From NCBI GenBank assembly GCA_026983795.1, contig JALSTI010000211.1, positions 1-42,202 on the forward strand: a stretch of DNA of 42,202 nucleotides, in the 5' to 3' direction. This document shows positions 1 through 42,202 of this stretch, in pieces. Each line of letters opens with the position of its first letter. Position 1 is the first letter of the stretch. Both the position numbers and the translations under genes were made by a program. Under the pieces are notes generated by a model that did no database searches, was not told the origin of the DNA, and saw only the letters and a program-made list of their open reading frames with translations. Origin of the DNA: Melioribacteraceae bacterium. GTDB lineage: Bacteria > Bacteroidota > Ignavibacteria > Ignavibacteriales > Melioribacteraceae.

Positions 1-1
1 T

Positions 2-1279
2 GAAGATATGTTTTCCAACAACATTTCCGCCAATTTTTCAGAGGTAAGAAAAGATTTTTATTTTTCCGCCGATTCTTTATTACAAAAAAGCTTTAACATA
101 ACGCATAATATTCAAAGCAGAATTGAACGGAATTATTTGATTGAAGATAAACTAAGGTATGCTTCTAAAGAATCGAATTTTTCATTGGGTCTTGCCGGTA
201 GAATTTATTGGAGGGATATTGACAGAAATACGCGTTATATTTTAACCGATTACATAAATCCTTCTTCTTTCGATTCAGGAATTCAAGAATTTAAATTGAA
301 TTTCAGCGGAAATCTGGGTTATAAAGTAAAAAGATTTAACAGCATATTAAAATTTGAATACTCGGAACGGGAAGAACAACACAGCGCAAAAAAAATTGAA
401 GGCGCAAATAATATTTTTTATGAAGACAGACAAGCGTTGGAACTGAAAAAAAATAACCAGTCTTCTTTAGCAACCGTTTCTGCTGCGTTGGCTTATAAGT
501 TTTCCAGAAAAGACAACTTGGCTTTAAGTATTCTGCAAAGAAAATTAATTTACGATACACCGAGCGCCGAAAATTTTGACGACAGAGATGAATTACTAAC
601 TATTTTCAGGATTTATTATTCAAGATTTTTTAATCCCACTTTTAATTTTTTTATTAACTTGGAAGGGAGTATTAACCATATAGTTTACATTTTTGCCGAG
701 CGCAGTTCAAACAATAATATACGAAGAGTGCTTAAGCTTACTTCCGGCGGAACATACAAAACCGGGTATCTTTCTTCTACAAATTCGGCGGAAGTATCTG
801 CAAATTATACCGTTTTCGATTTTGAGGATTTAATTCCAAATGTAAAAAGTTTTGCGTTCAGACAGTTTGTTGTCCGGGATTCAACTAATCTAAAATTAAT
901 CCGGAATATTTCCGTCGGGTTGAACGCTTATATTAAATTATCTGAGCAAGGCGATTTTAATTGGACGGACTTCTCCAGCAAACCGCAAAGGTTTTTAGCC
1001 GAATACTTTGCAATTCCAAAATTTATTTTATTCCGCAATAAATTAATAATAAGCTTAGGTATGCGTTTTTTCTCGTTGACAAGTTATAAGTATAACAGTA
1101 ACAACATTAAATATAAAGATTCCAACTACAGAAGCATCGGTCCTCTGGTTGAATTTTCATATAACTTAGGCTTAAAGTTAAATATTAATTTTAACGGTTG
1201 GTATGAATTTATAAACACGGAAACCAACGTGAAAAAGGAAGTAGCCAATATGAATCTGAAACTGAATTGGAACATATAA
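2..1279 (+). CDS. Outer-membrane beta-barrel-like protein, C-terminal part (5' end outside window)
   Basis: The reading frame is open to the left edge. The first ATG at position 8 is probably internal, because codons GAA and GAT precede it in frame, so this is the tail of a longer protein. The visible 420-odd residues are an unbroken series of short alternating polar/hydrophobic segments rich in Tyr, Phe, Asn and Ser, as in transmembrane beta-strands. There is no globular enzyme motif. The chain ends with a strand-like NLKLNWNI, which resembles a final barrel strand. I infer an outer-membrane protein or a large surface protein with a barrel end. I do not recognise a specific family, and neither substrate nor partner can be named. 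Confidence 0.6.
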   Translation, partial: EDMFSNNISANFSEVRKDFYFSADSLLQKSFNITHNIQSRIERNYLIEDKLRYASKESNFSLGLAGRIYWRDIDRNTRYILTDYINPSSFDSGIQEFKLNFSGNLGYKVKRFNSILKFEYSEREEQHSAKKIEGANNIFYEDRQALELKKNNQSSLATVSAALAYKFSRKDNLALSILQRKLIYDTPSAENFDDRDELLTIFRIYYSRFFNPTFNFFINLEGSINHIVYIFAERSSNNNIRRVLKLTSGGTYKTGYLSSTNSAEVSANYTVFDFEDLIPNVKSFAFRQFVVRDSTNLKLIRNISVGLNAYIKLSEQGDFNWTDFSSKPQRFLAEYFAIPKFILFRNKLIISLGMRFFSLTSYKYNSNNIKYKDSNYRSIGPLVEFSYNLGLKLNINFNGWYEFINTETNVKKEVANMNLKLNWNI

Positions 1280-1354
1280 TTTTTTCTAAACTCCACTTGA
1301 AAAGATTCGATTCTAAGATTATCTTTGTTAAATACTTATACAAATTAAATCAAG

Positions 1355-1780
1355 ATGACAAAATCAAATAATCCTATAACTTTCAAAAAATCATTTGAAA
1401 GCGATCCTGAACTCTTACCCCAAATAGAAGACTTTGTGTTCAAGTCGTTAATCGGTGTTGCGTTGACCGACAAGCAAAAAAACAATTTGTCTCTCTCTAT
1501 TGCCGAAGCCGCTTCCAATGCTATAATTCACGGCAACAATGCAGATATTGACAAACTTGTTGAGGTAATAGTTAAACGCTACAGCGATAAAGTAGAAATC
1601 ATTTTCAAGGATCAAGGGGAAGGATTTGACCTAAAAGACATACCCGACCCTACTTTACCGGAAAATATTTTAAATGACAGCGGTCGGGGTATTTATATTA
1701 TGAGAAACTTTTTGGACGATGTAAAATTCAATTTTACTCCAACCGGCACTGAAACAATATTAACGTTAAAACTGAATTAA
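1355..1780 (+). CDS. RsbW/SpoIIAB-type anti-sigma factor serine kinase (HATPase_c_2)
   Basis: This 141-residue protein is a single GHKL ATPase domain, the usual size for RsbW-like regulators. The N-box is EAASNAIIHG (Asn55), the first glycine box DQGEG lies at 86-90 and the second SGRGI at 109-113. There is no histidine-kinase phosphoacceptor domain, so it is not a two-component kinase. Family knowledge: such proteins bind a sigma factor and phosphorylate an anti-sigma antagonist (STAS protein) in partner-switching pathways. No sigma factor, STAS protein or PP2C phosphatase is encoded in the window, so its partner is unknown. It lies 75 bp after the barrel protein on the same strand. Confidence 0.85.
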   Translation: MTKSNNPITFKKSFESDPELLPQIEDFVFKSLIGVALTDKQKNNLSLSIAEAASNAIIHGNNADIDKLVEVIVKRYSDKVEIIFKDQGEGFDLKDIPDPTLPENILNDSGRGIYIMRNFLDDVKFNFTPTGTETILTLKLN

Positions 1781-1865
1781 TGTTTTAATCAAATTGTAAA
1801 TAAGCAAAAATTCAGGAAATATTCTTTTAGCCCCTAAAAAAATATTAAATTTTACCTGCCGGATG

Positions 1866-1894
1866 ATGACAATTCAATCAAATATTTCTATATT
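1866..1894 (+). promoter_or_regulatory. Sigma70-like promoter for mdh
   Basis: ATGACA (1866-1871) and TATATT (1889-1894) each match five of six consensus bases and are separated by exactly 17 bp. Transcription would begin near 1901 and give a leader of about 45 nt before mdh. Prediction from pattern only. Confidence 0.45.
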
Positions 1895-1944
1895 AGTATA
1901 TTAGAATCCTAAAATATTTTTCTCATAAATCTTGGGAGTTAAAA

Positions 1945-2910
1945 ATGGCTAGAAAAAAAATTGCACTAATCGGCGGAGGTCAAATCGGCGGTGTTATGGC
2001 TCAATTATTTGCAACCAGGCAATTGGGCGACGTCGTTCTATTTGATATTGTGGAAGGACTTCCTCAAGGTAAAACCTTAGATATTCACGAAGCATCAAGA
2101 ATAGACAGATTTGATATGAATCTTAAGGGAACTAACGATTATAAAGATATTGATAATGCCGATATAGTTATTATCACTGCCGGAATTCCTCGTAAACCCG
2201 GAATGAGCAGGGAAGATTTATTAACTACAAATGCCAAAATTATGACCAGTGTTGCTAACGGAGTAAAAGAACATGCGCCAAACTCAATTGCAATAATAAT
2301 TTCCAACCCTTTGGACACTATGGTTACACTTTTCCAAAAAGTTACGGGATTTCCTACAAACAGGGTTATCGGTCAAGCCGGTGTTTTGGATTCTTCCAGA
2401 TTTTCATCATTTATTGCATGGGAATTGGGGGTTTCAGTACAAGATGTAAATGCAATGGTGCTTGGCGGACATGGAGATAGTATGGTTCCGTTATTGAGAT
2501 ATGCAAATGTAAACGGCGTTCCGGTTATCGAAATGCTTGAAAGAAAATACGGCGACGTTGCAAAAGCAAAAGAAGTTATGGATGCAATGGTGGAAAGAAC
2601 TAAAAAAGCCGGCGGTGAAGTTGTAGGATTGTTAAAAACAGGTTCGGCATTTTATTCTCCCGCATCCGCGGCTACTACAATGGCAAAATCAATTCTTCTG
2701 GACGAAAAAAGATTATTGCCTTGCAGTGTTTATTTGAACGGCGAATACGGTGTTAAAGGATACTTCGTCGGCGTTCCCGCAGTATTGGGAGAAAACGGAG
2801 TTGAACGGGTGGTAGAACTTACTTTAAACGACGAAGAACAAGCCGCTTTTGATAATTCGGTGGCTGCAGTTAAAAACTCAGTTGCTAATCTTGAAAAATT
2901 AGGTTTCTAA
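1945..2910 (+). CDS. mdh: Malate dehydrogenase, NAD-dependent
   Basis: This enzyme interconverts malate and oxaloacetate in the TCA cycle, in the cytoplasm. The 321-residue protein is of the LDH-like bacterial MDH type. The dinucleotide-binding GGGQIGG lies at 10-16. Asp34 at the end of the second strand favours NAD over NADP. The substrate loop IPRKPGMSR carries Arg83 and Arg89, the position that distinguishes malate from lactate dehydrogenases. The catalytic [10 protein letters not shown] has His176. A GGGAG ribosome binding site lies about 9 nt before ATG. The gene has its own promoter and terminator, so it is probably monocistronic. Confidence 0.97.
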
Positions 2911-2931
2911 CTTCAGAATTAATTAGTATTG

Positions 2932-2968
2932 AAAGCCCGATTTTTGTTCTAAAGTCGGGCTTTTTTTT
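2932..2968 (+). terminator. Rho-independent terminator of mdh
   Basis: AAAGCCCGA (2932-2940) pairs perfectly with TCGGGCTTT (2955-2963) across a 14-nt loop, followed by a run of T to 2968. It ends mdh transcription. Confidence 0.9.
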
Positions 2969-3063
2969 AACTTATATTTTTAGCTTCCTTCTATTATCTT
3001 CAATCAAGTATAACTTAACAATTAAAAATCTTAAAGAAACTCAGTTTATAAATGAATTCATTT

Positions 3064-3093
3064 AAAATAAAAAATCCGGCGGGGAGCCGGATT
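3064..3093 (-). terminator. Rho-independent terminator of rplU-rpmA
   Basis: On the minus strand AATCCGGC (3093-3086) pairs with GCCGGATT (3080-3073) around a 5-nt loop, then a T-rich tail. It sits 24 bp past the rpmA stop and faces the mdh terminator. Confidence 0.9.
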
Positions 3094-3116
3094 AAAAAGT
3101 TTTCAATTTAAATTTT

Positions 3117-3380
3117 TCAATTACTAAGATTTTCATGTACGCTAACAAACCTTCTGTTATTTCTTTTCTTTTCAAATTTCACAAACCCGTCGGCTACGGC
3201 AAATAAAGTATCGTCTCCACCGCGCATAACATTTTTACCGGGATGAAATTTTGTGCCCCTTTGTCTTACTAAAATAGTTCCCGCAGAAACTTTTTCACCG
3301 CCGTATCTTTTTACACCGAGATATTGGGGATTACTATCGCGACCGTTTCTGGAAGACCCTTGTCCTTTTTTATGTGCCAT
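3117..3380 (-). CDS. rpmA: 50S ribosomal protein L27
   Basis: This is a large-subunit ribosomal protein whose N-terminal tail reaches the peptidyl transferase centre. At 87 residues it has the normal length. The start [16 protein letters not shown] is the canonical L27 N-terminus and carries no cleavable extension of the Firmicutes type. The conserved core [11 protein letters not shown] and [10 protein letters not shown] follow. The start codon overlaps the rplU stop by one base (TAATG), so the two genes are translationally coupled in the usual L21-L27 pair. Confidence 0.98.
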
Positions 3381-3733
3381 TATTCACCCTCCTCAACTTT
3401 TTCTTTTGGTTTCGAAGCTTTGGGTTTGTTTATTTTTGTGATCTCAATTTTTGTTAATTGTTGTCTATGACCGTTTTTCACTTTATAAGATTTTCTTCTT
3501 TTTTTCTTAAAAACAATCACTTTATCATCTTTGATGTGTTCTAAAACTTTCGCTTTAACTTTAATTCCTTTAAGGTTCGGTGTACCGACTAAAGTTTTTT
3601 CCCCGTCGGAAAAAAGCAAAACGTTATCGAAAGTTACAGATTTATCAAGTTCGGCATTTAACTTCGGAACAAAATATTTTTGTTTTTCTTCTACTTTAAA
3701 TTGTGAACCTGCAATCTCAACAACCGCAAACAT
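3380..3733 (-). CDS. rplU: 50S ribosomal protein L21
   Basis: L21 binds 23S rRNA in the large subunit. The 117-residue protein shows the family start [16 protein letters not shown] and the basic [16 protein letters not shown] region that contacts rRNA. About 15 extra residues rich in Lys, Pro and Glu follow the core at the C-terminus, an acidic and basic tail that is common but not universal. It is the first gene of the rplU-rpmA operon. A GGAG ribosome binding site precedes ATG, and a candidate promoter lies 30-60 bp upstream. Confidence 0.98.
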
Positions 3734-3766
3734 AAAATTCTCCTAATCTTTTAATTTCGAGCCTTA

Positions 3767-3795
3767 AAGTTATGAAAATATTAGATTTATGTCAA
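3767..3795 (-). promoter_or_regulatory. Candidate promoter of rplU-rpmA
   Basis: On the minus strand a perfect -35 TTGACA (3795-3790) is followed after 17 bp by TAACTT (3772-3767), which matches only three of six -10 bases. The -35 is convincing; the -10 placement is tentative. Confidence 0.4.
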
Positions 3796-3817
3796 TTTTT
3801 TCTTCACCGGGCATTTA

Positions 3818-4294
3818 TTATTTAATATCGATTTTCCGGTTTATATACTTTCCGTAATCCTTTAACTGCGGCGTGTAGTTTTGGTTAAACAACTCCGACG
3901 ATATTAAAAAATCGGCTGTTGCCCTATTGCACGCTGTAGGAACATTATAGAGTGTGGAGATTCTAAGCAGTGCTTTCACGTCCACATCGTGCGGATGCGG
4001 TTCCATAGGATCCCATAGAAAAATAAAAATATCAATCTTTCCTTCGGCAATCATAGCTCCAAGCTGTTGATCGCCGCCTAAGGGACCGGATTTTAATTTT
4101 GTAACGGTTTTACTTTGTTCTGTTTTTGCTTTAGCAAATTTACGTTTGAATATTTCCTCAATCATTGAGCCGGTTGTACCGGTACAAATTATCTTATGAT
4201 TTTTTAACACTTCCAAATTCCACTCAACCCATTCCGCTAAATCTTTTTTTCTATTGTCGTGTGCAACTAATGCAATAGTTTTTTTATTAGACAT
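3818..4294 (-). CDS. mgsA: Methylglyoxal synthase
   Basis: MgsA converts dihydroxyacetone phosphate to methylglyoxal and free phosphate, a bypass of lower glycolysis. The 158-residue protein has the family motifs: LVAHDNRKKDL (His12), TGTTGS at 38-43, GPLGGDQQ with catalytic Asp75, and WDPMEPHPHDVDVKALLR (Asp95, His100). I chose the ATG at 4294 because a strong GGAGG lies 7 nt before it; the frame is open upstream to 4402 but those residues are not conserved MgsA sequence. Known enzymes of the family are inhibited by phosphate, which makes its place right after the Pho-box porin notable. The 130-bp gap to the porin contains no clear terminator, so read-through is possible. Confidence 0.95.
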   Translation of the reverse strand: MSNKKTIALVAHDNRKKDLAEWVEWNLEVLKNHKIICTGTTGSMIEEIFKRKFAKAKTEQSKTVTKLKSGPLGGDQQLGAMIAEGKIDIFIFLWDPMEPHPHDVDVKALLRISTLYNVPTACNRATADFLISSELFNQNYTPQLKDYGKYINRKIDIK

Positions 4295-4424
4295 TCTATC
4301 CTCCAATATTTCAATGCAAAAACAGCTAAAGTTAATATATTTGTGAGAATAAATTACGATTAAATAACGAATTTTAGAAAACTTCTGTTTTTCATATTTC
4401 AAGTAATTAATTATATTCCAAAAA

Positions 4425-5390
4425 TTAAATTTTAAACTCGAAGTTGACGAAATAGGAAATAATAGAATCTCCTAATTGAGGAGTTTTAATTTTAACATTC
4501 GGTGCAATAGAGAATCCTTTTGCCGGAATAATGTTTATACCTCCGATGAAATACGAATAACCGTCATTATCAATATTTGTATTAGGATCAAAAATATCGA
4601 ATCGACCGAAAATCTCCGCTGCTTTTGAAAACTTATAATTAGCAAATGCAGAAATTATTGTTTCAGTAATTTCCGCTCCGCCTTTATTTGCAAAATCATA
4701 TTCAGCGCCAAATCTCAACGCTCCTGTAGAATATGCGGCAAATCCACCGAATACGGTTTTTGTTTGCGTTAATGTATCCGTTCCGGCTGAATAATCAAAT
4801 GATTCAAGACTTAACGATGCTCCTACGTTGTATCCGCCCTTTGCTATTTTACCCTCTCCGTAATATGCTTGAAACGAAAATTTCTTATAATCATTCTTTT
4901 CTATTTTCTTATATCCGCTACCGTTTGTTACCAATGCACTTATGTTAAATTTTTTAGCAAATTGATTATAATATCCTAATCCTAAATCTGCCGAACTTGA
5001 AAAGTGATTTAAATCCATCGGTGTTTTTTCAACAAACCGATATCCCCAATTATGTTCTTCTACATTGAACATATTCATTCCTTGCAGACCGAATATGAAT
5101 TTACCGTAAGCGGTTTTCCATGCAACCAAAGCATTTTTCAAATACAAACTTAATCTGTCATCTTTCCCGGTATTAAATCTGCCAACATCGGTGGTTACCT
5201 TAAACGAGATTGTTTTTGAGATGTTATTTGCATAAGTAAGATAAACACGATTAATTTCAAATGAATTTGTTGGTTTACTATCCTGATTGTACGAATAATT
5301 GAAATACACCTTTGAACTGATTTTACCCTGTGCAAAAACTGCAACGGAAAAAGATAATAAAACCACATAAACAATAAATATTTTCTTCAT
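4425..5390 (-). CDS. Outer-membrane porin, probably phosphate-starvation induced (OprP/OprO-like)
   Basis: The 321-residue precursor has a clear signal peptide (residues 1-20, ending SVAVFAQ) and then amphipathic beta-strands throughout. Motifs such as NRVYLTY, GRFDIFDPN and the C-terminal strand ISYFVNFEFKI, ending in aromatic and hydrophobic residues, are typical of trimeric porins related to phosphate-selective porins O and P. It lies immediately downstream of phoU on the same strand and has its own Pho box and -10 element in the 209-bp gap. I infer an outer-membrane channel for phosphate or phosphate esters. Substrate selectivity is not proved by the sequence. A generic porin recruited into the Pho regulon is the alternative. 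Confidence 0.8.
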   Translation of the reverse strand: MKKIFIVYVVLLSFSVAVFAQGKISSKVYFNYSYNQDSKPTNSFEINRVYLTYANNISKTISFKVTTDVGRFNTGKDDRLSLYLKNALVAWKTAYGKFIFGLQGMNMFNVEEHNWGYRFVEKTPMDLNHFSSSADLGLGYYNQFAKKFNISALVTNGSGYKKIEKNDYKKFSFQAYYGEGKIAKGGYNVGASLSLESFDYSAGTDTLTQTKTVFGGFAAYSTGALRFGAEYDFANKGGAEITETIISAFANYKFSKAAEIFGRFDIFDPNTNIDNDGYSYFIGGINIIPAKGFSIAPNVKIKTPQLGDSIISYFVNFEFKI

Positions 5391-5435
5391 TTATTTTTCC
5401 TTTTTGTTAATTGGAATTAGTTTAATTGATTACCA

Positions 5436-5511
5436 AATTTAGGAATGCTATATTAACTCAATATTAATAAATAAATAGGAATATGTTAAAAAATTGTTAA
5501 GAAAATGTTAA
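5436..5511 (-). promoter_or_regulatory. Pho box array and promoter of the porin gene
   Basis: Read on the minus strand, TTAACA occurs at 5511-5506, 5500-5495 and 5489-5484, and TTAATA at 5467-5462 and 5456-5451. All starts fall on one 11-bp register; only the repeat slot at 5478-5473 is degenerate. This is the geometry of PhoB/PhoP operators. Nine bases after the last repeat comes TAAATT (5441-5436), a possible -10; TAAATTTG also fits the Bacteroidota TAnnTTTG element. The array therefore covers the -35 region, as at PhoB-activated promoters. Confidence 0.75.
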
Positions 5512-5599
5512 ACTGACAGTCCCAATAAAAATTTGCACTAAAGCGACTTATAATAAATTTTGACAGTACTCCACAATTATTTTACAGCCAAATTAAAAT

Positions 5600-6301
5600 T
5601 TATTCTTCATCTTTATCTTCATCGTCAATATCATCATAAATATATTTTTGATATTTATGCTTAATCAATTTTGCATTAACAATAAAAACCACGTCTTCGG
5701 CAATGTTTGTAGCCTGATCCCCAAGTCTCTCCAGATGCCTGCAAATTTCTAAAAGCTCAATGCCTTTTTCCAATTCATTTATGTTTGATTTGATAAAATT
5801 AATTATTAATTCTTTGTTCTCAACAAATAAATCATCAAGCACCGAATCTTTTATAATTACTTTTTTAGCCAAATCAATATCCTCATTATTAAAAGCATCA
5901 ATAGAGTTGTTTAACATGCTTTTTGCGATAAGGCTCATTTCCTGAATTTTTGTTTTACTGTAAAATGAAGGTTTTGGTGTTAGTTTAGGTTGGCGTAATG
6001 CAATATTTCTCGCTAAATCTCCAATCCGTTCCAAATTTGTATTAATAGTTAAAGCGGAAATAATAAGTCTTAAATCCATAGCAACCGGTTGATTCAACGC
6101 TATTATTTTTTGACATAATTTTTCAATTTTTCTATCGTATTTATTTACTTTATTTTCTCTTTCAAGAACAGTTTCTGCAAAACCGCTATTTTGCTCTTCA
6201 ATGGATTTAACAGCCAAATCCACTTGTTGTTCAACTAAGCTAGACATTTTTATTAATCTTGTTTTTAATTTTTCCAGATAAATATCAAATAATCTTTCCA
6301 T
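5600..6301 (-). CDS. phoU: Phosphate transport regulator PhoU
   Basis: PhoU couples the Pst transporter to the PhoR kinase and represses the Pho response when phosphate is plentiful. The 233-residue protein is all helical with the two expected PhoU repeats; each carries the metal-binding-type signature, seen as NLERIGDLARNIA and HLERLGDQATNIAEDV. The N-terminus with SLVEQQVDLAVKSI is typical. An acidic tail rich in Asp and Glu ends the protein. It lies 15 bp after pstB and is the last gene of the pst operon, with an AAGGA ribosome binding site. Confidence 0.96.
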   Translation of the reverse strand: MERLFDIYLEKLKTRLIKMSSLVEQQVDLAVKSIEEQNSGFAETVLERENKVNKYDRKIEKLCQKIIALNQPVAMDLRLIISALTINTNLERIGDLARNIALRQPKLTPKPSFYSKTKIQEMSLIAKSMLNNSIDAFNNEDIDLAKKVIIKDSVLDDLFVENKELIINFIKSNINELEKGIELLEICRHLERLGDQATNIAEDVVFIVNAKLIKHKYQKYIYDDIDDEDKDEE

Positions 6302-6316
6302 TTCAAATCCTTTTTT

Positions 6317-7132
6317 TTATCCGAATCTACCGGTTATATAATCTTCGGTTTTTTTAACCGACGGGTTAGTAAACAATTTTGATGTCGAATCAAATTCAAT
6401 TAGTTCACCCATGTAAAAGAATGCCGTTTTATCGCTTACCCTTGCCGCTTGTTGCATGTTATGGGTTACAATTACAATGGTAAATTCCGCTTTTAAATTA
6501 TGAATTAATTGTTCAATTTTAGAAGTTGAAAGCGGATCGAGTGCGCTTGCCGGTTCATCCATTAATAAAATTTCCGGTTTAATAGCCAATGAACGTGCTA
6601 TGCATAGCCTTTGCTGTTGACCGCCGGACAAACCTAAAGCCGATTCATGAAGTCTGTCTTTAACTTCATCCCACAAAGCAGCGTGAGTTAAACTTTGCTC
6701 GGCAGCTTCTGCAAGTATTTTTTTATCTTTTATACCGTTTAATTTCAATCCGGAAACAACATTATTAAATATAGACATTGTTGGAAAAGGATTAGGTTTT
6801 TGAAATACCATTCCAACTTTTCTTCTTAATAGAACCGGATCTAATTTCATAATATTTTTTCCGTCGAGAAGTATTTCTCCTGTAATTGTACCTCCCACAA
6901 TTTCATGCATCCGGTTTAAGCTTCTTAGGAATGTGGATTTACCGCAGCCTGAAGGACCGATAATAGCAATTACTTTATTTTTAGGTATAGATAAATTAAT
7001 TTCTTTCAAGACTTTTACTTTACCAAAATAAGCAGAAAGATTTTTTACTTCAATTACCAATTTCTCCTTATTCTTATCTTGGGAGATCTTTTCTTTTAAG
7101 TTAGTTTTATTTATAGCAATATCATTTCTCAT
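6317..7132 (-). CDS. pstB: Phosphate ABC transporter ATP-binding protein PstB
   Basis: PstB is the ATPase of the high-affinity phosphate importer, on the cytoplasmic face of the inner membrane. The 271-residue protein has Walker [10 protein letters not shown] at 59-67, a Q-loop in [15 protein letters not shown], the ABC signature [10 protein letters not shown], Walker [14 protein letters not shown] and the switch His in IVTHNMQQA. The KPNPFP segment is diagnostic of PstB among ABC ATPases. About 25 N-terminal residues, rich in Lys and Asn, precede the domain, slightly longer than usual. It starts 13 bp after pstA. Confidence 0.97.
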
Positions 7133-7145
7133 TACAGCACCAATA

Positions 7146-7994
7146 TCAATATTTAGACCTTGTTAAAATTTTAAATAATAAACTAATAATAGAAATAAGA
7201 GCAATAAGTATTAGCGAGGCTGTCCATGCCTGTTCGTTCCATTCGGTAAACGGAGATTTAGCATAATCATAAATATAAACGGTTAAAGAAGCAATAGGTT
7301 GAAATATTTTGGTTGACCAAAACCTATTCCCTAAAGCGGTAAATAATAACGGCGCTGTTTCTCCGGCTGCCCGCGCAATTGCCAACAAAATACCCGTAGC
7401 AATTCCTTTCCACGCCGATTTTAAAATAATAACCAAAGAAGTTTTCCACTTAGGAATTCCGAGCGCCAAGCCGGCTTCTCTGTAAGAATGCGGAACAAGC
7501 CGTATCATCTCCTCGGTTGTCCGCGTAACCGTTGGAATCATAAGAATTGCCAGGGCAACGCCGCCGGCAAAAGCGGAAAAGTGATGCATGGGCAAAACCA
7601 CAATTGTATAAGCCACCACGCCAACAACAATAGAAGGAATGCCGCTTAAAACATCGGCTAAAAATCTAACGGTGCTTCCAAATTTGTTATTACCGAATTC
7701 TGCTAAATATATACCGGCGAAAATTCCTACCGGCAAACCAATAGCTCCGCCTATTCCAATAAGAATAAATGTTCCAATAATAGCATTAGCCATTCCCCCG
7801 CCCTCTTGACCAACGGGTTTTGGCATGGAAATAAAAAAATCTAAATTTAGATATGTGAATCCTTTAGAAATGGTGTAGTAAAATATAAATAACAACGGAA
7901 TCACAGCTATGACAACCGATAAAAAAGTTAAAGAGAGCATAACATAGTTTGTTGATTTTCTCCGGATAAAATTTAATCTCTTATTAACCAACAC
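7146..7994 (-). CDS. pstA: Phosphate ABC transporter permease PstA
   Basis: PstA is one of the two membrane subunits of the phosphate importer. It has about six hydrophobic helices and the permease coupling-loop motif [16 protein letters not shown] chose the GTG at 7994 (TTG at 7991 is equally possible), because AAAGGTGGAG precedes it and this leaves only an 11-bp overlap with pstC; it gives about 282 residues, normal for the family. The frame is open to an ATG at 8042, but that start has no ribosome binding site and would overlap pstC by 59 bp. PstA pairs with PstC in the membrane and docks PstB. Confidence 0.93.
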
Positions 7995-8970
7995 TGCTCC
8001 ACCTTTTTTCAAAACTCCATACAAAAATTCTTGCCGCAACATTAATTATAATAGTTATTGCAAACAAAATTAAAGCTAATTCTATTAGTGAACTTAGGTA
8101 TAAATCAGAGCTTGCTTCTGTAAATTCATTTGCCAGCACACTTGCCATTGTATATGCCGGATCGAAAAGTGACGGTGAAATCAAGGCACGATTACCGATT
8201 ACCATAGTAACTGCCATTGTTTCTCCAATAGCTCTTCCAAGTCCTAACATTGAAGCACCTAAAATACCAGAACGGGAATTAGCAAGAACGATTTTAATTA
8301 CTTCCCATTTCGTAGCGCCGAGCGCAAGAGCAGCTTCCCTTTGTGAGTTTGGTACAGATTTCAAAACATCTCTTGAAATTGATGATATGATAGGCAATAC
8401 CATAATTGAAAGTATTATAGCTGCCGCCATCATACCAAAACCATACGGAGCCCCTTGAAAAAAAGGAAGATTTCCAAAATGCTTAAATAAAAAAGGCTCC
8501 ACAACATTTCTTAGCAAGGGTACTAAAACAAATATTCCCCAAAGTCCATAAACCACGCTCGGAATTCCCGCGAGAAGTTCAGTCAAAAATGAAAGCGGCT
8601 TCTCCAGCCAGTTAGGAGACAATTCCGATAAAAAAATTGCTACTCCTAACCCAAGCGGAACTGAAATAAGCAATGCTAAAAAGGAAGAGATTAAGGTTCC
8701 ATATATTGCCGGCAAAGCTCCGAATATTTCTTTAACCGGATCCCAGGTAGAATTTACTAAGAAATTCCACCCAAACTTATCAATCGATAACTTTGAACCT
8801 ACATACATTTCGTAGCCCATTACCAGCACAAGCAAGAAAACCAAAAAGGCAAAGAATTGAGTGAGTTTTTTATAAATAAAGTCTCCCGTATTTGCCGAAG
8901 CAATACTACGGGAGAAAACTTTATTCAATGTAAAAAATATTTTATTTTTTAATTTTATTTGTTCTAACAA
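7984..8970 (-). CDS. pstC: Phosphate ABC transporter permease PstC
   Basis: PstC is the second membrane subunit of the phosphate importer, 328 residues with about six membrane helices and the coupling motif EAALALGATKWEVI. ELLAGIPSVVYGLWG and GRAIGETMAVTMVIGN are characteristic PstC segments. The N-terminus carries about 35 hydrophilic residues before the first helix. The start is TTG with only a weak GAG upstream; no ATG occurs before the first helix, so translation may depend on coupling to pstS, 14 bp away. The end overlaps pstA. Confidence 0.95.
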   Translation of the reverse strand: MLEQIKLKNKIFFTLNKVFSRSIASANTGDFIYKKLTQFFAFLVFLLVLVMGYEMYVGSKLSIDKFGWNFLVNSTWDPVKEIFGALPAIYGTLISSFLALLISVPLGLGVAIFLSELSPNWLEKPLSFLTELLAGIPSVVYGLWGIFVLVPLLRNVVEPFLFKHFGNLPFFQGAPYGFGMMAAAIILSIMVLPIISSISRDVLKSVPNSQREAALALGATKWEVIKIVLANSRSGILGASMLGLGRAIGETMAVTMVIGNRALISPSLFDPAYTMASVLANEFTEASSDLYLSSLIELALILFAITIIINVAARIFVWSFEKRWSSVG

Positions 8971-8984
8971 TTAATTCTCAACAG

Positions 8985-10031
8985 TTAATTTATTCGTTGT
9001 CCGTTAACGGTAATTGAGTCTATCTTTTTTTCACAAAGTTTAACAACCGATTTGGGTAAAGGCGCATAATACAAATCTTTTGCATAAGCTTCACCTTTTT
9101 CTAAAGCCCACCGCAAAAAATTAACAAGCGCTTTGGCTTTTACTTTATCTTTCATATCCTTATAAATTAGAAGCCAGGTAAAGCCTGAAATTGGGTAGGA
9201 ATTCTTACCGCCTGCATTAGTCAAAATAGCTCTAAGGTCATCCGGCATATTTTTAGAAGCTCCTTCCGCTGCGGCAGAAACCGTATTAAAGTCAGCTTTT
9301 ACAAAATTACCGTCTTTATTTTTTAATAATAAGTAAGGAAGTTTGTTTTGGACAGCGTAAGCAAGTTCCACATATCCTATTGCGCCCCCGGTTTGCTTAA
9401 CTAATCCCGAAACACCTTCGTTGCCCTTTCCGCCCAAACCAACCGGCCAACTAACAGAAGTACCAAAACCGACTTTTTTTGCCCATTCGTCATTAACCTT
9501 TGATAAATAGTTTGTAAATATAAATGAGGTTCCGCTTCCGTCAGATCGATGGGCAACAAGTATAGCACGATCCGGCAATTTTACGCCGGGATTCAATTCT
9601 TGAATTCTCTTATCGTTCCACATATAAATCTTACCCAGGAAAATATCACCTAAAGTTTTACCGTCCAATTTTAATATTTCTTTGACTGACGGAAGATTGT
9701 AACTTACTACTACAGCGCCCATCACAGTTGGAATATGAAGAATTTCGGTGCCTCGCTTTTCTTTAGCTTGTTTGAGTTGTTTATCGCTCATGGGACCATC
9801 GCTGGCGCCAAAATCTACTGTACCTTCAATTACTTGCCTAATACCGGCGCCGCTTCCTATTGATTGATAGTTTATTTGAACGCCCGTTTTTTGATGATAC
9901 AAATCAAACCATTGCGAATAAATTACATAAGGAAATGTTGCCCCTGCTCCGGTTAATTGAACTTGCGCAATTGTTAATGTTGAAAGCAAAGCAAAAAATG
10001 CGGCTGCAAATAAAAATAATTTGATTTTCAT
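8985..10031 (-). CDS. pstS: Phosphate-binding protein PstS
   Basis: PstS is the periplasmic (or membrane-attached) phosphate receptor of the Pst importer. The 348-residue precursor has a signal peptide (1-22) and then the mature start VQLTGAGATFPYVIYSQWFD, a PstS hallmark. The ligand-binding loops YQSIGSGAGI, DFGASDGPMS and HRSDGSGTSFIFTNYL carry the Ser, Asp and Arg residues that hold phosphate in the family. There is no lipobox Cys, so it should be soluble in the periplasm. It is the first gene of pstSCAB-phoU and has a Pho box and -10 element, and a hairpin over its AGGAG site. Confidence 0.97.
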   Translation of the reverse strand: MKIKLFLFAAAFFALLSTLTIAQVQLTGAGATFPYVIYSQWFDLYHQKTGVQINYQSIGSGAGIRQVIEGTVDFGASDGPMSDKQLKQAKEKRGTEILHIPTVMGAVVVSYNLPSVKEILKLDGKTLGDIFLGKIYMWNDKRIQELNPGVKLPDRAILVAHRSDGSGTSFIFTNYLSKVNDEWAKKVGFGTSVSWPVGLGGKGNEGVSGLVKQTGGAIGYVELAYAVQNKLPYLLLKNKDGNFVKADFNTVSAAAEGASKNMPDDLRAILTNAGGKNSYPISGFTWLLIYKDMKDKVKAKALVNFLRWALEKGEAYAKDLYYAPLPKSVVKLCEKKIDSITVNGQRIN

Positions 10032-10037
10032 TTTTTT

Positions 10038-10061
10038 AGAACTCCTGTTATTGTGAGTTCT
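10038..10061 (-). promoter_or_regulatory. Leader hairpin masking the pstS ribosome binding site
   Basis: On the minus strand AGAACTC (10061-10055) and GAGTTCT (10044-10038) are a perfect 7-bp inverted repeat with a 10-nt loop, ending 6 nt before the ATG. The AGGAG ribosome binding site overlaps the second arm. If transcription starts about 7 nt after TATAAC, the hairpin forms the very 5' end of the mRNA. It could limit translation, stabilise the message, or be a repressor operator. Confidence 0.55.
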
Positions 10062-10068
10062 AAAATTA

Positions 10069-10127
10069 GTTATACTGCCGGGTTAAAGTTTTAAGTTATT
10101 GTTAACTTAATATTAAGAAATTGTTAA
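10069..10127 (-). promoter_or_regulatory. Pho box array and promoter of the pst operon
   Basis: On the minus strand the hexamers TTAACA (10127-10122), TTAATA (10116-10111), TTAACA (10105-10100) and TTAAAA (10094-10089) follow each other with an exact 11-bp period. A good -10 TATAAC (10074-10069) lies 14 bp further on. This is the arrangement of PhoB/PhoP-activated promoters, and the regulator genes lie directly upstream. Confidence 0.8.
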
Positions 10128-10164
10128 GGAATTAATTTTGATATTACTAAATTTGATGGAATAT

Positions 10165-11202
10165 TTACCAAGCTTTTTTCAATTTGAATGAAAACTCCGA
10201 TCCGGTTTCCTCTTTGCTGGTAACTTCAATAGTTGAATTATGGGCTTCAATAATGTGTTTAACTATTGCCAACCCCAAGCCGGTACCGGGAATAGATTTA
10301 GACCTTTCACGTTCACTTCTGTAAAACCGTTCAAAAATCCTGTCTAAATCTTCTTGCGGAATTCCGTTTCCGGTATCTTTAACTTTTATTAAAACCGATT
10401 TTCGTTTTTCTTCAACATTAATTTCAATTTTCCCTTTTTCAGTGTATTTAATTGCATTCGAAAGCAAATTATTCATAACCTGAATTAGTCTGTCTTTTGC
10501 TCCATATACTTTCATTTTGTCCCTGAGTCCATTAATTTCCAGTTTCAAACCTTTCTTTTCCGCCTGTTCTTTAAATTCTTTATAAATATCATTTAAAAAA
10601 GGTTTAAGATCAAAATATCTGAAACTCATTCTCATTTGACCTGACTCAATCATGGAAATATCAATTAAATCATTAAGCAAAGCATTTAAGTTTTCTGAAT
10701 GGTGAAAAGCTTTTTCTAGAAATTGTTTATTTACTTTATTGTCATAAAGAGCGCCGTTTAATAAAGTTTCCAAAAATCCTTGCAAAGCAAATATGGGTGT
10801 GCGAAGTTCGTGAGAAACATTTCCCAAAAATTCTTTCCTTGCTTGTTCTAATTTCTCCATCTGTTCAATATCCCTTTGTGTCCTTCTGAACATTGCTTTA
10901 ATATTTCCTTCAATGTCCAGCAGAGATTTACTCATTTTAATTTCGTGTGGAGATTTATATTTGTTTTTACGAATATTTTTTATTGTTCTTTTAATTTCAC
11001 TAATTTCAACAGCTCTTTTTTTCCCTAAAACGAATAAGAATATCAAATCATTAATTACTATCAGGATGATAAGGAGAAATACTTTATGGAGTGAAAAATG
11101 GAATATTAGAGTAACGCCCAAAACAAATACAATACTTAAAACAATAATTTCTTTTATAAATATTTTGGAGTGAGAAAAGTTATTTTTAATTTTATTCCAC
11201 AT
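10165..11202 (-). CDS. phoR: PhoR-like sensor histidine kinase
   Basis: This is the membrane kinase paired with the adjacent response regulator. The ATG at 11202 gives 345 residues and an 11-bp overlap with the regulator; a TTG at 11220 is the alternative. Two membrane segments (about 16-36 and 41-59) are joined by only a few residues, so there is no periplasmic sensor domain. The HisKA motif GNVSHELRTP has His131. The ATPase domain shows the N-box with Asn249, DTGNG at 276-280 and GTGLG at 306-310. Only about 70 residues separate the second helix from His131, too few for a PAS domain. Context (pst genes and Pho boxes next door) supports a PhoR role. As in E. coli, signal input probably comes through PstB and PhoU. 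Confidence 0.88.
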   Translation of the reverse strand: MWNKIKNNFSHSKIFIKEIIVLSIVFVLGVTLIFHFSLHKVFLLIILIVINDLIFLFVLGKKRAVEISEIKRTIKNIRKNKYKSPHEIKMSKSLLDIEGNIKAMFRRTQRDIEQMEKLEQARKEFLGNVSHELRTPIFALQGFLETLLNGALYDNKVNKQFLEKAFHHSENLNALLNDLIDISMIESGQMRMSFRYFDLKPFLNDIYKEFKEQAEKKGLKLEINGLRDKMKVYGAKDRLIQVMNNLLSNAIKYTEKGKIEINVEEKRKSVLIKVKDTGNGIPQEDLDRIFERFYRSERERSKSIPGTGLGLAIVKHIIEAHNSTIEVTSKEETGSEFSFKLKKAW

Positions 11203-11878
11203 CTTTAATTCTATATCCAACGCCTTTTACGGTTTCAATAAGTTTAGAATACATACCTAACTTTTCCCTAATTTTCCGTATATGAACGTCAATTGTTCTA
11301 TCTACAACAAAAATATCATTTCCCCAAATTTCGTTTAATAAAACATCCCGTGGAAATACTTTACCTTTATTAATAATCAAAAAATGTAATATTTCAAATT
11401 CTTTTTTAGGAAATGCAATTTCTTCCCCGTCTACTTTAACTGTAAAACGTTCTTTATCAATTTCTATAGGTCCTAATTTAACTCTTGTTTTAATTTCAGA
11501 TTGTTGAGATTTAGTTCTTTTTAATTTAGACTTAACCCTTGCCACCAACATTTTAGGCGATATTGGTTTCTTCAAATAATCATCTGCTCCTACTTCGAAT
11601 CCTCTTAATTCATCCAGCTCACTTATTTTTGCCGTTAAAAATATTATAGGAATGTTTTCAAAATTCTTTTTTAGTCTAATTTGTTTACAGACTTCGTAAC
11701 CGTTCAATTTAGGCATCATGATATCAAGAACAACGAGGTCCGGTTCATAAACCATTTTGCTCAATGCTTGTTGACCATCGAATGCGGATATAACCTCAAA
11801 ACCTTCGGATTCAAGATTATATTTCAAGAACTCAACAATATCTTTTTCGTCGTCGGCTAATAAAATTTTAGGTTTCAT
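11192..11878 (-). CDS. phoB: PhoB-like response regulator (OmpR family)
   Basis: The protein has 228 residues: a receiver domain (about 1-120) and a winged-helix DNA-binding domain (about 130-228). The phosphorylation site is Asp52 in LVVLDIMMPKLNG, with the acidic pair Asp9-Asp10, Thr82 and Lys104 in YLKKPI. The output domain shows the OmpR-type VDRTIDVHIRKIREKLG recognition region and the end VKGVGYRI. It overlaps the kinase gene and lies 1 bp after the oxidoreductase. Family knowledge: PhoB/PhoP proteins bind direct repeats spaced 11 bp, the pattern found before pstS and the porin. I infer that this protein is their activator. Confidence 0.9.
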   Translation of the reverse strand: MKPKILLADDEKDIVEFLKYNLESEGFEVISAFDGQQALSKMVYEPDLVVLDIMMPKLNGYEVCKQIRLKKNFENIPIIFLTAKISELDELRGFEVGADDYLKKPISPKMLVARVKSKLKRTKSQQSEIKTRVKLGPIEIDKERFTVKVDGEEIAFPKKEFEILHFLIINKGKVFPRDVLLNEIWGNDIFVVDRTIDVHIRKIREKLGMYSKLIETVKGVGYRIKDVE

Positions 11879-11879
11879 A

Positions 11880-12884
11880 TCAGTTTACAACTATTTCACT
11901 TTGCTTTTTAGCAGATTCATAAAGCAATTCCAATAATTTCATACGGGTTAATGCTTCGCTACTGGAAGACATGATATTGGGATTGCCTTGAATAACGCTT
12001 ATAAAGTGTTTTAATTCATTCTCATACGATTTTTTATAGAGGTTTTTTATATTGGTAGAACTTGCGGGAGTATAATCAAGTCGAGCCGATTCAATTCTTT
12101 TATATGCGCGAAACGGATTAAGATGGCCTGTACCTTCGGTACCAAAAACGGTCAAATTAAAACTATCTTTTTCAGCATGAAGCGACCAGCTAATTTCAAA
12201 ATTCATTACTGTCGAATTTTTAAACCGTATAAATCCGACGGCGGAATCTTCAACACCCTTAACTTTATGGGAATACGTTTGCACTGAAACGCTTTTTAAC
12301 GGGGGATATTCAATTAACCAAATTCCCAAATCGAGTAATACTATGCCCAAATCGAAAAGCACTCCCCCTCCGGCTTCTTTTTTTCTTTGGAACCATTTTT
12401 CATCACTACTTTGTTTACGCGACCAGCCGCATCGAATGTAAAAAGGATCTCCCAGCTCACCGCTGTTAATTAAACTTTTCAAAAGCATTGCGTCGGGTCT
12501 ATAACGTAAATTCATACCGATTATCGCTTTGCGTTTATATTTTTTGGCAGCATCATCAATTTTTTTGGCTTCTTGATAATTTACGGCGATAGGTTTCTCT
12601 ATTAATACATCCTTGCCTTGTTTCATTGCTTCAATTGCAATTTCGGAATGAGACTTAGTTGGCGTTGCGATAATAACGGCTTGAAGCTCTGGATCGGCGA
12701 GCATCTTTTTATAATCGGTAAATTGATTTTTTATGTTAAATTTATTGCTGATAGTTCTTAAACGGTTTTTATTAATTTCCGCTACCGATTGGATTGTAAC
12801 ATTTTTAAATTTACTTAAAATTGGAAGATGTACTAATTGTGATATACCACCTAAACCAATAATCCCAATTTTTGTTTCTTTCAC
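11880..12884 (-). CDS. Gfo/Idh/MocA-family NAD(P)-dependent oxidoreductase
   Basis: This 334-residue protein belongs to the glucose-fructose oxidoreductase / inositol dehydrogenase family. The Rossmann motif GLGGIS lies at 10-15. EKPIA at 96-100 carries the conserved catalytic-site Lys97. The middle part contains GGGVLFDLGIVLLDLGIWL, the position of the family's conserved Asp and His region; here the usual His of the GxxxDxGxH motif appears to be replaced. Substrate cannot be told from sequence; sugar or sugar-nucleotide oxidation is usual. The GTG start shares one base with the dxs stop codon (TAGTG), with GGAG about 10 nt upstream, so it is coupled to dxs. Confidence 0.85.
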   Translation of the reverse strand: MKETKIGIIGLGGISQLVHLPILSKFKNVTIQSVAEINKNRLRTISNKFNIKNQFTDYKKMLADPELQAVIIATPTKSHSEIAIEAMKQGKDVLIEKPIAVNYQEAKKIDDAAKKYKRKAIIGMNLRYRPDAMLLKSLINSGELGDPFYIRCGWSRKQSSDEKWFQRKKEAGGGVLFDLGIVLLDLGIWLIEYPPLKSVSVQTYSHKVKGVEDSAVGFIRFKNSTVMNFEISWSLHAEKDSFNLTVFGTEGTGHLNPFRAYKRIESARLDYTPASSTNIKNLYKKSYENELKHFISVIQGNPNIMSSSSEALTRMKLLELLYESAKKQSEIVVN

Positions 12885-14806
12885 TAAGCAACTTCTCCTT
12901 TTGCCAATTTTTTATCTTTCAAAAATTCTTTAACTTTTTTGGCAATTCCTTCGGGATCAATTTCCAGTAAGTTATGTAATTCCTGTTGAGTACCATGATC
13001 TATAAATTTATCGGGCAAACCAATTCGAAGTATATCATTTTTATATTTTTTTTCTGCAAAGTATTCCAAAATACCCGAGCCAAAACCGCCGACCAAAGAA
13101 TTTTCTTCCAAAGTAACAATTTTATTGAAGTTTTGAGCCACATAATCAAGCGTATCTGTATCAAGGGGTTTAATGAACCTCATATTAAATAATGAGCAGC
13201 TAATTCCGTTTTGGTTCAGAATATCGCTGGCTTTTTTAGCATAATTTACCATTATTCCAACCCCTAAAAACGCAACATCATGTCCATCTAAAATTTTCTC
13301 GCTTTTCCCGATCGGGATTTCGTCAAAATGACTTTTAAGTTCAACACCGAGGGCAGAACCTCTTGGATATCTAATAGCTATAGGACCTTTTTTATAATTT
13401 ATAGCAGTGTAGAGCATATCCCTCAATTCGGATTCATCTTTAGGAGCCATTATAGTGATTCCTGGTACCATTCTAAGATAAGTAAGATCGAACGTGCCAT
13501 GGTGAGTTGGACCGTCGGCTCCAACTAATCCTGCTCGATCCAGAGCGAAAACAACATGTAATTTTTGCAAAGCAACATCGTGAATTATTTGATCGATTGC
13601 CCTTTGTAAAAAAGTGGAATAAATTGCAACTACCGGAACAATGCCTTGTGTTGCAAGTCCGGCGGCAAAAGTAACGCCATGTTCTTCCGCTATTCCAACG
13701 TCAAAGTACCGGTTGGGAAAATTTTCTTTTACCAGGCTCATTCCCGTTCCATCAGGCATTGCTGCGGTTATTCCGATTACATTTTTATTCTCTTTCATTA
13801 TTTCAACAAGAGCTTTACCAAAAACCGAAGTATAAGATGGCGCTTGCCCTACTTTTTTAATTGCTTTCCCAGTCATTTTGTCGAATGGAGAAACTCCATG
13901 AAATTTAGCTCTCATATTTTCGGCAGGTTCGTAACCTTTTCCTTTTTCTGTTAAAATGTGCACCAATATCGGACCTTTTAACGATTTAATCTGTTCAAAT
14001 ATTTTAACTAACTTTCCAACATTATGACCATTGATAGGACCAAAATATCTGAAACCGAGAGCTTCGAATAACATACCGGGAGTAACAACAGCTTTAACGC
14101 CGGATTCAAAACGCGAGGCAACGGTTCTTAATCTGTCGCCGAAAGAATCCAGTTTACCCGTCAACTCCCAAATAGCACCTTTAACTTTGTTATATTCGGG
14201 ATGGGATATTAGTTCATTAAAATAGTTTGAAATTTGCCAAACGTTTGGCGAGATAGACATCCGGTTATCATTTAACACAACTATTAAATTTTTCTTAAGC
14301 AAACCGCTGTTATTCATTGCTTCGTAAGCCATTCCGCCGGTCATAGCACCATCACCAATAACGGCAACAACCCTTTCGTTATTTTTACCCAATAAATCGT
14401 TAGCAACAGCCATTCCCAATGCGGCAGATATTGAAGTAGAAGCATGCCCTGCTCCAAATTCGTCGTATTTGCTTTCGTTCCTCTTCAAAAAACCGCTTAT
14501 CCCGTTAAGTTTTCGAATAGTTGGCAGCTTATCTCTTCTGCCGGTAATTATTTTGTGTGGATATGCTTGATGACCGGTATCCCAAACAATTTTATCGTTA
14601 GGAGTATCAAAAACTTTATGCAAAGCCAAAGTCAATTCAACGGCTCCCAATCCTCCGCCAAAGTGACCTCCGATTTGCGAAATTACATCAACCATATACT
14701 CTCTTATTTCCGAAGCAAGTTCTTTCAAGCGTTTTGTATCAAATTCCCTAATATCTTTGGGATCGTTTATTTGAAACAACAAGTTGTATTTTGATTTATC
14801 TATCAC
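12884..14806 (-). CDS. dxs: 1-deoxy-D-xylulose-5-phosphate synthase
   Basis: Dxs condenses pyruvate and glyceraldehyde 3-phosphate using thiamine diphosphate, the first step of the MEP isoprenoid pathway, and also feeds thiamine and pyridoxal synthesis. The 640-residue protein has full length. Visible motifs are GGHFGGGLGAVELTLALH (His48), DTGHQAYPHKI, the thiamine diphosphate motif GDGAMTGG at 151-158, and in the second half DRAGLVGADGPTHHG and RYPRG. The GTG start has AGGGA 7 nt upstream. It follows xseB by 26 bp, a pairing (xseA-xseB-dxs) that is common in bacteria. Confidence 0.97.
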   Translation of the reverse strand: MIDKSKYNLLFQINDPKDIREFDTKRLKELASEIREYMVDVISQIGGHFGGGLGAVELTLALHKVFDTPNDKIVWDTGHQAYPHKIITGRRDKLPTIRKLNGISGFLKRNESKYDEFGAGHASTSISAALGMAVANDLLGKNNERVVAVIGDGAMTGGMAYEAMNNSGLLKKNLIVVLNDNRMSISPNVWQISNYFNELISHPEYNKVKGAIWELTGKLDSFGDRLRTVASRFESGVKAVVTPGMLFEALGFRYFGPINGHNVGKLVKIFEQIKSLKGPILVHILTEKGKGYEPAENMRAKFHGVSPFDKMTGKAIKKVGQAPSYTSVFGKALVEIMKENKNVIGITAAMPDGTGMSLVKENFPNRYFDVGIAEEHGVTFAAGLATQGIVPVVAIYSTFLQRAIDQIIHDVALQKLHVVFALDRAGLVGADGPTHHGTFDLTYLRMVPGITIMAPKDESELRDMLYTAINYKKGPIAIRYPRGSALGVELKSHFDEIPIGKSEKILDGHDVAFLGVGIMVNYAKKASDILNQNGISCSLFNMRFIKPLDTDTLDYVAQNFNKIVTLEENSLVGGFGSGILEYFAEKKYKNDILRIGLPDKFIDHGTQQELHNLLEIDPEGIAKKVKEFLKDKKLAKGEVA

Positions 14807-14832
14807 TTTTTTTCCCTATATATTTTTAGACT

Positions 14833-15051
14833 TTAATCGTTATTTAAATCCTTTTCCAAACTTTCTTTTAATTTGGTAACTTTTAATTCGGCGGTGCGTA
14901 AAATATCATAACATTTTTTAGCTAATTTTGTCCCTTCTTCATAAAGCTCAACCGATTTTTCCAATCCAACTTCTTCGCTTTCCAATTGAATGGAAATTTC
15001 CTCTAACCTTTGCAAAAGATCTTCAAAATTTTCAGCTTTCTTTTTTGTCAT
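14833..15051 (-). CDS. xseB: Exodeoxyribonuclease VII small subunit
   Basis: XseB binds XseA to form exonuclease VII, which degrades single-stranded DNA from both ends. At 72 residues it has the normal length. The helical pattern FEDLLQRLEEISIQLESEEV and LEKSVELYEEGTKLAKKC is diagnostic. The start lies inside the end of xseA (20-bp overlap), which supports coupled translation. Confidence 0.95.
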   Translation of the reverse strand: MTKKKAENFEDLLQRLEEISIQLESEEVGLEKSVELYEEGTKLAKKCYDILRTAELKVTKLKESLEKDLNND

Positions 15052-16228
15052 TCCGTTTTATAACTTTTTCTTTATCGTAAAATTTTATTTCAAATTCACT
15101 ATTTAAATCCAGTTGGTTCGATCTCTCAACAAAGCGGTCATTTTGTTTAATTGCGGTAAAACCCCTTTTCAGGATATTCATAAAATTATGAGATTCAACA
15201 GTTTTATTTTGAATAATTAAATTATTTTTAATTGAATTTATTTTTAATTCTAAATTTTTGTTTATTCTATAAATCAAGTTATCCAAAAACTGTGCGTTAT
15301 TTCTGATTTTATTGACTGGATTTATAAATCCGTATGAGTTCATCAACTGAGAAACGACTGAACGAAAATTATTAATTTTACTAAAAATATTTGTTGTTGA
15401 ATTATAGGAAAAATCATTTACAAAGGCAAAAATCTCATCCAAATTAGGAGTGGCAAGTTCCATAGCTGCCGTCGGTGTCGGGGCTCGTAAATCGGATACA
15501 AAATCGGCAATTGTAAAATCGATTTCGTGACCAACTCCGCTTACAACGGGAATTTTAGATTTAAAAATTGCCCTGGCCACAATTTCTTCGTTAAAAGGCC
15601 ATAAATCCTCTAAAGAACCGCCGCCTCTGGCAACAATAATTACATCAATATCTTTTCTTTTATTCAATTTCAGAATTGCATCGGATATTTCTTTTGCAGC
15701 GCTTTCGCCTTGAACCCTGGCTTCGGCAACCAACAATTCAACAAGTGGATATCTTCGTTTGGCAACGCTAATCATATCTTTCAATGCCGCAGTTCCGCTT
15801 CCGGTAACTATTCCTATTTTCTTCGGAAATTTTGGTATCGGTTTTTTAATTTCTTCATCAAACAATCCTTCTTTAGCTAACTTCCTTTTAAGTTTTTCAA
15901 ATGCCGCTTGCAGTTCACCTTCTCCGGCAGGAACCATTGAGCGGACATCTATTTGATATGAACCCCTCGGAGGATAAACCGTTAAACGCCCGGTAACAAC
16001 TACCTTCATTCCGTCTTGAGGTGTAAAAAATACGTAGTTATTAATTCCGCGCCACATTGTGCAGCTGATTGCGGCGTCGCCGTCTTTAAGAGTAAAATAC
16101 CAATGACCCGAAATATGCGCTTTAAAATTAGAGATTTCGCCTATAACGCGGATGCTGTTGAATTCCTCTTCAAGAATAATTTTAATTTGCGAAGTAAGAT
16201 CGCTTACGGTTAATAAAAGATTATCCAT
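15032..16228 (-). CDS. xseA: Exodeoxyribonuclease VII large subunit
   Basis: XseA is the catalytic subunit of exonuclease VII. The 398-residue protein begins with an OB-fold (about 1-105, including VIGEISNFKAHISGHWYFTL) and continues with the catalytic domain: KKIGIVTGSGTAALKDM, VIIVARGGGSLEDLWPFNEE and VVSGVGHEIDFTIADFVSDL, with RAPTPTAAMEL just after. A helical C-terminal arm follows, shorter than in E. coli. The first codons overlap the end of the methyltransferase gene by 8 bp. Confidence 0.96.
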   Translation of the reverse strand: MDNLLLTVSDLTSQIKIILEEEFNSIRVIGEISNFKAHISGHWYFTLKDGDAAISCTMWRGINNYVFFTPQDGMKVVVTGRLTVYPPRGSYQIDVRSMVPAGEGELQAAFEKLKRKLAKEGLFDEEIKKPIPKFPKKIGIVTGSGTAALKDMISVAKRRYPLVELLVAEARVQGESAAKEISDAILKLNKRKDIDVIIVARGGGSLEDLWPFNEEIVARAIFKSKIPVVSGVGHEIDFTIADFVSDLRAPTPTAAMELATPNLDEIFAFVNDFSYNSTTNIFSKINNFRSVVSQLMNSYGFINPVNKIRNNAQFLDNLIYRINKNLELKINSIKNNLIIQNKTVESHNFMNILKRGFTAIKQNDRFVERSNQLDLNSEFEIKFYDKEKVIKRNDKKES

Positions 16229-17090
16229 TTTTTTCTTTTCTGAATATTAAGCAGTATTGGTGATGCCGGTTTCCTACCCACGCATTGTTAATGCCCAAAG
16301 CTATTAATGCTTTATCGTCTTGCAACCAAATTTTTTCGTCTTTTAAAACCCAACTTTTTGATTTTCTTTTCGTCAAAGAAATTGCAGTATCGAAAGCCAA
16401 AGGGTATAATTTTTTCTTATAATAAATGTTATTGGTTATAATTGTTAAATAGCCGTTATCTTTTGTAACATCGTAAACTTCATCAAATATTTTTGCTTGC
16501 TGTTCAATAAATTCGTCGTAGTCTGTTAAGTTACCAATATCCTCGCCGTTCTCGGAATATTTTGTATCGAGTCCCATTTTTTTTCTTCCGGATTGTCTCA
16601 TTGAATTTCTTTCCAACTGGTTCCAATAAGGAGGCGAAGTAATCACATAATCGAATTTCAAGTTCCGGAAGTTCTTGCCGGCAAGTAATTTTTTAATATT
16701 TAATGAATTACCTAAAATTGGAATTATTGAAGACTTAAACTTATTTTGTTCTATTCTGGCTTTTGAAATATCAAAATATTTTTTTGAAAGTTCTATACCG
16801 ACTGCATTCCTGTTTGTTTCGCCCGATGCTATTAATGCACTTCCCGAACCGAGAAAAGGATCGAGAACCCATTGATTTTTTTTTGTGAAAAATAATATAA
16901 ATTCTTTAACCAAAGATTCCGGAAATTTAGCGGGATGAAGTATTTCTTTCCCATTTCTTCTTACGGGGCGATGTATAAACCACGATTTGGTAAACTTTAT
17001 CCATTCTTTTCCCGTTAAATCATTAAGCTTATTGTTTAAATTTAATCTTCCCCGTTCGCCAAGGTCAATATATTTTTGTTTTTTTGCCAT
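16221..17090 (-). CDS. Site-specific DNA methyltransferase, N4-cytosine/N6-adenine type, no restriction partner
   Basis: This 289-residue protein has the amino-methyltransferase fold. HPAKFPESLVKEFI (52-65) looks like motif X. Motif I is DPFLGSGSAL at 77-86, with VGIELSKKYF binding S-adenosylmethionine. Motif IV is TSPPYW at 151-156, a Ser-Pro-Pro-Tyr form often seen in N4-cytosine enzymes but also in some N6-adenine ones. A variable region follows that may recognise target DNA (about 160-200). No endonuclease, specificity subunit or second methylase is nearby. It heads the chain with xseA (8-bp overlap), so it looks like a resident orphan methylase and not a mobile restriction system. The recognition site is unknown. 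Confidence 0.85.
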   Translation of the reverse strand: MAKKQKYIDLGERGRLNLNNKLNDLTGKEWIKFTKSWFIHRPVRRNGKEILHPAKFPESLVKEFILFFTKKNQWVLDPFLGSGSALIASGETNRNAVGIELSKKYFDISKARIEQNKFKSSIIPILGNSLNIKKLLAGKNFRNLKFDYVITSPPYWNQLERNSMRQSGRKKMGLDTKYSENGEDIGNLTDYDEFIEQQAKIFDEVYDVTKDNGYLTIITNNIYYKKKLYPLAFDTAISLTKRKSKSWVLKDEKIWLQDDKALIALGINNAWVGNRHHQYCLIFRKEKNG

Positions 17091-17229
17091 TTATTTATTG
17101 AATAAAATCATCCCAAGTTAAGTTTATTTTGTAACGCCTTTCAATTTCCGGTAATAATTTAAGTTTTATTTAATTAAAATTGAAACCCTTTTAACGGTTT
17201 TTACCGGACCAATGCTTGCCGTTAATAAT

Positions 17230-18060
17230 TTACAAATTTATCGAGAAAAACGAGGAATATAGTCCTATTGAAATTTCATGAAAATTAAAATCGGAACTGA
17301 ACAGTTGGAAATTAAATCTGTATTTGGTAAAAACCGTAAACACATTAAAAATTTTAAAAAGTCCAAAATTTAATTCCGGACTGAATCCGTTATGACCTAA
17401 AAAATCGGTGTACACATTTATACCGACCGCAACAAACTCAATTTTGGGTATTAAGAATATTTTTTTATAGCCAATTCTTAAAAAGTTTTTTATTGGTGCG
17501 TTAAAGATATGGGAATATTCAACCGACAAATACTCCGAAGGATAATTAAAGCCTGTAGAGTAAAACGCAAAAATTGGAATTTCTTTGGTTAACTCAAAAT
17601 AATTTCTATCCTTCAAAAAAACAGCCGAAGGAGACGGCAGTAAAAATAAAGAACCGCCTATACACAATTGTGCAAACGCATTAGAGCCCTTTTTCATTTT
17701 GATTTCCAAATTGTTGGGTACCGTAAGTTCATATTCTTCGCTAGTATGTTTTTTGCCATTTATATCCGTAGCAATAATTTTAAATGGAACGTTCATTGAA
17801 TCAAAATCCATTTCCGATACTTCTTTTCTTAGTTTATGATCGATCTTAAAATTATCCGAGACGTTTAGGACATACTTATTGTTTAATATCACTTTTGTTT
17901 TTGCGCTATCGCTGGTCATAAATGTAATTATCAAAGTGTGTGGAGTTTCCGGAGTGATATACGCATCAATAAGAAATATATCGAACTCATCTTCTTCCTG
18001 AGCAAATAATATTAAAGAATTAACGAGAAAAAAAATTAGAAAAAAGAGAAATTTACTCAA
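17230..18060 (-). CDS. Secreted protein of unknown function, probable beta-barrel C-terminal half
   Basis: I do not recognise a family. The 276-residue precursor has a strong signal peptide (1-20, FLVNSLILFAQ) followed by an acidic stretch QEEDEFD. Residues about 25-125 look like an immunoglobulin-like or beta-sandwich domain, as in TPETPHTLIITFMTSDSAKT. The second half alternates short hydrophobic and aromatic strands and ends in hydrophobic FFSINL, which suggests a small outer-membrane barrel. The start is TTG with GGAG 6 nt upstream. It is divergent from surE and separated from the methyltransferase gene by 139 bp. Confidence 0.65.
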   Translation of the reverse strand: MSKFLFFLIFFLVNSLILFAQEEDEFDIFLIDAYITPETPHTLIITFMTSDSAKTKVILNNKYVLNVSDNFKIDHKLRKEVSEMDFDSMNVPFKIIATDINGKKHTSEEYELTVPNNLEIKMKKGSNAFAQLCIGGSLFLLPSPSAVFLKDRNYFELTKEIPIFAFYSTGFNYPSEYLSVEYSHIFNAPIKNFLRIGYKKIFLIPKIEFVAVGINVYTDFLGHNGFSPELNFGLFKIFNVFTVFTKYRFNFQLFSSDFNFHEISIGLYSSFFSINL

Positions 18061-18242
18061 ATGTTACTCCAATATTCCTTACAAAATTATAATATATAAA
18101 CATATCATTTTTTATTGAATTTATCCTTTTATTACGTCTATAAAATATTAGCATAAATAAATTATAAACCGGATTAATATTTCAGCAGTTTAGTATATTT
18201 TGATGACAAAGAAAATTTATTAACAAATTTATTGGAGAAATG

Positions 18243-19025
18243 ATGAATATATTAATAAGCAACGATGACGGAATTGATGCAACAGGAATAAAAGTGTTAA
18301 CCAAGTTCTTAAAAAAAATCGGAAATGTTACGGTAGTTGCCCCGCGAACGGAACAAAGCGCTGTGGGACATGCTATAACAATGAAAGTTCCTTTACGTGT
18401 GACGGAATATTACGAAAACGGAAATTTTTTCGGTTACGCCGTAGACGGTACGCCGGCAGATTGTGTGAAAATGGGAATTAAAAATATTATGAAAGTAAAA
18501 CCGGACATTGTTGTTTCCGGAATTAATCACGGTTCCAATACCGCTATAAACATTGTTTACTCGGGGACCGTTTCGGCTGCAAGAGAAGCCGCCATTATGG
18601 ATGTTCCCTCTCTTGCTATTTCCATTGCGGATCATCATCCTAAAAACTTCGAGTTTGCGGGAAAAGTTGCGCGCGAACTCACTAAAATGGTAGTTAAACA
18701 CGGTCTTCCCACAGGCACTTTGCTTAATGTAAATATTCCGGATTTGCCTGAAGAACAGATTAAAGGAATTCTTCCTACGCTTCAGGGAAAAACAAAATGG
18801 GACGATGTTTACGAAGAACGAATTGATCCCTACGGTGATAAATATTATTGGTTAACCGGCAAATTGATTGAAGCGGATGGTAAATTGGAAATGGATCACT
18901 TTGCGGTAAAAAATAATTATGTGGCTGTTACTCCCGTACATTTCGATTTGACGGATTATCAAGCGTATGAAGATATGCAAAGTTGGCATGTGGAAAATAT
19001 TTTGCAACATAAAACAAAAGTTTAA
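18243..19025 (+). CDS. surE: 5'/3'-nucleotidase SurE
   Basis: SurE is a divalent-metal-dependent phosphatase acting on nucleoside monophosphates. The 260-residue protein has the metal-binding start MNILISNDDG (Asn7, Asp8, Asp9), then VVAPRTEQSAVGHAIT and the second metal Asn in VVSGINHGSNTAINIVYSGT. I prefer the second of two adjacent ATGs, because GGAG (18233-18236) then stands 6 nt away and the protein begins as other SurE proteins do; the first ATG is at 18240. The next gene begins 9 bp after the stop and may be co-transcribed. Confidence 0.96.
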   Translation: MNILISNDDGIDATGIKVLTKFLKKIGNVTVVAPRTEQSAVGHAITMKVPLRVTEYYENGNFFGYAVDGTPADCVKMGIKNIMKVKPDIVVSGINHGSNTAINIVYSGTVSAAREAAIMDVPSLAISIADHHPKNFEFAGKVARELTKMVVKHGLPTGTLLNVNIPDLPEEQIKGILPTLQGKTKWDDVYEERIDPYGDKYYWLTGKLIEADGKLEMDHFAVKNNYVAVTPVHFDLTDYQAYEDMQSWHVENILQHKTKV

Positions 19026-19034
19026 TATCAATTT

Positions 19035-21173
19035 ATGTTACTTCTTAATAATTTTAGTATTTCCATCAATACCAATCCCTTCTTTATAGTTCTGGGTTTT
19101 ATTGTATTTGCCGTTTATACGTATTTTATTTTAAAGTTCAGCCTGCCTAAAGTAACACCAACGTTAAAATTTGTTTTAATTTCGTTACGGACTTTATCTC
19201 TAACGCTGATATTATTTTTAATTTTTGAGCCGGTTATCGTAATAAACAAGCAAGTGCGTGTAAAACCCAAAAGTTTGATTTTTGTAGACAATTCAAAATC
19301 AATAGCCGGAAAAGACAGCTCCAAAAATGCGACGGATATAAAGAAATTAATCAACTTGTTAAACAACAAAGATGTGAATCCGGAATTTTATTTTTTTGGA
19401 AACAGAATAGATTCTTTAAATGCAGACAGTTTAAAAAAACTGAAATTCAACGAGAGCAGCACCAACTTTGAGAATATCCTTTCTTTAGTAAAAAGCAAAA
19501 AAGAAAACATTGCGGACGTTATAATTATAAGCGACGGTCAAATTACAGAAGGAGAAAATCCGGTTAACGATTTTGAAAAACTCGGCATTCCGTTTTATAC
19601 AATTGGAGTCGGCGATACAACCCAAAATAAAGACATCATGATTAAGAAAGTTATTTTCAACAGATTTATCTATCAAGATGTACCAACCGAATTAAAAGTT
19701 TTTTTAAAAAGCATAAACATTTCTAAAAGGGGAATTAATTTAAGTTTATATGAGAATTCAAAATTAATTTCCAAGCAAAAAGTTTCGGTTAATTCCAATC
19801 AACTTACGCCGGTTGTGCTTAATTATACGCCCAAAAATTATGGAGATATGAAATTAACATTGTTAATCGATAAATTACCCGGAGAAGAATCTTACGAAAA
19901 CAATAAAAAAGCTTTTTTTGTTAATGTGCTGAAAAGTAAATTAAAACTTTTATTAATTTCCGGAAGTCCTTCCGAGGACGTATCGTTTATTAAACAAAGT
20001 CTACAAAAAAGGAAAGAAATTGAGTTAAAGGATTATATACAATTCAGCGCAAACAAATTTTCCTCAACACAAAAATTTGATGTAATTTCCGATAGCACTA
20101 ATATATTACTCTTAGTAGGATTTCCGTCTCAATACACTCCCGTTTCGTTAATTGATAAAGTTTACTCTCTAATACAAAAAAAGAATATACCGTTTTTAAT
20201 TGTTCTTTCAACCGGAACCGATTTAAAGAAATTGAGCCGGTTAAAAAACGTACTAAACTTTAACTTTACAAATAAAGGCGCAGGGCAAAGGAATACTCAA
20301 CTTGAAATTACGGACATAAACAATTCGCTTTTTAAAAATAATTCACCGGATCCTATATTGGAATGGAATTCCCTGCCGCCCGTGCAAGTTTTTAACGCCG
20401 CATTTATTGCAAAAAAGAGTTCAAGAATTTTGGCGGTTCAAAAAATAAATAATATTAAATTAAATAACCCTTTAATTATAAGCAGTATATTAGGATCAAA
20501 AAGGTCTATTTCCATTCTTGCAAGCGGTATTTGGAAATGGAAATTACAACTCGCATCAAATAACATTAATCTTTTCGATAATTTCATCTACAATTCTGTG
20601 CAATGGTTAAATTTAGGAAAGAAACAAAAAAGGTTTAATGTTTACACTTCTAAGAAAATTTATTCCATGGGAGATAAAGTTGAGTTTTCGGCTCAATTAT
20701 ATGATGACACCATGCTGCCGTTAGATAACGCAAGCGTTGAAGTTAATATAATGAAAGACGACTCGAAGTACCTATTGCAACTAAATTCAATTGGAAACGG
20801 AAATTACGAAGGACAAATTGAAGCATTAGTTCCGGGGGACTATAAATTTGTTGCCAAAGCAACAAAAAACGGTGCCTTACTTGGAACTTCAACCGGCAAG
20901 TTTAATATAGGCGATGTAGACATCGAAAAGTTGAATATAAAGATGAATATATCCCTTTTACGCTTAATGGCAAATAATACCGGAGGTAAATTTTTCTTAT
21001 TAAATAAGACTTCAAATATTAATAAAGAATTAAGTAATTTTGTAAGTTCGAATACAAAAATTAAAATTGTTAAGTCCGAACTGAGAATTTGGAATAATAA
21101 ATGGATATTGATCTCGATTATTTTACTTTTTGGATTGGAATGGTTTTTACGTAAAAGGTTTGGAATGTTGTAA
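19035..21173 (+). CDS. Membrane-anchored protein with von Willebrand A domain
   Basis: The 712-residue protein has two N-terminal membrane helices (about 16-35 and 45-65) and one C-terminal helix (about 685-705), with a large extracytoplasmic body between them. A VWA domain begins at about residue 80: the MIDAS metal motif DNSKS is at 85-89 (Asp85, Ser87, Ser89), and IADVIIISDGQITEG gives the later strand with its acidic residue. Beta-rich repeats follow, including VSVNSNQLTPVVLNYTPKN. The design resembles proteins often called glutamine-amidotransferase-like or BatA-like VWA membrane proteins in Bacteroidota, whose role is not established. No MoxR ATPase or Bat neighbours are present. It follows surE closely. 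Confidence 0.75.
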   Translation: MLLLNNFSISINTNPFFIVLGFIVFAVYTYFILKFSLPKVTPTLKFVLISLRTLSLTLILFLIFEPVIVINKQVRVKPKSLIFVDNSKSIAGKDSSKNATDIKKLINLLNNKDVNPEFYFFGNRIDSLNADSLKKLKFNESSTNFENILSLVKSKKENIADVIIISDGQITEGENPVNDFEKLGIPFYTIGVGDTTQNKDIMIKKVIFNRFIYQDVPTELKVFLKSINISKRGINLSLYENSKLISKQKVSVNSNQLTPVVLNYTPKNYGDMKLTLLIDKLPGEESYENNKKAFFVNVLKSKLKLLLISGSPSEDVSFIKQSLQKRKEIELKDYIQFSANKFSSTQKFDVISDSTNILLLVGFPSQYTPVSLIDKVYSLIQKKNIPFLIVLSTGTDLKKLSRLKNVLNFNFTNKGAGQRNTQLEITDINNSLFKNNSPDPILEWNSLPPVQVFNAAFIAKKSSRILAVQKINNIKLNNPLIISSILGSKRSISILASGIWKWKLQLASNNINLFDNFIYNSVQWLNLGKKQKRFNVYTSKKIYSMGDKVEFSAQLYDDTMLPLDNASVEVNIMKDDSKYLLQLNSIGNGNYEGQIEALVPGDYKFVAKATKNGALLGTSTGKFNIGDVDIEKLNIKMNISLLRLMANNTGGKFFLLNKTSNINKELSNFVSSNTKIKIVKSELRIWNNKWILISIILLFGLEWFLRKRFGML

Positions 21174-21208
21174 TTTATTTTTCGAATAAAGAATAGGAGG
21201 AAATTAAA

Positions 21209-21610
21209 ATGAAATTCATGCCTTGGAAAAAAGATTATTCTGTTCATGTTACTATTATTGACAAACAGCATCGCCATCTTAACGAAATAATTAATCAACT
21301 TTACGATGAAACTTATAAGAATAATTATTCCGAAGTAAAAAAATTAATTAAAAGTTTTATGAAAGACTTAAAAGAACATTTTGACACGGAAGAAGAATTA
21401 ATGACCAGTCATAATGACCCCACTTACTTTTCCCATAAACTTGAACATGACAGAGTTATAAGAAAATACACTAACTTTTTCGATTCAATTTCAAAACAAA
21501 GAAAACCTAAGCTCGATATAAGCTTTTTCGAATCGTATAAAAGATGGTTTGAAAATCATCATTACTTTAAGGACAGAAAACTTTCGGTTTATTCGAAGAA
21601 GAAAAAATAA
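21209..21610 (+). CDS. Bacteriohemerythrin
   Basis: This is a small diiron protein that binds oxygen reversibly, thought to store, transport or sense O2 in the cytoplasm. The 133-residue chain is a single four-helix bundle with all seven iron ligands visible: His21 (IDKQH), His57 and Glu61 (EHFDTEEEL), His76 and His80 (SHKLEH), His117 (or His118) and Asp122 (HHYFKD). A lysine-rich tail ends the protein. A GGAGG ribosome binding site lies upstream. The organism therefore probably meets oxygen, or changes in its level. It sits between the VWA gene and comF, 11 bp before the latter. Confidence 0.93.
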   Translation: MKFMPWKKDYSVHVTIIDKQHRHLNEIINQLYDETYKNNYSEVKKLIKSFMKDLKEHFDTEEELMTSHNDPTYFSHKLEHDRVIRKYTNFFDSISKQRKPKLDISFFESYKRWFENHHYFKDRKLSVYSKKKK

Positions 21611-21621
21611 ACTTTTTAAGA

Positions 21622-22308
21622 ATGGAGCGGAAAGCCGTTAAATTTTTAGATTTTTTACTGCCCCGCTTTTGTATTTCTTGTAATAAAAAATTAAAAAGCG
21701 ACGAGAAAGTTTTATGCGACTTCTGTAAAAACCAATTGGAATTTGCTTCTTCGGACAGGCTGAATTTCGAATATCAAAAAAAGTTTGCGTCTAATAATAT
21801 AATTAAGGATTTCAGGTCGCTATACATCTTCAAAGTTAACTCGCCTATTCAAGATTTGATACACTCGGTTAAATATCATCATAAAATTGCCAACGGATAT
21901 TTTATGGGAAACCAAATTGCTTTAAATTTTAATGATGTTATTACTAATTGGTCAATAAACCTAATAATACCTGTTCCGTTACATCATCTTAAAAAAGCCG
22001 AAAGAGGATTTAATCAATCCGCATTAATTGCCAAAGCAATAAGTAAGAGATTAAAAATTCCGTTTAAGTCGAATATTGTAAAACGAAAAAGATATACTCA
22101 AACGCAAACACAATTGTCTTTAAAAGAAAGACAAGAAAATATGTTGAATGCATTCAACATAAAGAAAAAAAAATTTTTAAACGGAGAAAATATTTTAGTA
22201 ATTGACGATGTAATTACAACAGGCGCAACTATAACCGAATGCGGAAAGATTTTAAAGGAAAACGGCGCTAATAATGTTTATGCCATGACGTTTGCGCTTG
22301 CAGATTGA
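21622..22308 (+). CDS. comF: ComF-family phosphoribosyltransferase-like protein
   Basis: The 228-residue protein starts with a zinc-ribbon (Cys17, Cys20, Cys32, Cys35) and continues with a type I phosphoribosyltransferase domain whose PRPP-binding loop reads VIDDVITTGATI (about 191-202). LIIPVPLHHLKKAERGFNQS is the second family signature. ComF proteins are linked to DNA uptake in competent bacteria; their enzymatic role is unsettled. No other competence gene is in the window. The gene converges on argS with a single base between the two stop codons. Confidence 0.9.
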   Translation: MERKAVKFLDFLLPRFCISCNKKLKSDEKVLCDFCKNQLEFASSDRLNFEYQKKFASNNIIKDFRSLYIFKVNSPIQDLIHSVKYHHKIANGYFMGNQIALNFNDVITNWSINLIIPVPLHHLKKAERGFNQSALIAKAISKRLKIPFKSNIVKRKRYTQTQTQLSLKERQENMLNAFNIKKKKFLNGENILVIDDVITTGATITECGKILKENGANNVYAMTFALAD

Positions 22309-22309
22309 G

Positions 22310-23938
22310 TTACATTTTTTCCGGCGCACTTACTCCCAAAAGCGAAAGTCCGTTTCGTAATACAATTTGAGTTGCAATTATCAAAGCAATTCGCGCTTCC
22401 GCTAATTTTTTTTCCGACCCGATAATTCTGCATTCGGTATAAAATTTATGGAAAAGCGCAGCCAATGTTTCCAAGTAGTTTGCAATTTTGTGAGGTTCAA
22501 AATTTTTAGCCGCTTGATATAACTCTTCGGGGAAAAAATGAAGCTGCTTTAATAAATTCTGTTCGTAAAACGTATTTAGTAAAGCTAAATTTTCAATGGA
22601 CGGGTTTAATTTTTCTTCCCTTGTCATTCTTATTATCGAACTGATTCTTGCGTGTGCGTATTGCAAATAAAATACGGGATTCTCGTCGGATTGTTTTTTA
22701 GCCAGGTCCAAATCGAAATTCATATGACTACTATGATTGCGCATTATAAAGAAATATCTTACAACGTCTTTCCCGACCTCTTCAATCAATTCATCCAGAG
22801 TTATGAAGTTAGCTTTTCTGGTAGACATTTTTACGACCTCACCGTTTTTCAGAATTGTAACAAACTGGTAAATTATAACTTTTACTTTTTCGGGATTATA
22901 ACCCAAAGCTTTAATTCCGGCTAACACATCGGGATAAGTTGCCGCATGATCGGACCCGAATATATCTATCATTAAATCGTAACCGCGTTCAAATTTTGTT
23001 ACATGATAAGCTATATCCGGTAATCTGTATGTCGGTTCGCCGCTAGATTTTATTATTACCTTATCTTGTTCCTGACCTAATTCGGTAAGCTTAAGCCATA
23101 ATGCATTTTCTTTTTTATATGTGAGTTTTTTTTCTTCAAAGAGTTTCAAAACTTTATCGATATTTCCGTTTTCGTAAAGAGACTTTTCGTTAAAAAAATT
23201 ATCAAAAGTGATATCCAAATTTTCCAAAGTGGTTTTAATATTTTCAAATATAATCTCTTCGGCATTTTGTTTAAAAACATCAATTGATTTTTCATGTATT
23301 AATTTATCGGCAAATTTTCTTTTTAATTCTTCTGCAATATCAATTATATATTCGCCTTGATAATATTCCTCCGAAAACTCAACCGTTGGATCAAACAATT
23401 GTAAATATCTTGTTTTTACCGATTCGCCCAGCATTTTCATTTGTCGACCTGCATTATTAAAATAGTATTCACGTTCAACGTTGTACCCAACCCATTCCAA
23501 TAAATTTGCGATTGTGTCGCCCAGAACAGCATTCCTACCGTGACCAACAGTCAAAGGTCCGGTTGGATTTGCAGATACAAATTCTACTTGTGCTTTCTTA
23601 CCTTCAAATTCATTTGACCTGCCAAAATTTTCCCGTTCGTCCAGAATATTTTTAATAATTTGAGCGACAAATGAAGGTTGAAAAAAAAAGTTTATAAACC
23701 CGGGCCCGGCAATGTTTATGCTTTTTATTTTGTTGTTATCATACTCCAAATTTTCAATAATTTCGGAAGCAATTTCGCGTGGCGGTTTTCGTAATTTTTT
23801 ACTGAGCAGCATTGCAATGTTAGTCGATAAATCTCCGTGTGAAGTATGTTGAGGTACGGTTAAAATAAGCTCGGCATTGCCAATATAATTCAGTTTATGA
23901 TTTAAGTTTTCAAAAATTTTCCGAATATATTTCTTCAA
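22310..23938 (-). CDS. argS: Arginyl-tRNA synthetase
   Basis: ArgS is a class I enzyme that charges tRNA-Arg. The 542-residue protein has the ArgS N-terminal domain (TSHGDLSTNIAMLLSKKLRK), the ATP-binding HIGH-type motif ANPTGPLTVGHGRN, and a KMSKS-like loop VVKMSTRKANFITL. The DALR anticodon-binding domain occupies about the last 110 residues and includes YLQYAHARISSI. The start is TTG with GGAG 8 nt upstream; no ATG fits the conserved N-terminus better. Confidence 0.97.
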   Translation of the reverse strand: MKKYIRKIFENLNHKLNYIGNAELILTVPQHTSHGDLSTNIAMLLSKKLRKPPREIASEIIENLEYDNNKIKSINIAGPGFINFFFQPSFVAQIIKNILDERENFGRSNEFEGKKAQVEFVSANPTGPLTVGHGRNAVLGDTIANLLEWVGYNVEREYYFNNAGRQMKMLGESVKTRYLQLFDPTVEFSEEYYQGEYIIDIAEELKRKFADKLIHEKSIDVFKQNAEEIIFENIKTTLENLDITFDNFFNEKSLYENGNIDKVLKLFEEKKLTYKKENALWLKLTELGQEQDKVIIKSSGEPTYRLPDIAYHVTKFERGYDLMIDIFGSDHAATYPDVLAGIKALGYNPEKVKVIIYQFVTILKNGEVVKMSTRKANFITLDELIEEVGKDVVRYFFIMRNHSSHMNFDLDLAKKQSDENPVFYLQYAHARISSIIRMTREEKLNPSIENLALLNTFYEQNLLKQLHFFPEELYQAAKNFEPHKIANYLETLAALFHKFYTECRIIGSEKKLAEARIALIIATQIVLRNGLSLLGVSAPEKM

Positions 23939-23976
23939 TTATCTTTCTCCGGTAGATTTTTATTAGAGTAAAGGTT

Positions 23977-24339
23977 TTATTTATTTCCGGCTGCGTCGTC
24001 TTCAATTGTTTCAACCGGAGCGTCTCCCCATAGACGTTCAAGACTAAAATATTCTCTTGCGTCTTTTTTGAAAACGTGAACCACAACATCAAAGTAATCG
24101 AGTAAAACCCAATTTAATGCTTCGTAACCTTCTTTATGATAACATTTAATACCGTTTTTACTCAGTTTGTTGTCAACTTCATCGGCAATACTTTTAACTT
24201 GAACGTCGGAATCGGCCGAGCAAATCACAAAATAATCGGCAATAGTAGTTAAGCCGCGTAAGTCCAATATTCTTATATCGTATCCTTTTTTCGATAAAAT
24301 TATCTCACCAATTTGGTGCGCAAACGAATTTTCGTTCAA
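23977..24339 (-). CDS. rsfS: Ribosomal silencing factor RsfS
   Basis: RsfS binds L14 on the large subunit and blocks subunit joining when nutrients are short. The 120-residue protein has the family core KKGYDIRILDLRGLTTIADY, then FVICSADSDVQVKSIADEV and WVLLDYFDVVVHVF. The start is TTG with a GAGG about 9 nt upstream. It follows the LytR_C gene by 4 bp, so the two are almost certainly one transcript. Confidence 0.95.
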   Translation of the reverse strand: MNENSFAHQIGEIILSKKGYDIRILDLRGLTTIADYFVICSADSDVQVKSIADEVDNKLSKNGIKCYHKEGYEALNWVLLDYFDVVVHVFKKDAREYFSLERLWGDAPVETIEDDAAGNK

Positions 24340-24343
24340 TTTA

Positions 24344-24841
24344 TTATTCCTCTTTAATTGGTTTAAGATTATAATAATCTTTCCCGATTATTAATGTAAC
24401 ATCCAAAAAGTAGTTTTTGTTTAATTGTTGAATTACGTTGGATTTATTTATACCCAATTCTTCGGCAACTTTTTCTGCGTTTGCCATATTTCCAATTCTG
24501 TCTATAACCAAAGATTTGGTTACGTTAAACGATTTATAATTACTAACATTTACAACATCAATATGATGTTCGCGTAAATAGTCCGTAAACCTGTCCGCTA
24601 CTCCCGCAACGCCGCAGCCGTTCAATACTTCAACTTGAATAATTTCTGAAGCGGTTTGTTTATTATTTCCGGTACTAAAATTCTTATTACGATCGCTAAT
24701 TTTTATAAACAAAGAGTAGCTTAAAAAAATTACAATGGCAACCAAAAAGAAAATTATTATATTCAGAAATAAATTAGCCGATGAAGTTTTAACATCAACT
24801 TGATTTTTTTTCTTTATTTTTTTTACAGGTTTTCGTTTCAA
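24344..24841 (-). CDS. LytR C-terminal (LytR_C) domain membrane protein
   Basis: The 165-residue protein begins with a basic segment (KRKPVKKIKKKNQ), has one membrane helix at about 27-48, and ends in an extracytoplasmic LytR_C domain from about 68 onward. That domain is marked by IIQVEVLNGCGVAGVADRF and the later ADRF/NAEKVAEELGI and VTLIIGKDY pattern. LytR_C domains follow or accompany LytR-CpsA-Psr glycopolymer transferases, but no LCP domain is present here, so the function is unknown. The gene is the first of a pair with rsfS, an arrangement common in related genomes as far as I recall. Confidence 0.8.
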   Translation of the reverse strand: MKRKPVKKIKKKNQVDVKTSSANLFLNIIIFFLVAIVIFLSYSLFIKISDRNKNFSTGNNKQTASEIIQVEVLNGCGVAGVADRFTDYLREHHIDVVNVSNYKSFNVTKSLVIDRIGNMANAEKVAEELGINKSNVIQQLNKNYFLDVTLIIGKDYYNLKPIKEE

Positions 24842-24857
24842 TTTAAAGTTCTAATAT

Positions 24858-24885
24858 TAAAAAACAACCGAGCTTTTGCTCGGTT
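24858..24885 (-). terminator. Rho-independent terminator after the gene at 24910-25401
   Basis: On the minus strand AACCGAGC (24885-24878) pairs perfectly with GCTCGGTT (24873-24866) around AAAA, followed by GTTTTTTA. It separates the upstream secreted-protein gene from the LytR_C gene. Confidence 0.88.
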
Positions 24886-24909
24886 TGCAAATTTAATAAA
24901 ATTTAAATT

Positions 24910-25401
24910 CTATTTCCCGTTTTCGAAATAATGTGAAAACGGATCATAGTAAAATGACGAATAACCATACGGGTTGTAATAACCGAACGGGGAATGTCTG
25001 AATTGAATACTAAAATGCAAATCCTTGGAAGGACTATAATCCAATTGCGCTTTTGATAAATAAACACCATTAATCTGCTTTGAAAATTTATCTCCGAAAG
25101 TACTGTAAGGCGAATTAACGATACTTGTTTCAATTTGCAGATTAAGTTTGTTGCTAAAAGCATAATTCAATTGATTAGTATAAACTCCTAAAGCCAAACC
25201 GTTTCCCCCAAAAGCGGAATATGACAGACTGAACGAATGATTCATACTGAAATTATCGGGATTAATAAAACCCAAAATAAAACTGGACGGATTATTATTG
25301 ACCAAACTTCCTTTAATATCGAGAGATTTATTATCTTCTCCTTTAAATTGTGCGTTAATTACACTTAAAGATAGAAAGAAAAATAGAAAAAATTTTTTCA
25401 T
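24910..25401 (-). CDS. Small secreted protein of unknown function, beta-strand rich
   Basis: I do not recognise it. I chose the ATG at 25401 because it opens a standard signal peptide (MKKFFLFFFLSLSVINAQ) and has an AGGTGA site upstream; the frame is open six codons further. The mature 145 residues are rich in Ser, Asn, Tyr and Phe with alternating strands such as MNHSFSLSYSAFGGNGLALG and LHFSIQFRHSPFG. This suggests a small outer-membrane or periplasmic beta protein. The tail is unusually Tyr/Pro/Gly-rich (YYNPYGYSSFYYDPFSHYF). It is bounded by its own terminator and is probably monocistronic. Confidence 0.7.
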   Translation of the reverse strand: MKKFFLFFFLSLSVINAQFKGEDNKSLDIKGSLVNNNPSSFILGFINPDNFSMNHSFSLSYSAFGGNGLALGVYTNQLNYAFSNKLNLQIETSIVNSPYSTFGDKFSKQINGVYLSKAQLDYSPSKDLHFSIQFRHSPFGYYNPYGYSSFYYDPFSHYFENGK

Positions 25402-25490
25402 CCGGTCACCTTTCCACAAACTAAATTTATATAGTTATTTGACATCTAATTTAACTAATTGTTTCGTAAAGAATAAAAATTTTCCGGTTT

Positions 25491-25949
25491 TTATTTAACT
25501 GAAACAATCATCTCAACTTCCACCGGAACATTTACGGGCAATTCATTAGTCCCAACCGCGCTTCTGACGTGTTTTCCGGTTTCTCCGAAAGCATTAACCA
25601 AAAAATCCGAAGCACCGTTTGCAACTTTCGGTTGATCGGTAAATCCTTCAGCCGAATTGACAAATACGGTCACTTTAATAATTTTCTCAATATTGTCGAG
25701 ATTGCCAATTTCAGATTTAATTACATTCAGACAATTTACGGCGCAAATCTCGGCTGCTTTCTTACCTTCGTCCAATGTTAAATTACTTCCTACTTTACCT
25801 TCATAAACTAATTTTCCGTCCATCATTGGAATCTGTCCGGCTGTGAACACCAAATTTCCCGTTCGCGTTGCGGGAATATAGGAAGCCAACGGCTTAGGCG
25901 CTTCTTTTAATTCATATCCTAATTCTTTAATTTTTTCTTCTACTAACAT
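25491..25949 (-). CDS. RidA/YjgF-family protein
   Basis: The 152-residue protein has the Rid fold, with the GNLVFTAGQIPMMDGKLV strand region and the conserved Arg129 in GKHVRSAVGTNELP plus Glu145 in VPVEVEMIVS. Those residues form the site that hydrolyses reactive enamine/imine intermediates in RidA. The chain is about 25 residues longer than E. coli RidA and belongs to the longer YjgF-like subfamily (with ICAVNCLNVIKSEIGNLDNI), for which imine deaminase activity is less certain. It is divergent from mazG and stands alone. Confidence 0.88.
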   Translation of the reverse strand: MLVEEKIKELGYELKEAPKPLASYIPATRTGNLVFTAGQIPMMDGKLVYEGKVGSNLTLDEGKKAAEICAVNCLNVIKSEIGNLDNIEKIIKVTVFVNSAEGFTDQPKVANGASDFLVNAFGETGKHVRSAVGTNELPVNVPVEVEMIVSVK

Positions 25950-26079
25950 AATTTTCCAAAATTTGTTTTACTTGTTTATCAATATAAAGGAAATGAACGA
26001 AAAATTAAATGAGAATTTTTTATACACTTCCGAATAATTTATTAACTTGCACTTTATTTCATAAAATCTTTTATACAAA

Positions 26080-26841
26080 ATGAATAAAACTAAATTTACA
26101 GAATTAGTAAATATTATGCGCCGTTTGCGAAGGGAATGCCCGTGGGATAAAGAACAAACTCACGCTTCAATAAAAGCCGCTACACTTGAGGAAGCATACG
26201 AGGTTATAGAAGCCATTGACAATAAAGATTTTTCAGAATTGAAAAGCGAATTAGGCGATTTGCTTTTACATATAGTTTTTCATTCGGCTATTGCCGAGGA
26301 GTCAGGAAAATTTACAATTGATGATGTAATTGAAGGAATAACACAAAAATTAATTCGCCGGCATCCTCATATTTTTGGAGACGTTGTTGCCGAAACGGGT
26401 AAAGAGATTGAAAAAAATTGGGAAACAATCAAACTCCAAGAGGGCAGGAATTCCGTTCTGGAAGGTATTCCCAATGTTCTGCCGGAATTACACAAAGCTT
26501 ATAGAATGCAAGAAAAAGCTTCAAAAATTGGGTTCGACTGGAAAAATAAAGATGACGTTTGGAAAAAAGTGGAAGAAGAAATTACAGAACTTAGAGAAGC
26601 CGAATCGGCTAATTCAAAAGATAAAATTGAGGAGGAAATAGGCGATTTATTTTTTACACTTGTTAATTATTGCCGCTTCCTTTCCGTAAACCCCGAAAAT
26701 GCCTTGCGAAAGACAAATAAGAAATTTAAGAAACGGTTTCAATATATTGAACAAAAATTAAAGGAAGAAGGCAAAAAAATTACGGATTCGAATTTAGAAG
26801 AAATGGATAAACATTGGGAAGACAGTAAAAAAAAGTTTTAA
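26080..26841 (+). CDS. mazG: Nucleoside triphosphate pyrophosphohydrolase MazG
   Basis: MazG hydrolyses nucleoside triphosphates to monophosphates and pyrophosphate, cleaning damaged nucleotides and lowering ppGpp in E. coli. The 253-residue protein has the opening MRRLRRECPWDKEQTHASI and two MazG folds: the first with the metal-binding EEAYEVIEAI and ELGDLLLHIVFH, the second with EEEIGDLFFTLVNY. It has normal length and is complete. No ribosome binding site is obvious before ATG. It is isolated between oppositely directed genes. Confidence 0.95.
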   Translation: MNKTKFTELVNIMRRLRRECPWDKEQTHASIKAATLEEAYEVIEAIDNKDFSELKSELGDLLLHIVFHSAIAEESGKFTIDDVIEGITQKLIRRHPHIFGDVVAETGKEIEKNWETIKLQEGRNSVLEGIPNVLPELHKAYRMQEKASKIGFDWKNKDDVWKKVEEEITELREAESANSKDKIEEEIGDLFFTLVNYCRFLSVNPENALRKTNKKFKKRFQYIEQKLKEEGKKITDSNLEEMDKHWEDSKKKF

Positions 26842-26886
26842 CTCCAAAGGTTCGTTGAAGAAAAATTTCATGCGGCTTTTCGGAGG

Positions 26887-27846
26887 TTAACTTTCGTTTC
26901 CGTTCGAATATTTTTCGTATGCGTTAATAATATCTTTAACAAGTTTGTGTCTTACTACATCATTTTTATTAAAGTAAACAAATCCAACACCTTCAACATT
27001 TTTCAATATATTTTTAGCTTGAATTAATCCGCTCATTGAATGCGACGGCAAATCAATTTGTGTAATATCGCCCGTTATTATTGCTTTGGAATTAGGACCT
27101 AAGCGCGTTAAAAACATTTTCATTTGAAGTGCGGTTGAATTTTGCGCTTCATCCAAAATAACGTATGAATTATTTAAGGTTCTTCCTCTCATATATGCAA
27201 GAGGAACTATTTCTACAATTCCCCGCTCAATGTAATTATTTAATTGTTCGGCCGGAAGCATATCTTGTAACGCATCGAACAGCGGTCTTAAATAAGGATC
27301 GATTTTTTCTTTAAAATCTCCGGGTAAAAATCCTAAGCTTTCTCCGGCTTCAACGGCAGGGCGTGCTAAAATCAACCTTTCAACAATACCTTTCTTTAGC
27401 GCCGAAAGGGCAAATGCAACTGCAAGGTAAGTTTTGCCGGTACCTGCGGGACCAATTGCAAAGCAAATATCACTTTCTTTCATAATTTTAAGGTAGAGAA
27501 TTTGGTTGGGAGTTTTAGCTTTAATTGTACCCTTGCGTGTGTAGTAAATTACATTATCCAATTCCTTACCGTTAACAATATCCTTGCCTTCTTTAGCAAG
27601 TTCTATAATAGTCTCAACATCGCCGGGAGTTAATTTACCGCTGGTATTTAGGACGTAAATCATTTCTTTAAATATTTTTTCTATCAGGTCAACTTCTTCC
27701 TTAACGCCTTTCAGGTACAAAAGGTCGCCGCGAACAATTATATTAGCCGAGAATCTATCTTCGAGAGGTTTTAAATTTTTGTCATTCGATCCTAATAAAT
27801 TAAGGATCTCAACGTTTTCAATTTTAATCCTTTTTTCTATTTCCGT
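26887..27846 (-). CDS. phoH: PhoH-like ATPase, apparent non-standard start codon
   Basis: This is a cytoplasmic P-loop ATPase of the PhoH/YbeZ family, linked to RNA metabolism. Walker A is AIGPAGTGKTYLA, followed by RPAVEAGESLGFLPG and YVILDEAQN. The first normal start in frame is TTG at 27720 (277 residues), but 42 more codons upstream read as the conserved PhoH N-terminus (IENVEILNLLGSND, ANIIVRGDLLYLKG) and are free of stops. GGAGG (27855-27851) sits just before ACG at 27846, which I take as the likeliest start (319 residues). No ATG, GTG or TTG exists between the upstream stop and 27720. A point mutation or sequencing error of ATG to ACG would explain it equally well. The usual partner ybeY is not in the window. 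Confidence 0.88.
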   Translation of the reverse strand, partial: TEIEKRIKIENVEILNLLGSNDKNLKPLEDRFSANIIVRGDLLYLKGVKEEVDLIEKIFKEMIYVLNTSGKLTPGDVETIIELAKEGKDIVNGKELDNVIYYTRKGTIKAKTPNQILYLKIMKESDICFAIGPAGTGKTYLAVAFALSALKKGIVERLILARPAVEAGESLGFLPGDFKEKIDPYLRPLFDALQDMLPAEQLNNYIERGIVEIVPLAYMRGRTLNNSYVILDEAQNSTALQMKMFLTRLGPNSKAIITGDITQIDLPSHSMSGLIQAKNILKNVEGVGFVYFNKNDVVRHKLVKDIINAYEKYSNGNES

Positions 27847-27859
27847 AATTCCTCCGAAT

Positions 27860-27904
27860 AAAAAAGGTTGACCCTCCGGAAATAAATCCGATGAATCAAC
27901 CTTT
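27860..27904 (-). terminator. Terminator between the LysM gene and phoH
   Basis: On the minus strand AAAGGTTGA (27904-27896) pairs with TCAACCTTT (27871-27863) across 24 nt that can add a small CGGA/TCCG inner stem. Six T residues follow (27865-27860). It lies 38 bp past the LysM stop, and only a few bases before the phoH ribosome binding site. Confidence 0.7.
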
Positions 27905-27942
27905 AATTTTAATTAATACTAACAATAAACTAAGTTTATCAC

Positions 27943-28632
27943 CTATTGTTCTGGAGCTGGTTTATAATTTGCTCTTAATTTATCGTAATGAGCTTTTTCG
28001 TCTTCAGTCAAATTAGGAATCTTAAATACTTGTTTTGGATAAATCAAGTCAGGATTCTTAATTTGATCTCTGTTAGCTTTATAAATCTTTGGCCATGCAA
28101 AACCGTTGCCGTAATGTTCCGGTTTTTTAGCAATTTTCCAAAGATAATCGCCTTTAACAACGGTATACATAATTTCTTTGGGTTTTTCTTGCCATGCATC
28201 AAGCAGTCTTTGTAATCTTACATGAACAGTTGAATAAAATTCCGGTAAAGCGCTAATTTTAGAGCTTTTCAAAGCGTCTAAAGCTGCTTGTCTATCTTCT
28301 TTAGGCGATTCATGCCTTTTAATCATACCTTCCAAATTATTAACTTTGTTGCGGAAAGCGTCAACATCGGCAGCGGAAGCGCCAACCATAGCGTAATTTT
28401 CGTTTTGGCAATCCTCGTAACTTTGCATTCCTTCCATTTTAGATTTCAGATTATTAACGGAACCTTGCAAAGATTCAAGTTCTTTACTGAGATCAGCTTT
28501 TTGCTGGGTTAATCTGTTGATTTCGTTTTGCCATTCTTCCTCTGTCATTTCCTTCTCTTCTTGTGCAACCATAGTAGTTGAGAGAGTTAAAAGCAGAGCA
28601 AACAAAACAGCAAAATACTTAAAGTACTTCAT
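27943..28632 (-). CDS. Exported coiled-coil protein with C-terminal LysM domain
   Basis: The 229-residue precursor has a signal peptide (1-23, ending TTMVAQ), a long helical region (about 27-125) with heptad-like EINRLTQQKADLSKELESLQ, and a LysM peptidoglycan-binding domain near 157-205 (YTVVKGDYLWKIAKKPEHYG to QVFKIP). The insert around HYGNGFAWPKIYKANRDQIK is the form seen in periplasmic LysM proteins of Bacteroidota-like bacteria. It probably binds the cell wall from the periplasm. It directly follows a small coiled-coil lipoprotein gene (16-bp gap), which suggests that the two act together in the envelope. Confidence 0.85.
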   Translation of the reverse strand: MKYFKYFAVLFALLLTLSTTMVAQEEKEMTEEEWQNEINRLTQQKADLSKELESLQGSVNNLKSKMEGMQSYEDCQNENYAMVGASAADVDAFRNKVNNLEGMIKRHESPKEDRQAALDALKSSKISALPEFYSTVHVRLQRLLDAWQEKPKEIMYTVVKGDYLWKIAKKPEHYGNGFAWPKIYKANRDQIKNPDLIYPKQVFKIPNLTEDEKAHYDKLRANYKPAPEQ

Positions 28633-28648
28633 TTAATCCTCCTTTTAA

Positions 28649-28924
28649 TTACTTACCTAGTTTTTGTAAATTTGCTTTTGTAGCGGCTTTATCGTTTGCA
28701 CATTGATCAAGTTTCGATTGCTTTTCTGCAATCTCTCTCTCCAATTTGGTTTTTTCGCTCTTTAAAGAATTTACTTCTTTTTCCAAAGAACTTACTTCAC
28801 CTCTTAATGCATCCAGCTGAGCAAATTGCTCTTCGCTAACACCTCCGCAACCGGTCAAACTAACTGTTCCGGCTACAAGCAAAACCGCTAAGGAAGTGCT
28901 TAAAAGGGATTTGATTTTAGTCAT
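28649..28924 (-). CDS. Small coiled-coil lipoprotein
   Basis: The 91-residue precursor has a signal peptide ending in the lipobox LTGC (Cys26), so it should be lipid-anchored. Nearly all of the remainder is one heptad coiled coil, including QLDALRGEVSSLEKEVNSLK and KTKLEREIAEKQSKLDQC, as in small Lpp- or YgdR-like lipoproteins. It has a strong AGGAGG site. No specific family is recognised. It is the first gene before the LysM protein; the two are likely an operon ended by the terminator at 27860-27904. Confidence 0.82.
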   Translation of the reverse strand: MTKIKSLLSTSLAVLLVAGTVSLTGCGGVSEEQFAQLDALRGEVSSLEKEVNSLKSEKTKLEREIAEKQSKLDQCANDKAATKANLQKLGK

Positions 28925-29022
28925 TGAGTTCCTCCTATTATGATGATTGTTAACTAATAAAGATTTAATGTACGAATATAAAGAAAATTTCTGAAAAATA
29001 TAATTAAAATAAAAATGTTTAA

Positions 29023-29700
29023 TTAAATAATCTTTTCTACAACTAAACTTTTGAAAGAGTTTCCCGCAATAATTATGTGGTCGTAAACATTAATATCCAT
29101 AATTTTTCCCGCATTTACAAGTTTTTTCGTTACTTCCACATCCTCTTTACTCGGTTCGGAATTTCCGCTTGGATGATTATGCAAAAGGATAATATTTGCG
29201 GAGTTATTTTCGATTGCTACTTTGAATACTTCACGAGGATGGACTATACTGGAGTTTAAATTTCCTATCGAAACGGTTTCGTATTTAATTATTTTGTTAG
29301 CCGAATTTAAACAAATAACAATAAATTTTTCTTTTACTTCATCGCGTAACAACGGGATAAAAATTTCGGCTATGTCTTCAGGACTAGAAATTTTTTTGGT
29401 GGAAAACCATTTTTTTTGAGATTCCACTCTTTTACTTAATTCGAAAGCGGCTAAAAGAGTTGCGGCTTTATCTTCGCCGATACCAACGCTTTGGGTTAAT
29501 GTTTTAGCGGATTGCATTGCGGCAACGGCCAGATTATTATAACGGTTAATAAAATTTTGCGCTATTTCCAGTACCGACTTACCTTTTGTGCCGGTTCGTA
29601 AAAGAATTGCGATAAGTTCGGCGTCCGTAAGGTTTTGCGGACCTTTTAGTAATAATTTTTCCCTCGGTCTGTCTTCCAATGGTAATTCTTTAACTTTAAT
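29023..29700 (-). CDS. radC: RadC family JAMM-domain protein, apparent ATT start
   Basis: RadC proteins have a UmuC-like helix-hairpin-helix N-terminal part and a JAMM metalloprotease-type C-terminal domain; the molecular role is unknown. Motifs are LTDAELIAILLRTGTKGKSV, the HhH-like SVGIGEDKAATLLAAFELSK and the metal site LLHNHPSGNSEPSKEDVEVT. The nearest normal start is TTG at 29679, but it has no ribosome binding site and cuts the conserved opening. Extending by seven codons to ATT at 29700 gives KVKELPLEDRPREKLLLKG, the usual RadC beginning, with GGGAG exactly 6 nt upstream. A stop lies just before, and no ATG, GTG or TTG lies in the extension. I therefore call ATT the start. Confidence 0.88.
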   Translation of the reverse strand: MKVKELPLEDRPREKLLLKGPQNLTDAELIAILLRTGTKGKSVLEIAQNFINRYNNLAVAAMQSAKTLTQSVGIGEDKAATLLAAFELSKRVESQKKWFSTKKISSPEDIAEIFIPLLRDEVKEKFIVICLNSANKIIKYETVSIGNLNSSIVHPREVFKVAIENNSANIILLHNHPSGNSEPSKEDVEVTKKLVNAGKIMDINVYDHIIIAGNSFKSLVVEKII

Positions 29701-29748
29701 TTTTTACTCCCGCTACTTTTATTTAGAAAAAGTTATTTTTTCTTTTGA

Positions 29749-30519
29749 TTAGTTGATATATTTTTTACAAATATTAAGTAGTTCCCTAACTTCATCATTC
29801 GGATAGTATTCCAAATATTTCATAAAATAATCGGCTGCTTTTTTAAATTCTTCCAATTTAAAATATATTTTACCCGCACATTTTAACAACGATAATTCTT
29901 TATCGTTTATTTTCAATGCATTTTTTACCGCTTTTTGAGCATGATAATACATTTCCTTGGAATAATAAATCCTAGCTAATAATTCATGTATTTCAAAATT
30001 TTGAAAGAATAGTTCGGCGGATTTATTTGCATTATTAAGCGCTTCTTCAATCTTGTTCATTTCAATTTGAATTTTTGCCAGAATAAATAAAGCTTCGGGC
30101 AAAAGATCCGATTTGCTGTTTTCATTAACGAATTCAATAAAATTAAGTTCGGCAATTTTAAAATTGCGCAATTTATAATTGGCAATTCCCATTAAGTATA
30201 GTATTTCGGGATTCTCATCCCTCGAAATAGTAGACAAGAAAAACAAAGCTTCTTCGTTGTAATTATTCCGTATTAGAAAATGGCAAAACAGCTTTTTAAT
30301 TTCGTCGTCATTTTCATTTTCCGATATATATTTTTGTAAGATTTCTTTTGCCAAGTCTGCTTTTTTTAATCTTTCGTAAGCGGATGCCAATCTAACCGTA
30401 GCAATTCTTTTATATTTTGGGTTCTTAAGCAGTGTATGATATAATTGAAGAGCGTGAAGAAACTTCCCTTGTTCCTCAAACAATTTAGCTTGTTTTAATA
30501 CATTTTCCAATTGTTTCAC
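29749..30519 (-). CDS. Tetratricopeptide repeat protein
   Basis: This 256-residue protein is built from TPR-type helix pairs; the clearest are at about 17-45 (GKFLHALQLYHTLLKNP), 170-200 and 215-250 (FKKAADYFMKYLEYYPNDE). It has no signal peptide or membrane segment, so it is cytoplasmic and likely a protein-binding scaffold. I chose the GTG at 30519, which follows GGGAG by 8 nt and begins just after the guaA stop; an ATG at 30534 would overlap guaA by 10 bp and has no site. It is probably co-transcribed with guaA. No specific function can be assigned. Confidence 0.8.
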   Translation of the reverse strand: MKQLENVLKQAKLFEEQGKFLHALQLYHTLLKNPKYKRIATVRLASAYERLKKADLAKEILQKYISENENDDEIKKLFCHFLIRNNYNEEALFFLSTISRDENPEILYLMGIANYKLRNFKIAELNFIEFVNENSKSDLLPEALFILAKIQIEMNKIEEALNNANKSAELFFQNFEIHELLARIYYSKEMYYHAQKAVKNALKINDKELSLLKCAGKIYFKLEEFKKAADYFMKYLEYYPNDEVRELLNICKKYIN

Positions 30520-30524
30520 CGTTA

Positions 30525-32066
30525 TTACTCCCATTCAATGGTTGAAGGAGGTTTAGAGCTAATATCGTAAACCACTCTGTTTATTCCCACCACACTTCTA
30601 ATTATTTTATTTGAGACGTTTCGTAAAAAATTATTATCAAAGTCAAACCAGTCGGCGGTCATTCCGTCGGTTGAAGTAACCGCTCTAAGAGCAATTACAT
30701 TTTCGTATGTTCTCGCATCTCCCATCACACCGACTGTTCTAATAGGTAATAGAACGGCGAATGCCTGCCAAATTTCGTTATAAATTTCTGCTTCTTTAAT
30801 CGAATTTATAAAAATTTCATCGGCTTTACGAAGTATATTTAAGCGTTCTTCCGTTACTTCGCCCAAAATTCTTACCGCCAAACCGGGTCCGGGAAACGGA
30901 TGTCTTTCTATAAACTCTTCGGGTATATCAAGCGCCCTGCCAATTTTTCTTACTTCATCTTTGAAGAGTTCCCGAAACGGTTCTATTAATTTCAGATTCA
31001 TTTTTTCGGGCAATCCGCCAACGTTATGATGAGTTTTAATAGTAACGGAATGTCCTTTAACCGAAACGGATTCAATAACATCCGGGTATAATGTACCTTG
31101 CACTAAATATTTTACATCTTCAAATTTATTTGCTTCTTTCTCAAAAATTTCAATAAATGTTTTTCCTATTACTTTTCTTTTTTCCTCCGGGTCTTCCAGT
31201 CCTTTAAGATTTTTCAAAAATTGTTTGGAAGCATTAATATGAATTACGTTTAAGCGGAAATTTTCTTGAAACATTTTCATCACTTGGTCGCTTTCGTTCA
31301 TTCGCATTAATCCGGAATCTATATGTACACAAATCAAATTTTTTCCTACGGCTTTATCAACCAATACTGCGGCCACCGAAGAATCGACTCCGCCGCTTAA
31401 GGCACAAATAACTTTATGGTTAGCGGTTATTTCTTTGATTTCATCAATTTTGTTTTCAATAAAATTACCGGACGTCCAATTACCTTTGCAGCCGCAAATA
31501 CCGAACAAAAAGTTTCTGATTATTTCGTTTCCTTGTTGTGTATGATTTACCTCGGGATGAAATTGCAATCCATAAATATTGTTTTGCAGATTTTCAACCG
31601 CGGCTACGGGGGTACCGGATGTTGAAGCAACAATATCAAAATAGGGACCTGCTTCGTTTATTATGTCGCCGTGACTCATCCAAACGACCGAATTATTTTT
31701 TATTCCATGTAATATTTTACTTCCGGTTGATACATTTAACTCCGCTTTACCATATTCCCTATTTTTGGCAGGTTCAACTTTACCGCCGTTTTTTTGAATT
31801 AGAAGCTGCATACCGTAACAAATGCCAAGTACCGGAATTTTGAGTTCAAATATTTCGTCATCAACAGTCGGAGCGCCTTCATCGTAAACGCTCATAGGAC
31901 CGCCGGATAAAATTATGCCTTTGGGATTTAATTTTTTAATTTCCGGAATAGAATAATAGTGAGGATGTATTTCCGAATAGACGTTATTCTCTCTAATCCT
32001 TCTGGCAATTAATTGAGTGTACTGTGAGCCGAAATCCAGTATTAGAATCAAGTTATTATTATCCAT
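30525..32066 (-). CDS. guaA: GMP synthase (glutamine-hydrolysing)
   Basis: GuaA converts XMP to GMP with glutamine and ATP. The 513-residue protein has full length with both domains. The N-terminal glutaminase carries Cys83 (LGICYGMQ) and His170/Glu172 (FHPEVNH). The ATP pyrophosphatase has the PP-loop SGGVDSS at 224-230. The C-terminal dimerisation domain ends with TSTDGMTADWFDFD and the conserved PPSTIEWE. It stands 62 bp after gcvH in the same direction. Confidence 0.98.
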   Translation of the reverse strand: MDNNNLILILDFGSQYTQLIARRIRENNVYSEIHPHYYSIPEIKKLNPKGIILSGGPMSVYDEGAPTVDDEIFELKIPVLGICYGMQLLIQKNGGKVEPAKNREYGKAELNVSTGSKILHGIKNNSVVWMSHGDIINEAGPYFDIVASTSGTPVAAVENLQNNIYGLQFHPEVNHTQQGNEIIRNFLFGICGCKGNWTSGNFIENKIDEIKEITANHKVICALSGGVDSSVAAVLVDKAVGKNLICVHIDSGLMRMNESDQVMKMFQENFRLNVIHINASKQFLKNLKGLEDPEEKRKVIGKTFIEIFEKEANKFEDVKYLVQGTLYPDVIESVSVKGHSVTIKTHHNVGGLPEKMNLKLIEPFRELFKDEVRKIGRALDIPEEFIERHPFPGPGLAVRILGEVTEERLNILRKADEIFINSIKEAEIYNEIWQAFAVLLPIRTVGVMGDARTYENVIALRAVTSTDGMTADWFDFDNNFLRNVSNKIIRSVVGINRVVYDISSKPPSTIEWE

Positions 32067-32128
32067 TATGTAAAATTATCTCAATAACTTTAAAACCAAA
32101 AGGAAACAAACAAACCGTTAAATTTTCT

Positions 32129-32512
32129 TTAGCTCTGTCCGATAAATGTTTGGTACGCCGGACTATCCATTAAGTTATTCAATTCATCCGGGTTACTCAT
32201 TTTAACTTTAATTATCCAACCTTCGCCGTAAGGGTCTTTATTAACCAATTCCGGTTCATCTTCCAATTTAGGATTAATCTCCAAAACTTCACCGCTTACG
32301 GGAGCAAGAAGATCGCTAACCGTTTTAACCGCTTCGATTGTACCGAAAGTTTCATCTGCTTTAACTTGCGACAAATCGGGATCAACATCAACATAAACAA
32401 TATCTCCCAATTCATTTTGTGCGTAATCGGTAATACCGATAAATCCGGTATCACCCTCAACTTTAACCCATTCATGATCGTTGGAATATTTTAAATTTTC
32501 TGGAAAGTCCAT
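32129..32512 (-). CDS. gcvH: Glycine cleavage system H protein (lipoyl carrier)
   Basis: GcvH shuttles the aminomethyl group of glycine on a lipoyl arm, and in several bacteria it is also the first acceptor of octanoyl/lipoyl groups. The 127-residue protein has the lipoylation site at Lys63 in [17 protein letters not shown], and the usual start [10 protein letters not shown]-type sequence ([15 protein letters not shown]). It lies 2 bp after accC with an AGGAG site. The other cleavage genes (gcvT, gcvP) are not in this window. Confidence 0.96.
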
Positions 32513-32514
32513 AG

Positions 32515-33861
32515 TTACTCCTTATTATTATATAATTGATCTATAAACGATGTATCGTAATCCGCTTTAAGGAATTTTTCATTTTCCAAAACATCAAGAT
32601 GAAACGGAATAGTAGTTTTTATACCGGTAACAGTAAATTCTTCCAAGGCGCGTTTAGCTCTAAGAATAGCTTCATTCCGTGTATCGGCCCAAACTATTAA
32701 TTTAGCAATCATCGAATCGTAATACGGCGGTATTACATAGTTATTGTAAATATGGGAATCAATTCTAATACCAAACCCGCCGGGAAAGTGTAAATTTTCA
32801 ATCACACCAGGCGAAGGTCTAAACCCGTTTTCAACATCTTCGGCATTTATTCTAAATTCGAAAGCGTGCCCAACTTGTCCGCGAGCAAGCGGTTTTAATT
32901 CCTCTCCGGCTGCAACTCTAATTTGTTCTTTGATTAAGTCGACGTTATTTACCATTTCGGAAACAGGATGCTCGACTTGTATCCGGGTATTCATTTCCAT
33001 AAAATAGAAATTTTCGTTACTATCGACTAAAAACTCAACCGTACCGGCGCCTTCGTAGTTAACGGATTTAGCACCCAGAATTGCAGCTTCCGCCATTTTT
33101 TGTCTTGTTGATTCCGAAATTATAGGCGAAGGCGATTCCTCGATTAATTTTTGATGCCTTCTCTGAATAGTACAATCTCTTTCCCCGTAATGGTTCACAT
33201 TCCCGAACTGATCGCCTACCAATTGAATTTCGACATGATGCGGATTTTCAATAAACTTTTCGATATAAAGTTCGCCGTTATTAAACGAAGCTAACGCTTC
33301 CGAGCTTGCCATTTGGAAATTTGTTTCCAATTCGGATTCTTCTTTAACTATCCTCATTCCTTTTCCGCCGCCGCCGGCAGAAGCTTTAAGCATAACGGGA
33401 TATCCGATTTCGTTAGCAATTTTAATGGCTTCCTTTACATCTTTAACAGCTCCTTCACTTCCGGGAACAACCGGAACACCGTTATTTTTCATTGTTTCTT
33501 TTGCTAAAGCTTTATCGCCCATTTTATTAATCATCTCCGGGTCCGGACCAATAAATTTAATGCCGGAATCATTACATATTTCCGAAAATTCGGCGTTTTC
33601 GGCTAAAAAGCCGTATCCGGGATGAATAGCATCCGCACCGGTAACTTCGGCTGCGGCTAAAATACTTGGAATTTTGAGATAGCTTTCTTGACTTGATGAA
33701 GGTCCTATGCAAACCGCTTCATCGGCAAATAAAACATGTAACGAATCTTTATCGGCTTCTGAATAAACAGCGACTGTATCAATACCCAATTCTTTGCAGG
33801 TTCTAATGATGCGAAGTGCAATTTCACCACGATTAGCAATTAAAATTTTTTTAAACAACAT
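32515..33861 (-). CDS. accC: Biotin carboxylase subunit of acetyl-CoA carboxylase
   Basis: AccC carboxylates biotin on BCCP with ATP and bicarbonate, the first half of malonyl-CoA formation. The 448-residue protein begins [20 protein letters not shown], has the ATP-grasp glycine loop [14 protein letters not shown] (159-172), the catalytic region [16 protein letters not shown] and the [12 protein letters not shown] metal and arginine segment. It lies 23 bp after accB, the standard accBC order. Confidence 0.97.
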
Positions 33862-33884
33862 TACCTCGAATAAATATTAAACAG

Positions 33885-34349
33885 CTAATCTTTTTCAATT
33901 AGAAAAAGAGGTTGGTTATATTCAACCGGAGTAGCATTTTCCACTAAAATTTTAACAATTTTACCGGAAACATCCGATTCGATTTCATTCATTAACTTCA
34001 TTGCTTCAACAATACAAAGCACGGTTCCTTCGGATACATGGTCGCCGACTTGAACGTAAGGATCAGCATCGGGAGCAGGCGCTCTATAAAAAGTACCGAC
34101 TATAGGAGAACGCACTTCGTGCAAATTTTCCACTACTTCAGATTTATTTTCTTCAGCTTGCTGTGTAACTTGAGGCGCCGCTGTGTTTTCAATTTGAATA
34201 AATTCGGCATTATTTTGAGGTGGAACCGAAATAATATTTTTACCATTTTTTGAAATTTTTACTTTTAAGTCGCCTTCTTGAATTGAAAATTCCGCAATAT
34301 CACTTTTTTCTACAATTCTGATAAGTCTTTTAATTAAATTTAAGTCCAT
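33885..34349 (-). CDS. accB: Biotin carboxyl carrier protein of acetyl-CoA carboxylase
   Basis: AccB carries biotin between the biotin carboxylase and the carboxyltransferase. The 154-residue protein has an N-terminal helical part, an Ala/Gln/Glu linker (about 55-78) and a biotinyl domain from about 80. The biotinylation motif is [10 protein letters not shown] with Lys118, and [20 protein letters not shown] forms the protruding thumb typical of AccB. It begins 3 bp after efp. Confidence 0.97.
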
Positions 34350-34352
34350 TTT

Positions 34353-34919
34353 TTAGCCCTTAGCTCGTTCTAAATATTCTCCGGTTCTGGTATCAATTTT
34401 GAGTATATCCCCTTCATTTACAAATAAAGGCACATTTACCGTTGCGCCGGTTTCTAATTTTGCAGGTTTTTGTGCATTTGTTGCCGTGTTGCCCTTAAAT
34501 CCCGGTTCGGTTTCAACAACTTCCAATTGCACTGTAATAGGAATTTCGACGGTAACAATTTGGTCGTTTTCATCCATTAACAGGTCCACGTTTTCGCCTT
34601 CTTTTAAAAATTTTTCACCGCCGCCAAACATTTCGATCGGCACATTTATTTGATCATAAGTTTCATTGTCCATCAATACCAAAGAATCTCCTTCGCGATA
34701 AAGATATTGATAAACTCTTCGTTCAACTCTTACAACTTCAACTTTTTCACCTGCTCGAAATGTATTATCTAGCACTTTACCGTTTCTTAAATTTTTCAAA
34801 GTGCTTCTTACAAATGCTCCGCCTTTTCCGGGTTTAACGTGTTGAAATTCAACAATTGAATATAAATCATTTTTAAATTTAATAATTAAACCGTTTCTAA
34901 AATCCGATGTATCTGCCAT
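34353..34919 (-). CDS. efp: Elongation factor P
   Basis: EF-P rescues ribosomes stalled at proline runs. The 188-residue protein has all three domains. The exposed loop carries Lys32 in VKPGKGGAF, the position modified by EpmA in gamma-proteobacteria; whether it is modified here is unknown. GDSLVLMDNETYDQI and the C-terminal OB domain with VNEGDILKIDTRTGEYLERA complete the protein. It leads the efp-accB-accC-gcvH transcript, an order found in many bacteria, and has a good promoter 33-60 bp upstream. Confidence 0.97.
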   Translation of the reverse strand: MADTSDFRNGLIIKFKNDLYSIVEFQHVKPGKGGAFVRSTLKNLRNGKVLDNTFRAGEKVEVVRVERRVYQYLYREGDSLVLMDNETYDQINVPIEMFGGGEKFLKEGENVDLLMDENDQIVTVEIPITVQLEVVETEPGFKGNTATNAQKPAKLETGATVNVPLFVNEGDILKIDTRTGEYLERAKG

Positions 34920-34951
34920 TTTCCTTCTATGTTGATTTTAAAATAAAATTT

Positions 34952-34980
34952 AATATAATTAGTCAAATATATAAAATCAA
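34952..34980 (-). promoter_or_regulatory. Sigma70-like promoter of the efp operon
   Basis: On the minus strand TTGATT (34980-34975) and TATATT (34957-34952) are separated by 17 bp. Transcription would start near 34945, leaving a short leader with an AAGGA site before efp. The -35 overlaps one arm of the inverted repeat ATCAAGA/TCTTGAT (34976-34982, 35016-35022). Confidence 0.45.
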
Positions 34981-35031
34981 GAACATGAAATCCCGACAAT
35001 GAAATGCGGTTGAAATCTTGATTCGTTTTAG

Positions 35032-35135
35032 TTAATCGGAAACCGTTTAAATGGTTTATTTCTACTAATGCTATCCTTGCAGGAGAGCCGGAGATTAAAG
35101 CCTGTTTTAAAAACACAACCGGTTTCACCGATTAA
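35032..35135. repeat. Short element bounded by imperfect inverted repeats, upstream of efp
   Basis: The stretch from 34920 to 35237 is the longest gene-free region (318 bp). Besides the efp promoter and a terminator it holds a 104-bp segment whose ends mirror each other: TTAATCGGAAACCG (35032-35045) and, in reverse complement, TTAATCGGTGAAACCG (35135-35120). A second, near-palindromic AACCGTTTAAATGGTT follows the left end (35041-35056). An open frame of 80 codons (35128-34886, minus) crosses it but overlaps efp and shows no family signature. A miniature mobile element or an intergenic repeat of this genome is possible; no second copy occurs in the window. Confidence 0.4.
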
Positions 35136-35177
35136 ATTTTCCCTTTTTACAAAATAATTTTTAAAAGTGACAAAATT

Positions 35178-35213
35178 TTAAATAAAAACGCCGTGATTAA
35201 CAACCACGGCGTT
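35178..35213 (-). terminator. Rho-independent terminator of the FG-GAP protein gene
   Basis: On the minus strand AACGCCGTG (35213-35205) pairs perfectly with CACGGCGTT (35195-35187) around a 9-nt loop, followed by TTTTTATTT. It lies 24 bp past the stop codon of the gene at 35238. Confidence 0.9.
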
Positions 35214-35237
35214 AATTAAATAAAAGCAATTGATATA

Positions 35238-37046
35238 CTATTTCATTAAAATCATTTTCTTGGATTTACTAAAATTGCCGTATTTAAGGGTATAAATATA
35301 AGTTCCGCTGGCAACCTTGGAGCCTGAATTATCGGTTCCGTCCCAAACAACACTGTGCAATCCTGCGCTTGTTTCTTTTCCGGAAATTAGAGTTTTTACT
35401 TCCCTTCCTAAAGCATCATAAACCGTAAGCGAAATCTTTTTATCCAATGGCAAACTAAATTTAATAGTTGTACTCGGGTTAAAAGGATTAGGATAATTTT
35501 GCTCCAATTTATAATCATCGGGTAAAATTATTGTTGCATCTTTACTTTCAATACCGGTTGGGTTTGTAGCTTCTAATATTCTCAAACCCCAAATTTTAGG
35601 ATTAACAATTTTGCTTGTTGTTGTATCATAGGCGCTGCCGTTCCAAACCAAATTGGTAACGTCAATACTGTCATTAATTGCTTGATAAGGAAGAATGATA
35701 TCTTCGAAACCGTCTTTATCGAAATCGGTATTTCTTGCCCACATTTTAGAAACGAACGCATGTTGAATACTATAGGTTGTATCCGTTACTCCCGAAGAAT
35801 CTTTTATTGTCATTGCTGTATAAATTGTTGAATCGCCGGGATATAAAACACTGGCTTCCCAATTTGCCGGATCGGTTTTATCTCCGCCCATAAATTCTGC
35901 AGTTACAACATTTGTAGGATAAGAACCACTAAAATAAAGGTTCGGATGTCCGTCGCCGTCAATATCACCGTAACCATATCCGAAAGAAGCGCCGGCAAAT
36001 AATGTATCTGTTCCGTTAATCAGTTCAAGGTGAAAAACATTATCCGTTGTAATTTCATGTATATTTTGTCCGGGTTCGTAGTGAATCATATCAATTCTAT
36101 AGCCCGTTTTATACGTCGGCATATAAATTTCTTCTCTTCCGTCGCCGTCAACATCATACGCTACGGCACCGAATAAAGCTACTTCATCTGTGCTGGATAA
36201 CATTAAATTTTGATGATTATTCGTAGTATCAGCCATAGAATAAGTATCCGGACCGTCGACGGTAACAGGAGTAACATTTTTCATATTCCAATTGTGCAGA
36301 AGAATTTCCTTATTACCCGTCCCGTCCAATTGAGCGGAGAACATTCCATAAGGAGTTCCGCCTCCAAGTCCGTATTTTGAATCGTCTCTTCTCAGTTTAA
36401 CAAATTCCACATCAAAATTAGAAAAACCTCCGTTGCCGGTTGACCAATTTCCGGTTGCGCTAATAATATAAAAGCCGTCATCAGAACTTCCGGAACCTGC
36501 ATCGTGCGCAGTTAACAATTCATTTTTGCCATCACCGTCAATATCGAGAGTTTCCATATATTCATTTTTACCAGGAGTACCCTCTAAAACGGAAGAGCCA
36601 ATAACTTTAGAAGGTTTATCGCCGAAGTTATATGTTCCCTTAACACCGTCCCATTCGTAAATCATTATTCCGTTACCGTTACTGTAATACAGAATTTCCA
36701 CCAAACCGTCATTATCAAGATCGGCAAATAAAGGATAGCGCGGAGTAGAACCGCCGCCGCCTTCAGTTAGAATAGGAGACGTCCAAACCAACTCTAACGA
36801 ATCATTCCCCACATTAACAAACAAACTGACGGTTCCGCCTTGAAAATAGTTTGTTGCTAATATTGCCGATTGACCTGTGCCGAAAGGATCCGGATCGTAA
36901 GCAACACCTCTTATGCTGTTTAATCCCGCTAAAACTGAATCTTGATCCGGTGTTGGTACATTGTAGGCTGTAGAAATTCTCACCTGAGAATAAATCAGCC
37001 CTGTTGTTAAAAAGAAAGTAATAGTTAGTAATAAAAGTTTTCTCAT
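35238..37046 (-). CDS. Secreted FG-GAP/VCBS repeat protein with type IX secretion sorting domain
   Basis: The 602-residue precursor has a signal peptide (1-20). The body contains at least five calcium-binding DxDxDG loops: DLDNDGLVEIL (109), DIDGDGKNELL (168), DVDGDGREEIY (298), DIDGDGHPNLYF (361) and DFDKDGFEDII (441). These indicate a seven-bladed beta-propeller of FG-GAP/VCBS type. Residues about 513-602 are the T9SS type A sorting domain, with LEQNYPNPFNPSTTIKF, VYDALGREVKTL, VWDGTDNSG and the final KKMILMK. It should be exported across the outer membrane and anchored or released. Substrate is unknown; no enzyme motif is seen. It has a GGGAGG site. Confidence 0.9.
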   Translation of the reverse strand: MRKLLLLTITFFLTTGLIYSQVRISTAYNVPTPDQDSVLAGLNSIRGVAYDPDPFGTGQSAILATNYFQGGTVSLFVNVGNDSLELVWTSPILTEGGGGSTPRYPLFADLDNDGLVEILYYSNGNGIMIYEWDGVKGTYNFGDKPSKVIGSSVLEGTPGKNEYMETLDIDGDGKNELLTAHDAGSGSSDDGFYIISATGNWSTGNGGFSNFDVEFVKLRRDDSKYGLGGGTPYGMFSAQLDGTGNKEILLHNWNMKNVTPVTVDGPDTYSMADTTNNHQNLMLSSTDEVALFGAVAYDVDGDGREEIYMPTYKTGYRIDMIHYEPGQNIHEITTDNVFHLELINGTDTLFAGASFGYGYGDIDGDGHPNLYFSGSYPTNVVTAEFMGGDKTDPANWEASVLYPGDSTIYTAMTIKDSSGVTDTTYSIQHAFVSKMWARNTDFDKDGFEDIILPYQAINDSIDVTNLVWNGSAYDTTTSKIVNPKIWGLRILEATNPTGIESKDATIILPDDYKLEQNYPNPFNPSTTIKFSLPLDKKISLTVYDALGREVKTLISGKETSAGLHSVVWDGTDNSGSKVASGTYIYTLKYGNFSKSKKMILMK

Positions 37047-37077
37047 TTAAACCTCCCTAGTTTAATTTGAAATAAAT

Positions 37078-37764
37078 TTATGAGAGCTCAGCCAAATATC
37101 TGTTTGCATCTCTGAAGTAGATAGTATTTTTATATTTATCTTTTACCGATAAAAGAAGTTGTTTAGCTTTACTTTTATTGTTTGCGGAAATATAATTTAT
37201 TCCGGCGTTCAGTAAATATTCGGGATTAAGAGCATTTGTTTGGGAAACATTAGCTGCTTTTTCATAAAATTCAGCCGCCATGTCATATTTATTTTCGGCC
37301 TCGTAACATGCAGCAATTCCGGCAAAAGCGGCGGCTTTTAATATATCATTATCGCCGGAATAGTCATTATAATATTTTCTTGCTTCTTCGTATTTCCCTA
37401 AATAATAATAAGAATTAGCTAAAAATATTTTTGCTTCTTCGCCTTGCTCCGTGCTTCCGTAATTTTTTACAATTTCTTTCAGTCCAACGACCGTTGTACC
37501 CGGTCTGCCGTCAATAGCTTCTTGATAGGAACCAGCGTTATATATAGGCATAACCTTTGCTAATTCTTTTGAAGCTTCTAAATTATCTTCCTCAACTTTA
37601 TTAATATACCAAAAAACGCCGAAAATAATTAGAGCAATAATACCAACACCGATAATTATTTTTTGTTTGTGTTCTTCAAAAAGCTCCAACGATTTGGAAT
37701 AAAATGTGACTAATTTGTCTTCTTGGATTTGTTTTCTGCTTAATTTTTTCTTTTTAGCTATCAC
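37078..37764 (-). CDS. Single-span membrane protein with TPR repeats (YfgM-like)
   Basis: The 228-residue protein has a basic cytoplasmic N-terminus (KKKKLSRKQIQEDKL), one membrane helix at about 37-53 (IIIGVGIIALIIFGVFW) and an extracytoplasmic region with TPR pairs, seen at 110-135 (KIFLANSYYYLGKYEEARKY), 150-170 (GIACYEAENKYDMAAEFYEK-like) and 185-215. This layout is like YfgM, a periplasmic chaperone helper attached to the SecYEG region, but family assignment is not firm. The start is GTG with AGGTG upstream. It lies 31 bp before the FG-GAP gene on the same strand, so the two may be co-transcribed. Confidence 0.78.
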   Translation of the reverse strand: MIAKKKKLSRKQIQEDKLVTFYSKSLELFEEHKQKIIIGVGIIALIIFGVFWYINKVEEDNLEASKELAKVMPIYNAGSYQEAIDGRPGTTVVGLKEIVKNYGSTEQGEEAKIFLANSYYYLGKYEEARKYYNDYSGDNDILKAAAFAGIAACYEAENKYDMAAEFYEKAANVSQTNALNPEYLLNAGINYISANNKSKAKQLLLSVKDKYKNTIYFRDANRYLAELS

Positions 37765-37823
37765 TCAAACACCTGCATTTGTTCTATAATATTAATTGAT
37801 TTATTTTAGAAATTTAATAAATA

Positions 37824-38873
37824 TTAACTCACAATCCTAATGTGATTTGAATAGATCCAGGCTTTTCCATCAAGAAAAACTTCTACACGGTAAGCCCCGG
37901 ATTTTTTTATTACAAAGTCCGCATCTACATTTTCGACAGTGTCAATAACTTTTCCATTTCGTAAAAGTTTAATATTGCCCGTAACATGCGGCAACAATAC
38001 CCTTAATTTTATTCTGTTTTTTAGTTTAATCTCATCACCCATGTTATAAATTTTTCCACCGGATTCGGCAAAAAATCTAAATCCCTTTGCATCCGCATGA
38101 TAATAATTTGAGACGAAACATTTGCCTTCCTTGAGTGCGCCATAAATTTCATTTTTAACTGCTTGAAGTCCGGCGGCATTTTTTACGCTGCGTAATTTTT
38201 TCTTCAGCAGAATGTGAGTCCTAATAGATTTAAATAAAACCTTGTAAGGAAAAACTTCAACCTCAAAAAATCCCAGCAAATTTACTTTATGCGCATGAGC
38301 GTCAACACCGCCAATTCCAACAACCCTTCTTATTTGATTTAATTTATCCCAAATTTTTAATGTTTCTTGCGGTGGTTGTTTAATAGATTTTAACGGGTGA
38401 ACAAAATAGTTATATTTGTTTTTTTCGGTAAGTCCTTCCATCCATTCAGACATATGGTTCCAAATTTCGATACCGGTAAAATCTTTAGAATCCCATGCCG
38501 TCCAAGGATAAGGAGGATGTTCCTTCATGGATTTTCTTTTTTCATGAGGATGTGCAATAAATCCTATTCCGCCTTCTTCTTTTACTTGTTTTACATACTC
38601 TTTTGCAGAAAGCCTTGTAGAAATATTGTTATTAATACCGAAAGCCAAGTAATGGTTTTTATTATTTCTATCATTTATTTCCGTGCCGACAAGAAGTAGT
38701 GTTTTACCGTACCAACCTTCGTAGCCTTCTTTTAGTGCCCTGAGAGTATTATGATCGGTCAGCATTAAAAAATCGAGTCCCACCTCTTTTGCCGTTTCGG
38801 CAATATCTTTAACCGAACCCGATCCGTCGGAAAATTTTGAATGGACGTGAATAACGCCAATATATTCGTACAT
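37824..38873 (-). CDS. PHP-domain metal-dependent phosphoesterase-like protein
   Basis: The 349-residue protein starts directly with the PHP motif: HVHSKFSDGSGS (His9, His11, Asp16), then LMLTDHNTL (Asp40, His41) and later GFIAHPHEKRK and GGVDAHAHK, which supply the remaining metal ligands. The C-terminal about 70 residues look like a beta domain (LRVLLPHVTGNIKLLRNGK). Family knowledge: stand-alone PHP proteins hydrolyse phosphoesters such as nucleotides or histidinol phosphate, but this substrate is unknown. It is 28 bp downstream of the small conserved gene at 38902. Confidence 0.85.
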   Translation of the reverse strand: MYEYIGVIHVHSKFSDGSGSVKDIAETAKEVGLDFLMLTDHNTLRALKEGYEGWYGKTLLLVGTEINDRNNKNHYLAFGINNNISTRLSAKEYVKQVKEEGGIGFIAHPHEKRKSMKEHPPYPWTAWDSKDFTGIEIWNHMSEWMEGLTEKNKYNYFVHPLKSIKQPPQETLKIWDKLNQIRRVVGIGGVDAHAHKVNLLGFFEVEVFPYKVLFKSIRTHILLKKKLRSVKNAAGLQAVKNEIYGALKEGKCFVSNYYHADAKGFRFFAESGGKIYNMGDEIKLKNRIKLRVLLPHVTGNIKLLRNGKVIDTVENVDADFVIKKSGAYRVEVFLDGKAWIYSNHIRIVS

Positions 38874-38901
38874 AAAGCACTTAAATTTTATTGAAACTTA
38901 C

Positions 38902-39204
38902 TTAAGACTCTACTTCAAAAAGTGTATTATAATGTGTGGATTTGTCCTTAATCATATCTGAGATTTTTGTCATAAGAATATCGACTCTCTCATCCACGCT
39001 GTCATCAGCTTCTTCCCAGTCCTGCTGGGATTTGTAAACATAAATTTCTTCGAAATTATTATTTTTTCCTTTAACCTCGTAAACGGAATAACTTTCCAAG
39101 CCTTCACCTTTTACAAGACTTTTCAATTCCTTAACAACATTAAGATATTCACTTCTCTTTTCCGGAAAAATTTCATATCGAATAGAAAAGATAACTTTGC
39201 TCAT
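38902..39204 (-). CDS. Small protein of unknown function, dimeric alpha-beta barrel-like
   Basis: I do not recognise a named family. The 100-residue protein has no signal peptide. The order strand-helix-strand-strand-helix (VIFSIRYEIF, YLNVVKELKSLV, SYSVYEVKG, FEEIYVYKSQQDWEEA) resembles the ABM/dimeric alpha-beta barrel fold, in which two chains form one barrel. No catalytic residues can be named. A GGGAG site precedes ATG. It lies 17 bp after dapF and before the PHP gene, so it is probably part of that transcript. Confidence 0.7.
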   Translation of the reverse strand: MSKVIFSIRYEIFPEKRSEYLNVVKELKSLVKGEGLESYSVYEVKGKNNNFEEIYVYKSQQDWEEADDSVDERVDILMTKISDMIKDKSTHYNTLFEVES

Positions 39205-39221
39205 TTAACTCCCTCGATTAA

Positions 39222-40064
39222 TTAGATTAATATTTCACCGGTATAAACAATTTTTACCCCGCCGGTTAGGGACATATTTTTAACTTTTTTATTTTCATAC
39301 AGAAAATCTACAGTTAATATTTCACCGCTGCGGGTAAGCAAATCAACAGGCAGCTTCACATTATATTTTAAATTTGCAATTATAGCAGCCGATACCGAAC
39401 CCGTTCCGCATGCTAATGTTTCGCTTTCCACTCCCCTTTCATAGGTTCTGATTGTTATATATTTTTGGTTGATATCAATAAAATTGACATTTGTACCATT
39501 TATAAAATATTGTTTAGCGTAACGGATTTTCTTTCCTAATATTTCAACGGGAATATTTTCAATATTAAGATCGAAATCAAACAAGTCTTTTATTTCATTT
39601 ACAACAATAACAACATGAGGCGTTCCTACATCAACATAGTTAACAACAAAATCTTTGCCGTCTATAACCATACGCATATCTAACTTAATTTCTTTGGGTT
39701 TATTCAGATTGAAAGTTACCAAACCATCATTAAGAATTAAACCTGAATATTTTTCACCGTGAAATTCGAATAAGATATTATCGGTCTTCACCTTTTTATT
39801 AATTGCAGCATATTTAAGTACACATCTTGCACCGTTACCGCAAAGGGCTCCGGTAGTTCCATCCGCATTGAAATAATCCATACTAAAATCATATATTTTA
39901 CTTTTATCAAAAATTAAAACGCCATCGGCGCCAATACCAAATCTTCTATCGCAGAATTGCTGTATTAACTTATTGGACGGAATAAATTCCGGATTGAACA
40001 CTTTATCTATTAAAATGAAATCATTTCCCGCCGCAACCATTTTTGTGAAGCTAATTTTTTTCAT
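39222..40064 (-). CDS. dapF: Diaminopimelate epimerase
   Basis: DapF converts LL- to meso-diaminopimelate for lysine and peptidoglycan synthesis. The 280-residue protein has the two catalytic cysteines in the standard places: Cys75 in GALCGNGARC and Cys219 in ETLACGTGS. MVAAGNDFILID near the start and VDVGTPHVVIVV are further family marks. It opens a short co-directional group with the small protein and the PHP gene. Confidence 0.97.
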   Translation of the reverse strand: MKKISFTKMVAAGNDFILIDKVFNPEFIPSNKLIQQFCDRRFGIGADGVLIFDKSKIYDFSMDYFNADGTTGALCGNGARCVLKYAAINKKVKTDNILFEFHGEKYSGLILNDGLVTFNLNKPKEIKLDMRMVIDGKDFVVNYVDVGTPHVVIVVNEIKDLFDFDLNIENIPVEILGKKIRYAKQYFINGTNVNFIDINQKYITIRTYERGVESETLACGTGSVSAAIIANLKYNVKLPVDLLTRSGEILTVDFLYENKKVKNMSLTGGVKIVYTGEILI

Positions 40065-40259
40065 AAGAAACTGAAATTTAAGCTATTAGCAAATACGATG
40101 CAATAAAAATAGGCTGAATGTTGCGTAAATTAGGTGAATAATACAAGAAAAGGCAAACAAAAAAGAAGAACAAGTGGAGAAAAATATTTTAGAGACCAAT
40201 CACATATTGATTTGTTTGGAACGTTTATGTTTTACTTGAAAGAACTTTATAATTTTTTA

Positions 40260-40922
40260 CTATACACAATATTTATCAATAAATTTTCGGGCCTGCGGGT
40301 GGCCTAACTCCAATGCCTTATTAAAATCTTTACAAGCTCCTTTTTTATCTAAGAGTTTTAATTTTAATTTTCCTCTTCTCAAGTATGCTTCTACATAATC
40401 ATGTTTAATTTTAATAGCTTCGGAAAAATCGAGCAGTGCACCGGTAAGATCATCGTTAATCTCCTTAAGGTCTCCTCTCATCAGGTAAGCTACAGAATTA
40501 GACGGATTGGAATTAATCAATTTATCAAAATCCGCAAGGGACTTTTTTACATAGTCGTCTTTATTGCTTACGTCAAGCAAAGTAGATTCAGTTTGGTTTT
40601 CATTTTGACTTTTATCTTTAATTAAATCCGGATCAATCTTTTTGAGTATTTCTTTCGCATCTTTATTCCCCAACTGAAATGCCTTTTTAAAATCCTTAAT
40701 CGATTCTTTTTGTTTTCCTAATTTCAACTTAATTTTCCCTCTTTCATAAAGGGCCAAATGGTCTTTAGGATTCAGCTCAATACTCAAAGATAGCTCGGCT
40801 AAAATTTCTTCTTGGGTTTTATAACGTTTTTGTTTTTTCTTAAACAATGTTTTGTTAAGGGTAACATAAATTACAATTATAAAAATGATTAGTGCAATAT
40901 ATATTAGTTGAGTTGTATTCAC
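40260..40922 (-). CDS. Membrane-anchored TPR protein
   Basis: The 220-residue protein has an N-terminal membrane helix at about 6-23 and then a mainly cytoplasmic or periplasmic TPR region. Two blocks of repeats (about 40-90, ALYERGKIKLKLGKQKESIK; and 130-215, AYLMRGDLKEINDDLTGALL and AYLRRGKLKLKLLDKKGACK) are separated by a hydrophilic linker. The last repeat ends near a Cys pair, KACKDFNKALELG-like. The start is GTG with a weak site. No specific function can be given. About 195 bp without features separates it from dapF. Confidence 0.75.
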   Translation of the reverse strand: MNTTQLIYIALIIFIIVIYVTLNKTLFKKKQKRYKTQEEILAELSLSIELNPKDHLALYERGKIKLKLGKQKESIKDFKKAFQLGNKDAKEILKKIDPDLIKDKSQNENQTESTLLDVSNKDDYVKKSLADFDKLINSNPSNSVAYLMRGDLKEINDDLTGALLDFSEAIKIKHDYVEAYLRRGKLKLKLLDKKGACKDFNKALELGHPQARKFIDKYCV

Positions 40923-41134
40923 TTATTTCTTATGATTAAATGGAAAAAGCCCTTTATCATTATCGGAAGAGGTAGAAAAATATTAAGAATACATTAACCG
41001 GAAAAGACAATGCATAATAATAATTTTAAAGTTTAATTTCAAATAATTAGTATATTTTTTGAAGATTTTTTTTATAATTATCAAATAATTATTTTGATGG
41101 ATTTAATTTCGATTTGGCTTAACTTAAAATTGAG

Positions 41135-41487
41135 TGGAGGTGGCGGGAGTCGAACCCGCGTCCGAAGATACCCTTCAGTGAACGTCTACACACATAGCCT
41201 ATTATTTTAATTTCATCCGTTTATCCCAAACAGGCATGGTATAAACGGACTAGCTTGGTAAAAGTTTCGCCTCCTCTACCCAAGCAATCGATTCGGCTAG
41301 CATACTGTTACGGCGTTCTTCCTTCTCCCAGCATGCACAGATCAGGAGAACGGCTGCCATTTAATTAGGCAGCAAGTGCGTAGTTATAGTCGTCGTCTCG
41401 ACTTTATCCCGACGTTTAACGTGTCTTCGGGGAACACGGTGCGCAGTTCAAAGAACAAATATCTCCGTCGAAGCCAATTTCACCCCC
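41135..41487 (-). ncRNA. ssrA: Transfer-messenger RNA (tmRNA)
   Basis: tmRNA frees stalled ribosomes and tags the nascent protein for proteolysis. The 5' end GGGGGTG (41487-41481) pairs with CACCTCC (41142-41136) to form the tRNA-like acceptor stem. The TTCGACGG segment just inside the 5' end and the T-arm GGGTTCGACTCCC at the 3' end are the universal marks. CCA is not encoded after the discriminator A. The tag frame (41397-41368) reads DDDYNYALAA and stops at TAA (41367-41365), possibly with one Arg codon in front. The molecule is of the one-piece type, about 353 nt. Confidence 0.96.
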
Positions 41488-41518
41488 AAACTTTGTGGGC
41501 ATTTTTGATATAGCAGGT

Positions 41519-42067
41519 TTACGGATACCACTCTTCTTCCGGTTCATCATTCACCATATTTTCATACCTTGCTAAGGAAAACAACAGATCGGATAATCTA
41601 TTCAGATATTTAACAATTTCAGTATTAATCTGTTCCCTTGCCATAAGTTCAACAACATTCCTTTCGGCTCTTCTGCAAACCGTTCTGGAAAAATGTAAAA
41701 GTGCCGCAGATTTTATTCCGCCCGGCAGAATAAAATTTTTTAATTCCGGTAATCCGCTTTCAATTTTATCAATAGATTTCTCAAGAAATAAAGTCATTTC
41801 TTTTTTTACTCTCGGTAATTCGATTCTAATTTTTGATTCGTTTAACGGCGTAGCCAAATCGCTTCCAAGTGTAAATAATTGGTTTTGTACTTTAATAAGA
41901 ATTTCTTTTGTTTGTACATCAACGTTTTCCGAGAGTATAACGCCAATTGAAGCGTTCAGTTCATCAACAGTTCCGTAGGCTGAAATCCTGGATTCGCTTT
42001 TAGAAACCCGTTTCCCACCAAATAAAGATGTAGTGCCCTTATCGCCGGTTTTAGTATAAATTTTCAT
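41519..42067 (-). CDS. Cob(I)alamin adenosyltransferase, PduO type
   Basis: This enzyme transfers an adenosyl group from ATP to cob(I)alamin to make coenzyme B12. The 182-residue protein is a single-domain PduO-type (ATR) enzyme: ATP-binding TKTGDKGTTSLFGGKRVSKS at residues 4-23, GTVDELNASIG, and the active-site region RTVCRRAERNVV followed by YLNRLSDLLFSLARYEN. The start overlaps the stop of the upstream gene by four bases (ATGA), so the two are translationally coupled. It ends 32 bp before the 5' end of the tmRNA. Confidence 0.95.
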   Translation of the reverse strand: MKIYTKTGDKGTTSLFGGKRVSKSESRISAYGTVDELNASIGVILSENVDVQTKEILIKVQNQLFTLGSDLATPLNESKIRIELPRVKKEMTLFLEKSIDKIESGLPELKNFILPGGIKSAALLHFSRTVCRRAERNVVELMAREQINTEIVKYLNRLSDLLFSLARYENMVNDEPEEEWYP

Positions 42068-42202
42068 AACTTCATCGGCAGTTTTTTTACAAATGCAAAA
42101 TATTCTTGATTATTATTTTCATTTATCAATTTAATTTTAGAATCGTAAATGTCTTTATTCTTTTTAACTAAACCAATTCCGATTTTTTTATTATTTCCAA
42201 AT
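42064..42202 (-). CDS. C-terminal end of an unidentified protein (continues beyond window)
   Basis: The frame is open from the right edge and ends with TGA overlapping the cobalamin adenosyltransferase start. The last 45 residues include KKIGIGLVKKNKDIYDSKIK and end EYFAFVKKLPMKL. The segment is basic and soluble-looking. It is too short to assign a family. The 4-bp overlap shows it is a real coding end in the same operon. Confidence 0.6.
   Translation of the reverse strand, partial: FGNNKKIGIGLVKKNKDIYDSKIKLINENNNQEYFAFVKKLPMKL

Follow-up and report, generated by a model that had tools for sequence, protein, structure and literature searches.

A predicted Pho-type promoter of 11-bp repeats between phoU and a porin gene in a Melioribacteraceae bacterium

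A strip of 78 bp between phoU and a porin-like gene of a Melioribacteraceae bacterium (5434-5511, minus strand) is, with high probability, a PhoB-dependent promoter, predicted from its sequence, that drives the porin under phosphate starvation. Positions refer to the window, the whole stretch of 42,202 nucleotides that was analysed (contig JALSTI010000211.1). The porin is very probably under this predicted Pho promoter, and phosphate as the cargo of the porin is plausible only.

The window carries phoB, phoR, pstS, pstC, pstA, pstB, phoU, the porin-like gene and a methylglyoxal synthase gene, all on the minus strand. PstS, PstC, PstA, PstB and PhoU pass the curated family cut-offs; PhoB and PhoR find these families as their top matches, yet score under the curated cut-offs, and are therefore called PhoB-like and PhoR-like here. 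The genes are as follows, with scores in bits.

3818-4402, minus: methylglyoxal synthase
4425-5390, minus: porin-like outer-membrane protein, 321 aa, signal peptide recognised by eye
5600-6301, minus: phoU (TIGR02135 183.9, cut-off 130.25)
6317-7132, minus: pstB (TIGR00972 386.8, cut-off 343.2)
7146-8042 (listed ORF), minus: pstA (TIGR00974 287.4, cut-off 193.45)
7984-8970 (listed ORF), minus: pstC (TIGR02138 318.5, cut-off 196.45)
8985-10031, minus: pstS (TIGR00975 412.3, cut-off 205)
10165-11220, minus: phoR-like histidine kinase (NCBIfam PnpS 281.4, cut-off 400; PhoR 250.7, cut-off 334.2)
11192-11878, minus: phoB-like OmpR-family response regulator (NF053854, PhoB of Bacteroidetes, 242.6, cut-off 270; TIGR02154 227.7, cut-off 296.2)

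Comparison with the sister genome BMS3Abin04 places the real starts of pstA and pstC probably about 16 and 17 codons, respectively, inside the listed ORFs. The phoB-like regulator is the presumed binder of the array. An oxidoreductase gene and dxs precede phoB with 1-bp gaps or overlap (11192-14806) and phoB has no array of its own, and phoBR is therefore probably not Pho-autoregulated here. The two predicted promoters of the locus are laid out below.

5434-5511, minus: Pho-type promoter of the porin (predicted), six 11-bp slots, 9-bp spacer and -7 box; basis: array, controls and BMS3Abin04 footprint
5506-5511, minus: slot 1, TTAACA
5495-5500, minus: slot 2, TTAACA
5484-5489, minus: slot 3, TTAACA
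5473-5478, minus: slot 4, CTATTT, degenerate (no match), degenerate too (ACTACC) in BMS3Abin04
5462-5467, minus: slot 5, TTAATA
5451-5456, minus: slot 6, TTAATA
5442-5450, minus: spacer, 9 bp
5434-5441, minus: -7/-10 element TAAATTTG (TAnnTTTG), 9 bp past slot 6
10061-10127, minus: Pho-type promoter of pstS (predicted), TTAACA, TTAATA, TTAACA, TTAAAA, ACCCGG, 9 bp, TAATTTTA

TTAAYA thus occupies five of the six slots of the porin array (5451-5511, minus strand), and the five TTAACA/TTAATA hexamers on one 11-bp register that a sequence-only reading had described between phoU and the porin are exact on that strand. The same reading had the array end 9 bp from a -10-like TAAATT, which is correct: these are the first six bases of TAAATTTG, a perfect match to TAnnTTTG, the Bacteroidota -7 box, which PMC9723704 describes for flavobacterial sigma-A. 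The phoU-porin intergenic region is 209 bp long with 22% G+C; 20,000 dinucleotide shuffles of it gave three slots on three occasions and never more, compared with the five observed. Only one other register in the window has at least three TTAAYA hexamers, at 10127, ahead of pstS, and 300 order-3 simulations of the whole window produced three slots in one case and more in none. A scan for sigma-70 -35/-10 pairs was uninformative (6 found vs 4.4 expected).

The pstS array has five slots, its TAATTTTA matches the -7 box at five of six positions at the same 9-bp distance, and 47 of the 67 bases of this promoter are common to BMS3Abin04. A scan of the organism's own genome, 3.35 Mb in 312 contigs and about 95% complete, found the exact three-slot pattern at 5511 and 10127 only, and the porin promoter was the single site for KTAAYA-N5-KTAAYA-N9-TANNTTTG with zero mismatches; this pattern with one mismatch had no own-genome match. 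With up to two mismatches the three-slot pattern gave 26 matches vs 40 in the reversed control and the two-slot pattern with the -10 gave 22 vs 29, and weak matches elsewhere in the genome therefore carry no meaning, since they are not commoner than in reversed controls. Among the one-mismatch three-slot matches, those on C81 (a pair at the start of an acetyltransferase gene, which it overlaps) and C207 (the dnaA-dnaN intergenic region) were taken as chance, and the third lies inside the pstS box.

The design is widespread in the order, where exact three-slot arrays gave 75 matches in 38 of 77 genomes and 2 in the reversed control, a count that tallies overlapping frames apart and comes to 52 distinct sites after the surroundings were fetched. 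Fifty-one distinct sites outside the window had enough flank for the -10 offset to be assessed, with TAnnTTTG scored at five or more of its six positions. It lies 9 bp past slot 4 at 20 of these (14 perfect), and other offsets average 0.79. A second peak, 9 bp past slot 6, comprises four of the 51 sites, all perfect and with the geometry of the window porin; these (L160, L167, L169 and L178) are all ahead of TonB-receptor-cluster genes, and L167 and L169 are not independent because they come from the same genus. Two slots followed by N9 and TANNTTTG matched 30 times in 29 of the 77 order genomes (control 1) and 40 times in 31 of 296 phylum genomes (control 2), and the array recurs ahead of known phosphate genes of the lineage. 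In G270, which belongs to the genus of the window genome, neither PhoU nor the porin has a close match (best 3.6e-7 and 9.1e-6, respectively) and there is no exact array; the pst system and the box seem to be absent together.

When the 52 sites were sorted by the gene behind them, with one member per cluster scanned, 15 preceded a cluster of 917-974-aa genes whose scanned member is a TonB receptor, seven lay directly ahead of a homolog of the window porin, four preceded pstS, PstS-family or pstB genes, three a 427-441-aa Porin_O_P-like cluster, two a phosphonate-type binding protein and one a PHO4-family transporter. These classes account for 32/52 arrays; of the other 20, three precede an acyltransferase, and the rest have behind them a gene that is small or unrelated, or lack any gene on the same strand within 700 bp; some of these 20 will be chance. 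Arrays before the PHO4-family transporter and two-domain acyltransferases (L170 1647-3878; L156 4659-6431; L168 1608-3347; L169 11752-13491) possibly reflect lipid remodelling under phosphate control. The motif of four to six TTAAYA slots with an 11-bp period, 9 bp and TAnnTTTG provides a testable Pho-box definition for a little-cultivated group and is also matched in the wider phylum sample; it lets phosphate genes be sought among many unnamed ones.

Homologs of the porin differ in what lies upstream according to their context. A pst locus usually runs box, porin, pstS, pstC, pstA, pstB, phoU. The fetched regions held 45 distinct homologs, 28 of them in a pst locus, i.e. with two or more pst genes no further than 6 kb away; the porin matches fetched are part of the list, the further ones being mostly weak and partial. 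A strong array (score at least 18 within 300 bp upstream) stands ahead of 18/28 pst-locus porins vs 3/17 others (Fisher p 0.005), the latter figure leaving out L022, which has no array score. The weight matrix derives from slot 4 at array sites, which include sites ahead of porins, and 11 of the 45 homologs come from regions fetched for an array; minus those 11, the proportions are 11/18 vs 3/16 (p 0.017), and both p values are a mere guide because the homologs are related. A strong array is absent from ten pst-locus porins. Four of these closely follow a PstS-family gene (in L132 the box precedes that gene), two (L180 and L182) are two genes behind an array-led TonB receptor, two, from G203 and G066, each have a two-slot promoter with one mismatch, and the remaining two are L208 and L146. 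In molybdo-oxidoreductase loci, where every named context was confirmed by Pfam, an array is aimed at the porin in none of six scored porins. The proposal of the sequence-only reading that the porin has its own Pho promoter is thus upheld at the level of prediction by the phoB-phoR-pstSCAB-phoU-porin locus and by a design found throughout the order ahead of pst genes and of porins in pst loci.

Beside the non-pst porins, eight of ten small ORFs examined belong to one family of 109-131 aa, divergent from the porin and apparently secreted (L129 8278-8607, L142 4972-5301, L143 4615-4986, L157 6651-7028, L200 8204-8587, L201 5826-6173, L205 5804-6199, L207 5395-5754). Each of the eight has an array of four slots (25-31), followed exactly 9 bp past slot 4 by TAnnTTTG at five or six of six positions. 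No convincing Pfam family was found for them, and a profile of the family run over the 77 genomes recovered its eight building members strongly and two weak matches besides.

The window porin has no Pfam, NCBIfam or PDB-sequence match and fails to match PF07396 (Porin_O_P) even at E 10; in five homologs this profile (cut-off 20.9) scores 26.5 (L173), 23.7 (L289), 20.5 (L164) and 20.1 bits (L197), with none in L151. Its predicted structure has a mean pLDDT of 51.6 from 3 sequences, and Foldseek places general porins first and OprP at rank 9, a ranking that proves little because model confidence is low. In a tree of 48 porins it groups with a porin of BMS3Abin04 (100/100; 83% identity) and then of HyVt-408 (99/98; 61%), followed by a branch of porins from G203 and G066 (98/98; 48% and 49%). 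The latter two sit in pst operons behind a two-slot box and -10 with one mismatch each (0/300 shuffles each), and the nearest porins of BMS3Abin04 and HyVt-408 sit in molybdo-oxidoreductase loci, the former with no two-slot match upstream and the latter (L022) with no such box ahead (best promoter fit 6 mismatches). Conservation of the box before related porins therefore holds for G203 and G066 and fails for the nearest porins of BMS3Abin04 and HyVt-408. A second HyVt-408 porin, 34% identical, heads a pst operon behind a box.

Behind the 61% porin of HyVt-408 come genes for FeS and NrfD-like subunits and for a molybdopterin oxidoreductase, to which TtrA is nearest at 479 bits (cut-off 1750), and ahead of the porin are a PhnD-like binding protein, a kinase and an NtrC-type regulator. 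BMS3Abin04 has the same parts on two contigs, which are probably neighbours because their ends share 23 identical porin residues. The cluster of PhnD-like protein, histidine kinase, NtrC-type regulator, porin, FeS, NrfD-like and molybdopterin oxidoreductase is recurrent (L022 3858-14378; L143, L205, L206, L200, L139, L157; L287 and L021). Searching the window genome with the HyVt-408 TtrA-like enzyme gave weak partial matches only, the best 5.2e-13 over 171 residues.

The comparison with BMS3Abin04 is instructive, as the operator is kept and the gene behind differs. From dxs to phoU the two loci correspond, with proteins 74-88% identical, and the gene behind phoU is a TonB receptor in BMS3Abin04 and the porin in the window. 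Past phoU, BMS3Abin04 has TTCAAA, TTAACG, TTAACA, ACTACC, TTAATA, TTAATA, 9 bp and TAATTTTA; 53 of the 78 bases of the six-slot promoter are common to both genomes, a figure reached in none of 2000 shuffles (maximum 44), and the flanks agree at 28/88 and 15/43 bases. The hexamer is intact in both genomes at slots 3, 5 and 6 only. As the outer-membrane gene under this strip is a different one in the nearest relative, the promoter seems to have stayed with the gene behind it swapped, and the porin is not constant at the promoter behind phoU. The phoR-pstS gap of BMS3Abin04 (L286 6562-6681; G502:C194:14561-14680) holds a 37-codon stretch with stops that resembles the window porin, a weak match (E 6.8e-4 for one genome), which may be what is left of a porin that formerly headed the operon. 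This exchange behind a kept promoter is the most interesting part of the result. We offer tentatively, as somewhat doubtful, the wider idea that the Pho promoter past phoU is a locus-bound switch with exchangeable outer-membrane cargo and that the porin lineage moves between phosphate and molybdo-oxidoreductase loci; if true, one anion pore could serve phosphate scavenging or oxyanion respiration, depending on which promoter it comes to lie under.

When phosphate is scarce, the PhoB-like regulator from the same locus would bind the 11-bp slots as head-to-tail protomers. Bound so near to a sigma-A type TAnnTTTG, which lies 9 bp past the last slot, PhoB would replace the -35 and recruit polymerase. 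The porin would therefore be made from its own start site, besides any read-through from the five-slot pstS Pho promoter. Slots 5 and 6, which both genomes retain, may form the core and slots 1-3 an upstream booster. The porin would then let more phosphate or similar anions through the outer membrane, for PstS to capture. The array, its spacing to the -10, its recurrence before phosphate genes and its preservation in the sister genome are read from the sequences themselves. We infer PhoB as the binder, activation by PhoB and phosphate as the substrate, the binding and activation by analogy with PhoB boxes.

The main competing explanation accepts the Pho box as real and takes the porin for a pore of general or oxyanion type that was captured from a molybdo-oxidoreductase locus, stands behind a Pho promoter by coincidence and serves mainly something other than phosphate. 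Its nearest porins (83% and 61%) do adjoin molybdopterin oxidoreductases on well-supported nodes, and Geobacter ExtI, related by Pfam, is tied to selenite and tellurite (PMC5877670), but the next branch, G203 and G066, is back in pst operons with a Pho-type promoter and the box is present before most pst-locus homologs, and we regard such a capture as rather unlikely. Read-through from the pstS promoter, with the nearby box adding little, would suit genes that lie on one strand from phoB to the porin with no terminator-like site found between phoU and the porin in a scan of 5200-5800; a six-slot box with a perfect -10, kept in BMS3Abin04 despite a different gene behind it, makes this improbable.

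The array could also be bound by another OmpR-family regulator, as PhoB family scores lie under the equivalog cut-offs and at 20/52 arrays no phosphate gene is evident downstream. The recurrent association with pst loci, the phoB-phoR pair in the same locus and a period and spacing that fit PhoB-type boxes (PMC1906773, PMC4415409) leave little room for that reading. As for chance repeats in AT-rich DNA, to which the base composition of the intergenic region lends some colour, the shuffles, the genome scan, the order-wide recurrence, the fixed -10 offset and the BMS3Abin04 footprint rule them out, and we reject them as a negligible prospect. A PhoB-dependent porin promoter is the reading that we prefer.

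OprP and OprO are phosphate-selective porins (PF07396) under Pho control in Pseudomonas. The window porin shares with them the anion porin idea and, by prediction, Pho control, and its relatives match PF07396 weakly; unlike them, it has no PF07396 match itself. Within the OprP Pfam family, Flavobacterium johnsoniae OprP is reported with no induction by low phosphate (PMC8115612) and Geobacter ExtI with no phosphate response (PMC5877670). In Bacteroides fragilis, PhoB binds its own pstC promoter by EMSA, the 'polyphosphate-selective porin O' BF0375 changes at low phosphate by +3.55 in the wild type and -2.70 in a phoB mutant, and the porin BF2289 falls 3.16-fold (PMC3547664). Flavobacterium TonB receptors and Pus systems are induced by low phosphate (PMC8115612), in line with the 15/52 arrays here that precede the TonB-receptor cluster, but they are of a different class and the accessible text of that paper describes no Pho box for them. 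Predicted Pho boxes are mentioned in plcP clusters of marine bacteria (PMC4796936). No description of the present motif for Bacteroidota or Ignavibacteria was found in the open-access literature searched, and one may exist in print.

Judged by its architecture, the porin promoter is putatively a familiar type of Pho promoter whose consensus is specific to the lineage. The PhoP box of Bacillus subtilis has a TTAACA-like core hexamer with the same period, but works with a Gram-positive sigma factor and regulon. The PhoB box of Escherichia coli is built of tandem direct repeats spaced at 11 bp, the last of which stops about 10 bp short of the -10 (PMC1906773, PMC4415409), and the window array likewise consists of 11-bp direct repeats 9 bp above its -10, whereas the E. 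coli repeat is CTGTCAT and the window has a TTAACA core, four to six slots and TAnnTTTG as its -10. The cyanobacterial SphR box, CTTAACCT, with at least three repeats of 8 bp and a 3-bp linker (PMC1906773), resembles the window array in its TTAAC core, three or more slots and 11-bp period, but comes from an unrelated phylum, and the window design is set apart by a measured, fixed distance of 9 bp to TAnnTTTG.
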